Position numbers and translations under genes: made by a program | Assembly (NCBI GenBank): GCA_040879145.1 | Contig: JBBDKX010000006.1 | Location: 1 to 43,746 of the forward strand | Reading direction: 5' to 3' | Source: Candidatus Spechtbacterales bacterium | GTDB taxonomy: Bacteria; Patescibacteriota; Minisyncoccia; Spechtbacterales; 2-12-FULL-38-22 | Length of the DNA stretch: 43,746 nucleotides | Notes under the pieces: generated by a model | The model's input: the letters and a program-made list of their open reading frames with translations, nothing else | What the model was told of the DNA's origin: nothing | Database searches by the model: none | Shown here: positions 1-43,746 of the stretch, piece by piece | Layout: the number at the start of each line of letters is the position of its first letter | Numbering within the stretch: position 1 is the first letter of the stretch

Positions 1-40
1 AATTCATAATATCGTGGATCCTCGACCCAAAGGGTCGGGA

Positions 41-73
41 CAGACCTCTGCGTAATCACTCCGCCAACGCGCC
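41..73 (-). pseudogene. 5' half of a tRNA-Cys-like gene, copy 1
   Basis: On the minus strand this has a 7-nt acceptor strand (GGCGCGT), TG, a D-arm with a GCG/CGC stem, the 5' anticodon stem GAGGT and CTG. The match then stops at the first anticodon base, and dispersed-repeat sequence follows instead of a 3' half. No T-arm or 3' acceptor strand is found before the window ends. Assignment to Cys(GCA) rests on resemblance of the 5' half only. Confidence 0.5.
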
Positions 74-119
74 ATCAAAAATTCATAATATCGTGGATCC
101 TCGACCCAAAGGGTCGGGA

Positions 120-152
120 CAGACCTCTGCGTAACCACTCCGCCACGACGCC
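120..152 (-). pseudogene. 5' half of a tRNA-Cys-like gene, copy 2
   Basis: The architecture matches copy 1 but the acceptor strand differs (GGCGTCG) and so does the D-loop (GTGGTTAC against GTGATTAC). The copies are therefore diverged rather than a perfect assembly duplication. It breaks at the same point in the anticodon loop and continues into the palindromic element. No matching 3' half follows before the next copy. Confidence 0.5.
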
Positions 153-154
153 TT

Positions 155-1147
155 TTATTTGTCTTGATTTTTAATAAGCACCTCCTCTACCGCGCTGTAT
201 ATTTTATTACGGGCATCCTCTAATGAACACTCCAAATTAAACCCCGCGGCATACTTGTGTCCGCCTCCCCCAAGCTTTTGGGCTATACGTGACACATCAA
301 CGTCTTTGAATTTATCACTCCTAAGACTTCCTTTAATCTTACCACGCTCATATTCAACAGCCAAAACTGAAAAGCCGGTCTCATGGGCATTGTTCATAAT
401 ACTTATAAGACCCGTCAAATCATCCAAAACTATACCATATTTTACAAATTCGTCAAAAGATATAAGTGTATAAGAGAAATTATATTTGGAATCCTTTTGC
501 ATTTTTTGCAATAAATTCCCCCAAACATTCAACACCTCTGAACTTTTTCCCGCGAATGTCTTAGAATGTACCATATGCAAAGAGGCGCCTCTATCCAGCA
601 ATTCACCTGCCGTCTTTAGTGTTCTGGCAGATGTGTTGTGCGCGAAAAAACCTGTATCGGTTAAAATTCCTGTCAAAAGACATAAAGCTGTCTTCTGAGA
701 CACGTGCCATCCGGCAGAAAGTAAAAAGGAGTAAACTATTTCTGTTGTTGAAGAAAAATCAGTTTCAATTATCTTTACATCTCCTCTTTGCGCGGATTCA
801 GGATGGTGGTCAAAAGTGATAATCTTTGTACCTTCAACCACATCTTCAGGAATACCCAACCGAGCAAAATCGCCATAATCAAAACCTATTATCAAATCCG
901 GTTGCTGCGATATTGAATCTCTCAAAAGTTCACAGCCAGGTAAAAAATTTAAAGACTCAGGCAAAGGGTCTCCTGCTAAATATGGAGTTGTGCTTTTACC
1001 CAAATTCTCTTCTATTGCCTGTCGCAAGCCCAGCACAGAACCGAGAGAATCGCCGTCAGGATTCATGTGTCCCGCCAGCAAAATATGCTCGCTGTCTTCT
1101 ATTATGCGCTTAGCTTCAACAAATTTATCCTTTAATTGCTGAGACAT
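155..1147 (-). CDS. nrnA: DHH-family phosphoesterase, NrnA-like (nanoRNase / pAp phosphatase)
   Basis: This 330-aa protein has the two-domain DHH/DHHA1 layout. The N-terminal DHH motifs are NPDGDS (about residues 29-34), FDYGDF, DHHPES and TGILTDTG. The C-terminal substrate-binding motif is GGGGHKYAAGF. Family members are Mn-dependent enzymes that degrade 2-5-nt RNAs and dephosphorylate pAp in the cytoplasm. The start codon directly abuts the infB stop with no gap, so translational coupling in a DUF4446-infB-nrnA operon is likely. The infB-nrnA neighbourhood is common in bacteria; rbfA, often found between them, is absent. Length is normal for the family. The nanoRNase and pAp activities cannot be told apart from sequence. 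Confidence 0.93.
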   Translation of the reverse strand: MSQQLKDKFVEAKRIIEDSEHILLAGHMNPDGDSLGSVLGLRQAIEENLGKSTTPYLAGDPLPESLNFLPGCELLRDSISQQPDLIIGFDYGDFARLGIPEDVVEGTKIITFDHHPESAQRGDVKIIETDFSSTTEIVYSFLLSAGWHVSQKTALCLLTGILTDTGFFAHNTSARTLKTAGELLDRGASLHMVHSKTFAGKSSEVLNVWGNLLQKMQKDSKYNFSYTLISFDEFVKYGIVLDDLTGLISIMNNAHETGFSVLAVEYERGKIKGSLRSDKFKDVDVSRIAQKLGGGGHKYAAGFNLECSLEDARNKIYSAVEEVLIKNQDK

Positions 1148-2683
1148 TTACAATATAGGTTTAGATGTTCTTTTTTCCAATGCTTCTAATATATCCCCTT
1201 CCTCAAGTTTTACTCCTCCATCAAATAAAATACCTGCCTCCTCTCCTTTTTCAGCTCTTTCTATTGCCTTATCCACGCTTTTTAATTGATTCAATTTACC
1301 TTTTCCTATAACCTTATCCTCGCGAATAACATTTAAAGTTGCACCCCTTTTAAGTTCTCCCTCTATAATTTTACCTCCGACTATCATCCGGGATGTCTCT
1401 GTTCTAAATATCTTTACCACCTTAAACTTTCCTATGCTCTCCTCGGTGGTTTCGGGCTCTATATAGTCCAAAATAGCAGAGCGTACTCCCTCTACAAGAT
1501 CATAAATTGTTTCGTATGTTACCACATTAACTCCTTGTAGCTCCACGAGGTTTTTAGCCGTAGAGTTGGGTTTTATTCTAAAGCCAACCACAAGAGCTTT
1601 TCCATTACCGGCAAGCCGAACATCCGAATCTGTTATCTCTCCCACTCCCTCTTGCAATATTCTTAACTTTATATGCTCGTTATCTATAGAACGCAAAACG
1701 CTGTGTACCGCCTCAAGAGTGCCCTCAACATCACTTTTTAAAATTATATTTACAACCTTTTGTCCATCTTCAACTTCCAAGAGACTCCCCTCTTCCTCTT
1801 TACGCTCCTTTCTTTGCATTCTCTCTTCAGCCTCTTTCTGGTTAGCGACTTCAACAAATTTTTCTCCAACTTGCGGCACAGAGGCAAGGCCGGTTATTAC
1901 AACCGGAGAAGAGGGGTCCGCTTCCTTAATCTGTTCCCCTGCAAAATCTTCCATGCTTTTTATTTTTGCCCAAGTAGTTGAGCCCGCTATAGTAGCCCCT
2001 GTCTTAAGGTGTCCCTTCCTTATAAGCAGTGTTGCCTGCGCGCCTCTCTGAGAATCCATAGAAGCTTCAACAACAACGGCTTCTAGGGATTCGCCATCCT
2101 CCGATGTTAACTCTTCCAGCTCGGCGATAAGATTTATGGTATCCAAAAGGTCATCCACACCCTCTCCTGTCTGCGCTGAAAGTTGAACACTGGGAATTTG
2201 ACCCCCATATCCTTCAAGCAAAACATTACTTTCCAAAAGTTGATTCTTAAGTTTTTGCGGATCTGCTTCAGGTTTATCTATCTTATTTATAGCTACAACA
2301 TACGGAAGGCCGTTCTTTTGTATTATAGAAATAGCCTCTTTGGTTTGTGGCATAACACCATCATCGGCGGCAACAACCAAAACCGCAATATCGGCAACCT
2401 TAACTCCCCGCGACCTCATAGCGCTAAAAGCTTCGTGTCCGGGTGTATCTATAAAGGTAATCTTTTTCTTTTCCTGTCCTGCCTGCCCGCCCTTTGGCGC
2501 GGAGTTTGTCGAAGGGTGCTCTATCTGATAAGCGCCCGTATGCTGGGTAATCCCTCCGGTCTCTTTTTCTGCCACCTTGCTTTGTCGTATGTAGTCCAAA
2601 ATGGAAGTCTTACCATGATCCACGTGCCCCACTATTACAACAACCGGTGGTCTTATTTTATTTTTAGAAGTATTATTTACCAT
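1148..2683 (-). CDS. infB: Translation initiation factor IF-2, short form
   Basis: IF-2 is the GTPase that places initiator tRNA on the 30S subunit and promotes subunit joining. All G motifs are visible: GHVDHGKT (19-26), [10 protein letters not shown] (switch I), DTPGHEAF (79-86), NKID and SAQTGEG. Domains II, III and IV follow. At 511 aa it lacks the long N-terminal region of E. coli IF-2 and starts almost at the G domain, as in other reduced bacteria. Residues 57-70, between switch I and the DTPGH motif, are extra relative to the family and are encoded by repeat DNA. The gene starts 8 bp after the DUF4446 stop and runs directly into nrnA. Confidence 0.97.
2474..2515. repeat. In-frame repeat insertion in infB
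   Basis: The minus strand contains CCCTTCGACAAACTC followed by a GC-rich stretch ending in a CAGGCAGG motif. It encodes about 14 residues ([14 protein letters not shown]) in the G domain. TTCGACAA is shared with repeat segments in leuS, metG and glyQS, and GCAGGCAGG with the palindrome at 29329-29350. The insertion length is judged from memory of the family. Confidence 0.7.
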
Positions 2684-2691
2684 ATTGTTTA

Positions 2692-3144
2692 CTATTTATT
2701 AGCCTCTTTTAATGCTTTTTTCTCTTCTTCGGAAAGCGCGTACTCACTTTCTCCTTTTTTCATTTTTTTGATATACGATTTTCCCCCATCCTTACTATGC
2801 AAATAGGTCAATAAAACACCGTCATCTTCTCCGTCCATAAGAGCAATACAAAAACTCTGCTCTCCACCCATATCGGCAAAAGGATTAAAACGCACTACTC
2901 CCACTTTTTGAACCATACTGCGCATTAAATCTTTATTTTTTGCGTCTTCTTCAAATATACGCTTAAAATCTTTTTCAACAACTTCATAACGCTCCATCGC
3001 ATGCGCCAGCATCTTCATTATGGATTTACTCTTTGCTCCCCCGAGAGCCTTATCTATCTTTTTCGCAATACGTGATATCCGTAAAAAAAGGCCAATTTGT
3101 CCGACCAAAAGCAGTCCTATAAAAATCCAAGGTAATATTTCCAT
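2692..3144 (-). CDS. DUF4446 family protein, membrane-anchored
   Basis: This 150-aa protein begins with one membrane segment (about residues 4-22), then a basic helical stretch and a small alpha/beta domain. The segments VGVVRFNPFADMGGEQSF, SFCIALMDGEDDGVLLT and YALSEEEKKAL match the DUF4446 pattern. The family function is unknown; it occurs in Firmicutes and CPR genomes as a short membrane-tethered protein. It is the first gene of the operon with infB and nrnA, with an 8-bp gap to infB. That suggests co-expression with translation genes but says little about mechanism. Confidence 0.85.
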   Translation of the reverse strand: MEILPWIFIGLLLVGQIGLFLRISRIAKKIDKALGGAKSKSIMKMLAHAMERYEVVEKDFKRIFEEDAKNKDLMRSMVQKVGVVRFNPFADMGGEQSFCIALMDGEDDGVLLTYLHSKDGGKSYIKKMKKGESEYALSEEEKKALKEANK

Positions 3145-3387
3145 AACGTTCTATACAAAAAATTAAGTGCAAAAGTGCCGAAGCCCGCTTTCGCACAACT
3201 ACTGGCGGACTGTGTCACGCGCGCCGTTGGCAATAGCCTTTGGCGACGTGAAACCGTAGCCGCGCTTCAGCGTGGCGAAGGCGGAGGGGGTGGGTATCCT
3301 TCGCTAAAGCTACGGAATACCTAATCACCCCACTATTCCTTACTAAGGCTTCAAAATGGCTCGCCATTCCGAAGCCTTGGCGTAGGA
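3145..3387. repeat. Gene-free stretch of palindromic repeat DNA
   Basis: There is no credible gene here. A two-part hairpin lies at 3347-3376 (ggcttc/gaagcc with inner aatgg/ccatt). The 15-mer ggcggagggggtggg at 3280-3294 duplicates the 3' end of the adjacent tRNA-Ser (3389-3403). Motifs such as gcgaaggcgg and ttcgctaaagctacgg resemble the repeat inside tatD. The tRNA 3' end therefore appears to have been copied along with the repeat. Confidence 0.6.
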
Positions 3388-3475
3388 TGGCGGAGGGGGT
3401 GGGACTTGAACCCACAAGCCCTTGCGGGCGCCGCTTTTCGAGAGCGGTTCCTTATCCAGTTCGGAGCACCCCTCC
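3388..3475 (-). tRNA. tRNA-Ser (anticodon CGA)
   Basis: This is a complete class II cloverleaf. The acceptor GGAGGGG pairs with CCCCTCC. The anticodon stem CCGCT/AGCGG encloses the loop CTCGAAA, giving anticodon CGA. There is a long variable arm (GCCCGCAAGGGC), and the T-arm is GTGGG-TTCAAGT-CCCAC. The discriminator is G and the CCA end is encoded (3388-3390). It would read UCG codons. Confidence 0.95.
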
Positions 3476-3714
3476 AGACCATACTCCCAACCCCCACACC
3501 AATTAGCAATATTTTGACAGCGTGTAAGGGAGGGGTTACGCATACTTGTATTTTAAGTGCATAGGCGCAACTTAGTTAGTTTACGTAAAAATAGTTAGCA
3601 CAATTGCTAATTGATGTGGGGGCCAACATAGGGTTCTGCTACACGAACACACCCCTAATTAATACCATAGTAGACCTTAAACGTAAAGAAAAACGGGTCA
3701 TATTATGACCCGTT
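3476..3714. repeat. Non-coding stretch with a 20-bp long-range inverted repeat
   Basis: The arm at 3491-3510 (cccccacaccaattagcaat) is complementary to 3603-3622 at 19 of 20 positions, with about 92 bp between. The right arm lies upstream of the deacetylase terminator. No ORF or recognisable RNA family was seen. SRP, tmRNA and RNase P RNA signatures were looked for and not found. It could be an unrecognised structured RNA or a repeat element upstream of tRNA-Ser. Confidence 0.6.
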
Positions 3715-3716
3715 TT
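3690..3716 (-). terminator. Terminator of the deacetylase operon
   Basis: A perfect hairpin (aaaacgggtcata / tatgacccgtttt type) overlaps the deacetylase stop codon and is followed on the minus strand by a T-run. Confidence 0.85.
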
Positions 3717-4656
3717 ACAACATTTCCTCTACACCAACCAGTTCATATCCTTCTTCCAGATGAAAACGGATAATATCCTCAAAAGCGAGTAGATCTGATA
3801 AGCTCAAATTATGAAAAACCCATATAGCGCCTGACGCGGTACCTCTTTTAACTCTGTTTAAAACTCCCTCGGGCGTGGATGCTGAGTGCCAACCGGCTGT
3901 GTCCCCCAAATCAGGGTATCCCTGCACACTTATCTTTGCGTGTTCAGCTGCAAATTTAGTTATTCTTTCTCCTCCGGCATATTGTGGTTTTCTAAAAAGT
4001 GCCGGGTGAAATCCCAGAATTTCTTCTAATATTCTGTCTGTTTCTCCAATCTCGCGCTCCACAGCAATATCTGAAGCCCTTGCCAAATTCAAGTGAGTTA
4101 GAGAGTGGTTGCCTATGCCATGACCCCTTGTAAATATTTCCTGCAAAAGCTCGGGGTTCTCAAGAGCCCAGCATCCCGTAACAAAAAAAATTAATCCTAT
4201 GTCGTAATGCTCCGCGATATCCAACAACTGCGCTATGCCCTCGGCACCTCCAACACCTGTGTCTATCGTTAAAGCGACAGATTGAACATGTTCACTCCCG
4301 CGAAACACCTCAAGCGGCAGGTTGTTTTTTTTCAATAACTGTTCGTTTTCAACTTTTGCTCTGTTTGTGTGTTCCAAAAATTCTTTTCTTTTCTCTTTTA
4401 TTTCATCTTCAACATCCAGGCTATAACATGGATTGTACGGATTATCTATTTTATCCGGAAATTCAGGATCTAAACGCGCAGGTAAGTTACCCGGCTCCGC
4501 AACATCGCTGTTTTCAGCGACAATCACATCCGACTCATGCGATGCTTTGGGTATACTATCATCCATGACAGGAGTTTTGTTGGTAATAAATAAAAAAAAG
4601 AGTGCCCCTGTAACACCGAGAAAAATAACGGTCGTTAAAATTCTTTTTTTAGGCAT
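3715..4656 (-). CDS. Polysaccharide deacetylase (NodB homology domain), membrane-anchored
   Basis: This 313-aa protein has an N-terminal membrane anchor (about residues 5-25), a linker and a NodB/CE4 domain from about residue 125. CE4 enzymes remove N-acetyl groups from cell-wall or surface polysaccharides outside the membrane. Visible motifs are TIDTG (D132), HSLTH (H184, H188), RKPQYAG (R222), DLGDTAGW and VFHN. Motif 1 normally reads TFDDG. Here the second Asp, a metal ligand in many CE4 enzymes, is Thr, so metal binding may differ. The start codon overlaps the upstream stop (TAATG), indicating coupling to the preceding membrane protein. Confidence 0.88.
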   Translation of the reverse strand: MPKKRILTTVIFLGVTGALFFLFITNKTPVMDDSIPKASHESDVIVAENSDVAEPGNLPARLDPEFPDKIDNPYNPCYSLDVEDEIKEKRKEFLEHTNRAKVENEQLLKKNNLPLEVFRGSEHVQSVALTIDTGVGGAEGIAQLLDIAEHYDIGLIFFVTGCWALENPELLQEIFTRGHGIGNHSLTHLNLARASDIAVEREIGETDRILEEILGFHPALFRKPQYAGGERITKFAAEHAKISVQGYPDLGDTAGWHSASTPEGVLNRVKRGTASGAIWVFHNLSLSDLLAFEDIIRFHLEEGYELVGVEEML

Positions 4657-5306
4657 TAATTTTCCTGAACAAGGCTTACATCTTGTTTTTCTTTTGAAGC
4701 GCCTGTATTGCGACTTTTAAATTGCAAATAGATAAGAGCGCTTACTATACCCAGTGTATTGAAAATAATATCCCAAGTAGTATCTACTCTCTGATGCTCT
4801 CCACCTAACCCTACAAGAGTTGTGTCGAGCAATCTGTCGGAATAAAATTCTAAAAATTCCCATACAATTCCTCCGGCGAAAACCAAAATAGCACTAAACA
4901 AAAGGGCTCTTTTTTTAGTCCACCCTCTCCATGTCATAAATAACTCTGTAAAGCCAACAGTAAGCACCAAGGGCGTAACATAGTGCGTTAATTTATCATA
5001 CTGAAACCCATACTGATACAACTTATAGAGACCCAGGCCTCCAAGACTGTTAATAAAAAGTCCAAACGCAACAATCCCCTGAAAACGCTTTAGGGCGTCT
5101 TCTTCCTTCTTGTTTCTAACTCTTATAAGAAGCACAGGCAGTAGTACCAAAAATGCGGACAGAAAAGATAGTTTACTCATCAAAGGAAGCATATAAATGG
5201 CGGGAAACCAGGCTTGAGGGGCAAATGCAAAAACAAGCCCTGCAACAATATAAGCTGCCAAGAGAACTCTGACTAATTTATTTGATTTATATAAAATAAA
5301 ATTCAT
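4656..5306 (-). CDS. Integral membrane protein, DUF2238/YjdF-like
   Basis: About 216 aa with five to six membrane segments. The C-terminal half has YDKLTHYVTPL, GIVWEFLEFYSDR and RVDTTWDIIFNTLG. This H...WE..E...D...D pattern resembles DUF2238 (YjdF) proteins, whose function is unknown; the family assignment is from memory. The ATG at 5306 was chosen. A TTG eight codons upstream (5330) is possible, but neither start has a Shine-Dalgarno sequence. It is cotranscribed and overlapped with the deacetylase, so an envelope role is plausible. Confidence 0.65.
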   Translation of the reverse strand: MNFILYKSNKLVRVLLAAYIVAGLVFAFAPQAWFPAIYMLPLMSKLSFLSAFLVLLPVLLIRVRNKKEEDALKRFQGIVAFGLFINSLGGLGLYKLYQYGFQYDKLTHYVTPLVLTVGFTELFMTWRGWTKKRALLFSAILVFAGGIVWEFLEFYSDRLLDTTLVGLGGEHQRVDTTWDIIFNTLGIVSALIYLQFKSRNTGASKEKQDVSLVQEN

Positions 5307-5350
5307 TGCTTTAAAAAATAAAATATACAATTATTGTATTAGATCTTTTT

Positions 5351-5356
5351 ATTATA
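5351..5356 (-). promoter_or_regulatory. Candidate -10 box for the membrane protein-deacetylase operon
   Basis: TATAAT lies on the minus strand about 45 bp upstream of the start. A TTGACC further upstream is only 12 bp away, too close for a classical -35, so only the -10 is proposed. Confidence 0.45.
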
Positions 5357-5387
5357 CTACAACCAGGAGGTCAAGGCATGAAAATTA

Positions 5388-5412
5388 AAAACCCCGAATT
5401 TATCGGGGTTTT
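5388..5412 (-). terminator. Terminator after the 145-aa gene
   Basis: The hairpin aaaaccccga..tcggggtttt has T-runs on both sides and sits just downstream of the gene ending at 5424. Confidence 0.85.
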
Positions 5413-5423
5413 GTTTTTGTTAA

Positions 5424-5861
5424 TCAATAAGGCAGTGGATTGCCGTCTGTGTCGCGCAGACGAGCTCTTGTTTCCTCTACGGAAAGTACCTTATCTTTCG
5501 CGAGATCCCGTGGCAAGAGATCCATTGTAACAACAAGGTTTCCCTTTAGGCTAATTTGCCACGCGGGAAGACGTTTATATAAAAAGTACATCGCCTCTTT
5601 TGCAACTCCGGCGCTCCATTTGCTGTCTCTAAACGGTAAAAATATTCCGCCGTCACAGGCGGGTAAAACCACATCAACAAAATATAGCATTCCATTGCCT
5701 TTTTCTTCTTTAAACCGCATATATCCGTCCTGATGTTTTTGCTGGTTGGGATTTTCTATTTCCCATCCCGCAAAATCCTGCGCTATCGCATTAAGCAATA
5801 TCTCTTCAAGTTTCGTATCATAAGTATTTACCGGATGAGCAAAGTAAAGCTTCCGTCCCAT
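5424..5861 (-). CDS. Conserved protein, possibly nucleoside 2-deoxyribosyltransferase-like fold
   Basis: This 145-aa soluble protein begins KLYFAHPVNTYDT, has WEIENPNQQ near residue 35 and a central ACDGGIFLPF segment. This layout recalls the small Rossmann-like nucleoside deoxyribosyltransferase/DUF4406 group (K.YFAHP start, a WE..NPN strand, then an acidic residue in a D-G segment). Assignment is tentative and based on motif resemblance only. A strong AAGGAGG lies 6 bp before the ATG. It is preceded by a leader (TTTAGTTCTAAAAAGGAGG) like those in the small-gene island at 15-21 kb. It is transcribed alone, between two terminators. Confidence 0.6.
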   Translation of the reverse strand: MGRKLYFAHPVNTYDTKLEEILLNAIAQDFAGWEIENPNQQKHQDGYMRFKEEKGNGMLYFVDVVLPACDGGIFLPFRDSKWSAGVAKEAMYFLYKRLPAWQISLKGNLVVTMDLLPRDLAKDKVLSVEETRARLRDTDGNPLPY

Positions 5862-5883
5862 GGCGCCTCCTTTTTAGAACTAA

Positions 5884-5912
5884 AAAAAGAATAGCACTAA
5901 GCTATTCTTTTT
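5884..5912 (-). terminator. Terminator of the htrA-SemiSWEET operon
   Basis: The hairpin AAAGAATAGC / GCTATTCTTT is followed by a T-run on the minus strand, between the SemiSWEET stop and the next leader. Confidence 0.85.
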
Positions 5913-5942
5913 ACAAGCAAAAATCAATAACTATAAACATCT

Positions 5943-6197
5943 CTACTTATATTTTAACTTGAGAAACAAAACAGATACTGCAAAAATAAATGTAATAATA
6001 TTCGCGACAATTATTGGCAGATCGCCAACCAAAAATCCATAAACCGCCCAAAGGAAAACACCTGTGCAAAAAGCAGTATACATGCCTAAAGATATGTCTC
6101 GTGTCTCTTTTAGCCTCCAGCTTTTAATTACCTGCGGGGCAAAAGAGAAGGTTGTAAAACCGGCTGCCACCAACCCCAACAATGTAACTGTATTCAT
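5943..6197 (-). CDS. SemiSWEET-family (PQ-loop) transporter
   Basis: This 84-aa protein has three membrane helices, the single triple-helix bundle typical of SemiSWEETs, which dimerise to form a sugar transporter. The PQ motif is in FAPQVIKSWRLK (about residues 19-30), followed by ETRDISLGMY and a Trp/Asn-containing helix 2-3 (FLWAVYGFL, VANIITF). It starts 9 bp after the protease stop, so it is the second gene of that operon. The substrate is unknown; sugar is inferred from the family. Confidence 0.85.
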   Translation of the reverse strand: MNTVTLLGLVAAGFTTFSFAPQVIKSWRLKETRDISLGMYTAFCTGVFLWAVYGFLVGDLPIIVANIITFIFAVSVLFLKLKYK

Positions 6198-6206
6198 CTA
6201 AGTATT

Positions 6207-7247
6207 TTATTTTTTCTTTTCCTCCAACTCAATATCTATTTCATGTTCTTTACCCTCTCTCATAATCTTCGCTTTAACTTTGTCCCCTATTTTATGCTCT
6301 TGTATAACATCCTGAATTGTAAGCTCAGGGGTTATCTTTTTACCGTCCACTTCCAGTATAATATCAAATTCTTGAAGACCGGCTTTTTCTGCAGTTGAGC
6401 CGGGTACAACGGCGGTATCTCCCAAGGTTTCCCGCATAATAAGCGCGCCATAATCCACCGGGAGCTTGTTTTCTTTTTGGATACTTGTGTCAAGTATTAA
6501 ATAGCGCACGCCGAGAAAGGGAAGTCTTACGTGTCCGTACTGTTTTACCTCTTCAAGATCTTTTCTTGCCTGGTCAATTGGTATGCTAAAACCGATATTT
6601 TGAGCGCCAAACACAACTGCTGTATTGAGCCCTATAACTTTTCCGTCTAAATTAACCAACGGACCTCCTGAGTTTCCCGGATTTATTGCCGCGTCTGTTT
6701 GTATAAGACCCCGCAGACGCTCTGTGTGTTTTTGGTCTCCATGCTGGGCTGTTATAAAACGACTAAGCCCTGAAACTATACCCAAGCTCACCGTATTTGA
6801 AAACTCACCAAGAGCATTTCCCACGGCAATAACGTACTCTCCAAGCTCAAGTCCGCGAGAGCTTCCAAGTTCCAGATATGGAAAATTCGCGCCCTCTATC
6901 TTGCAAATTGCAACGTCATGTATGGGGTCGCGGGCTATTACCTTAAGTTCTCGTTTTGTTTCTTCATCATGGTCCAAAAATGCTGTATAATCCGCCTTTG
7001 GATCCTGTACAACATGACTATTCGTTAAAACTATTCCGTCCGGAGATATAAAAAAACCACTTCCTCCGCCTATCTTTACCGCCTCTTTTTCGCCTTTTTT
7101 AAATTTAGGCACCATGTACTGCTTGCCGTTTATAGGCATCTTATAAAAACCTTCTACTTTAGGTAAATCTTTTGTAATTACAATACTGATAACCGCCGGA
7201 GTTACTCTTTTTATAACTTCTTTAATGTGTTCATTTTCTTTAAGCAT
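6207..7247 (-). CDS. HtrA/DegP-like serine protease with PDZ domain
   Basis: This 346-aa S1C protease has catalytic His78 (TNSHVV), Asp111 (IHDVAI) and Ser193 (NPGNSGGP), and a C-terminal PDZ domain from about residue 245 (GSTAEKAGL, GDKVKAKIMREG). HtrA proteins degrade or refold damaged proteins, usually in the periplasm or at the outer membrane face. Here the protein begins MLKENEHIKE with no signal peptide or membrane helix. An in-frame TAA lies just upstream, so no longer start is available. It may be cytoplasmic, exported another way, or have lost its anchor. A SemiSWEET gene follows. Confidence 0.92.
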   Translation of the reverse strand: MLKENEHIKEVIKRVTPAVISIVITKDLPKVEGFYKMPINGKQYMVPKFKKGEKEAVKIGGGSGFFISPDGIVLTNSHVVQDPKADYTAFLDHDEETKRELKVIARDPIHDVAICKIEGANFPYLELGSSRGLELGEYVIAVGNALGEFSNTVSLGIVSGLSRFITAQHGDQKHTERLRGLIQTDAAINPGNSGGPLVNLDGKVIGLNTAVVFGAQNIGFSIPIDQARKDLEEVKQYGHVRLPFLGVRYLILDTSIQKENKLPVDYGALIMRETLGDTAVVPGSTAEKAGLQEFDIILEVDGKKITPELTIQDVIQEHKIGDKVKAKIMREGKEHEIDIELEEKKK

Positions 7248-7284
7248 ACCTATATTTTATCAATATTATTTTTTTTATACAAAC

Positions 7285-7313
7285 TTGAAATAGTGATCTT
7301 TTAGTGGTAGTAT
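7285..7313 (+). promoter_or_regulatory. Promoter of tRNA-Arg
   Basis: TTGAAA (7285-7290) and TAGTAT (7308-7313) are spaced 17 bp apart and sit 15 bp before the tRNA. Confidence 0.75.
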
Positions 7314-7327
7314 ATTGGAGAACAAAA

Positions 7328-7402
7328 GCCCCTGTAGTTCAACGGACAGAACAAGCCCCTCCTAAGGGCTAGATGCAGGTTCGACTCCCGCCGGGGGCAC
7401 CA
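7328..7402 (+). tRNA. tRNA-Arg (anticodon CCT)
   Basis: The acceptor GCCCCTG pairs with CGGGGGC. The anticodon stem AGCCC/GGGCT has loop CTCCTAA, giving anticodon CCT. The T-arm is GCAGG-TTCGACT-CCCGC with one A-C mismatch. The discriminator is A and CCA is encoded (7400-7402). It would read AGG codons. Confidence 0.94.
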
Positions 7403-7487
7403 AAACAGAACTCGACGGCTTTTTAATTTTAATAGATCCATTTATTATGTTTTATGTTAAGATACAAAAAATAACCACCTAAAAACT

Positions 7488-8342
7488 ATGTTAAATACGT
7501 ATACAGAGCAGATAACAAGCTGGCTCATAAGTCCGGGGCTTAAAATACTTATCCTGATAACAGGGGTTTATATAGCCCATAAATTTGTAGACAGGTTAAT
7601 TGAAAAAGCAATACAAAAACTTATCCCTGAAGAAAAATTTGCGGACAAAGAAGAAGAAAAACAAAGGGAAGACACGCTTATACGTGTAACAACGGTAACT
7701 CTTCATATTGCCCTTTGGATTATAGGAGGAATGATGATACTTTCGGAGCTTGGAGTAAATATCGGTCCACTTATTGCCGCTGCGGGAATCGGTGGCCTTG
7801 CTTTGGGTTTTGGGGGGCAGTATCTTATACGCGATGTCATAAACGGACTATTTGTGCTTATGGAAAACCAATACAACGTCGGGGATGTTGTCTGTTTTGA
7901 CGCAACATGCGGACTTGTTGAGAGTGTTAACCTGCGCCGTACTGTTTTGCGCGACATGGACGGAACAGTACACACTGTTCCAAATGGAGAAATAAAGATA
8001 GCATCAAACATGAGCCATGAGTTTGCGAGAATAAACCTTAATATGGGAGTGGGCTATGGAGACGATCTTGAAAAAGTAATAAGTGTAATAAACCGCGTAG
8101 GAGAAGATCTCGCAGAGGACCCTGAGTGGAAAGAACACATAACAGAGAAACCTGAATTCCTAAGAGTTCATGAATTTGCCGATTCTGCCGTAATAGTAAA
8201 AATACTTGGAGAAACAAAACCACTGCAGCAGTGGGCGGTTACGGGAGAGTTGAGAAAAAGACTTAAGATAGCCTTTGACAGAGAGGGAATTGAAATACCC
8301 TTTAACCAGATAGTGGTTCACAATCCACCCAGCTCTCAATAG
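7488..8342 (+). CDS. mscS: Small-conductance mechanosensitive channel (MscS family)
   Basis: This 284-aa protein has three membrane segments (about residues 15-32, 68-90 and 93-125) and a cytoplasmic beta/alpha domain. The pore helix AAAGIGGLALGFGGQ and the following FGGQYLIRDVINGLF, NVGDVV and VPNGEI segments are MscS hallmarks. The channel opens on membrane tension and protects against hypo-osmotic shock. The first part carries a charged insert (KFADKEEEKQRED). No clear Shine-Dalgarno precedes the ATG. It lies alone downstream of tRNA-Arg and may be read through from the tRNA promoter. Confidence 0.95.
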   Translation: MLNTYTEQITSWLISPGLKILILITGVYIAHKFVDRLIEKAIQKLIPEEKFADKEEEKQREDTLIRVTTVTLHIALWIIGGMMILSELGVNIGPLIAAAGIGGLALGFGGQYLIRDVINGLFVLMENQYNVGDVVCFDATCGLVESVNLRRTVLRDMDGTVHTVPNGEIKIASNMSHEFARINLNMGVGYGDDLEKVISVINRVGEDLAEDPEWKEHITEKPEFLRVHEFADSAVIVKILGETKPLQQWAVTGELRKRLKIAFDREGIEIPFNQIVVHNPPSSQ

Positions 8343-8346
8343 TATG

Positions 8347-8382
8347 TAAATAAAAAGCCCGGCTTTGCCGGGCTTTTTATTT
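8347..8382. terminator. Bidirectional terminator between mscS and the MFS gene
   Basis: The hairpin aaaaagcccgg cttt gccgggcttttt is symmetric with A/T runs and lies between converging genes. Confidence 0.9.
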
Positions 8383-9601
8383 ACATGGGCTCAACATCTT
8401 CAGCCACATCGTGTATAAATTTTTTGGGCTTATCTATCATAAATAAAAGCCCGAGCGCAAAGAGTGGACCAAGGGCAAACATATAATTAAGAGGTATATT
8501 CAAAGTAAAGAGTATAGCCAAAAAGAAGAGGAATACTCCACGGGTAACATTTAAAACAACCTCGCGAAATATAACAAGCTTATCACGCTCCTTTTCGTCT
8601 TCTCCCACCCACTCATAGAACAGAGCTCCAAAAGGTATGTAACTGGAGGTGCGCGCAAAACGGTGCAACACATCGGACAAAAACGCGTTAAGCGGCGTAA
8701 GAACAAATATCTTAAACGGCCAGATAACAGCATCCAAAAAAGAGCCTACGGCAAGAACCCGCCCGTGTCCCACAGCATCGCTTTTTCTACCTATATAAAA
8801 GGTAAATACCATACCAAAGAGCAGTGTGGCAGAGATTATAAGCCCCAGAGTTTCAAAGTTAATTGCCAGGGTAAACAAAAATATAGGCCAAACATACTCT
8901 TCCAAGGCCAAGTCTCCGGCTGAAGAGGCAAAAGCGACAGCTTTTCTCCTGTATTTTCGACTGAATATCTGTTTAAAAGGTTGTAAAAAAGAGTGGCGAC
9001 TTTTCTCGTGCACATCCTTAGATATAAGCAGAGGAACAGATGAAGCAAAAAGTAAAGCGAGCACAACAGCGAACAACAAAGCAAACCCGCCAAAGTGCTG
9101 TATCATAAACCCGCCCGCAAAAGGAGCTACCGCAGCAACAGCCGAAAGTATCATTGTACGCAAACTAACCTCTTGTCCACGCCGGCCTTTATCTGTTAAA
9201 CGTGTAAAAGCTATATGATACGCGGGCCAAAACAGGGCTCTGTCTAAAGCTGAGAGTAAAGGTAAAAAGATAACAAAAAATCCTAAATGCTCAATATTCC
9301 AAAGTCCCACATAATAGACAAACAAAAAGGGAATACTTATCAACATTGTGTGTTTGGAGCCGTATCTAACAGTAAGGCGTGCTGTAAAAGGAGAAAGAAG
9401 CCCGAACACAAGAGATATAACCCCGAAATATAAAAACGTCTTTGGCAGTGAATAACCCAAATTTATATAAACATATATGGGTTCAAATATAGTAACCAGA
9501 TATACGGCAAACCCCCTTATAGCAATAGAAGCATAAAACTCTTTAAGCTCTTTGTTTATATGTGGAAAATATCTATTCAAATGTTCGTGTAATGTTGTCA
9601 T
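8381..9601 (-). CDS. Major facilitator superfamily (MFS) permease
   Basis: This 406-aa protein has about 11-12 hydrophobic segments in two halves joined by a basic loop (FKQIFSRKYRRKAV, about residue 210). A motif-A-like loop (TARLTVRYGSKHTM) follows the second helix, and a second copy (YIGRKSDAVGHGRV) is at the equivalent place in the C half. The substrate cannot be predicted. It is the last gene of the yvcK-tsaC-MFS operon, 15 bp after tsaC. Confidence 0.85.
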   Translation of the reverse strand: MTTLHEHLNRYFPHINKELKEFYASIAIRGFAVYLVTIFEPIYVYINLGYSLPKTFLYFGVISLVFGLLSPFTARLTVRYGSKHTMLISIPFLFVYYVGLWNIEHLGFFVIFLPLLSALDRALFWPAYHIAFTRLTDKGRRGQEVSLRTMILSAVAAVAPFAGGFMIQHFGGFALLFAVVLALLFASSVPLLISKDVHEKSRHSFLQPFKQIFSRKYRRKAVAFASSAGDLALEEYVWPIFLFTLAINFETLGLIISATLLFGMVFTFYIGRKSDAVGHGRVLAVGSFLDAVIWPFKIFVLTPLNAFLSDVLHRFARTSSYIPFGALFYEWVGEDEKERDKLVIFREVVLNVTRGVFLFFLAILFTLNIPLNYMFALGPLFALGLLFMIDKPKKFIHDVAEDVEPM

Positions 9602-9616
9602 AAACAGTTAATACGA

Positions 9617-10267
9617 TTAGGACCTGGTATCTAAATTATCAAAAACCTCTTTTAATTTTTTAAGCGTTGTCTGGTTCATGCGCAGTATTCTGGGGTGCGC
9701 CCCCGTAAGGTCTACAACAGTTGAAGGCTCTTTTTCCTCAAGAACACCCGCGTCAACAACAAAGGCGGGCTCCTCAGAATACTCTTTAAATTGCCTAAGA
9801 ATCGCGTCGATATCAGAATATGAACTCATCCCCGAAACGTTTGCTGATGATCCGGTAATTGGACCTTCAAATCTCCTGAGAAGTTCTAAACAAAAATTAT
9901 CAGCAGGCATTCTCAGCCCGACTTTTCCGGTGCCGGCGCTTAATCTATCGCTTATATCTTCCTTTTTGTCTAAAACCACAGTAAACGGTCCCGGCCACAA
10001 CCTCTCCAGCACAGCCTCTTTCTTTTTATCTATGAATGCAAATTCTTTTGCCATTTCAATATTTTTTACAAAAACAGGTACGGGTTTTGAAGCCGGGCGT
10101 TTTTTTAGGGCAAACAATTTTTCAACAGAAGTAGTTTTTAACGCATCTACTCCAAGACCGTAAAGAGTATCTGTGGGAAAAATTACCACCTCTCCCTGTC
10201 TGATATGTTCGGCTGCTTTTTTTGCTACCGATTCTAAGTTTTCTTCTGTTAACTTTATTCTAATCAT
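9617..10267 (-). CDS. tsaC: Threonylcarbamoyl-AMP synthase (TsaC/YrdC/Sua5 family)
   Basis: This 216-aa enzyme makes threonylcarbamoyl-AMP from Thr, bicarbonate and ATP, the first step of t6A37 modification in ANN-decoding tRNAs. Key segments are FPTDTLYGLG (34-43), LKKRPASKPVP, LRMPAD, TGSSANVSG and PSTVVDL, all near canonical positions. No C-terminal Sua5 domain is present, so it is the short TsaC type. Its start overlaps the yvcK stop by 4 nt (ATGA), indicating coupling. Confidence 0.95.
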   Translation of the reverse strand: MIRIKLTEENLESVAKKAAEHIRQGEVVIFPTDTLYGLGVDALKTTSVEKLFALKKRPASKPVPVFVKNIEMAKEFAFIDKKKEAVLERLWPGPFTVVLDKKEDISDRLSAGTGKVGLRMPADNFCLELLRRFEGPITGSSANVSGMSSYSDIDAILRQFKEYSEEPAFVVDAGVLEEKEPSTVVDLTGAHPRILRMNQTTLKKLKEVFDNLDTRS

Positions 10268-11247
10268 TGTTTATTGTTAATAACTCCCCACACCGCTTTC
10301 GCGAGCTTTTTGGAATCATGGCGAATAAATGTTCTTTTTAAAGGGTCGTTTGGATCCTGTTTTGATATTTTTGTATCAACGAGATCCGCTTCAACGTATC
10401 GGGCATCCGGAGAATCAACAATTACAGGGTCGTCCTCCACTCCGTATTTGCGCAAAACCCTGTCTCCTATCTCCCGCTTGTTGTGAACGACTTTGTTAAA
10501 TATGTCCTCTCCAAAAATGCCTTCAAAATGCTCCAGATAGCGGGAAAGCGTGTAGCCGGAATTAAGTTTTTTCTGGTTCATCAGATTTGCTACGTATATT
10601 TTTTGAGCAGAGCTTCTCTTTACAGCTTCCACCATGTCATCAACAAGAAGGGGTGGTGTAAGGCTGGCAAAAAGATTTCCCGGACCAATTACTATGTGGT
10701 CGGCATTTTCAATAGCTCTTTTTGCTTTAGGGTTTAAAGATGCGTGCGGAACAAGCATCATGTTTTTAAGTTTTTCGTTGAGATTTTCTACCTGTATTAT
10801 ACTGGATTCACCCGCTACTATCTGCCCATCTTTTAAATTTGCTACAAGATTTGTTGCCCCTTTTGTCACAGGTATTACAGAGTGTTTAGAGCCAAATAGT
10901 TTTTCGGCTTCCTCTATGGCGTGTTGAAAATCTCCATAGTTTTGCCAAAGGAGAGCCAAAAAAAGATTGCCGAAGGTGTGTCCTTTTAGATTCCCCCCGG
11001 AAAAACGAGTATTAAAATGAGAAAGTATGGGATGATTGGCATCATTTAACGCCACAAAACACTGCCTGGCATCTCCTGGAGGCGCCATTCCTGTCTCTTC
11101 GCGCAATCTGCCTGAAGAACCTCCCGTGTCAGCTGTTGTAATAATGGCGCTTAAGTGCACAGGGTAATCCTTCAATCCGCGTAAAAGTATTGAGGTTCCT
11201 GTCCCCCCTCCAATAACAACAACTCTCTTTTTTTTCAAATCTTCCAT
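10264..11247 (-). CDS. yvcK: YvcK/CofD-like protein (gluconeogenesis factor family)
   Basis: This 327-aa protein has the CofD-like Rossmann fold. Motifs include VVIGGGTGTSILLRGLK (10-26), TTADTGGSSGRLR, PPGDARQC, GHTFGNLFL and HIVIGPGNLFASL. YvcK proteins bind UDP-sugars and regulate carbon flow into peptidoglycan precursors and cell shape in Firmicutes; they are not the CofD transferase. An envelope role fits its location divergent from an acetyltransferase gene and close to glmS. It is the first gene of the operon with tsaC. Confidence 0.93.
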   Translation of the reverse strand: MEDLKKKRVVVIGGGTGTSILLRGLKDYPVHLSAIITTADTGGSSGRLREETGMAPPGDARQCFVALNDANHPILSHFNTRFSGGNLKGHTFGNLFLALLWQNYGDFQHAIEEAEKLFGSKHSVIPVTKGATNLVANLKDGQIVAGESSIIQVENLNEKLKNMMLVPHASLNPKAKRAIENADHIVIGPGNLFASLTPPLLVDDMVEAVKRSSAQKIYVANLMNQKKLNSGYTLSRYLEHFEGIFGEDIFNKVVHNKREIGDRVLRKYGVEDDPVIVDSPDARYVEADLVDTKISKQDPNDPLKRTFIRHDSKKLAKAVWGVINNKQ

Positions 11248-11358
11248 CTTATATGTATTATATCAAAAAATATGTCAAAGAGGGGGATTTAAACTTGTAA
11301 AATAAAGCAATTATATGATATTACTATTATAGCTCTTAAAATAGTAAGGAGGTTTAAA

Positions 11359-12261
11359 TTGTTAGATATTCAAACCATTATAGGTGTTTTACTTGTTGTA
11401 GCTGTCGCATATGCATTCACTAACCGCAAAAAAGCTGTTGTGAGCCTTAGGATACGAAAGTTTTCAAAAGCCGGAGTAAAGTTTGTAGACCCAACAAGAA
11501 CATACATTGAAAAAGGTGTTCGCATAGGCAGAGGTACTAAAATATACCCGAATGTATATTTGTATTCGGGAACACAGGTGGGTGAAGATTGTGTAATATA
11601 TCCAGAAGTACATCTGTTTGAATCAGAGATTGGATATGGATGTACAATATGGCCCGGTGTCAGTATTGTTGATACAACGTTACGCGGAGGCAATGAGGTT
11701 CACAAGGGTGTCAGAATGGTTCGCTCATTTGTGGGAAAACATACCACAATTGACTCTTTTTCTCTTGTTAAGGATTCTGTTATAGGCGCCAAATCCAAAG
11801 TAGGACCGATGGCATACGTGCGCGATAAAAGCATTTTGGGTAAAAAAGTAGAAGTCGCAAATATTGAAATTGTGCGTTCACATATCGGAGAGGGTACAAA
11901 AGCAAAGCACGGCAGGTACATAGGAGACGCAACCATAGGTAAAAACTGCAATATAGGCGCGGGGACCGTATTTTGTAATTATGACGGCTCTCAAAAGCAC
12001 AAAGCAATTCTGGGGGACGATGTGTTTGTCGGGAGCGGAGTAATGCTTATTGCACCCATAACCTTGGGTAAAAAAAGCTTTATTGCTGCGGGGTCTGTCG
12101 TAAGTCGTGACGTTTCAGAAGAAACACTTGCTGTGGCGCGCGGACAAAAGCACACACATATGATATTCAATGATGTTTTAAACTCAGAATATCCCGAGTA
12201 TATAAGAGACGCTGTAGAAAAAGATGAAGAGGGTTGGAAACTTAAAAAAACGCGGAGATAA
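11359..12261 (+). CDS. Membrane-anchored left-handed beta-helix acyltransferase, GlmU-C-like
   Basis: This 300-aa protein has one N-terminal membrane segment (about 5-21) followed by many hexapeptide repeats of the left-handed beta-helix type (IGRGTKIYPNVYLY, IGKNCNIGAGTVFCNYDG, VFVGSGVMLIAPITLG, AAGSVVSRDV). The end matches the GlmU C-terminal acetyltransferase, including the CNYDG segment and K/H residues (HGRYIGDA). The GlmU uridylyltransferase domain is missing. It probably acetylates a GlcN-1-P-like or surface sugar substrate. The start is TTG, chosen because AAGGAGG lies 7 nt upstream. The leader (AGCTCTTAAAATAGTAAGGAGG) resembles those in the small-gene island. Confidence 0.82.
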   Translation: MLDIQTIIGVLLVVAVAYAFTNRKKAVVSLRIRKFSKAGVKFVDPTRTYIEKGVRIGRGTKIYPNVYLYSGTQVGEDCVIYPEVHLFESEIGYGCTIWPGVSIVDTTLRGGNEVHKGVRMVRSFVGKHTTIDSFSLVKDSVIGAKSKVGPMAYVRDKSILGKKVEVANIEIVRSHIGEGTKAKHGRYIGDATIGKNCNIGAGTVFCNYDGSQKHKAILGDDVFVGSGVMLIAPITLGKKSFIAAGSVVSRDVSEETLAVARGQKHTHMIFNDVLNSEYPEYIRDAVEKDEEGWKLKKTRR

Positions 12262-12275
12262 GAGAGGAGGAAATT

Positions 12276-12521
12276 TTGGAAGATAAAAAAGAATCGCCGA
12301 GATTTAGGGTAGACCCAAAAACACCCAAAAATAAAGAATTAGAGGACGCAAGAAACAAGACAGGACTTTGGACAACACACAATATACAGTTTAAAACCCT
12401 GAAAAGTTCAGGAGGGAATTTCAAGGGAGTAAGAAAAAAATATCAAAGCCAAAACAGGTTTGTACGATTTATCAGACGCACAAAACACAAAATAAGCACC
12501 AAACTAAAATCCGCTCAGTAA
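12276..12521 (+). CDS. Small basic hypothetical protein
   Basis: This 81-aa protein is very basic, especially the C-terminal third (RKKYQSQNRFVRFIRRTKHK), and has no membrane segment. It starts with TTG after a strong GAGGAGG, 14 bp downstream of the acyltransferase stop, and ends at a good terminator, so it is the second gene of that unit. No family recognised. The basic tail could bind RNA or acidic polymers, but that is speculation. Confidence 0.7.
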   Translation: MEDKKESPRFRVDPKTPKNKELEDARNKTGLWTTHNIQFKTLKSSGGNFKGVRKKYQSQNRFVRFIRRTKHKISTKLKSAQ

Positions 12522-12532
12522 GAGCGGATTTT
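12506..12532. terminator. Terminator after the small basic gene
   Basis: The hairpin aaaatccgctc agtaa gagcggatttt has T-runs on both strands. It also lies downstream of glmS and its tail fragment on the minus strand, so it probably serves both directions. Confidence 0.85.
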
Positions 12533-12574
12533 TTATTCAACTGTAACTGACTTTGCTAAGTTTCTGGGTTTATC
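12533..12574 (-). pseudogene. Orphan 3' end of a second glmS copy (last 13 codons)
   Basis: The minus strand encodes DKPRNLAKSVTVE followed by TAA, identical in protein to the last 13 residues of the intact glmS 48 bp upstream. Many codons differ synonymously and the stop differs (TAA against TAG). No start or further glmS sequence is attached. It looks like the tail of a diverged glmS allele left in place. Confidence 0.85.
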
Positions 12575-12577
12575 CAT

Positions 12578-12601
12578 CCCTCACTTACATATAAGTGAGG
12601 G
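12578..12601. repeat. Perfect palindrome between glmS and its tail fragment
   Basis: The arms CCCTCACTTA and TAAGTGAGGG are separated by CATA. It lies exactly between the intact gene and the orphan tail and has no T-run on the minus strand. Confidence 0.75.
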
Positions 12602-12622
12602 ACTTCACTTCGTTTCGCATTC

Positions 12623-14464
12623 CTACTCTACTGTAACGCTCTTGGCAAGATTCCTGGGTTTATCCACATTAAGCCCTCTCATTACGCCGACATGGTACGC
12701 GAAAAGCTGGAGAGGTATAACACTAAGTATTGGGCTTAACATCTCAATTGTTTCGGGTATGTATACCAAGTCTTCGGTAAGAGAGTTAGCTGAATTATTT
12801 CCTTTTGTTGTCATTATAATTATAGGACCGCTCCTTGCTTTTATTTCTTCCATATTACTCATCATTTTTTCAAACACACTATCGCGCGGCATTATGGCAA
12901 AAGTTGGAAAGTTTTTATCTATCAAAGCTATCGGCCCATGTTTCATCTCCCCTCCCGCGTAGCTTTCAGCGTGCATGTAAGACACCTCTTTTATTTTAAG
13001 CGCCCCCTCCATTGCCACAGGGTAGTTATATTTTCTGCCCAAATAGAACATGTTAGGATAACCCTTGTATTTTTGGGCAAGTTTTTTTATTTTATCCGCA
13101 TCATCCAGTATTTCTTTAACCAGTTTGGGTAATTTTTTAATCTCTTCTGTAATCTCCTTCCCTGCAGTCAAAGACATGTTGCGCTGGCGCCCTAAAAATA
13201 CGGTCAAAAGAGCCAGAGCTGTAAGCTGTGATGTAAAAGCTTTCGTGGAAGCTACTCCAATTTCGGGTCCCGCATGATTATATATTCCCGCGTCAGTCTC
13301 GCGCGCTATTGTGGACCCTACGACATTTACTATACCGAGTGTCAAAACACCTTTCATTTTTGCCTCTTTCAAAGACGCTAAAGTATCCGCTGTCTCACCT
13401 GACTGCGAAATACAAAGAAAAGCTGTCTGTTTTTTATTTAAAATGGGTTTTCTGTATCTAAATTCACTTCCCAGATCCACCTCTACTGGAATACCTGCAT
13501 ATTCTTCCAGCATATACTTACCTATCATGCCCGCGTAATATGCCGTACCACAAGCCACTATGTGTATCTTTTTTATGTCTTTTAGTTTATCTGCTACAAG
13601 TTCAAGTCCGCCAAGTTTTACGTTGCCCTCGTCAGGAACAAGCCTTCCGCGAAATGTACTCTCTATACTTTCGGGCTGTTCCATTGTTTCCTTTAACATA
13701 AAATGCTCATATCCTCCTTTCTGTGCCTCTTCCAGGTCCCACTCTATCTCTTCCACCTTAGGAAGTTTCACGGTGTCTTTGCTTAAAACTTTCATATCAC
13801 TTGAAGTAAGTTTTACTATTTCATTATCTTCAAGATAGACTACCTGTTTTGTGTGAGCCAAAACTCCGGATGGATCGCTGGATACAAAATATCCATCTTG
13901 CCCTACTCCGATTAAAAGAGGGCTACCCAGGCGCGCCGCGACAAGCTCATCAGGCGCCCTACTGGAAATTACAGCTATGCCGTAAGTTCCTCTAACCATG
14001 TTTAACGTCTGTTGAACCGCCTCAAGTAAATTTTCTTTATAAAAATACTCTACCAAATGAGCTAAAACCTCCGTATCGGTTTCTGATTTAAACTCATGTG
14101 TGCCTGAATCCTGCTCGTTAAGCCACTGCTTAAGTTCCCTGTAATTTTCCACAATGCCATTATGTACAATATAAAAATCTCCGGTGCAATCCACATGTGG
14201 ATGCGCATTTTTTTTACTGGGAACACCATGAGTAGCCCATCTTGTATGAAAAATAAAAGGAGCTCCAACAAGCTTCCTCGCGCCAAGTTTTTCTTCCAGC
14301 AAACTAACTCTGCCTACCGCCTTTTCAGATGATATCTTTTTTGTGCCGGGGTCGTAATAAGCCATCCCAGCAGAATCATACCCTCTATATTCAAGGCGCT
14401 TTAAAGCCTCCAAGCCCACCCTCGGATCTGACTGTTTACCTATATAGCCGATTATTCCACACAT
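12623..14464 (-). CDS. glmS: Glutamine-fructose-6-phosphate aminotransferase (isomerizing)
   Basis: GlmS makes glucosamine-6-phosphate from fructose-6-phosphate and glutamine, the entry step to UDP-GlcNAc and peptidoglycan. The ATG at 14464 was chosen because it gives MCGIIGYIG, placing the catalytic Cys at position 2 before Met removal. An upstream in-frame start would add 14 residues and abolish activity. The N half is a class II glutamine amidotransferase (RWATHG, HNGIVENY). The C half has two SIS domains (SQSGETADT, EIGVASTKAFTSQ) and ends in the conserved DKPRNLAKSVTVE. Length (613 aa) is normal. No glmS ribozyme is evident in the short upstream region. Confidence 0.96.
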   Translation of the reverse strand: MCGIIGYIGKQSDPRVGLEALKRLEYRGYDSAGMAYYDPGTKKISSEKAVGRVSLLEEKLGARKLVGAPFIFHTRWATHGVPSKKNAHPHVDCTGDFYIVHNGIVENYRELKQWLNEQDSGTHEFKSETDTEVLAHLVEYFYKENLLEAVQQTLNMVRGTYGIAVISSRAPDELVAARLGSPLLIGVGQDGYFVSSDPSGVLAHTKQVVYLEDNEIVKLTSSDMKVLSKDTVKLPKVEEIEWDLEEAQKGGYEHFMLKETMEQPESIESTFRGRLVPDEGNVKLGGLELVADKLKDIKKIHIVACGTAYYAGMIGKYMLEEYAGIPVEVDLGSEFRYRKPILNKKQTAFLCISQSGETADTLASLKEAKMKGVLTLGIVNVVGSTIARETDAGIYNHAGPEIGVASTKAFTSQLTALALLTVFLGRQRNMSLTAGKEITEEIKKLPKLVKEILDDADKIKKLAQKYKGYPNMFYLGRKYNYPVAMEGALKIKEVSYMHAESYAGGEMKHGPIALIDKNFPTFAIMPRDSVFEKMMSNMEEIKARSGPIIIMTTKGNNSANSLTEDLVYIPETIEMLSPILSVIPLQLFAYHVGVMRGLNVDKPRNLAKSVTVE

Positions 14465-14602
14465 AAAGTTATCTATATCATAAACCTTTTTAATACTATT
14501 TGACAATCAAAAAATAGAGCTAAAACAGGTTGACTGATGTTAACCCCATGCTATTGTGTTTATAGTTGCTTAAAAAGCTCCAACTTAAGAAAGGGGGCAG
14601 AT

Positions 14603-15034
14603 GTGCAAGGAACTATTCTTATTTCAAAAGCTGTAGAAATTGCAGCACGCGCCCATGCGGGACAAACCGACAAAGCGGGAAACCCTTACATAGAGCATCC
14701 GCTACGCGTAATGTTAAAGGTAAAGGGAGACGTGGCAAAAGCGGTAGCGGCATTACATGATGTTCTTGAAGACACAGACTTAACCGTAGAGGATTTGCGA
14801 GCAGAAGATATACCCGAAGAGGTAATAGAGATAGTAGAGCTTCTCACAAAAGTTCCCGGAGAAGAGTATGAAAAACAAGTTAGAAGAACTTTAAAGCACC
14901 CCATAGCCAAACAGGTTAAAAAAGCTGACGTAGAGGACAACTCAAGCGCGAAGCGGCTCAAATCACTTGATAAAGAGACGCAAGATCGTCTTAAGAAAAA
15001 GTACGCGCTCGCTCTTTCTATTTTGAAAGAATAA
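14603..15034 (+). CDS. Small RSH-type HD-domain hydrolase (SAH/Mesh1-like)
   Basis: About 143 aa, essentially only an HD domain of the RelA/SpoT hydrolase class. Motifs are ARAHAGQTDKAGNPYIEHP, ALHDVLEDT (the HD pair) and KKADVEDNSS. Such proteins hydrolyse (p)ppGpp or related 3'-pyrophosphorylated nucleotides. The GTG at 14603 was chosen because AAAGGGGG lies just upstream; an ATG at 14537 would add 22 poorly conserved residues. No synthetase domain is attached. A synthetase-like gene is present at 23800. A terminator follows. Confidence 0.8.
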   Translation: MQGTILISKAVEIAARAHAGQTDKAGNPYIEHPLRVMLKVKGDVAKAVAALHDVLEDTDLTVEDLRAEDIPEEVIEIVELLTKVPGEEYEKQVRRTLKHPIAKQVKKADVEDNSSAKRLKSLDKETQDRLKKKYALALSILKE

Positions 15035-15038
15035 AAAC

Positions 15039-15065
15039 AAAAAGCTCCGCAATGCGGAGCTTTTT
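15039..15065 (+). terminator. Terminator after the HD hydrolase
   Basis: The hairpin aaaaagctccgc aat gcggagcttttt lies immediately downstream of the stop. Confidence 0.9.
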
Positions 15066-15195
15066 AATTACCATAAAGCAAACCTGTGGATATTTTACTG
15101 TTGACTGGCTTAATTTTAGGTTATGCTTATAGTAAGGGTAACAAACAGGTCTATGCCCGCTTAAGGCGATATTATAATTAAAAAAATAATAAAAT

Positions 15196-15387
15196 ATGGC
15201 AGAAGAACTAAAAGGTCTTTGCATGCGTTGCAGAGACGAAAATAGTAAGCCGCAAATGCGCGTAATGAAAGATGTTAAGGTTGAAGAAAAAAACAACCGA
15301 TACTCCGCAAAAGGCACATGCGAAGTATGTGGAGGGAATATGTTTAAATTCCTTTCCAAAGACGACGCAGCAAAACACCAGAACTAA
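15196..15387 (+). CDS. DUF5679 zinc-ribbon protein
   Basis: This 63-aa protein has two CxxC pairs (CMRC near residues 9-12 and CEVCGGNMFKF near 42-45), as expected for a small zinc ribbon. The G-TCEVCGGNMFKFL ending matches the DUF5679 pattern. Function is unknown. It has its own unit: a candidate -35 TTGACT at 15101 with a poorly spaced -10, and a terminator directly after the stop. It marks the left edge of the accessory small-gene region. Confidence 0.8.
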   Translation: MAEELKGLCMRCRDENSKPQMRVMKDVKVEEKNNRYSAKGTCEVCGGNMFKFLSKDDAAKHQN

Positions 15388-15388
15388 T

Positions 15389-15417
15389 AAAAAAGCTCCG
15401 CATTGCGGGGCTTTTTT
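15389..15417 (+). terminator. Terminator after the DUF5679 gene
   Basis: The hairpin aaaaaagctccgc att gcggggctttttt contains one G-U pair and a long T-run. Confidence 0.88.
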
Positions 15418-15447
15418 ATTTTCACTAAACATGGTTTTAAAATAATG

Positions 15448-15474
15448 AAAAAGCCGTCTGTTTCAGGCGACCTT
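15448..15474 (-). terminator. Terminator at the end of the 103-aa gene
   Basis: On the minus strand, GTCGCCTG AAA CAGACGGC (two G-U pairs) is followed by TTTTT. It overlaps the end of the coding region. Confidence 0.65.
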
Positions 15475-15774
15475 TAATTTTTGTTTTAAAATATTTAAAA
15501 AGGGCTGTGTGTACTTATCCCCGTGACTTGAGCGGAGAATGCAAACTTCTTTATAAAAAACATCTTCTTTAAGAGTTTGGGGAATGTCATACTCCTGCAT
15601 ATTGCTTTTAGAGCCGACAATCAAAAAACCGTCCTCAAACACAGCGATAACATTGTACTCAGAAAAAACAGTCTCTTCCACAGTCACACTGGTTATTTTG
15701 AATTCTTCGCCTGCCTCAACAACAATATCTACTATCTCTTTTCCTGAAAGCTCGAAATCAAACTCCAAAACCAT
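15463..15774 (-). CDS. Hypothetical protein, small-gene island
   Basis: This 103-aa acidic, probably beta-rich protein (VTVEETVFSEYNVIAVFEDGFLIVG) shows no signal peptide or recognised family. It has its own unit, with a leader CAGTTCACTAAAGGAG just before the ATG and a terminator at its end. The leader belongs to the AGYTC...AAAGGAGG set shared by about ten genes here. Confidence 0.7.
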   Translation of the reverse strand: MVLEFDFELSGKEIVDIVVEAGEEFKITSVTVEETVFSEYNVIAVFEDGFLIVGSKSNMQEYDIPQTLKEDVFYKEVCILRSSHGDKYTQPFLNILKQKLKVA

Positions 15775-15835
15775 TTTGAACTCCTTTAGTGAACTGTCTA
15801 AAAAATATCATACGAGAAAAATAATTACAAGTCCG

Positions 15836-15859
15836 CCACACCATCCAGCCGGGGTGTGG
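15836..15859. repeat. Hairpin downstream of a cassette terminator
   Basis: CCACACC and GGTGTGG flank a 10-nt loop. The adjoining TTTATCCCCACACC-type sequence recurs after the terminators near 17500, 18790 and 19790, so it is part of the shared intergenic module. Confidence 0.55.
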
Positions 15860-15866
15860 GGATAAA

Positions 15867-15890
15867 TAAAAAACCCCGTAACGTGGGGTT
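15867..15890 (-). terminator. Terminator of the 55-aa Cys-rich gene
   Basis: The hairpin AACCCCACGTTACGGGGTT is followed by TTTT on the minus strand. Confidence 0.8.
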
Positions 15891-15923
15891 AGTCGCCTAT
15901 TTTTAGCATAGGTGTTTTAAAGT

Positions 15924-16091
15924 TCAGTTGATGAGTTCCAGTGCCTCCCGCATCCAGACTCGTTGCTCCTTTGCCTTGTTCTGCCTCTTAAGAATGCGCT
16001 TGTTGCGCCTTCCTGTACCCTGCCGGTACGGACAGCAGTGATCGCCACAAAAGGGCTTATGCTTCTTGCCCAACATTCTGGTCTCGCTCAT
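15924..16091 (-). CDS. Small basic Cys-containing protein (55 aa)
   Basis: The ORF runs from ATG at 16091 to TGA and encodes a 55-aa basic protein beginning MSETRMLGKKHKPF, with C15, C19 and C20 (CGDHCCPYR) and an R/K-rich middle (GRRNKRILKRQNK). It has a good Shine-Dalgarno (AAAGGAGGG), its own promoter and its own terminator, so it is very likely real. Codon use (AAG, CTC, CGC, CTG) is clearly more G/C-ending than that of neighbours, suggesting recent acquisition, possibly from a phage. No family recognised. Confidence 0.72.
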   Translation of the reverse strand: MSETRMLGKKHKPFCGDHCCPYRQGTGRRNKRILKRQNKAKEQRVWMREALELIN

Positions 16092-16114
16092 TTACCCTCC
16101 TTTCTGCTGACGAG

Positions 16115-16142
16115 ATTATAACATATTTATTAAAAAAGTAAA
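16115..16142 (-). promoter_or_regulatory. Promoter of the 55-aa Cys-containing gene
   Basis: TATAAT (16115-16120) and TTTACT (16137-16142) on the minus strand are spaced 16 bp apart, with the start codon 23 bp downstream of the -10. Confidence 0.65.
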
Positions 16143-16171
16143 ACTCGCATCTGTTTTGAAATGTGGACAAT

Positions 16172-16654
16172 TTATTTGTCTCCCAACAACCTTCTGAACC
16201 TAAAAGCCCAGTATCTTCCATTTCTGCGCGCCCTCTTTTCATGAGGGCGTTTTAAATATATTTTTGAATGATCAAAACGGCCTTCATTTTCATACGCCCA
16301 CAAAAGGTGGTCAAGTTCATGTGCCAATATTCTCAACAAACGCTTTCTGGATCTTTTTCTGCTAAAAAACAGAATTCCTTTTTTGTTGGACATAACTCTG
16401 AGAAAAGTGACTCTCTTGTCGTAGTATGTGATGTGGTCACCCATTATAGAAAAGCGAAACGCTTGAATAAAATTTCCGGGGTTTAATTCCCTAAAAGGAG
16501 CAAAGGTAACGTTCAGAGTAAATGAATCTATACCATGTCTTAAAAAACGCGAGCTATGTTTTTTAAGATAAAACCCTACAACCTTTTCTATCTCTTCCTT
16601 GCTTATGTACCACGCCACTTTCTCCGTTCCAAAAAGAACAAGGCTAATATTCAA
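16172..16654 (-). CDS. Putative zincin-type metalloprotease
   Basis: This roughly 160-aa basic protein has an HExxH motif, HELDH (H112, E113, H116), in LLRILAHELDHLLWAYENEG, as in zinc metallopeptidases. No signal peptide or membrane segment is present. The start is uncertain. TTG at 16654 is the first start codon after an in-frame stop, but the strong AAGGAGG of its leader lies about 25 bp upstream. The leader (TTTTAGTTCATAGACAAGGAGG) matches the island pattern. No specific family can be assigned; the third zinc ligand was not identified. Confidence 0.62.
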   Translation of the reverse strand: MNISLVLFGTEKVAWYISKEEIEKVVGFYLKKHSSRFLRHGIDSFTLNVTFAPFRELNPGNFIQAFRFSIMGDHITYYDKRVTFLRVMSNKKGILFFSRKRSRKRLLRILAHELDHLLWAYENEGRFDHSKIYLKRPHEKRARRNGRYWAFRFRRLLGDK

Positions 16655-16734
16655 GTATTTTTTGCTATTGAAGGCGCACCTCCTTGTCTATGAACTAAAA
16701 TAAGAATACCAATAAATAATTCATCTTTCAAATA

Positions 16735-16759
16735 AAAACTCCGGTGCAAGCCGGAGTTT
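16735..16759 (-). terminator. Terminator of the 115-aa gene
   Basis: The hairpin aaaactccggt gcaa gccggagttt lies just downstream of the stop at 16781. Confidence 0.82.
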
Positions 16760-16780
16760 GAAACAAAATAATTTAAATAT

Positions 16781-17128
16781 TTATTTTTTCTGATTTGAAT
16801 CTTCTTTCTCGGTTTCTATCCAGTGCCGCCAAAATTCTTCATCAGGATATTTTTCCCTTACCATCTGAAGCCACTTTTCCGCTTTTTCACGCGGCATGTA
16901 TTCGCTATGTCCACTGTTTCCATTAAGCCTGTTTTCCCATGCCACCCTGCACATCTCACCGCTCATCTCTTTTTCTATGTCAGAGTTTGTTGTGGGCGCT
17001 TTTTCTTTTAGGGTTTCGGCGTCGGGCATGGGCTCTCCTTCCATATATTTTCCGGCAGGTGTTTCTCTTAAAGACTCTATAAATTCCTGCGGGCTTTCTT
17101 CGGAATTAAATTTTTCATGGTTTTTCAT
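16781..17128 (-). CDS. Hypothetical hydrophilic protein
   Basis: This 115-aa charged, mostly helical protein is rich in Glu and Lys (KAPTTNSDIEKEMSGEM, MPREKAEKWLQMVREKYPD) and has no membrane segment or known motif. There is no Shine-Dalgarno. A -10-like TAGAAT lies only about 8 bp before the ATG, so the message may be leaderless. A terminator follows. Confidence 0.65.
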   Translation of the reverse strand: MKNHEKFNSEESPQEFIESLRETPAGKYMEGEPMPDAETLKEKAPTTNSDIEKEMSGEMCRVAWENRLNGNSGHSEYMPREKAEKWLQMVREKYPDEEFWRHWIETEKEDSNQKK

Positions 17129-17145
17129 ACTTATTATTCTAACAC

Positions 17146-17171
17146 AAAAACCCTGCTAAAAAGCAGGGTTA
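17146..17171 (-). terminator. Terminator of the 70-aa membrane gene
   Basis: The hairpin AACCCTGCTTTTTAGCAGGGTT is followed by TTTT on the minus strand. Confidence 0.85.
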
Positions 17172-17175
17172 AAAA

Positions 17176-17388
17176 TTAAAGGGTTTTGTTTTTGCGATCA
17201 TGCAGCCAAATCCTGAAAAAGCTAACTGCTATTATTGGGAAGAACAAAATAAGAAGCAGTAGAAAGCCACATATCCAATGGGGGGGGTTGGGCAACTTCT
17301 CCTGGGAAAGAAATACAACGTGCATAAAAATCGAGGCGATAAGCTGAAACATTAAATAACCAAGCAGTATCAATACAACTTCCGGCAC
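17176..17388 (-). CDS. Small two-helix membrane protein
   Basis: This 70-aa protein has two hydrophobic segments (about 3-27 and 38-60) and a basic C-terminus (HDRKNKTL), suggesting a hairpin membrane protein with the tail inside. GTG start, supported by AAGGAGGAG 5 bp upstream. It is driven by the first copy of the shared promoter-operator module. Function unknown. Confidence 0.7.
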   Translation of the reverse strand: MPEVVLILLGYLMFQLIASIFMHVVFLSQEKLPNPPHWICGFLLLLILFFPIIAVSFFRIWLHDRKNKTL

Positions 17389-17504
17389 TTTCTCCTCCTT
17401 TTAAGAGCTAAAAACATAGTATCACAAAGGAAAACCTATGCAACTGGTAACATTCCAACATTCTCAAGAATATTAGAATGTTGTGTGTAAGGTGTGGGGT
17501 AAAT
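17389..17504 (-). promoter_or_regulatory. Promoter-operator-leader module, copy 1
   Basis: Read on the minus strand, it contains a 34-bp imperfect palindrome (17449-17482), -35 TTGCAT (17438-17443), an extended -10 TACTAT (17416-17421, 16-bp spacer), then TTTTTAGCTCTTAAAAGGAGG. It is clearly homologous to the modules at 18669-18805 and 19664-19800 but somewhat diverged. Confidence 0.75.
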
Positions 17505-17527
17505 AAAAAACCCCGCGTAGCGGGGTT
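17505..17527 (-). terminator. Terminator of the 122-aa gene
   Basis: The hairpin AACCCCGCTACGCGGGGTT is followed by TTTTATTTACCCC, the conserved start of the next module. Confidence 0.85.
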
Positions 17528-17544
17528 GGGAATTTCGTGGGAAA

Positions 17545-17913
17545 CTAAAGTTGCTCAAGAGATTTGACCATATCTTCAAAGCCTACTGAATTCGCATATT
17601 CAATTGCATCATTTAAATGGTCGCTGAATGCGGCGTCATTTCCTATTCTTAAATAAATAGCGGTTTCGGCTATAAGCAAAGCTATTTGCGCTCTTATATA
17701 ATCGGGGCTTGCTTCAACCTGATCTTCTGCAAACTCGCGCCATGCTTCGTATTTTTCTCCCGGAACTTCGGTGATTTCCTGCTCCAATTCCCTCATTTCA
17801 GGAGTTTCCTCAAAACCAGCCTGCACAGCCAGGTGTTCAAGGGTCTTTAGGCGTTCCTCTTTTTTCTCTAAAGAAGAATTATCTTGATTGTTGTATCCTT
17901 CAAAATTAAACAT
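17545..17913 (-). CDS. Hypothetical acidic helical protein
   Basis: This 122-aa protein is acidic and predicted all-helical (SLEKKEERLKTLEHLAVQA, IAETAIYLRIGNDAAF, DHLNDAIEYANSVGF), reminiscent of helical-repeat or TPR-like bundles, though no motif is definite. No Shine-Dalgarno is present. A -10-like TAAAAT lies about 8 bp before the ATG, again suggesting a leaderless message. It ends at its own terminator. Confidence 0.65.
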   Translation of the reverse strand: MFNFEGYNNQDNSSLEKKEERLKTLEHLAVQAGFEETPEMRELEQEITEVPGEKYEAWREFAEDQVEASPDYIRAQIALLIAETAIYLRIGNDAAFSDHLNDAIEYANSVGFEDMVKSLEQL

Positions 17914-17929
17914 ACATTTATTTTAACAT

Positions 17930-17959
17930 AAAAAAACCGCTGTGTTTCAAGCGGTTTTA
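17930..17959 (-). terminator. Terminator of the winged-helix-like gene
   Basis: The hairpin AAACCGCTTGAAACACAGCGGTTT is followed by TTTT on the minus strand and overlaps the gene's last codons. Confidence 0.8.
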
Positions 17960-18246
17960 TCTGACAATGCTTTTTTACCATCAGCAGTAATGCGGATTTT
18001 TCTGGAATCACCCGAAACAAGTTCAACCCAGTTCAAGTATTCTATCATCGGCTCAACTATTGATTCGAGTACAGCATGGCGACCCACCACATGGGAGTCC
18101 GCGCCCGCTGAAAATAAATCATGCCATCTTACATTAAAGTGATCCAGCACATCATTTTCTATCTGCCGACGAGTTAAACCTTGTTCATCTGCTTCGTTTA
18201 AAGATTTCAATATTGCTCTTCTGATTTGAAAAAGATTAATATTCAT
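17947..18246 (-). CDS. Possible winged-helix DNA-binding protein
   Basis: This 99-aa protein has a helix-turn-helix-like N half (LTRRQIENDVLDHF) and ends with ITADGKKALSDK, the strand-helix ending common in winged-helix regulators. No family assigned. It would be a candidate reader of the palindromic operator in neighbouring modules, but that is inference from proximity. It has the shared leader AGCTCTTAAAAGGAGG and its own terminator. Confidence 0.55.
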   Translation of the reverse strand: MNINLFQIRRAILKSLNEADEQGLTRRQIENDVLDHFNVRWHDLFSAGADSHVVGRHAVLESIVEPMIEYLNWVELVSGDSRKIRITADGKKALSDKTA

Positions 18247-18271
18247 CTTTCCTCCTTTTAAGAGCTAAAGT

Positions 18272-18297
18272 AAAAATAGCACCATGGGTGCTATTTT
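18272..18297 (-). terminator. Terminator of the 123-aa gene
   Basis: The hairpin AAAATAGCACCCATGGTGCTATTTTT lies between the stop at 18307 and the next leader. Confidence 0.85.
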
Positions 18298-18306
18298 GCA
18301 AGAGGA

Positions 18307-18678
18307 TTATGCATGTAAACTTTTATGACACGCTTTTTCGGCTATTATCGGCCAAAATATTTTTCCGCAAGGACACTTTTCAGACCTTGGAACTGAAACT
18401 TCAATTTTTTGACTGCGTTCAAATCCATCTTCTGTTTTTTCGTAAACATTTTTAAATATTCTTTGCGGATTACTTATCCGTCCGTGGCGACAACTCTCTT
18501 TTTCGTAAAAAGTAGAGTTTATAACAAAATCTACTTGAGCATCCTCATCGGTTTTCACATCCATCTTTTTATGCTCTATCATGTAATAGGTATTGTGCCA
18601 CTCGGAACCATCATCATAGCAAACGGGAACTAAGACCTCAATTATATACTCAACTTTCTTTTGAGTTTTTTGCTTCAT
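18307..18678 (-). CDS. Hypothetical protein with C-terminal CPCG motif
   Basis: This 123-aa protein has an N-terminal beta-rich part (EYIIEVLVPVCYDDG) and a C-terminal Cys/His cluster (KCPCGKIFWPIIAEKACH) that could bind zinc. The first codons (ATG AAG CAA A) lie inside the duplicated 137-bp module, so the promoter, leader and start of this gene are shared with the 55-aa gene at 19506. Function unknown. Confidence 0.68.
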   Translation of the reverse strand: MKQKTQKKVEYIIEVLVPVCYDDGSEWHNTYYMIEHKKMDVKTDEDAQVDFVINSTFYEKESCRHGRISNPQRIFKNVYEKTEDGFERSQKIEVSVPRSEKCPCGKIFWPIIAEKACHKSLHA

Positions 18679-18805
18679 CCTTCCCTCCTTTTAAGAGCTA
18701 AAAACATAGTATCACAAAAGAAAATCTGTGCAACCGGTAACATTCCAACATTCTTGAGAATGTTGGAATGTTATGTGTAAGGTGGGGATAAATTAAAACC
18801 CCGCT
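18669..18805 (-). promoter_or_regulatory. Promoter-operator-leader module, copy 2 (identical to copy 3)
   Basis: This stretch of about 137 bp is identical to 19664-19800. On the minus strand it begins inside the stem of the upstream gene's terminator and runs through TTTAATTTATCCCC. It then has a perfect 34-bp palindrome (18739-18772, arms AACATTCCAACATTCT), -35 TTGCAC (18728-18733), extended -10 TACTAT (18706-18711) and AGCTCTTAAAAGGAGG, ending at the third codon. Confidence 0.85.
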
Positions 18806-18817
18806 TTTGCGGGGTTT
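18795..18817 (-). terminator. Terminator of the ART-like gene
   Basis: The hairpin AAACCCCGC AAAA GCGGGGTTTT is followed by AATTTATCCCC. Its distal stem half is part of module copy 2. Confidence 0.85.
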
Positions 18818-18827
18818 AGGAATTAAA

Positions 18828-19415
18828 CTATGTTAAAAGTTCGTTAATTTTTTTTATTTTTTCACCTTGTGAGATATTAGTGTCCATATCAGAAACAGCT
18901 TTCAATTTATCTGCAGATAAAAGATCTTGCCACCGAACAAGAACCACATCATCTAAATTATTTTTTGTCCTATACGTTCCGGCACATTCTATCCACTGTT
19001 CTTCAGCCAAAGAATCAATTGCGTTACATATGCCTTTTTCACTAAAGTCGACTATTGTAAGACCGAACCGTGCATCTGCGAGACCGGCTATTTTTTCTTC
19101 CTGTTCTTTCAAGCTTAATCTCTCATCCAAAAAAACATGTAACAAGCTGTCATAATCTCTTTCAACTTTAGATGCATCAAGAATACTAACCTCAAACAAT
19201 GCTGTGCTATGAGAAGTTATCTCAGGATTCAACTCTATAAGAGCTGCCAACGCCAAAAATTCAGCTTGTCTGTAGTGGAACAAATAAATATACTCGGGAT
19301 CACCTTGAACCCCCAACCAAGTATTCCGCTTTCCTATCTTTGATCCCGGATGCAATCCTTTTTCTAATATTTCTCCAACATTCTCTTTGGGTGTAAAATG
19401 ATAAAACTTTACCAA
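18828..19415 (-). CDS. Putative ADP-ribosyltransferase-fold protein
   Basis: This roughly 195-aa protein begins VKFYHFTPKENVGEILEKGLHPGSK, a YHFT...N...IL..GL.P pattern typical of ART-fold proteins such as DarT-like and DUF7002-like families, then has WLGVQG and YIYLFHY. Family assignment is by resemblance only, and toxin activity is inference. TTG at 19415 is preferred because the AAAGGAGG is 6 bp upstream; the TTG two codons earlier abuts it. The leader is AGTTCGTTAAAGGAGG. No antitoxin-like partner is evident next to it. Confidence 0.5.
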   Translation of the reverse strand: MVKFYHFTPKENVGEILEKGLHPGSKIGKRNTWLGVQGDPEYIYLFHYRQAEFLALAALIELNPEITSHSTALFEVSILDASKVERDYDSLLHVFLDERLSLKEQEEKIAGLADARFGLTIVDFSEKGICNAIDSLAEEQWIECAGTYRTKNNLDDVVLVRWQDLLSADKLKAVSDMDTNISQGEKIKKINELLT

Positions 19416-19474
19416 TCTCAACCTCCTTTAACGAACTATTGCCAAAATATATTAAAAACCAAAAAATTGCAAGC

Positions 19475-19500
19475 AAAAACCCCGTTTTTATACGGGGTTT
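19475..19500 (-). terminator. Terminator of the 55-aa gene
   Basis: The hairpin AAACCCCGTATAAAAACGGGGTTTTT directly follows TGA-TTCCT. The same stop-plus-terminator context occurs at 20098-20129. Confidence 0.85.
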
Positions 19501-19505
19501 AGGAA

Positions 19506-19673
19506 TCACTTGTTTTTGTTATTTAGCGTTATGCCTATGGCCAAAAACGGAGTTATGTGCAAAGAAAAGACTGCTACCTTGTTTCCCTTTTTTGATATAA
19601 GAGTTGTTTTTGAAACAAATAAAAACCTGGTGCCGAATACTTTTGTATCAAATCCACCTTTTATTTGCTTCAT
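19506..19673 (-). CDS. Small hypothetical protein (55 aa)
   Basis: The ORF runs from ATG at 19673 to TGA and encodes 55 residues: a beta-like first half (GTRFLFVSKTTLIS) and a short hydrophobic stretch (AVFSLHITPFLAIGITL). It has a strong Shine-Dalgarno and the full promoter-operator module, identical to that of the 123-aa gene, with which it shares its first three codons. It ends AAGTGA before a terminator resembling that of the 66-aa gene. The regulatory context makes it likely to be expressed. No family recognised. Confidence 0.65.
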   Translation of the reverse strand: MKQIKGGFDTKVFGTRFLFVSKTTLISKKGNKVAVFSLHITPFLAIGITLNNKNK

Positions 19674-19800
19674 CCTTCCCTCCTTTTAAGAGCTAAAAAC
19701 ATAGTATCACAAAAGAAAATCTGTGCAACCGGTAACATTCCAACATTCTTGAGAATGTTGGAATGTTATGTGTAAGGTGGGGATAAATTAAAACCCCGCT
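19664..19800 (-). promoter_or_regulatory. Promoter-operator-leader module, copy 3 (identical to copy 2)
   Basis: It is an exact duplicate of 18669-18805, offset by 995 bp. The palindrome is 19734-19767, the -35 TTGCAC 19723-19728 and the -10 TACTAT with upstream TG 19701-19706. The palindrome ends 5 bp upstream of the -35, a position suited to an activator or a co-operative repressor. Confidence 0.85.
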
Positions 19801-19815
19801 GTTATACGCGGGGCT
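19791..19815 (-). terminator. Terminator of the 70-aa coiled-coil gene
   Basis: The hairpin GCCCCGCGTATAACAGCGGGGTT is followed by TTAATTT. The proximal stem strand differs from copy 2 while the distal strand is shared. Confidence 0.8.
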
Positions 19816-19821
19816 TGAGTG

Positions 19822-20034
19822 TTATTGTTCAAGATTCTTTTTTCTCTCCTCAAGTTCAATTCTTTTTTCTTTATTTTTCAACTCTCTTTCCTCAACTTTA
19901 TTTTCAAACCAGCCTTTTACGGCTTTATCCAATCTGGAGCCCCCAAAAAACATGCTCCAAAAAATGCTAATAAACAATGCTAATACAGCCAAAACAATAA
20001 TTAACTCAACAGCACTATCTAAAAAAGCGTCCAT
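19822..20034 (-). CDS. Single-pass membrane protein with coiled-coil tail
   Basis: This 70-aa protein has one N-terminal membrane helix (about 8-30, VELIIVLAVLALFISIF), then a basic linker and a charged coiled coil (KVEERELKNKEKRIELEERK). AAGGAGGAAG precedes the ATG, with the leader CAGTTCATTAAACAGGAAGGAGG. Function unknown; it resembles small anchoring or phage-lysis-associated proteins only in layout. Confidence 0.68.
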   Translation of the reverse strand: MDAFLDSAVELIIVLAVLALFISIFWSMFFGGSRLDKAVKGWFENKVEERELKNKEKRIELEERKKNLEQ

Positions 20035-20097
20035 ACTTCCTCCTTCCTGTTTAATGAACTGGTTATAATATAGCGCAAGATTTAAAAAATTTCAAGC

Positions 20098-20121
20098 AAA
20101 AACCCCGCTAGTGCGGGGTTT
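20098..20121 (-). terminator. Terminator of the 66-aa gene
   Basis: The hairpin AAACCCCGCACTAGCGGGGTTTTT follows TGA-TTCCC, the same 3' context as the 55-aa gene at 19506. Confidence 0.85.
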
Positions 20122-20126
20122 GGGAA

Positions 20127-20327
20127 TCACTTATTTGTTTCTTCTATCATATCCCGATATTCAACGTCTCCACCAAGCTCTTTATCAATTAGACACATCA
20201 ACTCTTCGTAGCGCTTGTTCTGGGGGTGGCGCTTCATCTTAGCTCCCCATCTGGTCCATGCCATGGCCCTGCAGGCCTCACGCAACAAACGCAAATCTTC
20301 TTTGCTAAGTTTTGAGATATCCAACAC
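20127..20327 (-). CDS. Small helical hypothetical protein
   Basis: This 66-aa helical protein (ISKLSKEDLRLLREACRAMAW, NKRYEELMCLIDKEL) has no recognised family. GTG start supported by AAAAGGAGG 6 bp upstream, with the canonical leader TTTAGCTCTTAAAAGGAGG and a -10-like TATGAT. Its stop and terminator context is shared with the 55-aa gene. Confidence 0.65.
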   Translation of the reverse strand: MLDISKLSKEDLRLLREACRAMAWTRWGAKMKRHPQNKRYEELMCLIDKELGGDVEYRDMIEETNK

Positions 20328-20379
20328 TTATTCCTCCTTTTAAGAGCTAAAGAAAGGATATCATAAAATTTAGGAAAAC

Positions 20380-20395
20380 AAAACCTTCGGGTTTT
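20380..20395 (-). terminator. Weak hairpin after the C39-like gene
   Basis: AAAACC CGAA GGTTTT is a short stem with a T-rich tail on the minus strand, and is a marginal terminator. Confidence 0.4.
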
Positions 20396-21041
20396 ACTTC
20401 TTTTTAAACACAACCACAACATCCTCATCTGTACCTTTTGACTTTCTTGCTTTATCAAAAACCTCTCTTTTAATTGGCATGTTTGCAGAACCATCCAAAA
20501 AGCCGGAGTTGTGTATGTAAACGTTATTTTCGTCGTAATCTACAACAGGCACAAAATGCCCCTGATATCCCGCATCTTCGCCTTTTACAATACTCCAGTT
20601 CAAAAGAACTATGGGAATACTGTTGTCACCTAAAAAACCGAGCAATTCATCAAGTTCCAAGCTTTGTTCATGCACGCTCACATTATTTTCTTTTGCTCGT
20701 TCCAGGCGTTCTTCCGAACTTCCTCTGTCAGAATCGCTGTACTTTTGGTAATAATCAAGTTCCTCATTCTCTGGATTAAAAACAGGGTGAGTTGAATAAA
20801 AATCAACCCCATACCCCAAAGAGGCCGCGGCTATTGCTATCTGAATGGTTGAAAGTGATTTGCCTTCCTTTGTTCCTGTCGCCTTTTCAAAAACATCTAT
20901 GCCCAGATCTTTGTCAAAATATGCAACTGCCATGCGTAAAACAGAGGGACCGCAATTCAAAGGCGTTGTCTGCTTAAAAAACGGCACTTCACGCTCATTG
21001 CTTTCCGATTTTTCCGCCTCATTTTTTTCAAAATTTTCCAT
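20394..21041 (-). CDS. C39-like cysteine peptidase domain protein
   Basis: This 215-aa protein has VPFFKQTTPLNCGPSVLRM (oxyanion Gln24, nucleophile Cys30), GHFVPVVDYDENN (His162) and VYIHNSG, the Q-C-H-(D/N) pattern of papain-like C39 peptidases. C39 domains usually cleave double-glycine leaders of exported peptides. Here there is no ABC transporter or signal peptide, so it may act on cytosolic or immature small proteins. A TATAAT lies only about 10 bp before the ATG with GGAGGT between, so the 5' leader would be very short. Confidence 0.75.
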   Translation of the reverse strand: MENFEKNEAEKSESNEREVPFFKQTTPLNCGPSVLRMAVAYFDKDLGIDVFEKATGTKEGKSLSTIQIAIAAASLGYGVDFYSTHPVFNPENEELDYYQKYSDSDRGSSEERLERAKENNVSVHEQSLELDELLGFLGDNSIPIVLLNWSIVKGEDAGYQGHFVPVVDYDENNVYIHNSGFLDGSANMPIKREVFDKARKSKGTDEDVVVVFKKK

Positions 21042-21055
21042 ACCTCCATTATACC

Positions 21056-21081
21056 AAAAACCCCATAAAGGCGGGGTTTTT
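21056..21081 (-). terminator. Terminator of the HAD-like gene unit
   Basis: The hairpin AAAACCCCGCCTTTATGGGGTTTT is followed by a T-run and lies between the gene ending at 21127 and the C39 gene. Confidence 0.8.
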
Positions 21082-21126
21082 GTTTTTCCCGTGTATTAAA
21101 ACTACTTTCATATTTTTTATGTATAT

Positions 21127-21510
21127 TTATAAGTTCTCACGCAAAAAACTTTCTAAGGCCTTGAGATCTTTTTTCTCCGGATCATAGTAATGTGTTTTAA
21201 TACCAACCGAGCAGGCGCTCTCTACCGCATCTCTGTTGTGCTCAAAATATACAACATCCGCAGCGCTTAAATTAAAGTGCTCAAGCATTGTTTTGTAATA
21301 CTGAGGGTCGGGTTTGTCAGGATCGTGCTTAAGCGTAAATACTTCGTAAGGCACTTTATCTAAGCCAAATTTTTGCATTTGCCCGTCATCTGCATTAGTT
21401 AAAATTATTTTTCTGTTCTCAAAACCTTCAAGCAGCTCATGCATTTCTTCAAAAATCTCCCCGCCTTTTATTATAAAAGTATTTACCGCGTCCACTAAAA
21501 TGGTTTTCAT
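21127..21510 (-). CDS. HAD-superfamily protein with degenerate motif I
   Basis: This 127-aa protein lacks a cap domain. The pattern matches HAD phosphatases: ILVDAVNTF (motif I position), IILTNAD (motif II), KPDPQYY (motif III Lys) and VYFEHNRDAVESACSVGIKT (motif IV position). In motif I the second Asp of DxD is Val (D-A-V), and motif IV has E-H-N-R-D. Phosphatase chemistry may therefore be altered or lost. It starts 18 bp after the ParB-like gene stop, so the two may be cotranscribed. Confidence 0.7.
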   Translation of the reverse strand: MKTILVDAVNTFIIKGGEIFEEMHELLEGFENRKIILTNADDGQMQKFGLDKVPYEVFTLKHDPDKPDPQYYKTMLEHFNLSAADVVYFEHNRDAVESACSVGIKTHYYDPEKKDLKALESFLRENL

Positions 21511-21528
21511 AAGTTTATTGTTTATTGT

Positions 21529-21924
21529 TTATTCTTTAGTAATATATTTATCCACCAATTCCTTAAATGAAAGGTTGATCTTTTGAGCTTCCTCTATACT
21601 GCTTTCATATTTATCAACCAGATCTTTATTCCTCTGTGAAATTGACTCTTTGTTCTCAGAGTTGGGAAGGAAATCATCCGCCGAGGCAGCCAAATAAACT
21701 TCGCATTCTTTTCCAAAAAACTCACAAACCGCGAGAAGATTGTGTCCGTCAATAGCAATATATGTATCAGGTTTACCAGGTTGTTTTCTTACGATCGGTG
21801 CAGGAGGCAGTGCGTCCAGTTTTCCTTCCTTATAACAACTTAAAATAAATTTGATCGTCCCCTCTTTTAAAAAATCTTGTGAGGGTTTTATAAATTCAGG
21901 CTTTAATTTAATTAATTTCCCCAT
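21529..21924 (-). CDS. ParB/sulfiredoxin-fold (ParBc-like) domain protein
   Basis: This 131-aa protein has the segment FIKPSQDFLKEGTIKFIL, PPAPIVRKQ and YIAIDGHNLLAVCEFFG, matching the strand-helix layout of ParB N-terminal-like domains, where the G-H-x-R loop is replaced by DGHNLL. A charged helical tail follows. No HTH is present, so it is not a chromosome-partition ParB. Stand-alone ParBc proteins are often nucleotide-binding or modification enzymes in accessory regions. Assignment is moderate. Confidence 0.58.
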   Translation of the reverse strand: MGKLIKLKPEFIKPSQDFLKEGTIKFILSCYKEGKLDALPPAPIVRKQPGKPDTYIAIDGHNLLAVCEFFGKECEVYLAASADDFLPNSENKESISQRNKDLVDKYESSIEEAQKINLSFKELVDKYITKE

Positions 21925-21943
21925 ATTTTTAAACTTTATTAAA

Positions 21944-22303
21944 TTACTTCTTTTTTAATCTCTTCGACTCTCTCTCTCTAAGTTCTTTGCGATTCTTGCT
22001 GGCCTCATCGGAGCTCTTCATGATTTTTGACAAACTTTTCTCCCCATAGCCGCGTTTTTCTCGCATCAAAATAAAAATAATAATATCCTCAATTGTTTGC
22101 AAATCTTCGGGAAGTAATTTCTTTGCTATATCAGCAGCATCTTGGTAAGATCGAATTTTGAATTTACTCTTTTGTGTTCTCAATAATCTTGCGACGAATA
22201 CCTGTTCTCCTAATTCCCTCTCGCTCAAATGAGGAAACTTAGCCTTCAATCTTTTGTATTCTTTAAAAGCATTTTTTATTTTCTTTTTTTCTAGAAATTT
22301 CAT
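21944..22303 (-). CDS. Hypothetical basic helical protein
   Basis: This 119-aa protein is strongly basic and helical with a Lys/Arg-rich C-terminus (NRKELRERESKRLKKK). The middle (YQDAADIAKKLLPEDLQTIEDII) shows no known motif. It follows the membrane gene by 4 bp and precedes the ParB-like gene by 19 bp, so it sits inside an operon-like run without internal terminators. Confidence 0.6.
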   Translation of the reverse strand: MKFLEKKKIKNAFKEYKRLKAKFPHLSERELGEQVFVARLLRTQKSKFKIRSYQDAADIAKKLLPEDLQTIEDIIIFILMREKRGYGEKSLSKIMKSSDEASKNRKELRERESKRLKKK

Positions 22304-22307
22304 ATTT

Positions 22308-22655
22308 TTATTTTATTTCTTTGTAATTTTTCTTTATATAGCTAATCATAATAATAGCTGGGATAAGATTGGCAACCAAGGCAAGACCAGAAAAGCCAGC
22401 CAGAAGAGCAATGCTTATAAGAGTGGAGGTGATAAAGGCGGCTTTTGTGGATTTAAAAGCAATAACCATAGATGGTAAAAACACAATCAAAAAAGGAAAC
22501 AGATAATAATATATACTACCAACTATTGCTTCTTGCCTGCTATCTGGCGAAGCGCCCTGACTCGCAACTAAGGCTATTAAGATATACCAAATTATTATAC
22601 TTACAACCAGCATACCAGTAAATTTAAGCCAATTTTCTTTATATTTTATGCTCAT
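22308..22655 (-). CDS. Small membrane protein, about four helices
   Basis: This 115-aa protein has hydrophobic segments at about residues 13-31, 49-66, 71-88 and 90-107 and a basic C-terminus (KKNYKEIK). No family recognised. The DNA here is more A/T-rich than in the cassette region. It is probably cotranscribed with the following basic protein. Confidence 0.6.
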   Translation of the reverse strand: MSIKYKENWLKFTGMLVVSIIIWYILIALVASQGASPDSRQEAIVGSIYYYLFPFLIVFLPSMVIAFKSTKAAFITSTLISIALLAGFSGLALVANLIPAIIMISYIKKNYKEIK

Positions 22656-22683
22656 ATCCTTAATATCTCCAACTTAACATAGG

Positions 22684-22986
22684 TTATTTATCTCTAAGTT
22701 GTTTTTGTATTCTTTCCTCGCTTTCTTCATATTGACCTTCTTTGCCATAAAATTTCACACTTTTTTGCAAACTTGGTACATATAAACGAAATGGACCAAC
22801 AAAATCTTTCTTATTAGGGTGACTAGTGCCATCATAAATTACCCATGCATCATCTTTTGATAATTGCTCGTAAACAAAATCCGGATGTTTTGCGGCATCT
22901 TTCCAAAAAGATATATTGCCTCTTTTTACAATTACAAAATAGTAATATAGGACAACTAAAATAATTATAGGTATTATTATCTCCAT
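22684..22986 (-). CDS. Single-pass membrane protein, hypothetical
   Basis: This 100-aa protein has an N-terminal membrane helix (about 3-18) with a soluble domain (WVIYDGTSHPNKKDFVGPFRL). Orientation suggests the domain is inside, given KRG after the helix. No family recognised. It lies 28 bp upstream of the next membrane gene. Confidence 0.6.
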   Translation of the reverse strand: MEIIIPIIILVVLYYYFVIVKRGNISFWKDAAKHPDFVYEQLSKDDAWVIYDGTSHPNKKDFVGPFRLYVPSLQKSVKFYGKEGQYEESEERIQKQLRDK

Positions 22987-23001
22987 ATATTTTCACTTTA
23001 A

Positions 23002-23030
23002 CACAAAACCCCGCTTTTACAGGAGTTATT
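23002..23030 (-). terminator. Imperfect terminator after the SAS gene pair
   Basis: AACTCCTG TAAAA GCGGGGTT (with a G-U pair) is followed by TTG on the minus strand, between the 246-aa gene and the next membrane gene. Confidence 0.45.
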
Positions 23031-23046
23031 TGTGGTGAATTTTAAG

Positions 23047-23787
23047 TTAGGAAACAATTCCTTTTTTGTATTTGTTTACTATTTCTTCTACAATCTTAAA
23101 GTCTACTTCGAAAAAATCAAATAATCCAAAAAGTGGTCTAGTAAACCTGTCTACCAATTCCGGTAAACTGCTTTCTAATTCTTCAAGTGTTGTTTCAATT
23201 TCCTCATAAAATTCATTTTCTTCACTTGTCCTATTTTCAAAAATTAAACGATTACCTGCAGCACCTAGAATTCTACCCTTAAACCCTTTGTAACCAATAC
23301 CAATCCTAATTTCTTGCTCATCTGCAATCCCTAAATTTCTATAGAGATTTTTTAAATACATTAGTGTTTCCGCTGTTCTAATAATTCGAGTGTCAAAAAA
23401 AATACGAGTTTTGCCTTTTTCTCTTTGATCTTCAAACAAGCTCTTCAGCATAAAAAAACTGCCATCCTTTCTAATTGCCCAAAAATCATAAGAATTACTA
23501 TCTCTATCAGTTATGCTAATTTCAGCTCTAATTCCCCAATTCCTAGCCTTGGGACTAAACTCATCCACATTGTCCATAACCAAAGCGATGGGCCAGCCAA
23601 ATGTGCGAATGGTTGATTCTCTAGCCGCATCCTTAATATCTTGTCCGCTTTCAATATAAAAATCATGATTTAGAAGTTGAGAACGAACCTCCATAAATAA
23701 CCCCAGATCTAAAGAATTTAATTTTTCTGTGGATTCTCTTTTTAGCTCTGTAAACCAGTTTTCTATTTGTAATAATTCTCTAGGCAT
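23047..23787 (-). CDS. Hypothetical protein paired with the SAS gene
   Basis: This 246-aa soluble protein has the central stretch FWAIRKDGSFFMLKSLFED, FDTRIIRTAETLMYL and GYKGFKGRILG. These faintly recall the C-terminal portion of AlbA_2-type ATP-binding regulators, but no nucleotide-binding motif is seen and I do not assign a family. It starts 12 bp after the alarmone synthetase-like stop, so the two are almost certainly cotranscribed. It could be a partner, target sensor or neutraliser of that enzyme. Confidence 0.55.
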   Translation of the reverse strand: MPRELLQIENWFTELKRESTEKLNSLDLGLFMEVRSQLLNHDFYIESGQDIKDAARESTIRTFGWPIALVMDNVDEFSPKARNWGIRAEISITDRDSNSYDFWAIRKDGSFFMLKSLFEDQREKGKTRIFFDTRIIRTAETLMYLKNLYRNLGIADEQEIRIGIGYKGFKGRILGAAGNRLIFENRTSEENEFYEEIETTLEELESSLPELVDRFTRPLFGLFDFFEVDFKIVEEIVNKYKKGIVS

Positions 23788-23799
23788 ATTTTTTTGAAA

Positions 23800-24441
23800 T
23801 TATTTTTTATTATTTTGATCTTGTGATTTTCTTTTAACCATCTCCCACAGATTTTCGCAACCATCTAAAATATCAGCTATTGCTTTTTTTAAGGTTGCAG
23901 AGTCTGCATCTCCTAACTTTTTATATGAAAATTTTGTATCTTGGACGGCCCATGCATCGGCCATAACAGTTCTAACTTGTATTTCGCAAAATATTTTCTC
24001 CTTTTTCCTGCCCACTTGTACTGTTTTAGCAAGATCTACATGTATTGCTCTATATTCTTCCTCTTTTTCCTCGGCCTTAACATTTAAATATCCTTTTGTC
24101 TTCAAATGTCCTTCCAAATAGTAAGCAAGATTATCTCTATCATCTCTACAGTAGCACGCAACTCGCACTCCAGCGATATCTTTTAAATCTGTAAGTTTCT
24201 TATGTCCTTTGTATTTATCAGGCTTGTCATCTCTACCTTTGTTATTTTCTAAGATAGATTTAAGTTTTTTGATTGACCCACCATTATGTCTCTGCCTAAT
24301 ATAATGAATACCCCATTTATCTGATTCTTTTTCGATTTGTTTTATAATTGTATAAACTTCTTTTTGAAAATTTTTATACTCATCTTTGTACTTATTGTAG
24401 TCTTTTTTCAATTGTTCTTCGTCTAGGTGTGTTTTTTTCAT
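23800..24441 (-). CDS. RelA/SpoT-type nucleotidyltransferase (small alarmone synthetase-like)
   Basis: This roughly 213-aa single-domain synthetase has no HD or TGS domain. Motifs are GGSIKKLKSIL, LTDLKDIAGVRVACY (D-x-x-G-x-R), EYRAIHVDLA, CEIQVRTVMADAWA and TKFSYKK. These correspond to RSH synthetase motifs for pyrophosphate transfer from ATP to a nucleotide or tRNA 3' end. The usual KxNGYxSLH motif is degenerate (KEEEYRAIH), as in some toxic SAS proteins, so the product may not be ppGpp. The ATG at 24441 was chosen. A TTG at 24519 would add 26 residues, and neither has a clear Shine-Dalgarno. It has a tightly linked partner gene downstream. Confidence 0.72.
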   Translation of the reverse strand: MKKTHLDEEQLKKDYNKYKDEYKNFQKEVYTIIKQIEKESDKWGIHYIRQRHNGGSIKKLKSILENNKGRDDKPDKYKGHKKLTDLKDIAGVRVACYCRDDRDNLAYYLEGHLKTKGYLNVKAEEKEEEYRAIHVDLAKTVQVGRKKEKIFCEIQVRTVMADAWAVQDTKFSYKKLGDADSATLKKAIADILDGCENLWEMVKRKSQDQNNKK

Positions 24442-24509
24442 ACAAGTTTGTTTGTCGATATTTTCACATCTTGTGGTTTCAAATTTGAAATTCCTTTTTA
24501 CTAAACATA

Positions 24510-24668
24510 GCAGAGCCAAACTTTCTTTTAAGTAGCTCTCGGACTGAAGGCAGGCTTGGTTTTAATGCCCAAACGGGTTTGGGCATTAAACTGCCGAAGG
24601 AGAGGCAGCGGGCAATTTTCGCTGGAAAAATTGAACCGCGGTACTTAAAAGGAAGGTTTGGCGGAGCG
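24510..24668. repeat. Nested inverted-repeat element at the edge of the accessory region
   Basis: The outer arms (gccaaactttcttttaagta at 24515-24534 and its near-complement within 24633-24662) enclose an inner perfect palindrome (24561-24590, arms tttaatgcccaaac). The element abuts the leuS stop and overlaps the upstream edge of the SAS gene. It encodes nothing apparent and has a MITE-like layout. The inner hairpin lacks a T-run for leuS termination. Confidence 0.65.
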
Positions 24669-27179
24669 CTAAACCACTATATTCACTATCTTATCTTGAA
24701 TCGCAATAATTTTTTTGGGTTCCCTCCCCTCCAAAAACGCCGCAACCTTCTCATTCTCCAACGCCATCTTCTCAAGCTTGTCTTTGGATGTTCCTCTCTC
24801 CACCTCCAACTCCGCCTTAACCTTCCCGTTAACCTGAACCGGAATTGTTATTGTATCTTCCCTTGCCAACTCCTCATCAAACTCGGGCCATTTTTGGTCG
24901 TGAATACTTGAATCAGTAGATAGTTGAGACCATAATTCTTCTGTAATATACGGGGCGAAGGGAGCCAGCAATACCAGTAAAGTCCTAATATCTTCTTCGG
25001 AGTGCTCGTTATCGTAAAGCGTGTTTACAAAGGTCATCATGGCGGCGATGGCGGTATTGTAGTGCAATCTCTCAATATCCTCTGTCACTTTTTTTATCAT
25101 CTGATGCCTTGCCTGCTCCAACTGTTTACTGTTTACTGTTTTCTGTTCACTGTCTTGAACAAGACCAAAGACTCGTCCCAAAAACCTATGCACTCCTCGT
25201 ATTCCCTCGTCCCGCCAGTCTCCCCCCTGTTCAAGAGGGCTTAAAAACATTAAATAAGTGCGCACTGTATCTGCGCCAAACGCCTCAAAAAGATTATCGG
25301 GGTTTATTACATTTCCTTTTGATTTTGATATCTTCGCTCCATCTTTTATTAAAAGTCCATGGGCGCGAAACTTATCAAAGGGCTCTTCAAAATCTATAAG
25401 TTTTTGGTCGTGCAAAAACATTGTAATAAAGCGCGCGTACATTAAGTGCAAAACTGCGTGCTCCTGCCCGCCTATGTACATATCAACCGGTAACCAGGTT
25501 CTCGTCCTGAGCTTGTCGAAGGGTTTGTCATGCACATCTGTAGAGGGATACCTTAAAAAGTACCATGAAGAATCTAAAAAAGTATCGCTTACATCTGTTT
25601 CGCGCCTTGCGGCTCCGCCACACTCAGGACAAGCTACCTCAACAAAAGCACTATCTGCCTCAAGTGGCGCTTTACCCGTGCCTTTAGGGCGGAAGTCTTC
25701 AAGATAAGGTAACTCTACAGGCAAGTTTTCCTCGGACACGGGATGAATTGCCACCTCTTCGCCGTTTATTATAGTCCAATCAATTCCCTCTTCACCCTTT
25801 TTCTTTGCTTTTTCTAAACATTCGCCCGCGCAGTAGATAATGGGAATGGGTGGTCCCCAGTACCTCTGGCGGGATATCAACCAGTCACGCAAATGATATT
25901 GGACACGCATTTCCCCCCCTGCTTCTTCCGCTATTTTCTCTCTTGCTTTTTCGCTTTCGGTGTCGTCAAATTTACCTGAATTTACTAAAACACCCTCGCC
26001 TGTGTAGGCGCCTTTTGTTGCTTCGCCTGTTTCTTTATCTGGGGGCAAAATTACGGGGCGTATTGGAAGTCCATATTTTACGGCAAACTCAAAATCACGC
26101 TCGTCGTGCGCGGGTACGGCCATAATGGCACCTGTTCCATATTCTGCCAAAACATAATCTGAAATCCAAACAGGTACCTTTTCCCCGCTTGCGGGATTTG
26201 TAGCAAAAACACCTGAATCTACCCCATCTTTTTCTGTGTTTTGATTTTCTGCCTGTAAACTGCGTCCCTTAATTGCTTTATCAATATATTTTTTAACTTC
26301 GTCCGTTGTTTGCCAGCCCATATCAAGCCATTCATGCGCAAGCTCGGGCGATGCAACTATAAATGTCACGCCATATAGAGTGTCGGGACGGGTGGTGAAG
26401 ACTTCTACAAAATGTTTGCCATCTTCTTGCCCGTCTCGCCCGAGGCTCGCCGAGGTGGACCCTTCAATATTTGATAGCGGAAATTTAAAAAGCGCGCCTT
26501 CACTTTTTCCTATCCAGTTTCTCTGCGCTGCTCGTGTGCGCTCGGACCAGTCAATTTTATCAAGATTTTCTAAAAGGCGCTCCGCGTAATCTGTAATTTT
26601 TAAAAACCACTGTCTTAATTTGCGTGTTTCTACAACACTATCACACCTTTCGCACCTGCCCTGTATCACCTGTTCGTTTGCGAGCACCGTCTGACAACCC
26701 GGACACCACTGCACAGGCGCTTCTTTGTGGTAGGCAAGCCCCGTCTTATAAAGCTGTAAAAAAAGCCACTGTGTCCACCTGTAGTAAGCGGGGTCTGTTG
26801 TGTCTACAAGATTATCCCACGAATACATTTGCCCCGCATTCTCTAATTGACGGCGGAAGTTTGCGGTACTTGTTTGTATAAGGTCGCGGGGATGCACGCC
26901 CTTTTTTATAGCAAAATTCTCGGAGTGAATGCCAAAGGCGTCAAAACCTATTGGCTCAAAAACATCGTACCCCCGCATACGCATATAACGGCCGTGGATA
27001 TCGGAGCCCGTAAAAGCATAGAGGTTGCCTATGTGGAGGCCTTCAGCGGAAGGGTAAGGAAACATCATCAAATTAAAATACGGATTTTTTGCATTTTTAA
27101 TATCCACTTGCCAGCGATTCTCTGCCAACCAGCGCTTTCTCCATTTTGACTCTATTTTAATCGGGTTATAGCTCTTCAT
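24669..27179 (-). CDS. leuS: Leucyl-tRNA synthetase
   Basis: This 836-aa class Ia synthetase charges tRNA-Leu. The HIGH motif is HIGN (49-52, LHIGNLY). The zinc-binding CPGC/CERC pairs are at 159-179. The CP1 editing domain has TTRPDTLYG (262-270) and the WLISRQRYWG segment follows. The KMSKS motif is KISKS (616-620). Residues 239-254 and about 675-690 look extra relative to the family and are repeat-encoded. Residues 553-561 are also repeat-like but not extra. GGACAGGAG lies 5 bp before the ATG. A diverged duplicate of the first ten codons lies just upstream. Confidence 0.97.
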   Translation of the reverse strand: MKSYNPIKIESKWRKRWLAENRWQVDIKNAKNPYFNLMMFPYPSAEGLHIGNLYAFTGSDIHGRYMRMRGYDVFEPIGFDAFGIHSENFAIKKGVHPRDLIQTSTANFRRQLENAGQMYSWDNLVDTTDPAYYRWTQWLFLQLYKTGLAYHKEAPVQWCPGCQTVLANEQVIQGRCERCDSVVETRKLRQWFLKITDYAERLLENLDKIDWSERTRAAQRNWIGKSEGALFKFPLSNIEGSTSASLGRDGQEDGKHFVEVFTTRPDTLYGVTFIVASPELAHEWLDMGWQTTDEVKKYIDKAIKGRSLQAENQNTEKDGVDSGVFATNPASGEKVPVWISDYVLAEYGTGAIMAVPAHDERDFEFAVKYGLPIRPVILPPDKETGEATKGAYTGEGVLVNSGKFDDTESEKAREKIAEEAGGEMRVQYHLRDWLISRQRYWGPPIPIIYCAGECLEKAKKKGEEGIDWTIINGEEVAIHPVSEENLPVELPYLEDFRPKGTGKAPLEADSAFVEVACPECGGAARRETDVSDTFLDSSWYFLRYPSTDVHDKPFDKLRTRTWLPVDMYIGGQEHAVLHLMYARFITMFLHDQKLIDFEEPFDKFRAHGLLIKDGAKISKSKGNVINPDNLFEAFGADTVRTYLMFLSPLEQGGDWRDEGIRGVHRFLGRVFGLVQDSEQKTVNSKQLEQARHQMIKKVTEDIERLHYNTAIAAMMTFVNTLYDNEHSEEDIRTLLVLLAPFAPYITEELWSQLSTDSSIHDQKWPEFDEELAREDTITIPVQVNGKVKAELEVERGTSKDKLEKMALENEKVAAFLEGREPKKIIAIQDKIVNIVV
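25112..25157. repeat. In-frame short tandem repeat in leuS
   Basis: The minus strand carries successive AACAGTA-type heptamers encoding the DSEQKTVNSKQLEQ segment before the anticodon-binding region. It is low-complexity compared with the flanking gene. Confidence 0.65.
25497..25523. repeat. Repeat-like segment in leuS (PFDKLRTRT)
   Basis: The minus strand reads CCCTTCGACAAGCTCAGGAC, a repeat core shared with the infB, metG and glyQS segments. The encoded PFDKLRTRT occupies a place where LeuRS normally has a similar-length PFD..RTRK stretch, so this is a replacement or chance match rather than an insertion. Confidence 0.5.
26418..26465. repeat. In-frame repeat insertion in the leuS editing-domain junction
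   Basis: The GC-rich plus-strand sequence contains ctcgcccgag followed by ctcgccgag and encodes about 16 residues (EGSTSASLGRDGQEDG) just before the conserved FTTRPDT motif. Flanking protein is normal LeuRS. Confidence 0.7.
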
Positions 27180-27279
27180 TTTTCTCCTGTCCCTTCACCA
27201 AAAAAATATTTTTATTTTCCGCGAAGCGGTATATTTTTTCTGGTGCGGGATCAATTTTTATAGGATTATATTTTTTCAT
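27166..27279 (-). pseudogene. Orphan 5' fragment of leuS, overlapping the intact start
   Basis: A 37-codon ORF begins MKKYNPIKIDP, matching the start of the intact leuS (MKSYNPIKIES) with many synonymous differences. It then diverges (APEKIYRFAENKN) and ends at a TAA inside the real leuS start region. It sits between the leuS promoter and leuS. It looks like the remnant start of a resident leuS left after replacement. A regulatory leader peptide is the alternative, but it has only two Leu codons. Confidence 0.72.
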
Positions 27280-27287
27280 TTATGTTT

Positions 27288-27339
27288 GTGCTAATTTTTA
27301 GCACTTCTTTATTCTAATGAAGTAAAGGCTTAAATTCAA
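27288..27339 (-). promoter_or_regulatory. leuS promoter with start-site palindrome
   Basis: The -35 TTGAAT (27334-27339) and -10 TAGAAT (27311-27316) have a 17-bp spacer on the minus strand. The palindrome GTGCTAA-AAA-TTAGCAC (27288-27304) lies at the expected transcription start and could be an operator or a 5' hairpin. Confidence 0.72.
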
Positions 27340-27407
27340 GTTACTGCTGGATTTTTAGCATAAAATATGGTTAAAATAGCTTAGCACATACAAAACAGGA
27401 GACTCGC

Positions 27408-28334
27408 ATGAAAAGGTGCGTGGGGGTAAAGCTCACCAATGGCGAAGAGTGCCTTGTCGCATTTTCCCATAGAAAAACGGGTAAGGACGATGAAAAACAA
27501 ACAGTAATAATGATTCACGGACTGGGTTCTTGTGGAAACGTTCTGGACAGAACCCTTGCAACTTCGCTTATCACAAAAGCGAAAGCGGAAGGAGTCGGTT
27601 TAGATGTGTTCACACTGGACCTGCCCGGACACGGAGACTCGGATAAAAATCTTCAAAAATTCTCTACCGATATATCCGCTGACGCACTACTCGGGTTTAT
27701 GGAAGCAAAAGGCCTAAGCAGCGCCCATGTTTACGGTGTATCCCTTGGAGGGTCCACCGCCATAAAGTTTGCATCCAAACACCCTGATAAGATTCGTAGC
27801 CTTTCTGTGCAGGGACCGCCCATAAACGGGCGCGACTGGAAACTACTCAGAGTATTGCACGGACCCGCCCTCTCCCCCAGATATCTGCTCAAACTTTTAA
27901 AGCTGAACGGATTTAAGCCATTTACACGGTTACCGGAAGAGAAAGTATTGCGTATACTACGCGGACTGAACCCGGGAACAGACCTGGGCTCCCTGCGAAG
28001 AGTCTGCGAACTCAACAAAGATATGGAGGGTATACTAATAGAAGGCATTAAAAAACTTTCTGCCGTAGCGGTAATGGATTACGCGTGCGATATAATGGAG
28101 CTTGATTTAAGAAAGGAGCTTGAAAACATTGCCCTATACAAAATACCTCTTATGGTAGTAGACGGGGAAAAACCCGAACACAGAGGCGTAGATACAATGG
28201 AAAGAATAGCGAAGATTGTACCTTCAGCAAGAACACTCCAAATTAAAGGCGAGGGACACCTGGCAACAGTTCTCGGACATGAAACAGTTGCCGAAAACTT
28301 ATTGGACTTTATAAAAAACGGGTCACTACAGTGA
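27408..28334 (+). CDS. Alpha/beta hydrolase
   Basis: This 308-aa alpha/beta hydrolase fold protein has the oxyanion HGLGSCG (about 38-44), a strand-turn LDLPGHGDS, the nucleophile elbow GVSLGG (Ser about 108), a likely acid in VVDGEKPEHRG and a catalytic His in GEGHLATV. It has no signal peptide. Substrate is unknown; the helical cap between the elbow and the acid would define it. An ACAGGAG precedes the ATG. It is monocistronic, divergent from leuS and ended by a bidirectional terminator. Confidence 0.85.
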   Translation: MKRCVGVKLTNGEECLVAFSHRKTGKDDEKQTVIMIHGLGSCGNVLDRTLATSLITKAKAEGVGLDVFTLDLPGHGDSDKNLQKFSTDISADALLGFMEAKGLSSAHVYGVSLGGSTAIKFASKHPDKIRSLSVQGPPINGRDWKLLRVLHGPALSPRYLLKLLKLNGFKPFTRLPEEKVLRILRGLNPGTDLGSLRRVCELNKDMEGILIEGIKKLSAVAVMDYACDIMELDLRKELENIALYKIPLMVVDGEKPEHRGVDTMERIAKIVPSARTLQIKGEGHLATVLGHETVAENLLDFIKNGSLQ

Positions 28335-28345
28335 CCCGTTTTTTT
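28313..28345. terminator. Bidirectional terminator between the hydrolase and tatD
   Basis: The hairpin aaaacgggtcac tac gtgacccgtttt with long A/T runs lies between converging genes and overlaps the ends of both. Confidence 0.9.
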
Positions 28346-29225
28346 ATTTGAAATCTATTCCAAATACTTTTTTAGCGTTTTCGGTTGTCTGCGCTTCTAC
28401 TTCTTTAAAAGGTATGTCCTTGAGCTCTGCTATTTTTTGGGCGACATATTTTACATTAGCCGGCTCATTTCTTTCTGTTTTGTTTGGCCCGCCTTCGCCA
28501 AGGCTACGGCGAGGCAAAGGAGGGCTTAAGTATGGCGCGTCTGTTTCAAGAAGAATTCTGTCCAGCGGCGCTGCTTTAACCGCATCCTGTACTAAGCCAA
28601 GCGTGAAGACAAGACCGTTAACACCTATGTAATAACCCAGTGAAAGAAATTTTTTAAGCTGCTTAGGACTACCTGTGTATGAATGTATAACCCCAGGAAC
28701 ATCCCTTGCTTCTGTGTGCGGGTGTTCGCGTAAAATATTTAACATGTCCTTCATGGCAACACGGCAGTGTATTATTAGGGGCAGGTTTAAATCCAGAGCC
28801 ATGTCCGCCTGGGCACAAAATGTTTTCTGTTGTTTTTGCGCGTAAGCTAAACCCTCCTCTTTTGTTTTTGGCCTCCACCAATAATCCAGACCAACCTCGC
28901 CTACGGCTACAACTTTTTTAGAACGAGCGAGTTCTTCATATTTTTTTCTATCAAACTTTTCGGCATGTGTTTCATATTCTACATGTCCGTCTGCCTCAAA
29001 TTTATCTATCTTTCTCTCTTCCAAGTGTATTGGGTGAAGTCCGACTGCCGCCCACACACGGGGATTATTCAATTTTTCCGCAAACTCAACCGCGCGCTTA
29101 GATGTTGAATACTGAGAACCGGGCATTATTAACGAAACATCCGAAGAAAGCGCTCTTTCAAGCGTTTCTTCAAAGTCGTCTTTATAGGCGTTAAAGTTTA
29201 AGTGACCGTGAGTATCAATTAACAT
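28344..29225 (-). CDS. tatD: TatD-family metal-dependent DNase
   Basis: This 293-aa TIM-barrel hydrolase has the ligands THGH (H6, H8), VGEVGLDY (E110), IIHCR (H153), HSYTG (H181) and ETDAPYL (D229). TatD enzymes are 3'-5' exonucleases linked to DNA repair and turnover, in the cytoplasm. Residues 236-250, between TDAPYLSPP and ERNEPANV, are extra and encoded by repeat DNA, close behind the catalytic Asp. Adjacency to metG is very common in bacteria. The ATG is well placed (MLIDTHGH). Confidence 0.94.
   Translation of the reverse strand: MLIDTHGHLNFNAYKDDFEETLERALSSDVSLIMPGSQYSTSKRAVEFAEKLNNPRVWAAVGLHPIHLEERKIDKFEADGHVEYETHAEKFDRKKYEELARSKKVVAVGEVGLDYWWRPKTKEEGLAYAQKQQKTFCAQADMALDLNLPLIIHCRVAMKDMLNILREHPHTEARDVPGVIHSYTGSPKQLKKFLSLGYYIGVNGLVFTLGLVQDAVKAAPLDRILLETDAPYLSPPLPRRSLGEGGPNKTERNEPANVKYVAQKIAELKDIPFKEVEAQTTENAKKVFGIDFK
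28476..28520. repeat. In-frame repeat insertion in tatD
   Basis: The plus strand contains gcccgccttcgccaaggc followed by tacggcgaggc. It encodes about 15 residues (LPRRSLGEGGPNKTE region) in the loop after TDAPYL, where the family runs directly from P to R-NEP. Related motifs occur near 3270-3390. Confidence 0.75.
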
Positions 29226-29235
29226 GGTTTTGTAC

Positions 29236-29350
29236 CGATACCGCCCGAATCTTTGATTCGCTTGCGGTATCGTGGATCCTCGACGCTATAACAAAATCAA
29301 AGATTTTGATAGCGTCGGGATTCGCTACGCCTGCCTGCCGGCAGGCAGGC
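29236..29350. repeat. Cluster of three consecutive palindromes
   Basis: The three palindromes are cgataccgc...gcggtatcg (29236-29272), cgacgctat...atagcgtcg (29281-29317) and a perfect 22-bp palindrome built on gcctgcctgcc (29329-29350). The 17-mer at 29268-29284 is shared with the window start. This fills the tatD-metG gap with no gene. Confidence 0.8.
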
Positions 29351-29360
29351 TCACAAAAAA

Positions 29361-29478
29361 GTATTTAGTATATAGTATTCAGTATTTAGGGGTGTTTGTG
29401 AAAAGCTTTGCTCTATACTGTATACTATATACTCTATACCTGAACGAGCGTGAAGCGCGAGTTCCGAGTTTGCGGAGC
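29361..29478. repeat. AT-rich dispersed repeat, copy 1 (TAGTATTCAGTAT family)
   Basis: It consists of short tandem agtat/atact units, then aggggtg, gctttgct and tgaacgagcgtgaa..gcgagttc. The same order of segments occurs at 34255-34375, so it is one element of about 115 bp in two copies. Confidence 0.78.
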
Positions 29479-29480
29479 AC

Positions 29481-30986
29481 TTACTCCAACCTTGGAAACA
29501 GTGACTCCCCCTTTTTCATTTCAAAGCGCCACGCGCGTTTGCTTTCGTGTTTAATGCCGAGCTGTTTAAATATCTCTTCGGAGGTTTGCGGTATTACAGG
29601 CGCAAGCATTGAAGATATGTTTGCTAAAATGGTTGCCACCTCCGATATTACCTCTTTAAATTTCTTTTCATCTTCTCTGGCTAAGACCCACAGTTTAGTG
29701 TCGTTTATGCGTTTGTCTGCGTATCCTATAAGAGCTTGTGCCTCTTTTATTGCTTCTGAAAATTTAAAGTTGTCCATAAACTTTTCGTAAGCCTTCCACC
29801 TTCTGTCCAGCTCTTTTTGGGCGGTTGATGGAAGCTCGCTTGCAAGGGGCTTATCAAGATATTTTTCCCCCAAGCTTACTATGCGCGCCAAAAGGTTTCC
29901 AAGTCCTAAGGCAAGGTCGGCGTTATAGCGAGCTTCAAATTTGTCTTTAGAATAATCGCCGTCTTTTGCCGGAGGTATCTCGGCTAAAAGATACCAACGA
30001 AGAGCGTCAGCGCCAGCTTGTGGTGAGCTTGTCGAACTGTATTCTTTCACAATATCGCGCGGGTCTACCACATTTCCTAAACTTTTAGATATCTTCATTC
30101 CGTCAATATTTATAAAGCCGTGCACAAAAAGTTTTTTAGGTAAAGGGAGTCCTAAGCTTAAAAGCATTCCCGGCCATATTGCGGCATGAAAGCGCAAAAT
30201 ATCCTTGCCCACAACATGCACATCTGCCGGCCAGTATTTTTTAAATTTAGCATTTGAACTTGTTCCCCATCCGAGCGCGGAAATATAGTTAGTAAGAGCG
30301 TCCGCCCAAACATATATTGTCTGCGAACTGTCGCGAGGAACAGGAATTCCCCACTTCAGAGTCTTGCGCGGGCGTGAGAAACTTACATCTTCAAGCCCCC
30401 GCTCTAAGAGTTTTAAAATTTCATTTTCCCGGGTTTTTGGTTCTATCTTAAACTCCCCGCTTTTTATCGCTTTTTCTATCTGTTTTGTATATTTAGAGAG
30501 CTTAAAAAAGTAGTTCTCTTCTTTGATAAGTTCGGGGGCAGCGCCATGCATTTCGCAAATACCATCTTTATTTAGATCTTTATTTGTGACAAACGCCTCA
30601 TGCCCCGCGCAATAGAGACCTTCATACGCCTTTTTGTATATATCGTCATTGGCAACAAGCTGCGCCCAGACCTTACGCACCACCGGCCAGTGCCGGGTTT
30701 TGTTTGTTGTGCGTATAAAATAATCATTTGAAATATTAAGACTACCCCAGAGATCCTGAAAAGCCTTCGCGTTTATATCAACAAAATCTCTGACGCTTTT
30801 GCCGGCTTTTTCCGCCGAACGCACTATCTTTATCCCGTGTTCATCGGTCCCTGTTAAAAAGAAGACATCGTCCCCTTTGAGGCGATGGTATCTTGCCAGG
30901 GCGTCCGCCTGTACTTTTTCCAAAGTGTGCCCGATGTGCGCCTGAGCGTTAACGTAATCAATTGCGGTAGTAATGTAGAATTTCAT
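29481..30986 (-). CDS. metG: Methionyl-tRNA synthetase
   Basis: This 501-aa class I synthetase charges tRNA-Met. Motifs: AHIGH near residue 17-21 (VNAQAHIGHTLEKV), FLTGTDEHG, VWADALTNY, HVVGKDILRFH and the KMSKS motif KISKS. A C-terminal tRNA-binding (EMAP) domain is absent. The ATG at 30986 (MKFYITTAIDY) was chosen. An upstream GTG would add VNEVNKT, which is repeat-encoded. About eight residues (SSTSSPQA) interrupt the conserved EYGADALRW segment just after KISKS. Followed downstream by tatD. Confidence 0.96.
   Translation of the reverse strand: MKFYITTAIDYVNAQAHIGHTLEKVQADALARYHRLKGDDVFFLTGTDEHGIKIVRSAEKAGKSVRDFVDINAKAFQDLWGSLNISNDYFIRTTNKTRHWPVVRKVWAQLVANDDIYKKAYEGLYCAGHEAFVTNKDLNKDGICEMHGAAPELIKEENYFFKLSKYTKQIEKAIKSGEFKIEPKTRENEILKLLERGLEDVSFSRPRKTLKWGIPVPRDSSQTIYVWADALTNYISALGWGTSSNAKFKKYWPADVHVVGKDILRFHAAIWPGMLLSLGLPLPKKLFVHGFINIDGMKISKSLGNVVDPRDIVKEYSSTSSPQAGADALRWYLLAEIPPAKDGDYSKDKFEARYNADLALGLGNLLARIVSLGEKYLDKPLASELPSTAQKELDRRWKAYEKFMDNFKFSEAIKEAQALIGYADKRINDTKLWVLAREDEKKFKEVISEVATILANISSMLAPVIPQTSEEIFKQLGIKHESKRAWRFEMKKGESLFPRLE
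30015..30038. repeat. In-frame repeat insertion in metG
   Basis: The minus strand contains TTCGACAAGCTCACCACAAG, 24 bp that split the family-conserved Y-GADALRW. TTCGACAAGCTC is shared with the leuS repeat segment. Insertion is close to the KMSKS loop. Confidence 0.8.
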
Positions 30987-31108
30987 AGTTTTGTTCACTT
31001 CGTTCACAAAATACCGCTGATATATGCTGATTTTGGCAGATTCTATGCTGAAGTTATCCGCATTGATCTGCTTTTAATCCGTACTGATCCGCGGTTTAAA
31101 CGAGGCGT

Positions 31109-31807
31109 TTAGCCGAGCTTTCTTATTATTATAACAAACTCCCCTTTTACTTTATCATCTTTTAGCTTATTTATTACCTCGTCTATGTTGCCTCGGTATG
31201 TGCTTTCAAACTTTTTTGTAAGTTCTCGCGCAACCATAACCTGAAACATGAAACCTGAAACATGAAACATTTCTTTTAATTCTTCAAGTGTTTTGAGGAT
31301 GCGGTGCGTACTTTCGTATAGTATAATAGGGGCCTCAGATTTTACAACTTTTTCAAAAAATTTTTTCCTCTTCTTTTTTTTGGGCGGATATCCTAAAAAA
31401 AGAAACTCGCTCATGGGCATGCCCGATATGCTGGCAGCTGCCGAAACCGCGCTCGGTCCTGGAACTACCACAATATCTACATCGCTTCCCAGCTCCTTAA
31501 AAACCTTCTCTATAAGCTCGTTTCCCGGATCTGATATTCCCGGGGTTCCCGCATCTGTTACCAGCGATAAATTTTTTCCCTCTTTCAAAAGAGCTATCAC
31601 TTCGCTTATTTTAGCCTCTGAAGAATGCTGGTGATAACTTATGGTTGGAGTTTTTATGTCGTACTTATTAAGTAATTTTTTTGTAACACGCGTATCTTCG
31701 CATAAAATAAAATCAACCTCCTTAAGTATGCGGAGGGCTCGTAAAGTAATATCTTCCAGATTACCTATTGGGGTTGCGGTTATGTATAATTTATTCACTT
31801 CGTTCAT
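31109..31807 (-). CDS. rsmI: 16S rRNA (cytidine1402-2'-O)-methyltransferase
   Basis: This 232-aa SAM-dependent tetrapyrrole-methylase-fold enzyme 2'-O-methylates C1402 in the ribosomal P site. Motifs: LYITATPIGNLEDITLRAL (7-25), CEDTRVT, LVTDAGTPGISDPG, VVPGPSAV and VARELTKKFE. About residues 180-191 (MFHVSGFMFQVM) are extra and encoded by a short tandem repeat. The first six residues MNEVNK are encoded by TGAACGAAGTGAA, a repeat also found at the metG upstream end. This repeat supplies the rsmI start codon. Confidence 0.94.
   Translation of the reverse strand: MNEVNKLYITATPIGNLEDITLRALRILKEVDFILCEDTRVTKKLLNKYDIKTPTISYHQHSSEAKISEVIALLKEGKNLSLVTDAGTPGISDPGNELIEKVFKELGSDVDIVVVPGPSAVSAAASISGMPMSEFLFLGYPPKKKKRKKFFEKVVKSEAPIILYESTHRILKTLEELKEMFHVSGFMFQVMVARELTKKFESTYRGNIDEVINKLKDDKVKGEFVIIIRKLG
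31235..31270. repeat. In-frame short tandem repeat in rsmI
   Basis: The plus strand reads aacctgaaacatgaaacc and continues with the same unit. It encodes FHVSGFMFQ-like residues between LKEM and VARELTK, where the family has a short acidic loop. Confidence 0.75.
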
Positions 31808-31866
31808 AAATTAGGTATTAGGTATTAGGCATTAGTCTAAAACCTAGAACCTAAAACCTAACCCCT
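31808..31866. repeat. Short tandem repeat between the permease and rsmI
   Basis: Units of taggtat (aggtattaggtattag) are followed by units of aacctaa (aaaacctagaacctaaaacc). The two halves are mutually near-complementary, so it can fold as a long imperfect hairpin. No gene. Confidence 0.75.
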
Positions 31867-31885
31867 GCGAGGGCAAAGCCCGAGC

Positions 31886-32935
31886 TTATGCTTTTGCTTT
31901 TGCGGCAGTTATGCCGCGTACAAGCTCTGCGATAGCGGCAGCCAAAGGCACTGCTACAAGAATACCCCAAAGACCGGCGAGCTCCGCTCCTATAAGAACA
32001 AAAATAATTATAAAGAGGGGGTTAAATCCCACTACACGGCTCATTACGGCGGGGACTACAATTGTATTTTCAACTTGCTGCAGTAATATGTATGCCAAAA
32101 GAGCAATAAGTCCGACGGGCATGGATACAGTAGAGCCGGCTGCCAGTATTATACCGCCCGCGATAAACGGCCCGACGTAGGGAATAAGTTCCAACAAGCC
32201 CGCGAGTATGCCGACAGTTAGTGCAATTTCAACTTTAAGTAAAGAGAGTATCAAAAATGTTACAACACCAATAAATGTTGCCAAAACAAACATCGCCTGT
32301 AGCCACCTTCCCAGCCTTCTTTGGGTGCTCCTTAGAATGAGCTTTGCGGAATCCTTATACTTTTCCGGTGTTACAGCAAGCAGGGATTTTTCCAGATCTT
32401 TTCTTCGCAGGGAAAGATAGAAAGAAAAAACGATTATAAGAACAAAGGATAGTATTCCTCCAAAAATAGTTGATATAAAACTAAACACATTGGGTATAAT
32501 CCCCGCGACACGCTCCTGCATGTTAAGTAACAACTCATCGAGGGCGGGTGCCAAAAAGCCAAGCTCTCCGAAAGTTGCTGTCTGGAAAATACCGCCCAAA
32601 AATGTGCCGTAGCGCTCGGGAAGATCCTGTGAAAGAATCCAGAGCTCGTTAAACAGTGTGGGTAAGAATATGTAAAACATCAGGAAAAAGGCACTTAAAC
32701 CAAGGATATAGAACATGGGAACTATAAAAAGGCGAGACATCTTCTGTTTCTCCAGCCATTCAATAGTCGGCTCTATCGCTGCAGCAAGCACAATGGCAAA
32801 GAAAAGACTTGCCATTATCTCCCAAATTCTAAAAAACAACGCTACACCTAAAACAACAGCGCTTATCTTAAAAATCATAGCCATAGATATGTCCAGCATC
32901 ATTACATTATTATTGTTTTTTGAGGTTTTTGGCAT
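31886..32935 (-). CDS. AI-2E family permease (UPF0118)
   Basis: This 349-aa protein has about seven to eight membrane helices. The family pattern is clear: an N-terminal helix pair with AIVLAAAIEPTIEWLEK, a central soluble loop (LPERYGTFLGG...), then the conserved GLLELIPYVGPFIAGGI and LQQVENTIVVPAVMSR near the C-terminus. AI-2E proteins transport small molecules or ions, and the name does not prove autoinducer export. It starts 8 bp after the M16 peptidase stop. Confidence 0.92.
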   Translation of the reverse strand: MPKTSKNNNNVMMLDISMAMIFKISAVVLGVALFFRIWEIMASLFFAIVLAAAIEPTIEWLEKQKMSRLFIVPMFYILGLSAFFLMFYIFLPTLFNELWILSQDLPERYGTFLGGIFQTATFGELGFLAPALDELLLNMQERVAGIIPNVFSFISTIFGGILSFVLIIVFSFYLSLRRKDLEKSLLAVTPEKYKDSAKLILRSTQRRLGRWLQAMFVLATFIGVVTFLILSLLKVEIALTVGILAGLLELIPYVGPFIAGGIILAAGSTVSMPVGLIALLAYILLQQVENTIVVPAVMSRVVGFNPLFIIIFVLIGAELAGLWGILVAVPLAAAIAELVRGITAAKAKA

Positions 32936-32943
32936 AACAGATT

Positions 32944-34224
32944 TTATAATTTATTTAAAATTTGCTTAATCTTATCCTTATCTTTATAAGGTCCCACAAG
33001 AGCAAAACATGCGGATTCTTTTTTAAAAATATCGTTTGCTATGTTCTTTACATCGCGGGCTTTTATGTTTTTTATATTTCTAAGATACTCTTTGGGGGTT
33101 GTAATTTCATTTAGCAATATCTCCTCCTCCCCCGTGTAAAAGGCGACAGAGTTTGATGTTTCAAGGTTTAACATGAAAGACCCTTCAATGTGACTCTTTG
33201 CTTTGCGCAGTTCATCCGCGTCAACAGCGGTCTTTTTTATCTTTTTTAGCTCTCTTACTAGTACAGTTGTCGCATCTTCCACCTTAGAATTATTTACACC
33301 GGCGCTTGCCGCAAAGTATCCGTAATCGGTTCCGGCACTTGCTCCAGCGCCCACATAATAAGCCAGACCGCGCCTTTCTCTTATTTCAGAAAAAAGACGT
33401 GAACTCATTCCTCCCCCCAGTATTACAGACAGTACATCAATAGCATATCTTCTCTCATCACGCATATCTACACCATCAAAACCGAGTACAAGGTGAGTTT
33501 GGTCGCTCTTTCTTTGTTTAAGAGTGACTTTTGGTCCGGATATTTGCGGGGGAATAACAGGATATTTTTCAAAAGAATTTCCGCTTGGCAAATCCCGCAA
33601 AAATTTTTCAGCAAGCTTTTTACCTTCTGAGTGGGTTATGTTTCCTGAAAATACAGCTACTATATTGTCCCCGCGATACTGCTTTTTAAAATACTCTCTG
33701 ATGTCTTTGGGTTTAATATTTCCAACGCTTTTTTCGTCTCCCCCGACATCGCGCCCCGCCGGCTGGTTCCCGTATAAAGCCTCTTTAAAAACATCATAAA
33801 CATGGCGCTGTGGAACATCATAATCCATGTGCAACTCTTCCATTATAACTCCTCTCTCGCGCTCTATTTCAATGTTTTTAAAAAGAGGGTTTTTTAAATA
33901 GTCGCTCATTACATCCAGAGCGAGTTCCGCTTTATTCTTTACTGTTTTCACATAAAACCCTGTTATTTCTTCCGCCGTAAAAGCATTATAGCTGGCGCCG
34001 ATAGAATCTAATATTGTACTTATCTTTTTAGCGTTTGGATATTTTTTAGAACCTTTAAAGAACAGGTGTTCTAAAAAATGTGATACACCGGCAACCTCTT
34101 CTTTTTCATAATGAGAGCCTGTACCTACAAGAATAAGACTCGTTACGGCACCTGTGCTTTTTAGCGGAACAGTGAGCACTCTGACACCATTCTTTAATTT
34201 AAATGTTTTATAGTCAATATCCAT
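32944..34224 (-). CDS. M16-family zinc peptidase (insulinase/PqqL-like)
   Basis: This 426-aa protein has the inverted zinc motif HFLEH (H49, E52, H53) and the paired downstream Glu region, then a second M16 domain (RERRGLAYYVGAGASAGTDYGYF). M16 enzymes cleave small peptides and unfolded segments within a clamshell chamber. No signal peptide is present, so it is likely cytoplasmic. It begins the M16-permease-rsmI-metG-tatD cluster. Confidence 0.94.
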   Translation of the reverse strand: MDIDYKTFKLKNGVRVLTVPLKSTGAVTSLILVGTGSHYEKEEVAGVSHFLEHLFFKGSKKYPNAKKISTILDSIGASYNAFTAEEITGFYVKTVKNKAELALDVMSDYLKNPLFKNIEIERERGVIMEELHMDYDVPQRHVYDVFKEALYGNQPAGRDVGGDEKSVGNIKPKDIREYFKKQYRGDNIVAVFSGNITHSEGKKLAEKFLRDLPSGNSFEKYPVIPPQISGPKVTLKQRKSDQTHLVLGFDGVDMRDERRYAIDVLSVILGGGMSSRLFSEIRERRGLAYYVGAGASAGTDYGYFAASAGVNNSKVEDATTVLVRELKKIKKTAVDADELRKAKSHIEGSFMLNLETSNSVAFYTGEEEILLNEITTPKEYLRNIKNIKARDVKNIANDIFKKESACFALVGPYKDKDKIKQILNKL

Positions 34225-34254
34225 AGCTTTATTCGCTAACGCTCACGAAAAGTA

Positions 34255-34375
34255 TAAGGTATGCAGTATTCAGTATACAGGGGTGCTTTGTAATTAGCCT
34301 TGCTGAATACTCTATACTATATACTATATACTTGAACGAGCATGAAATGCGAGTTCTAAGCTCGCTTTGCGAGCT
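34255..34375. repeat. AT-rich dispersed repeat, copy 2 (TAGTATTCAGTAT family)
   Basis: The segment order matches 29361-29478: gcagtattcagtat, aggggtgc, ccttgctga, atactatatac, tgaacgagcatgaaatgcgag. It is upstream of the M16 start, in place of a recognisable promoter. Confidence 0.78.
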
Positions 34376-34414
34376 TATTTATAGTATAGCAATAAAACAC
34401 CGATTTAATAAAGC

Positions 34415-34462
34415 GGTCAAGTTTTCAACGGCCCAACCGCTTGAGCCGTTGAAAACTTGACC
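34415..34462. repeat. 18-bp perfect inverted repeat
   Basis: The arms ggtcaagttttcaacggc and its complement enclose a 12-nt loop. It lies between the AT-rich repeat and the RNase J terminator. It lacks a T-run and carries no ORF. Confidence 0.8.
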
Positions 34463-34464
34463 TA

Positions 34465-34496
34465 AAAAAGTGCCCCCGTTACTGCGTAACAGGGGC
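34465..34496 (-). terminator. Terminator of the RNase J gene
   Basis: GCCCC.GTTAC.GTAAC.GGGGC hairpin with one mismatch, followed by ACTTTTTTAGG on the minus strand, a few bases after the stop. Confidence 0.85.
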
Positions 34497-34504
34497 AAAA
34501 CGAA

Positions 34505-35989
34505 CTAAAAAACAACTTCTTCGCGCTCTTTTGGCACAATTACTTCATGTTCAGGCAGAAGATCTGCCATTACACCGCGTCTTTGCATATCGGCATGCAC
34601 AGGAAGAATCCTTCGCGGACGTGTCGTTTGGACAAAGTCCATAAGGTCATCCTGATAGGCATGACCGGAAACGTGAAAACGTCCAAAGCGGATATTCTCA
34701 TCACCGGCTGCTTCGCGCACCCACCGGGACTCGTGAGTACCAGGATCATGCGTGCACTCCTTCGTATCGCAGTGCTCTGTTGGAAAATAAATTGTGCAAC
34801 CCGTCTCACGCAACCCTGAAAGAATCGCGCTAACCGCATCCTCGTTGCCGGGAATGGTCCGGGAAGCAAACAGGACAACATCGTCATGCCCTATATGGAT
34901 ATCTTCCATAATGCCTTCTTCATCTTCCAAAAGGCGGCGAAGCGCGCTTCTTGGCTCCCCCTGGGAACCGGTAAGAAAGATAACGGCGTTATCCGGAACA
35001 TTGTATTTGCGCCGATACGAGTACTTCTTCCACCCACCAAAGACAAAGCTGTGGTCGTATTTGAGCGGGGGTACTTCAAGAACATGTTCCACGCTGTTTA
35101 GCATAGAGCGACCGTGTAGTACAACCGGACGAGGCGCCTTAAAACGCTTCATCTTGTCCATAACGGCGGACCAGCGATCTGTAAGACTGCTGAACATTGT
35201 TATAAACACACGCTGGTTTGGATGGCCCTCCAGCACGTTGTAGATTTCCCCGACAGGTATTTCATCAGGCTCGCCTGTTCCGGACCTGTCACAGGAGGTT
35301 GAATCAATGAGAAGCAAATCGGCATCGGCGAGAATTGGATTGCTCCAAACTCTCGTATACTCCGCTGTCTGCTGGTCGTTGAGACCATGCAATTTGAAAT
35401 CTCCTGTATAAACGACCTTCTTGCCGTTTATATGTACAGCGCACCCCAGAGAGCCCGGAATGCTATGCAGAACAGGAAAGAATTCAAAACTGACATCGTC
35501 GTTTTGAACCTTGCTCCATGGTTCAACCTCAACTGAATAATCATCAGTTGGATTATCGGGATTATGGACCGCATTCTCCAGCTCAAGCTGTGGCGGGTCA
35601 TAAATCTTAAGGGAGACAAACTCCTTAGAGCGTATCTGCCGTCCAGTATATGGGCTTACCAAAATAGGGGGGATACCTTTGTTCGCAAAACGAGCAGAGG
35701 TTCTGTAGAATCGAATAAACTCATTTATACCGCCAATGTGGTCCAAGTGGCCGTGGCTCAAAAAAACCGCGACAATCTCATCCACCTCTTGGGGTATGGC
35801 AGAAAAATCGGGGGCTTCTATCTCATTGAAGCCATCATCTTCTTCTGGTAAATCTCCTACCTTTTGCCCGCAGTCCAGCAAGACTCCCTTTGTAATACCG
35901 GACTTATTTGTCCAATACAGCAAATGGCAGTTCAAAGCTCCAATTTCTTCAAGCCCTCCGAGGGACATAAACTTAACATCTGCAGTCAC
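34505..35989 (-). CDS. rnj: Ribonuclease J-like metallo-beta-lactamase/beta-CASP nuclease
   Basis: This 494-aa protein has the metallo-beta-lactamase motif SHGHLDHIGG, PVLHSIPGSLG, VVYTGDFK, then a beta-CASP domain with FLTGSQGEP, RFHVSGHAY and the C-terminal LPVHADMQ. RNase J degrades and matures mRNA and rRNA (5'-3' exo- and endonuclease). GTG at 35989 was chosen because the GGAG is 7 nt upstream; the TTG at 35995 is only 2 nt from it. It has long insertions (about 150-165 and 410-425). A 16-bp inverted repeat lies in the 5' UTR. It has its own promoter and terminator. Confidence 0.92.
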   Translation of the reverse strand: MTADVKFMSLGGLEEIGALNCHLLYWTNKSGITKGVLLDCGQKVGDLPEEDDGFNEIEAPDFSAIPQEVDEIVAVFLSHGHLDHIGGINEFIRFYRTSARFANKGIPPILVSPYTGRQIRSKEFVSLKIYDPPQLELENAVHNPDNPTDDYSVEVEPWSKVQNDDVSFEFFPVLHSIPGSLGCAVHINGKKVVYTGDFKLHGLNDQQTAEYTRVWSNPILADADLLLIDSTSCDRSGTGEPDEIPVGEIYNVLEGHPNQRVFITMFSSLTDRWSAVMDKMKRFKAPRPVVLHGRSMLNSVEHVLEVPPLKYDHSFVFGGWKKYSYRRKYNVPDNAVIFLTGSQGEPRSALRRLLEDEEGIMEDIHIGHDDVVLFASRTIPGNEDAVSAILSGLRETGCTIYFPTEHCDTKECTHDPGTHESRWVREAAGDENIRFGRFHVSGHAYQDDLMDFVQTTRPRRILPVHADMQRRGVMADLLPEHEVIVPKEREEVVF

Positions 35990-36015
35990 GTGCAATCTCC
36001 TTTCCTATATTTTAT

Positions 36016-36065
36016 TTGGTATGCACCTAAAAAGCACCATTAAACACTCTTTAGGTGCATACCAA
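36016..36065 (-). promoter_or_regulatory. Large perfect hairpin in the RNase J 5' UTR
   Basis: The 16-nt arms TTGGTATGCACCTAAA and complement enclose an 18-nt loop, all inside the predicted transcript between the promoter and the ribosome binding site. It could be a target for the nuclease's own regulation; that is inference. Confidence 0.75.
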
Positions 36066-36092
36066 GCATGAAAAGAACCTGTATTTTGCCTG

Positions 36093-36121
36093 ATAATACC
36101 ATAAAAATAAAAAATAAGCAA
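36093..36121 (-). promoter_or_regulatory. RNase J promoter
   Basis: TTGCTT (36116-36121) and TATTAT (36093-36098) are spaced exactly 17 bp apart on the minus strand. The expected start is about 36086, giving a leader of nearly 100 nt. Confidence 0.78.
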
Positions 36122-36188
36122 GAGAGACGCTGCGCCATGCAACCCCTCGAAGAACATCCGGTACTTAAAATATGAATTGGCGAAACGA

Positions 36189-37619
36189 TTAACTATTTAA
36201 AATTTTGCTCAGCTCATCTTTTAGCTCCTCTATTTTGACCCGCTTTTGTTCCATTGAATCTCTGTCGCGCATAGTTACAGTATCATCTTCAAGAGTATCG
36301 TGGTCCACAGTAATGCAAACAGGTGTTCCTATTTCGTCATGGCGGCGATAGCGCTTTCCTATGGCGCCGCCCTCATCGTACTCCGCGGCATAAGTATTTC
36401 TAACATTCTCAAATATCTCCCGAGCTTTTTTTGTAAGCTTTTCATCTTTTTTCAAAAGTGGGAATACAGCCACCTTAACGGGAGATAGCCACTTTGGAAA
36501 TTTCATAACAACTCTTATGTCACCACCTTGTGCTGAGGACGTTCGGCTGAGCTCAGTCGAAGCCCTTGTCGAAGTATTTACCTCTTCCTCGTTATACGCC
36601 TCAAGAAGGACGGCCAAAATTGTTCTATCCACGCCAAAGGTCGGCTCTATAACATGTGGTACATATTTTTCTCCTGTCTCGGTATCCGTATAGCGAATAT
36701 CCTCTCCTGAAGCCTCCATGTGGTTTTTAAGATCAAAATCTGTACGGTAAGCAAGACCATAAAGCTCTTTTTTACCAAAAGGATAATCATACTCAATATC
36801 TACTGTTCTTTTGGAATAGTGGGCAAGCTCTTCTTTGGGAACCTCTAAGTCGTGTATCTTGTCTTTACTTATGCCCAAGTGCTCAAGCCATAAGTGCATC
36901 TCTTTTAACCAGTATTCAAATTGTTTTTCCCAATCCTGCTCCTTTACAAAATATTCAATTTCCATCTGCTCAAACTCCCGGAGGCGAAAAATAAAATTAC
37001 CGGTTGTTATCTCGTTGCGAAATGCTTTACCTGTTTGCGCTATGCCAAAAGGAACTCTTTGCCTTGTTGTGTTTATTATATTTTTAAAATTTACAAACAT
37101 TGCCTGCGCCGTTTCGGGCCGCAAATATACTTTATTTTCTTCATTTTTAACAGGTCCTAAATAAGTCTCAAACATAAGGTTAAACATCTTGGGCTCTGTA
37201 AGCTCATTTCCTTTTGGACTTTTTAATTTAAGTTCTTTTATTTTTTCAGACATCTCCTGCAAACTCATCGCCTCCGCGTTTTTTACACCGGCATCCTCCA
37301 AAAGATGATCTAGGCGGTAGCGTTCATGTGTTTTTTTGTCTTCCACAAGAGGGTCGTTAAAGCCCTCAACATGGCCGCTTGCCTCCCACACGCGAGGATT
37401 CATTATAAGAGCGCCGTCCATACCCACCATATCCTCTCTGTCGCGAACAAAACGCTTCCACCATTCATTGCAGATGTTGCGTTTTATTTCAACACCTAAT
37501 GGTCCGTAATCCCACGAATTTGCAAGTCCTCCGTAAATATCGGAGCCCGGATATATAAAACCACGCCTTTTGCTCCAGGCGACCACTTTATGCATTAGAT
37601 TGTCGTTTGGTTTACTCAC
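36189..37619 (-). CDS. glyQS: Glycyl-tRNA synthetase (single-chain, alpha2 type)
   Basis: This 476-aa class II synthetase charges tRNA-Gly. Motifs: RRGFIYPGSDIYGGL (19-33), WEASGHVEGF, FRNEI in motif 2 (FRNEITTGNFIFRLREFEQME), EPTFGVDRT in motif 3, and a C-terminal anticodon-binding domain (KVAVFPLLKK). GTG start (SKPNDNLMHKVV). Residues 348-367 are a repeat-encoded insertion between the catalytic and anticodon-binding domains. The recO-glyS neighbourhood is widespread. No T-box leader precedes it. Confidence 0.96.
   Translation of the reverse strand: MSKPNDNLMHKVVAWSKRRGFIYPGSDIYGGLANSWDYGPLGVEIKRNICNEWWKRFVRDREDMVGMDGALIMNPRVWEASGHVEGFNDPLVEDKKTHERYRLDHLLEDAGVKNAEAMSLQEMSEKIKELKLKSPKGNELTEPKMFNLMFETYLGPVKNEENKVYLRPETAQAMFVNFKNIINTTRQRVPFGIAQTGKAFRNEITTGNFIFRLREFEQMEIEYFVKEQDWEKQFEYWLKEMHLWLEHLGISKDKIHDLEVPKEELAHYSKRTVDIEYDYPFGKKELYGLAYRTDFDLKNHMEASGEDIRYTDTETGEKYVPHVIEPTFGVDRTILAVLLEAYNEEEVNTSTRASTELSRTSSAQGGDIRVVMKFPKWLSPVKVAVFPLLKKDEKLTKKAREIFENVRNTYAAEYDEGGAIGKRYRRHDEIGTPVCITVDHDTLEDDTVTMRDRDSMEQKRVKIEELKDELSKILNS
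36519..36578. repeat. In-frame repeat insertion in glyQS
   Basis: The plus strand contains ggctgagctcagtcgaa flanked by cttgtgctgaggacg and cccttgtcgaag. It is palindromic around tgagctca and encodes about 20 Ser/Thr/Arg-rich residues (STRASTELSRTSSAQGG). CTTCGACAAG is shared with other in-gene repeats. Confidence 0.82.
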
Positions 37620-37654
37620 GAAATAATATTTAAAATTACGAAGCGTTACAAGTT

Positions 37655-39346
37655 TTAGTTTGGTACCTCTTCCTCTGGTATGTCCTGGTCCAACAGAGAG
37701 CTTGTGAATATGTCTATTCCTGTAAGTTTTGTCTGTTCCAAAACATTGAGCTGGTTTTGAATATCTTCGGCATCCGGCACAAGACCTATCTGAAATTCTA
37801 CTGTCCTTTCGGGATATACAAAACCGACCCCGACACCCACATCTCCCAACTCCCAGACTACAGTATTTGTATCTGAGAGATACCTTACATCCTCCGCTGC
37901 GGGAGATGTATTACTCTGCCACACAACATAGTCAGGCAACACCGCCTCAACTTTTCCTAAACGCACAGCATTTGTTGTATTCTCTACAGTCCAGCGTACA
38001 GTATATGTTGAAAGCTGGTTCGGTACCGGCGGATGAGGGCCTGTATTATCAAAAGAACCTCCCTGCCTGTAAACAGACTGTTCTAACTCAAATCTAGTGG
38101 AAAGCTTGACGGACAAGGTGTTTTCAGCCTGCAGAACCGCTCCGTTAAGGGCCAGGCTTTCTTTTTGAGAGCGTAGTGTTGTAATAATATTTATAGTTTT
38201 GTTTGTATCCTGAACATTTGCCGGTTCTATATTGGAACGTACGTTAAAAGAAAAACTTACTGTACCCGTTTCTTCAACATCAGTAAACCGCAATGAAGAA
38301 AGCTGGGCCTGGGTCCACTCAATTGTCTTTGCTTCTGAATCTACAATACCTCCCGAAGCTGCTATGGTTGAAAAATCTACAAGACTTTCAGGAAGCGAAA
38401 CTCTAAGCAGGGCATCTTCAAGTGGGACGTTTGCCTTATTGGTATATGTTATTCTTACAGTTGCACGCTCTCCCGGATCTACAAAGCCGCGTGCGGGATT
38501 AACCATGCTCTGATTAAGCACAAGAGGAGATTCCGATATACCTATTGCACGCTCTGCTGTGTGCAGAGGTAAAAATGAAATACCATCGCGTTTGCCAAGA
38601 GATACTTTAAAGAGAGGTTCCCCTTCATATGATGAAAGCCTACCTCTAAATTCACGCTTAACGGTTTGACCCTCTTTAAGCTCCCCTATCCTCCACACTG
38701 TTTCAAAGGCAAATGCTTCGCTAACCTCCTGCATGCTAAAGCCTTGAGGGGCGTCCAGTCTAAGAAAAAGGGGGGATGTTTCTATGTCAGAATGGGGAAC
38801 AACTATAATACTTCCGCGAACATCCTGATCCGCGTAAACATTCTGAGGCAAATCAAATACAATAGAAACATCTAATTTTCCTATTATAAGCTCTAAAGAT
38901 GTTGTTTCTACAAATCGCGCTGAAAGCCCCTCGGGCGAATAATCCAGTCGCGCGTTTAAAGATTCTTTGCCGTTGGTGGAAGAGACAACAATTTTAAAAG
39001 ATACCTCTCTCTTAGAGCCTGGGGGTAAAATATCTATACCCGAACGTATATCTTCTAATCCTTCCAAAACTTCTACCGTTGATGGCGTTTCAAGAGTTAG
39101 ATTCAAATCCTGAAGAGCTTTGTCGGAATTATTGCTAATTATAAGCTTGTAGTCCTCTGCTTTTCCGTTCTCAACCTGTCCGGGGCCTTCTATTTCCAGT
39201 TCCACATTTCTTGTTGAAAAATCTCCGCGTCCCAGCCATATAAAAACAGCTGCTACAACAAGAGTTAAAAGAGAAAGCGGCATTAGATGCCATACTTTAA
39301 TTTTAGATTTTTTATTTATTTTTTGCTTCTTAAGTTTTTTAGACAT
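37655..39346 (-). CDS. Membrane-anchored surface protein with repeated beta-sandwich domains
   Basis: This 563-aa protein has a very basic N-terminus (about 1-17), one membrane helix (about 18-38), then an extracellular part rich in beta strands. Several segments recall DUF11/CARDB-like domains (LIISNNSDKALQDLNLTLE, VNPARGFVDPGERATVRITYTNKA, TYTVRWTVENTT). An adhesin or envelope-scaffold role is inferred. It starts 8 bp inside the end of recO (overlap) and precedes glyQS, a curious place for a surface protein among housekeeping genes. Confidence 0.72.
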   Translation of the reverse strand: MSKKLKKQKINKKSKIKVWHLMPLSLLTLVVAAVFIWLGRGDFSTRNVELEIEGPGQVENGKAEDYKLIISNNSDKALQDLNLTLETPSTVEVLEGLEDIRSGIDILPPGSKREVSFKIVVSSTNGKESLNARLDYSPEGLSARFVETTSLELIIGKLDVSIVFDLPQNVYADQDVRGSIIVVPHSDIETSPLFLRLDAPQGFSMQEVSEAFAFETVWRIGELKEGQTVKREFRGRLSSYEGEPLFKVSLGKRDGISFLPLHTAERAIGISESPLVLNQSMVNPARGFVDPGERATVRITYTNKANVPLEDALLRVSLPESLVDFSTIAASGGIVDSEAKTIEWTQAQLSSLRFTDVEETGTVSFSFNVRSNIEPANVQDTNKTINIITTLRSQKESLALNGAVLQAENTLSVKLSTRFELEQSVYRQGGSFDNTGPHPPVPNQLSTYTVRWTVENTTNAVRLGKVEAVLPDYVVWQSNTSPAAEDVRYLSDTNTVVWELGDVGVGVGFVYPERTVEFQIGLVPDAEDIQNQLNVLEQTKLTGIDIFTSSLLDQDIPEEEVPN

Positions 39347-39917
39347 GATTTTTTAAGCCAAAGAATTCTACTGAGTACTCAAGCTTGTTCTGGAGTAATC
39401 TGCGGATATAAATATCCAGCTGACGGGCATTTTTTACTCTCTCAAAATTTAAATTTTGCGGAGCAAGTCCTAAAATGCCCAAGAGTGATATCAACCATTC
39501 CTTCTCTGCCTTCCAAAGCTCTTCCCTGCTGCTATCTTTTTCCGCGACGGATGAAGCATCGCGTAACACTTTACACAAAAGTTCCCACATCTCTTCATCT
39601 TTTTGTCCCTCGTAGGTTATTTTATCGCAAAGCTGTAAAAATGACATTACATACGCTAAAGCTGTTATATTATCCGATATGGCGGGGTGTCCCTTTATAC
39701 TCTTTATACCAGAAAATATGTATCCTGTGCGAGATATAACAAAATTAAAGCGTATAATTGACGGGTTGTGAAGGAATATGCCCTGTTTTGTAGTTATTTT
39801 TTTGGAGCTGCGCGCTTTTATTATCATTTTACCAAAATCGCGCGTATAGCATGAAACTAGTTCATCAGCTTCTCCTGTGGGACGGCTTCCTAAAACAATG
39901 GCATCTGTGAAATACAT
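39339..39917 (-). CDS. recO: DNA repair protein RecO (short)
   Basis: This 192-aa protein has an N-terminal OB fold (TDAIVLGSRPTGEADELVSCYTRDFGKMIIKARSSKK) typical of RecO, and a helical C-terminal part. The family zinc-finger Cys cluster is absent, and the protein is about 50 residues shorter than E. coli RecO. RecO helps load RecA onto SSB-coated gaps. It starts 6 bp after ileS and overlaps the surface protein gene by 8 nt, so the three are one transcript. Confidence 0.85.
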   Translation of the reverse strand: MYFTDAIVLGSRPTGEADELVSCYTRDFGKMIIKARSSKKITTKQGIFLHNPSIIRFNFVISRTGYIFSGIKSIKGHPAISDNITALAYVMSFLQLCDKITYEGQKDEEMWELLCKVLRDASSVAEKDSSREELWKAEKEWLISLLGILGLAPQNLNFERVKNARQLDIYIRRLLQNKLEYSVEFFGLKNHV

Positions 39918-39923
39918 AATTTA

Positions 39924-42900
39924 TTATAACTTCTTAATACCCACCCTGACTTTATGCTTTGGGTCCCAGTTGTATTCAGAAAACATATCGTAGGCGCGAT
40001 CTTCCACGTTAGATATCTCCGCAACATCAGAGGAGGTCGTTTTTGACATCTCTTCTTCGTACTTTAAAAGCTTGCCTGCAAGCTCCGAGCCAAGAGAGTA
40101 CTCAACCTGTATTTTATCGGCCGGCTTTAAACCAAGCTTGCGTCTCATGTTTTGTATGTGGCGCATCATCTCTCTTGCCTGTCCCTCTACAGCAAGCGCT
40201 TCCGAAAATGTAACCTTTAAAGCAATCTTACCCTCAACAACCCAGTCACTGCTTTCGGTTTGAACATCAGAAAATGAAACGACATCCTTAACATTAATCT
40301 CGTCTTTTAAAATATTTTTTAGTTCATCTGAAATATCTTTCGGCACAGCAAGAACCTCAAGAGGTTGGCGTACTTTTAATCCGTTGTCAGAACGAAGCCG
40401 AAGAGCAACTTGAGACCATGAACGAATATCCCGCATAACTGCAACAACTTCCTCATCCTTTTTAGAAAATTTTTCGTATTCAGGATAATCCTCCCAGTGT
40501 ACGCTTTCATTCCCGGTCTTATTTAACCCTTGCCATATATGTTCAGATACAAAGGGGATAAAAGGGGCCGTCATTTTTGAAGTTTCATTCAAAATAAATG
40601 CCAGCGTGTCGGAGGCCTCATCTTTTTCATCTTTTGTTTCAGGCCTCTGAAGACGCTCTCTGGACCGGCGTATATACCAATTAGAAACATCTTCAACAAC
40701 AAACTCTTCCAAAGCGCGTGCCGCGTCAAGAATGTTGTAATCATCTATACACCTTACCACCTTTTCGTTAACTTCCTTAAGTTTAGCAAATATCCACTGA
40801 TCTAATACATTTTTACTTGTCTTCGCGGAAAAATCATCAGATGGCTTTACGTCAGGAGCATAAGTATTGAGGAATGTGTAGGAATTTGCAAACGTAGAAA
40901 GAAATCTCTGCCATCTTTCTTTTACATCCTGCTCACTAAATAACTTCGCGTCTCCGGGCTGGTTAACTGTAAAAAAGTACCAGCGCACAGCATCCATGCC
41001 GTATTTTGATGCCAACTCTTTTGGGTCAATGATATTTCCCTTGCTTTTAGACATCTTTTGTCCATTATCGTCCAAAACTATTCCAAGAGTAATAACATTC
41101 TTATATGAAGGAGCTTTTCCGAGGATAACCGAAACTGCCAACATCGTGTAAAACCATCCGCGAGTCTGATCCATTGCCTCTGTTATATAATCAGCGGGAT
41201 ATGCTGTATTTTTGTCTATAGTATCTTTATTTTCAAAAGGGTAATGCTGTTGAGCAAAAGGCATGGAGCCGGAATCAAACCAAACATCTACAAGATCTTC
41301 TACCCTTCGCATGTTTTTACCGCAGGCTTTACAAAGGAACTCTATATCATCAACAAAGGGTCTATGAAAATCTAATTCACCCTCGTTGTTATAAGGAAAC
41401 TTGGCGTACTCCACTCTTCTCAACTGCGCGTTCTGAGGATACTCACCCTTTCTCTTCCACTCAACACCCTCATTTATCGTAAGGCCCCCAAGAGATGCCT
41501 CAAGAACCCAAAGCGGATGCCCGTGGCTTACCAGCAATATTTTTTTACCGCTGTATTTTTCTTCCAAAGCGCTTATCGCCTCAAGCATTCTCTTTCTTAC
41601 ACCTGCTAATGTTTCTCCTTTGGGAGCGCCTTTTGTAAAGTTATAATTTTTTTCTCCTTTAAAATAGTCCGAATAACCCTGTTCCGATTTGCCTTCATAT
41701 ATGCCCACACCAATTTCTTTTAGTAGGTCTTCCGTTATTACATCCACGCCGAGTGCTTCTCCAACCATTTGAGCAGTCTCGCTTGTTCTTCCTAGTGGTG
41801 ATGTAACCACAATATCTACACCACCCTCTTTTTTAAGCTGTTCTATTGATTCTTTGACCTGCTCCACGCCTTTTTTACTTAACGTGTCTAGGGGGTGTTT
41901 TTTTGTAGTATCGCTTATCAATATTTGGGCCTCATTGTTTTCTGAATGGCCGTGGCGCATAAGCCAGTATTCATTTTTTCCTTTTGTGAGTTTTGCAAGA
42001 TCATCTCTGGACCCTACAACATCCACATGCTCACACTCTTCGCATTTCCAAACAGGAAGAGGTGTACCCCAGTACCTGGAACGAGAAAACGCCCAGTCTT
42101 TTACATTGCGCAACCACTCACCAAACCTTCCCTCTTTAATATGTTCGGGAATCCAATTTATCTTATTATTTGCCTTTATAAGATCGTCTTTTAAGCTACT
42201 CATTCCTATAAACCATGAGTCTGTAGCGTAATAAAGGAGTGGTTCGCTACACCTCCAGCAGAAAGGGTATGAGTGCTCGTAGGGCTGAACTTTGTAAAGC
42301 AAGTTGCTTTTTTCCAGGTATTTTATAATATCCTTTTCTGCCTCTTTCACATTCCTCCCCTCAAATTCTTTAACAAATTCATTGAAATTTCCAGCCTCAT
42401 CAACTGTGTGCACTGTGGGCAACCCAAACTCCTTCCCAAGCTGGTAGTCATCCTCTCCGTACATTACAGCAGTATGCACGATACCTGTTCCATCTTCTGT
42501 GCTTACAAAATCGGCTACATACACCTTGTGGGAAGTTTCGGACCGGAGTTCTTTAATATCGAACAAGGGTTCATATTCAAGGCCCACAAGGTCCTTGCCT
42601 TTTATTTCACTTAACACATCATACTCATCTTCCAATATTTCAAGCAATTCTGTTGCAAGTACGTAATATTCCCCATCCTGCCTTACAACCGAATATTTTA
42701 TATCTTTACCCACAGCCAAAGCAACGTTTCCCGGAAGAGTCCAGGGTGTTGTTGTCCATGCCAAAAAGTATATTTTGGGTTCCACCTCTTCAAGTTTTAG
42801 TTTACTAAACGCCTCGGGATCGCGCAGTTTGAACTTTATATAAACGCTCTGGTCTGTAACATCTTTGTATCCTTGTGCAACCTCGTGGGATGAAAGGGCA

Positions 42901-43436
42901 GTTCCGCACCTCATACACCTTGGAACAACCTTGTGGCCTTCGTAGAGCAGTTCTTTTTCATATGCCTGTTTCATTATCCACCACAAGCTTTCCATATATA
43001 GCGGATCTAATGTTATATACGGATTTTCCATATCAATCCAAAAGCCCATGCGCTCTGTGAGTTCTTCCCACTCTTTCTGATAGCGCCACACACTCTCGCG
43101 GCACTTAGCATTAAACTCGGCGATGCCGTATTTTTCAATATCTTTTTTACTGTTTAGTCCCAGTTCTTTTTCCACCTGTATTTCTACCGGCAACCCGTGC
43201 GTATCCCAACCGGCGCGGCGCTCTACGTGAAAACCGCGCATTGTTTTATATCTACATACTATATCTTTATAAGAACGAGCCTCTACGTGATGAAAACCCG
43301 GCATACCATTTGCAGTTGGCGGACCTTCATAAAACACAAAGCTTCGGTCTTTTGACCGGTTTTCAACACTTTTTTTGAAAGCCTGTATTTCTCTCCAGTT
43401 TTTTAATATTTTTTCTTCAAGTTCGGGGAAATTCAT
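39924..43436 (-). CDS. ileS: Isoleucyl-tRNA synthetase (type 2) with inserted histidine-phosphatase domain
   Basis: This 1170-aa protein has class Ia motifs PTANGMPGFHH (40-50, HIGH equivalent), the CP1 editing domain (WTTTPWTLPGN, 227-237), RYWGTPLPVW (454-463), DVWFDSGSMP (717-726) and KMSKSKGN (794-801). It is type 2, the eukaryote-like class often mupirocin-resistant. Between about 477 and 688 a full histidine-phosphatase domain interrupts the catalytic core. It carries LMRHGHSEN (R494, H495), SPLGRTSETAQ (R550), E574 and LLVSHGH (H638). IleRS sequence continues normally afterwards. Length is roughly 200 aa above the usual. It is followed at 6 bp by recO. Confidence 0.94.
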   Translation of the reverse strand: MNFPELEEKILKNWREIQAFKKSVENRSKDRSFVFYEGPPTANGMPGFHHVEARSYKDIVCRYKTMRGFHVERRAGWDTHGLPVEIQVEKELGLNSKKDIEKYGIAEFNAKCRESVWRYQKEWEELTERMGFWIDMENPYITLDPLYMESLWWIMKQAYEKELLYEGHKVVPRCMRCGTALSSHEVAQGYKDVTDQSVYIKFKLRDPEAFSKLKLEEVEPKIYFLAWTTTPWTLPGNVALAVGKDIKYSVVRQDGEYYVLATELLEILEDEYDVLSEIKGKDLVGLEYEPLFDIKELRSETSHKVYVADFVSTEDGTGIVHTAVMYGEDDYQLGKEFGLPTVHTVDEAGNFNEFVKEFEGRNVKEAEKDIIKYLEKSNLLYKVQPYEHSYPFCWRCSEPLLYYATDSWFIGMSSLKDDLIKANNKINWIPEHIKEGRFGEWLRNVKDWAFSRSRYWGTPLPVWKCEECEHVDVVGSRDDLAKLTKGKNEYWLMRHGHSENNEAQILISDTTKKHPLDTLSKKGVEQVKESIEQLKKEGGVDIVVTSPLGRTSETAQMVGEALGVDVITEDLLKEIGVGIYEGKSEQGYSDYFKGEKNYNFTKGAPKGETLAGVRKRMLEAISALEEKYSGKKILLVSHGHPLWVLEASLGGLTINEGVEWKRKGEYPQNAQLRRVEYAKFPYNNEGELDFHRPFVDDIEFLCKACGKNMRRVEDLVDVWFDSGSMPFAQQHYPFENKDTIDKNTAYPADYITEAMDQTRGWFYTMLAVSVILGKAPSYKNVITLGIVLDDNGQKMSKSKGNIIDPKELASKYGMDAVRWYFFTVNQPGDAKLFSEQDVKERWQRFLSTFANSYTFLNTYAPDVKPSDDFSAKTSKNVLDQWIFAKLKEVNEKVVRCIDDYNILDAARALEEFVVEDVSNWYIRRSRERLQRPETKDEKDEASDTLAFILNETSKMTAPFIPFVSEHIWQGLNKTGNESVHWEDYPEYEKFSKKDEEVVAVMRDIRSWSQVALRLRSDNGLKVRQPLEVLAVPKDISDELKNILKDEINVKDVVSFSDVQTESSDWVVEGKIALKVTFSEALAVEGQAREMMRHIQNMRRKLGLKPADKIQVEYSLGSELAGKLLKYEEEMSKTTSSDVAEISNVEDRAYDMFSEYNWDPKHKVRVGIKKL
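41373..42008 (-). other. Histidine-phosphatase domain inserted in ileS (residues about 477-688)
   Basis: This domain has all catalytic elements of the branch 1 phosphoglycerate-mutase-like family. They are the RHG nucleophile motif, the second Arg in SPLGRTSETAQ, the acid/base region EIGVGIYEG and the C-terminal SHGH. It sits between VVGSRDDLAKL and FHRPFVDDIEF, segments that are contiguous in ordinary type 2 IleRS, so it would project from the catalytic core. The reading frame is continuous and the codon use is ordinary. The boundaries are estimates. Confidence 0.88.
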
Positions 43437-43495
43437 AAATTGTCTAAGAAGGCAAATTAATTTATTAATGTAGCTTGATTAGCTACAATTTATAG

Positions 43496-43544
43496 ACCCC
43501 GCCCCCTTTATTAATACCATTGGTATTAATAAAGGGGGCGGGGT
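43496..43544. repeat. 49-bp perfect palindrome upstream of ileS
   Basis: Two 24-bp arms (beginning accccgccccctttatta) flank a single central T. It is perfectly self-complementary and lies between argS and ileS on the minus strand. No T-run follows, so it is a repeat or recombination element more than a terminator. Confidence 0.85.
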
Positions 43545-43602
43545 AAAGCTGCTTCTAAATTCACACTACGCGCAAAACGCTTGTGTTCATTAAGAACCTG
43601 CT

Positions 43603-43746
43603 TTACATTTTTTGCGGAGCATTAATACCTAACAACTCCAAACATTGTTTTATTACCATACCCGTAGCGCTTGTCAAAGCCAAGCGGCCACGGTTTATCT
43701 CTTTAACTTGTGCTGAGGCTCCCGAAGCATCTTCATCTATTACCCT
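43603..43746 (-). CDS. argS: Arginyl-tRNA synthetase, C-terminal end (partial)
   Basis: The minus strand is open from the window edge to TAA at 43603 and encodes the last 47 residues, including RGRLALTSATGMVIKQCLEL and LGINAPQKM. The R.ALT..T..V.K..L.LLGI.APE.M pattern is the standard ArgRS C-terminal DALR helix. The rest lies outside the window. It would be the first gene of the argS-ileS-recO cluster, although the palindrome separates it from ileS. Confidence 0.85.
   Translation of the reverse strand, partial: RVIDEDASGASAQVKEINRGRLALTSATGMVIKQCLELLGINAPQKM

Follow-up and report, generated by a model that had tools for sequence, protein, structure and literature searches.

Among the described regulatory systems, those closest to the locus analysed here are the ArsR/SmtB repressors (CadC, CzrA, SmtB, HlyU and the SdpR-type autorepressors), which are small one-domain winged-helix proteins, and the LexA/SOS regulon, in which an autoregulated repressor acts on scattered palindromic sites with repair genes among its targets. 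A cysteine metal or thiol site is conserved in many, not all, members of the ArsR/SmtB family. Two further comparisons concern the arrangement of the DNA: integron gene cassettes, in which small ORFs of unrelated sequence are strung together in an array and flanked by repeats, and horizontal regulatory transfer or promoter copying, by which one promoter region comes to stand before different genes. To our knowledge, little is known about gene regulation in the Patescibacteria, most of whose members are not culturable. Apart from the cysteine site, features like these are found or predicted at the present locus, which lies in a stretch of 43,746 nucleotides (the window) from a Candidatus Spechtbacterales bacterium with a tiny genome and centres on a 34-bp palindrome. 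We consider it likely that this palindrome is the operator of a regulator of about 89 aa with the ArsR/SmtB fold (P0001), which would govern an autorepressed regulon of the Parcubacteria that includes three genes of the window, the promoters of these three genes having been duplicated locally.

The part of the window between 16.7 and 21.1 kb is a series of small minus-strand genes with terminator hairpins between them. Three promoter modules lie there on the minus strand (17394-17516, 18666-18808 and 19661-19803), before genes starting at 17388, 18678 and 19673, respectively, and each is composed, in this order, of a terminator tail, the palindrome, the hexamers TTGCAY-16-TACTAT with an extended -10, and a leader with a Shine-Dalgarno sequence. 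The features of the window are as follows:

17176..17388, minus strand: putative target gene for a hydrophobic protein of 70 aa; without match in Pfam
17394..17409, minus strand: leader AGCTCTTAAAAGGAGG with Shine-Dalgarno sequence, copy 3 module (genome search)
17415..17443, minus strand: predicted promoter copy 3, -35/extended -10, TTGCAT-16-TACTAT (pattern search, sequence reading)
17449..17482, minus strand: putative operator copy 3, two mismatches to a perfect palindrome (palindrome matching)
17509..17527, minus strand: terminator 5' of copy 3
18251..18266, minus strand: leader AGCTCTTAAAAGGAGG, no operator module (genome search)
18307..18678, minus strand: putative target gene for a protein of 123 aa; not assigned to a family with confidence, and without homologue among 35 relatives
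18669..18805, minus strand: 137-bp identical stretch, first (sequence comparison)
18684..18699, minus strand: leader AGCTCTTAAAAGGAGG, copy 1 module (genome search)
18705..18733, minus strand: predicted promoter copy 1, -35/extended -10, TTGCAC-16-TACTAT (pattern search, sequence reading)
18739..18772, minus strand: putative operator copy 1, perfect palindrome (palindrome matching)
18796..18817, minus strand: terminator 5' of copy 1; the 137-bp identity begins in its 3' arm
19506..19673, minus strand: putative target gene for a protein of 55 aa; without match in Pfam
19664..19800, minus strand: 137-bp identical stretch, second (sequence comparison)
19679..19694, minus strand: leader AGCTCTTAAAAGGAGG, copy 2 module (genome search)
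19700..19728, minus strand: predicted promoter copy 2, -35/extended -10, TTGCAC-16-TACTAT (pattern search, sequence reading)
19734..19767, minus strand: putative operator copy 2, perfect palindrome (palindrome matching)
19791..19816, minus strand: terminator 5' of copy 2; the 137-bp identity begins in its 3' arm
20333..20348, minus strand: leader AGCTCTTAAAAGGAGG, no operator module (genome search)

A preliminary description of this DNA had reported three units with a palindromic operator, an extended -10 and a common leader, and this is what we see (three palindrome matches in the window as against zero expected from shuffled sequences, and TGA before the second hexamer as the extended -10), except that the leader is present in five copies rather than three, all of them within the array and none elsewhere in the 847-kb genome. 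The two leaders that stand without an operator module precede the genes at 18246 and 20327; genes of the array outside the three units thus have either this leader alone or neither leader nor module. The identity that the same description had placed between the upstream terminator and codon 3 of two unrelated genes extends over exactly 137 bp, from inside the 3' arm of the terminator to the first base after codon 3 (ATG AAG CAA A), and the ORFs downstream of the module copies bear no significant similarity to one another; the third module, at 17.4 kb, has 89% identity over some 123 bp and differs in its first hexamer. A 3' stop-plus-terminator context said to be shared by the genes at 19506 and 20127 is indeed visible in the sequence (72% likeness over the upstream 58 nt), but it counts as weak evidence because several genes here have hairpins of the CCCCGC type behind them. 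None of the small genes of the window has a confident match in Pfam or NCBIfam. We also note a 195-aa protein on the minus strand of the window (18828-19415), beginning KFYHFTPKENVGEILEKGL, which by eye resembles an ADP-ribosyltransferase and has no match in Pfam or NCBIfam; elsewhere in the genome, a NADAR gene bears the operator.

Beyond the array, the palindrome occurs at four further places in this genome, three on contig C25 and one on C1, making seven with those of the window, and the genes behind it are the three of the window, the regulator, the NADAR gene and one of unknown function; past another site, the first codon of a MazG-like gene lies at a distance of 319 bp. Searched for across the class as CATTCYNACATTCTYRAGAATGTNRGAATG with up to two mismatches allowed, it is found in 83 of 384 genomes, in up to 14 copies per genome, and the reversed pattern used as a control gave no match in any genome listed. 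The 245 distinct sites include 165 with a called gene start within 300 bp, as judged by gene calling with a simple script, and the flanks of the copies are not conserved, a few local duplications excepted. Another dispersed repeat of this genome, the perfect palindrome TGGGAAAACCGGTTTTCCCA, is present in 11 copies (one with a mismatch) on contigs C1, C21, C25, C35 and C36, and two of these copies lie close to operator sites on C25 (positions C25:10207 and C25:11900 are among those of this repeat).

The preliminary description had also raised the possibility of a common DNA-binding regulator, and a candidate is provided by contig C25, where the palindrome lies on the promoter of a gene for an 89-aa winged-helix protein, P0001. 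Homologues of P0001 (E<=1e-30) are encoded in 68 of the 384 genomes; the operator is present in 50 of these 68, and the two co-occur with an odds ratio of 24 (p=1.5e-25). There remain 33 operator genomes without a strong regulator match and 18 regulator genomes without the type 1 operator, though type 2 sites are present in several of these 18. In the operator-only genomes, one of which (G196) has eight operators, no regulator match reaches the threshold, and a search beside their operators for weaker homologues found none; the reader may have diverged there, or its gene may have been missed. A scan of named genomes returned 79 loci, nearly all from Patescibacteria and mostly from Parcubacteria (Jorgensen-, Sung-, Giovannoni-, Kaiser-, Yanofsky- and Tagabacteria, among others), and the few under other names may be mis-binned. 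The AlphaFold model of the regulator (pLDDT 92.7) has the ArsR/SmtB fold according to Foldseek, with CadC, ArsR, SmtB and CzrA as best matches (TM 0.7-0.9); in Pfam, the protein scores 24.6 bits against HTH_5 (cut-off 22) and 28 against MarR (cut-off 24.6), and its profile matches include HlyU and CadC. It resembles the ArsR/SmtB repressors in size, predicted fold, profile matches and the operator on its own promoter, but it scores 42.6 against the NCBIfam metalloregulator subfamily HTH_metalloreg, below the cut-off of 55, and its family has no conserved cysteine, the commonest cysteine column being occupied in 11 of 47 members. It further differs from them in its 34-bp operator of four half-sites, in its many scattered targets and in the operator found at either end of the gene, of which the 3' one lies within the coding end in most members of its family. 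We found no description of the operator or the regulator in the open-access literature, and this small, probable repressor of the ArsR fold, spread across the Parcubacteria, has apparently not been described before.

Among 80 regulators from named genomes, the operator is found on the 5' side in 70, on the 3' side in 69 and on both sides in 63, and none of the 80 shuffled 5' flanks contains it; its position on the regulator's own promoter is therefore kept across genomes. Of 28 regulator promoters, 17 have a -10-like hexamer that starts 5-10 bp after the operator, so that the operator covers the spacer and the -35, which is the geometry of repression, and the regulator is therefore most likely autorepressed. 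The 3' operator lies in exact coding registers in 68 of the 110 regulators with a 3' copy, where it supplies the stop codon: in 29, the gene takes in the first 17 nt of the operator (TTC CAA CAT TCT TGA, read as F-Q-H-S-stop), and in 39, the first 8 nt (TTC TAA, F-stop). The stop codon of the first register requires a TG or TA centre, which is present in 27 of the 29. In P0001 of this genome, the 3' site lies about 30 bp past the gene end, outside the coding end.

The operator variants sort with residues 47, 49, 50 and 54 of the regulator, which fall within its predicted recognition helix (residues 45-57) and appear to match them: G49 is found with the asymmetric type 2 site in 42 of 42 cases, S49-E50-R54 with a TYRA centre in 78 of 81, T47-Q50 with a TGCA centre in 53 of 58 and N47 with a TATA centre in 7 of 8. 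Since two sites of one regulator are counted separately in these figures, and the tree of the 89-aa proteins is too weak to tell independent changes from shared ancestry, we speak of a pairing and not of proven co-evolution. This genome also encodes a type 2 paralogue of the regulator (L240:2594-2881, contig C30) with a palindrome of its own, CATCCTTAAAAACTGGAGTTTTTAAGGATG, which occurs three times in the genome, always beside the paralogue (C30:6434, 6998 and 7425).

The apparent targets were surveyed with Pfam on 106 operator-adjacent genes, with 65 other genes of the same loci as the comparison. Matches listed for the targets include UvrD, RadC, UvrC, two S24/LexA proteins (both confirmed as LexA), two PIF1 helicases, RarA, Ogt, DprA, exonuclease VII, RmuC, TatD, MsrA, MsrB, four TspO, an aminotransferase V (SufS-like), two ABC ATPases (SufC-like), CMAS, NADAR and NUDIX; comparable matches in the comparison genes are UvrA, DNA ligase, SufBD and NifU. 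DNA-repair and oxidative-stress genes appear modestly enriched, with 23 of 106 targets against 4 of 65 comparison genes among the matches listed (p 0.0086), and 13 of 106 against 2 of 65 for repair alone, likewise among the matches listed (p 0.050), the grouping being our own and made post hoc, after the lists had been seen. Many targets fall outside any theme. In several genomes, the operator is directly followed by genes for small proteins that combine a membrane segment with an HTH_11-like domain, at L226:1877, L078:4124, L158:1548, L184:1561 and L121:958, and a family of about 85 aa, ubiquitin-like by eye, is found behind the operator or adjoining the regulator (L078:2145-2405, L236:2173-2433 and L024:971-1216). 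Downstream of the C25 operators lies a gene for a 682-aa protein (L020:5463-7511) that resembles GIY-YIG proteins at its start, helicases in its middle part and LexA/S24 at its C-terminus.

The repeated sequence might be explained without such a regulon. The preliminary description had read the array as cassettes analogous to, but distinct from, integrons. On this reading, a recombination system would swap ORFs while the 5' promoter module and the 3' terminator stay fixed, as could be suggested by unrelated ORFs behind 137 identical bp, by the position of the two junctions (codon 3 and the terminator), and by one leader in five copies. We reject this as very improbable: the promoter-leader module is confined to this one genome of the 384, in three copies within 2.3 kb, and no other genome has it before different ORFs; the repeats adjoin the ORFs on their 5' side only, and attC-like sites do not flank them on both sides; genes of the array outside the three units have the leader alone or are bare; and copies of the palindrome elsewhere have unrelated flanks. 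Pfam scans of ten array genes found no site-specific recombinase, and two genomes of the same family have neither the module nor the 123-aa gene. Since the promoter-leader module is absent from the rest of the 384 class genomes, it appears to have been copied locally, most likely by duplication or gene conversion of the 5' module; the sequence around operators has been copied in two or three other genomes too, partly with neighbouring coding sequence. Unlike horizontal regulatory transfer and promoter copying as otherwise described, the copying here is between adjacent genes within a single array of this genome and takes in the first three codons. A REP- or MITE-like element that moves with the winged-helix gene, or is spread by it, would account for the palindromes that bracket this gene and for solitary scattered copies, some far from gene starts, but it is an improbable source of a sequence that has at most 14 copies per genome, flanks that differ between copies (a few local duplications apart), a fixed spacing to the -10 at the regulator and a repeated position before the same families, e.g., TspO; it was rejected on the lack of flank conservation.

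If the palindrome is an operator, it might still be read by another protein or to another effect. That it is a LexA (SOS) box, with the small winged-helix gene as merely one target, would fit the recurrence of repair genes and the two genomes in which the operator precedes lexA itself, but this is highly unlikely and was rejected: LexA is over the cut-off in just 35 of 80 operator genomes, the other 45 having no match at that level, the palindrome is present in 4 of 30 lexA loci, the only LexA match in this genome is the S24 part of the 682-aa fusion protein, and variation of the operator tracks residues of the winged-helix protein, which has another fold than LexA and no protease domain. Also against it, a review (PMC7739468) places the study of LexA in Patescibacteria alongside direct-repeat motifs. 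Rather less easily set aside, if on balance doubtful, is the reading that regulator and operator are as proposed but that the protein activates the window genes, or that the regulon is not about damage. The window operators end five bases upstream of the -35, an activator-like position (the operator of the NADAR gene is also upstream of the -35, which differs from the regulator's own promoter), and other targets include pilM, glycosyltransferases and unknowns; against this stand the repression geometry at the regulator's own promoter and the enrichment in repair and oxidative-stress genes.

On the reading of the palindrome as the operator of P0001, for which binding and autorepression are deduced from sequence, the regulator would hold its own promoter closed, and a second operator would lie at the end of its gene, forming part of the coding end in most family members and supplying the stop codon there. 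The same protein would bind the palindrome at scattered target promoters until some signal alters control, and its position in the window would permit repression from upstream or activation. As a wider and tentative proposal, these elements may constitute a Parcubacteria-wide, LexA-independent damage-response regulon under an ArsR-fold autorepressor of about 90 aa, with operators at both gene ends, the downstream one encoding the C-terminus and stop codon, and with regulator and operator staying together and diverging as one unit under a readable residue-to-operator code. An operator that doubles as the stop codon of its repressor would link coding and regulatory sequence in an unusual way. 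With regulator and operator both recognizable from sequence, regulons may become predictable in many uncultured genomes, and the regulator is a testable candidate for the damage response of those Patescibacteria that lack LexA.

What the first reader, a model, noticed from the sequence alone, without database searches (positions are those of the whole stretch)
27166..27279. Orphan start of a diverged leuS allele in front of intact leuS
MKKYNPIKIDP repeats the intact MKSYNPIKIES with synonymous differences and stops inside the real leuS start. With the glmS tail this makes two terminal scraps of conserved genes in one window, suggesting frequent allelic replacement with breakpoints at gene ends.
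Basis: partly seen in the sequence, partly recalled or inferred. Interest (0 to 1): 0.65.

Follow-up and report, generated by a model that had tools for sequence, protein, structure and literature searches.

The report
Mobile palindrome displaced a leuS start
The scrap in front of leuS is the displaced original gene start, pushed aside by a small palindromic insertion that came with a replacement start; the same layout recurs at other essential genes and tRNAs of this bacterium, often with a small DNA-cutting enzyme gene, so it looks like a little-noticed class of selfish DNA that breaks essential genes but brings a spare part.

Summary
27251-27279(-) is a diverged leuS start (MKKYNPIKID against MKSYNPIKIE; 5 of 7 codon changes synonymous). 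The glmS tail has the same layout around another palindrome. In 516 kb of this Patescibacteria genome, [displaced gene end | palindrome | replacement end] recurs at rpiB, gyrB and a glycosyltransferase, less cleanly at dnaX, and many tRNAs carry scraps of themselves; permuted control gave none. At uvrA, tRNA-Leu and tRNA-Arg a small GIY-YIG endonuclease gene lies between scrap and restored gene. Of 80 GIY-YIG loci from other genomes, 69 lie beside a tRNA and 61 are flanked by a direct repeat (controls 8 and 5 of 104). The leuS palindrome arms resemble those of GIY-YIG elements elsewhere, one of which coexists with an ORF-less copy in the same RNase P RNA gene. Best reading: the scrap is the footprint of an ORF-less palindromic homing element that inserted inside leuS and supplied a new 5' end. 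Closest analogue: fungal mitochondrial gene hybrids. Enzyme activity and mobility are untested.

The parts
27251..27279 (-). displaced native leuS 5' end (scrap; MKKYNPIKI and part of the tenth codon)
   Evidence: aa similarity to the leuS start with mainly synonymous changes
27190..27250 (-). imperfect palindrome TCCCGCACCAGAAAAAATAT..ATATTTTTTTGGTGAAGGGA, abutting the scrap; proposed ORF-less mobile element
   Evidence: inverted-repeat scan, folding z -2.66, 77% identical relative at C21:54585-54655, arms like GIY-YIG elements L238/L236
27180..27189 (-). spacer CAGGAGAAAA with a likely ribosome-binding site of the replacement start
   Evidence: sequence
24669..27179 (-). intact leuS, running from the replacement start
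   Evidence: 836-aa ORF; 58-62% identical LeuRS in G003 and G006
27166..27279 (-).
   Evidence: absent in relatives
12533..12574 (-). displaced native glmS 3' end (DKPRNLAKSVTVE*)
12577..12602 (-). palindrome TCCCTCACTTATATGTAAGTGAGGGA between real glmS end and scrap
12623..14506 (-). intact glmS with the replacement 3' end

Best explanation
The leuS scrap is the footprint of a small palindromic mobile element. The ancestral leuS began MKKYNPIKID. An element consisting of a palindrome, a short leader and a foreign copy of the leuS 5' end entered near codon 10. The native start was pushed upstream as a scrap and the gene kept working from the imported start. The element is an ORF-less relative of GIY-YIG homing-endonuclease elements present in the same genome at uvrA, tRNA-Leu and tRNA-Arg. 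Proposed mechanism (inferred): the endonuclease cuts a conserved gene, the break is repaired from DNA in which that gene already carries the element, and only insertions that also restore the gene survive. Shown: scrap, palindrome, precise abutment, recurrence, endonuclease association. Inferred: cutting, homing, derivation by loss of the ORF, foreign source of the new end.
For: Palindrome lies exactly between scrap and real start; same layout at glmS, rpiB, gyrB and a glycosyltransferase; GIY-YIG ORF in that position at uvrA, tRNA-Leu and tRNA-Arg; a relative of the leuS palindrome abuts a displaced tRNA end on C21; 69/80 GIY-YIG loci elsewhere next to a tRNA and 61/80 flanked by direct repeats against 8 and 5 of 104 controls, 50/82 tRNAs with a far-side partial copy against 0 reversed; L238 holds a GIY-YIG element and an ORF-less palindrome with the same arms in one rnpB gene, and leuS arms match L238/L236 at P 0.0004 and 0.0018; leuS is phylogenetically discordant.
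Against: The leuS insertion itself has no endonuclease ORF. leuS-arm-like words are only about 2-fold enriched near GIY-YIG ORFs overall and TCCC-type ends are not enriched genome-wide. Palindromes at different genes differ in sequence, and the glmS arm match is not significant (P 0.06). No empty leuS site in a close relative is available; relatives are only about 60% identical. The synonymous bias is partly ascertained, because scraps were found by protein similarity.
Confidence: 0.68

Rival explanations
1. Allelic replacement by natural transformation: a foreign leuS fragment recombined by homology inside the gene and by illegitimate joining at its outer end, leaving the native start behind; the palindrome came with the donor DNA or marks a hairpin-prone breakpoint.
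For: Scrap and gene differ mainly at synonymous sites; leuS is discordant with its neighbours.
Against: Does not predict a palindrome against the inner end of the scrap at several genes nor endonuclease ORFs in that position.
Confidence: 0.18
2. The palindromes are REP-like elements mobilised by a Y1 (RAYT-type) transposase, and the gene-end copies arose by later recombination.
For: The genome has one Y1 transposase match (C19:4184-4459); the rpiB palindrome GGGGTCAGACC..GGTCTGACCCC is of a kind I recall near such genes (memory, a lead only).
Against: Explains hairpins but not the coupled gene-end duplications; the leuS palindrome arms match GIY-YIG elements.
Confidence: 0.07
3. The small ORF is a leader peptide or attenuator that controls leuS.
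For: It ends inside the leuS start and is followed by a hairpin.
Against: Absent from all six relatives; no run of leucine codons; no Rfam family at the site; same layout at unrelated genes and at 3' ends, where a leader makes no sense.
Confidence: 0.03
4. Assembly artefact or mixture of strains.
For: Some exact duplicates elsewhere in the assembly span N-gaps.
Against: No gap at leuS or glmS; copies are 26-27% diverged; the same architecture appears in many unrelated assemblies.
Confidence: 0.04

Closest known systems
Fungal mitochondrial gene hybrids with mobile endonuclease ORFs (Glomus atp6, atp9, cox2, nad3; Allomyces atp6), PMC3630166
   Same: Insert carries a foreign, mainly synonymously diverged gene end that replaces the native one, which is displaced beyond the insert; LAGLIDADG or GIY-YIG endonuclease ORF in the insert (as at uvrA here).
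   Different: Fungal organelles, 3' ends; here bacterial, both 5' and 3' ends, tRNA genes as main targets, palindromic arms, ORF-less versions such as the one at leuS.
rRNA insertion sequences of CPR bacteria with LAGLIDADG homing endonucleases, PMC11270868
   Same: Same phylum, homing endonucleases, essential RNA genes as targets.
   Different: Those are introns or intron-like and are removed from or tolerated in RNA; here no intron is seen and the gene is restored by a carried gene part.
Rickettsia palindromic elements (from memory)
   Same: Small palindromic repeats inserted in protein and RNA genes.
   Different: Not known to carry gene-end copies or an endonuclease; relationship not tested.
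Genomic islands integrated at gene or tRNA ends (from memory)
   Same: Displaced gene end and restored gene.
   Different: Those islands encode an integrase and usually restore 3' ends across an identical core; here 5' ends and whole tRNAs too, inserts of tens to a few hundred bp, no integrase at these sites.

Membership tests
Gene-hybrid homing elements (fungal mORF type) | gene end duplicated, native copy displaced beyond the insert | tested here: met
   leuS, glmS, rpiB, gyrB, uvrA
Gene-hybrid homing elements (fungal mORF type) | inserted end is diverged mainly at synonymous sites | tested here: met
   leuS 5 of 7, glmS 7 of 7, rpiB 7 of 9 changed codons synonymous; partly ascertained
Gene-hybrid homing elements (fungal mORF type) | endonuclease ORF inside the insert | tested here: not met
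   not at leuS or glmS; met at uvrA and at tRNA-Leu and tRNA-Arg of the same genome. leuS is therefore filed as working like, not as a full member
Gene-hybrid homing elements (fungal mORF type) | endonuclease cuts the empty site | not testable with these tools
   needs protein
GIY-YIG endonuclease family (uvrA ORF) | PF01541 domain above cut-off with conserved Tyr, Tyr, Arg, Glu | tested here: met
   69.2 bits against cut-off 22.6; invariant columns Y5, Y16, R26, E62 in four ORFs
REP/RAYT elements | Y1 transposase in the genome and linked to the palindromes | tested here: inconclusive
   one Y1 match on C19, not in the window
Leader peptide / attenuator | conserved in relatives | tested here: not met
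   no scrap upstream of leuS in six relatives
Group I or II intron | known intron RNA at the site | tested here: not met
   no Rfam intron match at leuS or at C21

The most novel reading that the evidence does not exclude
A widespread bacterial class of tiny selfish elements (Patescibacteria, Bacteroidota, Omnitrophota) uses GIY-YIG endonucleases to insert into essential tRNA, rnpB and protein genes and carries a replacement part or a whole replacement gene. ORF-less palindromic relatives, such as the one at leuS, spread the same way and rewrite gene ends; rescue copies can be hit again, giving tRNA genes nested inside tRNA genes.
Probability: 0.6. Interest if true: 0.85.

Novelty: new variant of a known kind. 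Interest (0 to 1): 0.75.

Why it matters
It would explain scattered scraps of essential genes and partial tRNA copies as footprints of one process, give a likely role to many orphan small GIY-YIG proteins beside tRNA genes, and provide a natural counterpart of insert-and-rescue drives. It also warns that gene ends can have a different ancestry from gene bodies, which affects start annotation and gene trees in Patescibacteria.

Tried and rejected
Leader peptide/attenuator (no Rfam hit). Neutral decay of a local duplicate (with the ascertainment caveat). Intron or other known structured RNA. Ends TCCC/GGGA as a genome-wide signature: not enriched, so kept only as a suggestion. leuS-arm-like words near GIY-YIG ORFs in general: 2 near, 24 far, about 2-fold. 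Survey hits dropped as tandem paralogues, repeats or chance: L090 response regulators, the metG HIGH pair, L077 repeats, window 11359-12261, a non-gene ORF over the L067 tRNA array. An exact duplicate across an N-gap (L061:742) dropped as a likely assembly join. Literature searches found no description of this class in bacteria; the library is open-access only.

Full report
OBSERVATION. The small ORF 27166-27279(-) and the intact leuS 24669-27179(-) are present. Codons 1-10 of the ORF give MKKYNPIKID against MKSYNPIKIE, 22 of 30 nt identical, with 5 synonymous and 2 non-synonymous codon changes. The homologous part ends at about 27251. From 27250 down to 27190 the ORF reads through an imperfect palindrome, TCCCGCACCAGAAAAAATAT...ATATTTTTTTGGTGAAGGGA; the region folds better than shuffled sequence (z -2.66). 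A 10-nt spacer with AGGAG and the real start follow.

SECOND SCRAP IN THE WINDOW. The glmS tail has the mirrored layout: real end, 20 nt, palindrome TCCCTCACTTATATGTAAGTGAGGGA (12577-12602), then the scrap DKPRNLAKSVTVE* at 12533-12574(-). All codon differences are synonymous. In both cases the palindrome lies against the inner end of the scrap.

SAME PALINDROME ELSEWHERE. A 71-bp relative of the leuS palindrome (77% identical, E 7e-9) lies at G000:C21:54585-54655. It ends exactly at a displaced tRNA 3' end, TTCGACTCCTGTCGGGGACGCC; the matching 5' end GTCCCCGTGGCTTAACA lies upstream of an intact tRNA-Arg(GCG) that is itself flanked by inverted repeats.

SURVEY OF THE GENOME. I took 516 kb in stretches, about 60% of the 847-kb genome. 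Among 962 gene ends, 13 had a neighbouring copy of the same end; permuted pairing gave 0 (an earlier displacement control is). Inspected cases: rpiB 5' (scrap MKIYLGSDHAGFELK, then a GGGGTCAGACC palindrome), dnaX 5' (MSKVLYRK*, a longer insert, weaker case), gyrB 3' (palindrome with a nested 261-bp TIR element), a family-2 glycosyltransferase 3' (same palindrome family as gyrB) and uvrA 3'. The same test on 374 kb of five relatives gave 2 hits among 603 ends, one of them a tRNA-Lys region. Of 37 tRNAs, roughly a third have partial copies of themselves close by: 5' parts upstream, 3' parts downstream.

THE ENDONUCLEASE. At uvrA the insert between restored end and scrap encodes an 81-aa GIY-YIG nuclease (PF01541, 69 bits) inside an inverted repeat. 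A search of the genome found ten PF01541 matches; two are in long ORFs (one probably uvrC). Of the eight others, one is in uvrA; two lie between a 5' tRNA scrap and the intact tRNA (tRNA-Leu CAA, tRNA-Arg TCG); three more lie next to tRNAs (Gln, Pro/Gly, and a remnant next to Ser); one is IR-flanked between parA and parB; one is truncated on C19. Tyr, Tyr, Arg and Glu expected for this nuclease fold are invariant in the four aligned ORFs.

GENERALITY. The best 80 GIY-YIG relatives from GTDB genomes come from Patescibacteria, Bacteroidota, Omnitrophota and others. 69 have a tRNA gene within 300 nt, and all of these tRNAs are co-oriented with the ORF; 61 are flanked by a direct repeat; control ORFs from the same loci give 8 and 5 of 104. 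50 of 82 adjacent tRNAs have a partial copy on the far side of the ORF, 0 with reversed sequence; many 5' copies end near the anticodon. The first query row was the tRNA-Leu ORF, so tRNA-Leu is over-represented. A second sample found with the uvrA ORF in 380 genomes of the phylum (159 with a match) gave 24/29 near a tRNA and 22/29 with flanking repeats (no separate control, and at least one of these repeats is an N-gap). In L188 and L210 the insert holds a GIY-YIG ORF and a complete tRNA-Ala and splits another tRNA-Ala at the same anticodon position, TTTG|CAA.

LINK BETWEEN PALINDROMES AND ENDONUCLEASE. L238 is an RNase P RNA gene (Rfam class A) that contains a GIY-YIG element with arms CCCCGCACCTGAAAATG and, elsewhere in the same gene, an ORF-less palindrome with the same arms. 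The leuS arms match those of L238 and L236 better than shuffled arms do (P 0.0004 and 0.0018 for the two arms); the glmS arm does not reach significance (P 0.06). A wider word scan shows little enrichment. I regard the link as supported for the leuS palindrome family and inferred for the others.

PHYLOGENY. For most window genes with data the nearest genomes are own-family members (metG 66% against 56-59%, ileS 59% against 47-51%). leuS is the reverse: 45-48% to own-family genomes, 54-62% to other families of the order. So leuS is discordant, but the direction of transfer and the length of the imported tract are open. None of six relatives has the scrap.

MECHANISM. Shown: layout, precision, recurrence, association with GIY-YIG genes. 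Inferred: an endonuclease cuts a conserved gene; repair copies in the element together with the gene part next to it; only insertions that restore the gene survive; some elements have no ORF and may move in trans. The carried copies are not obviously resistant to cutting: in L188 the carried tRNA keeps the site, and one tRNA-His locus of this genome looks nested three deep (read by eye), as expected if rescue copies are hit again.

COMPARISON. The nearest described case is the fungal mitochondrial gene hybrid (PMC3630166): inserted foreign C-terminus, endonuclease ORF, displaced native C-terminus, differences mainly synonymous. CPR rRNA insertions with LAGLIDADG enzymes (PMC11270868) are a related phenomenon in the same phylum. 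No paper found in the searched library describes gene-end- or tRNA-restoring GIY-YIG elements in bacteria; subscription papers are not covered, so novelty is provisional.

Noticed in passing
L060:1540-2080 (G000:C24): tRNA-His appears nested three deep: an intact copy with a 16-bp inverted repeat sits in the anticodon loop of a broken copy, which sits in another broken copy.
   Followed up: partly
L060:1765-2025, L069:3373-3632, L091 about 7160-7420: A 261-bp element with 21-bp terminal inverted repeats (CCTCTAATTAACAACTGAAAT) and two hairpin modules is inserted in tRNA scraps and in the gyrB palindrome; it has no ORF.
   Followed up: partly
window 39924-43436: The ileS product contains a segment resembling a histidine phosphatase (LMRHGHSE...) inserted in the synthetase (by eye).
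   Followed up: no
L121:11200-11500 (relative G006): tRNA-Lys flanked by an inverted repeat with repeated partial copies, so the nesting is not unique to this genome.
   Followed up: no
L238, reverse strand: RNase P RNA gene with a GIY-YIG element near its 5' end and an ORF-less palindrome with the same arms in another helix.
   Followed up: partly
window 3491-3622: 132-bp sequence with 20-bp inverted arms (CCCCCACACCAATTAGCAAT) just upstream of tRNA-Ser(CGA); a partial 3' copy of the tRNA lies downstream.
   Followed up: no
window 15-111: Exact 79-bp-spaced direct repeat at the contig end (WILDPKGRDR in both copies), possibly an assembly edge.
   Followed up: no

Follow-up and report, generated by a model that had tools for sequence, protein, structure and literature searches.

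A histidine-phosphatase domain in the zinc-knuckle loop of a patescibacterial isoleucyl-tRNA synthetase

Aminoacyl-tRNA synthetases with extra domains are already known. Judged by its model title, the family NF040702 (ileS_w_GNAT) is an isoleucyl-tRNA synthetase (IleRS) with an additional small enzyme domain, a GNAT. The bifunctional RNase H/acid phosphatase (NF005567, PRK07238) likewise combines a branch-1 histidine phosphatase with a nucleic-acid enzyme, although the two are fused end to end there and the phosphatase is not inserted into a synthetase. Branch-1 phosphatases such as phosphoserine phosphatase (4ij5), glucosyl-3-phosphoglycerate phosphatase (4qih), PhoE (1h2e) and CobC (6e4b) are stand-alone enzymes. 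On the synthetase side, the IleRS2 of Priestia megaterium (8c8u, 8c8w; PMC10485003) offers a solved structure, and that publication ties the GXHH signature of IleRS2 to mupirocin hyper-resistance. Here, we describe a type 2 IleRS with an inserted histidine-phosphatase (HP) domain, termed HP-IleRS. It is encoded in a window of 43,746 nucleotides (contig JBBDKX010000006.1) from a Candidatus Spechtbacterales bacterium of the class Minisyncoccia, phylum Patescibacteriota.

A single stop-free frame spans the whole gene (Table 1). PF00133 (tRNA-synt_1) matches the protein in two stretches, the best at residues 9-492, and Anticodon_1 lies at residues 879-1028. The ileS model TIGR00392 scores 900.9 bits (cut-off 621.4), also in two stretches, and in the genome search these meet at profile position 509, one on each side of the insert. 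The source genome (847395 bases in 39 contigs, rated 100% complete) holds one His_Phos_1 match, the insert itself, and one IleRS match over cut-off; weaker IleRS matches sit in other frames. Since no other IleRS match exceeds the cut-off and the genome is rated complete, we infer that HP-IleRS charges tRNA-Ile. Past the RecO-like gene follow a 563-aa protein without Pfam match and a gene read as glycyl-tRNA synthetase (GlyRS) by eye. RecO comes after IleRS in 29 of the 64 fused loci with room to see it, counted with a profile built from three sequences that may miss some.

Table 1. Features of the HP-IleRS locus (positions in the window)
Feature	Position	Strand	Basis or remark
IleRS, type 2, 1170 aa, with inserted HP domain	39924..43436	minus	ORF, Pfam and NCBIfam
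IleRS N-terminal part, residues 1-476	42009..43436	minus	first catalytic-core half and CP1 editing domain (names by homology)
Class I signature 1, swapped GFHH (GXHH for HXGH), residues 47-50	43287..43298	minus	sequence
First CxxC of zinc knuckle, C465/C468	42033..42044	minus	zinc binding by homology
Inserted segment, residues 477-688	41373..42008	minus	Pfam and structural alignment
His_Phos_1 domain proper, residues 491-677	41406..41966	minus	Pfam, AF2 pLDDT 95.0
RHG motif, R494-H495, nucleophilic histidine	41952..41957	minus	invariant in 30-insert and 63-protein alignments
R550, second phosphate-binding arginine	41787..41789	minus	invariant in 30-insert and 63-protein alignments
E574, acidic residue	41715..41717	minus	general acid by homology; E 101 / D 4 of 105
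H638, second histidine (SHGH)	41523..41525	minus	H in 105/105
Second CxxC of zinc knuckle, C702/C705	41322..41333	minus	zinc binding by homology
IleRS C-terminal part	39927..41372	minus	second catalytic-core half, KMSKS, anticodon-binding and C-terminal domains
KMSKS signature, residues 794-798	41043..41057	minus	G792 K794 S796 K797 N801 invariant in 63 fused proteins
RecO-like gene directly downstream of IleRS	39339..39917	minus	PF11967 E 1.1e-8

HP-IleRS shares with the Priestia enzyme the fold, the KMSKS signature, the CP1 editing domain and the swapped GXHH signature that PMC10485003 describes for hyper-resistant IleRS2. In contrast, 8c8w has no domain between the parts that match residues 5-476 and 685-1112 of HP-IleRS. 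Its own residues 470 and 483 form the edges of the gap, so the insert splits apart two segments that lie almost next to each other in another IleRS. A first-pass annotation of the window had placed a complete HP domain between normally contiguous segments of the type 2 IleRS core, with boundaries at residues 477 and 688; the gap in the 8c8w alignment confirms this placement. The cysteine pairs before and after the insert are nearly invariant in 63 fused proteins, hence the HP domain has been placed in the zinc-knuckle loop without destroying the knuckle. The insertion is precise: all four knuckle cysteines and both class I catalytic signatures, GFHH and KMSKS, are intact. An AlphaFold2 model of the whole protein, computed from 63 sequences (pLDDT 90.8, pTM 0.85; about 92 across residues 481-680), matches 8c8u with Z 44.3 over 943 aligned residues. 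HP-IleRS is distinct from the GNAT-bearing family, whose model it matches with 367.8 bits (cut-off 1999), and there is no GNAT model among its Pfam matches. An intein was rejected, as the whole-protein Pfam scan at E 0.01 lists no Hint or splicing domain. Scored by script, signature 1 reads HXGH in 56 fused rows, GXHH in 32 and HYGS in one, with 20 unrecognised.

The insert is a clear member of its superfamily. PF00300 (His_Phos_1) scores 112.6 bits (cut-off 21.7, E 2.4e-32), and the RHG motif, second arginine, acidic motif and SHGH that the first-pass annotation had listed as intact correspond to the branch-1 residues R494 H495 G496, R550, E574 and H638, all of which are present. The HP domain modelled alone folds confidently and finds as its best match phosphoserine phosphatase 4ij6 (Z 22.8, 183 aligned residues, rmsd 2.3), bearing out the proposed fold. 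From this Z score downwards the best matching solved structures are superfamily phosphatases and phosphoglycerate mutases, as judged by title over 50 rows. Phosphoserine phosphatase, glucosyl-3-phosphoglycerate phosphatase, PhoE and others reach Z 19-23. The stand-alone enzymes 4ij5, 4qih, 1h2e and 6e4b share the fold and the catalytic residues with the HP domain, but only 21-25% identity in structural alignments. Neither the insert nor any of seven related stand-alone HPs scores over the cut-off of a listed NCBIfam HP model. The best of these models for the insert alone is NF005567 with 85.1 bits against a cut-off of 326, matched through its C-terminal half (positions 179-331 of 378). Assignments as the alpha-ribazole phosphatase CobC (TIGR03162, 66.3 bits, cut-off 162.9) and as the phosphoserine phosphatase PspA (NF045917, 51.1 bits, cut-off 350) were rejected.

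The active site is conserved well beyond the window. N, R, H, R, E and H, along with a few further residues, do not vary across 30 fused inserts. We gathered 149 HP domains for a catalytic-residue count. R, H, R and H are kept in all 105 domains from IleRS proteins with a single HP (97 distinct; the rows include two of the window's own and one locus, L178, with its HP at a different site), and the acid is E in 101 and D in 4. The nine HP domains of IleRS proteins with several HPs keep all four residues together with an E or D. In nine domains of the valyl-tRNA synthetase (ValRS) group R, H and R are kept throughout and the second histidine in eight; L174 has S instead. Among 23 small frames of the stand-alone class the catalytic residues are absent from the alignment in one. 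Within the 63 fused proteins, mean pairwise identity is highest in the catalytic segments (0.52-0.57), followed by CP1 (0.45), the anticodon domain (0.44), HP (0.41) and the C-terminus (0.34). Given this identity and the held catalytic residues, the HP domain is constrained, though less than the synthetase core. Because the catalytic residues are conserved, it is well supported, at the level of sequence, that the HP in or coupled to IleRS and ValRS is a catalytically competent phosphatase.

How far does the fusion extend? The survey covered genomes of the phylum and a similarity scan of genome contigs. With the insert as query, HP matches occur in 230 of 285 class genomes (E 1e-3). To score the fusion itself, 112 class genomes were searched with residues 600-810, a query that crosses the junction. 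Genomes were counted as fused when the match began at query position 12 or lower and so continued from HP into the synthetase, and as unfused when only the synthetase part matched. This gave 73 fused, 32 unfused and 7 unscored genomes (G064, G001, G015, G100, G025, G077, G111); G064 looks fused but is cut by a contig end and was left out of the 73. In the contig scan the best 80 of 476 relatives were taken as named loci. HP lies inside the IleRS frame in 72 of these 80 and stands alone in 8, a proportion biased towards linked HPs because resemblance to a subset of fused HPs decided which loci were kept. Some named loci have rows identical to those of genomes in the class sample and belong to the same genomes, so that the two samples overlap. 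Represented among these best 80 of 476 are Wolfe-, Campbell-, Nealson-, Yonath-, Jorgensen-, Sung-, Taylor-, Kaiser-, Nomura-, Azam-, Niyogi- and Colwellbacteria, names from which we take the class to be Paceibacteria/Parcubacteria. Three of the fused loci come from records titled complete genome (AP024682.1, CP011209.1, CP011215.1). Two loci are peculiar. L089, from a record titled Spirochaetia bacterium, encodes a fused IleRS, but its HP clusters with one from Wolfebacteria and the record is probably a mislabelled or mixed bin, and L197 (G087) has two different partial IleRS-like frames on one short contig that run off both of its ends.

HP also occurs as a gene of its own. In all eight non-fused named loci (among the best 80 of 476) it directly precedes an unfused IleRS encoded on that strand, with frames, counted stop to stop, that overlap or are at most 33 nt apart. 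The same order is found in G017, G044, G089, G241, G226, G192, G121 and G079; G121 and the named locus L081 have identical tree rows and appear to be one locus. Among the 32 unfused class genomes, four (G017, G044, G089, G079) have HP directly upstream and G040 has it about 850 nt upstream, in G003 and G087 the contig ends upstream of IleRS, and in the remaining 25 the stretch read ahead of IleRS, at least 582 nt long, contains no HP. The pairing is therefore dispensable in many lineages. In family f51 a related HP is located elsewhere than IleRS (G068, G133, G246; G068 is one of the 25). The neighbours of one unlinked HP in f51, an NTP transferase, a dehydrogenase and a PD-(D/E)XK nuclease, point to no clear function. 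Outside the class, some related single HPs sit on other contigs than IleRS. In G203 (L162), HP follows ArgRS, and behind it come RecO, a protein of 558 aa and a frame that looks by eye like the beginning of GlyRS. This parallels the order in the window, with HP in the place of IleRS. Since the IleRS of G203 is unfused and on another contig, HP activity does not seem to have to sit inside IleRS.

In the phylum as a whole HP matches were found in 262 of 379 genomes (E 1e-10), and twenty selected HP regions were fetched to read their architecture. L167-L170 and L174-L176 encode valyl-tRNA synthetases with HP (NCBIfam valS over cut-off), L180 is an HP synthetase with Val_tRNA-synt_C, and L179 is valyl-type by motif only. 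Families f149, f218 and f128 have two or three HPs per IleRS; IleRS frames with two or three HPs are encoded at L163 (G509), L164 (G583), L165 (G524) and L166 (G621). Mapped on the window protein, the HPs use three approximate sites: the knuckle loop (476-710), a position after the DxWFxSG motif (about 735-745) and one after KMSKS (about 861-873). Thus the HP insertion in IleRS reported by the first-pass annotation is real, but a frame limited to an IleRS insert was too narrow and has to include ValRS, tandem inserts and the upstream gene.

Other enzymes have entered these synthetases as well. An IleRS without HP in G024 (L147:1865-2281) carries a NUDIX domain in its CP1 region, with a Nudix box intact by eye. 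As a general alternative to HP, NUDIX insertion was rejected: 15 matches in 14 of 270 class genomes (E 1e-15) include only the G024 frame of IleRS size, the rest being in a 750-aa frame (G200) or in frames of 141-246 aa. L178 (G328) is an IleRS with GNAT plus HP, and L179 (G625) combines a valyl-type synthetase with a serine hydrolase and HP.

The trees we computed were quick ones, with SH-aLRT support only and midpoint rooting, and many of their inner branches are weak. Most upstream HPs group within the class IleRS HPs on the HP tree (111 rows), and most ValRS and multi-HP domains lie across the midpoint root from these. On the IleRS tree (100 rows) the fused proteins fall into two deep clades; counted over the branches with good support, no fewer than 7 changes are required. 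When 83 IleRS-linked HPs are labelled by the motif of their synthetase (51 HXGH, 32 GXHH), 16 changes are needed on the HP tree, and an AU test rejects a clean HXGH/GXHH split (p 0.0003; rows with unrecognised motif, 20 fused and 8 upstream, the one fused HYGS, loci from L163 on, L001, gap-rich rows and exact duplicates were left out). The label is still clustered, as none of 500 shuffles was as low. Exchange between HP and synthetase has therefore been repeated but not free, and from the discordance of the two trees it follows that HP has been coupled to different IleRS bodies. The histories of HP and synthetase body thus partly differ, through what may be recombination, replacement or repeated capture.

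With HP inside IleRS or in a separate gene beside it, a second job linked to the reading of the genetic code is suggested. We lean, tentatively and at somewhat less than an even chance, towards an active HP that clears a phosphorylated compound at or near IleRS or ValRS, beside the charging reaction. The recurrent coupling to IleRS, as insert or upstream gene, and to ValRS speaks for this, as do the conserved catalytic residues, the tandem HPs, the three insertion sites, the discordant trees and the place of the genome's sole HP match in its sole IleRS over cut-off. Against it speak the 25 unfused genomes with no HP read upstream, the lower conservation of HP than of the synthetase core, the related HPs away from IleRS in G203, in f51 and outside the class, the second histidine lost in L174, the HPs fused to membrane proteins and the bias in the choice of the named loci. 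On this view IleRS took up a branch-1 HP and kept it, as a stable domain, in the loop of its zinc knuckle. The first-pass annotation had suggested that the domain could act on a phosphorylated or adenylylated by-product near the active site, sense phosphate metabolites or regulate charging, each of which is a candidate role. By analogy to its family it would hydrolyse a phosphomonoester via a phospho-His495 intermediate with E574 as the acid. Less certainly, its substrate might be a small phosphorylated compound, either a by-product or an inhibitory mimic of isoleucine and valine charging. Clearance would then happen at the synthetase or in a fixed ratio to it, and HP would serve as a clean-up activity alongside aminoacylation and CP1 editing.

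The strongest competitor to this clean-up role, somewhat less likely in our judgement, is that HP is a housekeeping phosphatase of a reduced genome for a substrate unrelated to tRNA charging and that IleRS is just a well-expressed host tolerant of insertions. That the insert is the sole HP match of the source genome would fit, as would the G203 locus with its unfused IleRS elsewhere, the unlinked relatives in f51 and the variety of small-molecule phosphatases and mutases among the structural neighbours. Moreover, related HPs are fused to membrane proteins in the phylum, to a VTT-domain protein (Pfam) in L171 (G538) and to an MFS transporter in L173 (G586), so coupling need not mean a translation-related substrate; L172 (G450) has a similar length to L171 and a closely related HP. 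However, HP returns to the same partners, inserted in or upstream of IleRS and in ValRS, at several sites and in tandem, and the discordant HP and IleRS trees suggest that the coupling was re-made, or kept when the IleRS body changed.

Some branch-1 histidine phosphatases act on proteins, for example PGAM5. HP might hence be a regulatory protein or RNA phosphatase that targets the synthetase, another translation protein or a damaged tRNA end, and its position within the core would be compatible with such a role. The closest matches in sequence and fold are mostly small-molecule phosphatases and mutases, which makes a regulatory role improbable. Still less probable is that HP hydrolyses pyrophosphate or AMP from charging and so drives the reaction. 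Both products arise at the site, and the family I pyrophosphatase PF00719 has matches in only 25 of 112 class genomes (24 over cut-off). Yet the source genome itself has a PF00719 match, and an H+-pyrophosphatase match is present in 66 of the 112. One or the other of these two families, which are those covered, occurs in 62 of 73 fused and 19 of 32 unfused genomes (kinship uncorrected), the opposite of replacement. Since pyrophosphatase is the commoner in fused genomes, the fusion does not compensate for a lost one, and the idea that HP replaces it is unsupported. We know of no histidine phosphatase that uses pyrophosphate. H+-pyrophosphatase taken singly is commoner with the fusion (51 of 73 fused, 11 of 32 unfused; Fisher p 0.001, kinship uncorrected). 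The source genome has a very divergent H+-pyrophosphatase-like frame (G000:C31:8741-10387, best E 1.8e-9), whereas most other genomes with this enzyme give strong matches.

Loop insertion should be structurally cheap, and HP could in principle be an inactive structural or tRNA-binding spacer. With the catalytic residues kept in all 105 domains from single-HP IleRS, as the comparison across homologues suggested by the first-pass annotation brought out, we regard this as highly unlikely. A phosphoglycerate mutase in disguise we find even harder to credit: the archaeal dPGM model NF038349 is among the best matches of the insert, but its 78.0 bits stand against a cut-off of 225, TIGR01258 gives 27.6 against 81.7, and the source genome has a cofactor-independent mutase (TIGR01307, 602 bits, cut-off 330.65), so that this role was rejected. 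An assembly chimera or frame error, the concern for which the first-pass annotation had proposed a look at relatives, is excluded for practical purposes because the identical junction recurs in 73 of 112 class genomes and in 72 of the 80 named loci (best 80 of 476), three of them from complete-genome records.

We found no description of an HP-IleRS or HP-ValRS in the literature searched; subscription papers, preprints and domain-architecture databases lay outside the search and may contain one. In about two thirds of the sampled class members, the catalytic core of the synthetase houses a phosphatase whose active site is intact. A wider proposal, which we consider speculative and doubtful as a whole, would be that branched-chain synthetases of Patescibacteria have a third catalytic function, in which a phosphohydrolase, built into IleRS and ValRS or expressed together with them, breaks down a phosphorylated by-product or an adenylate-like toxin there. 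The NUDIX, GNAT and serine hydrolase inserts would then be alternative solutions, and HP the constant partner while IleRS bodies swap. The wide occurrence of the fusion, together with the return of HP in ValRS and next to IleRS genes that lack the insert, points to a chemical problem of isoleucine and valine charging, or to a regulatory link. Patescibacteria are very small bacteria that have few enzymes and yet keep HP, and H495 gives a testable handle on their poorly understood metabolism.
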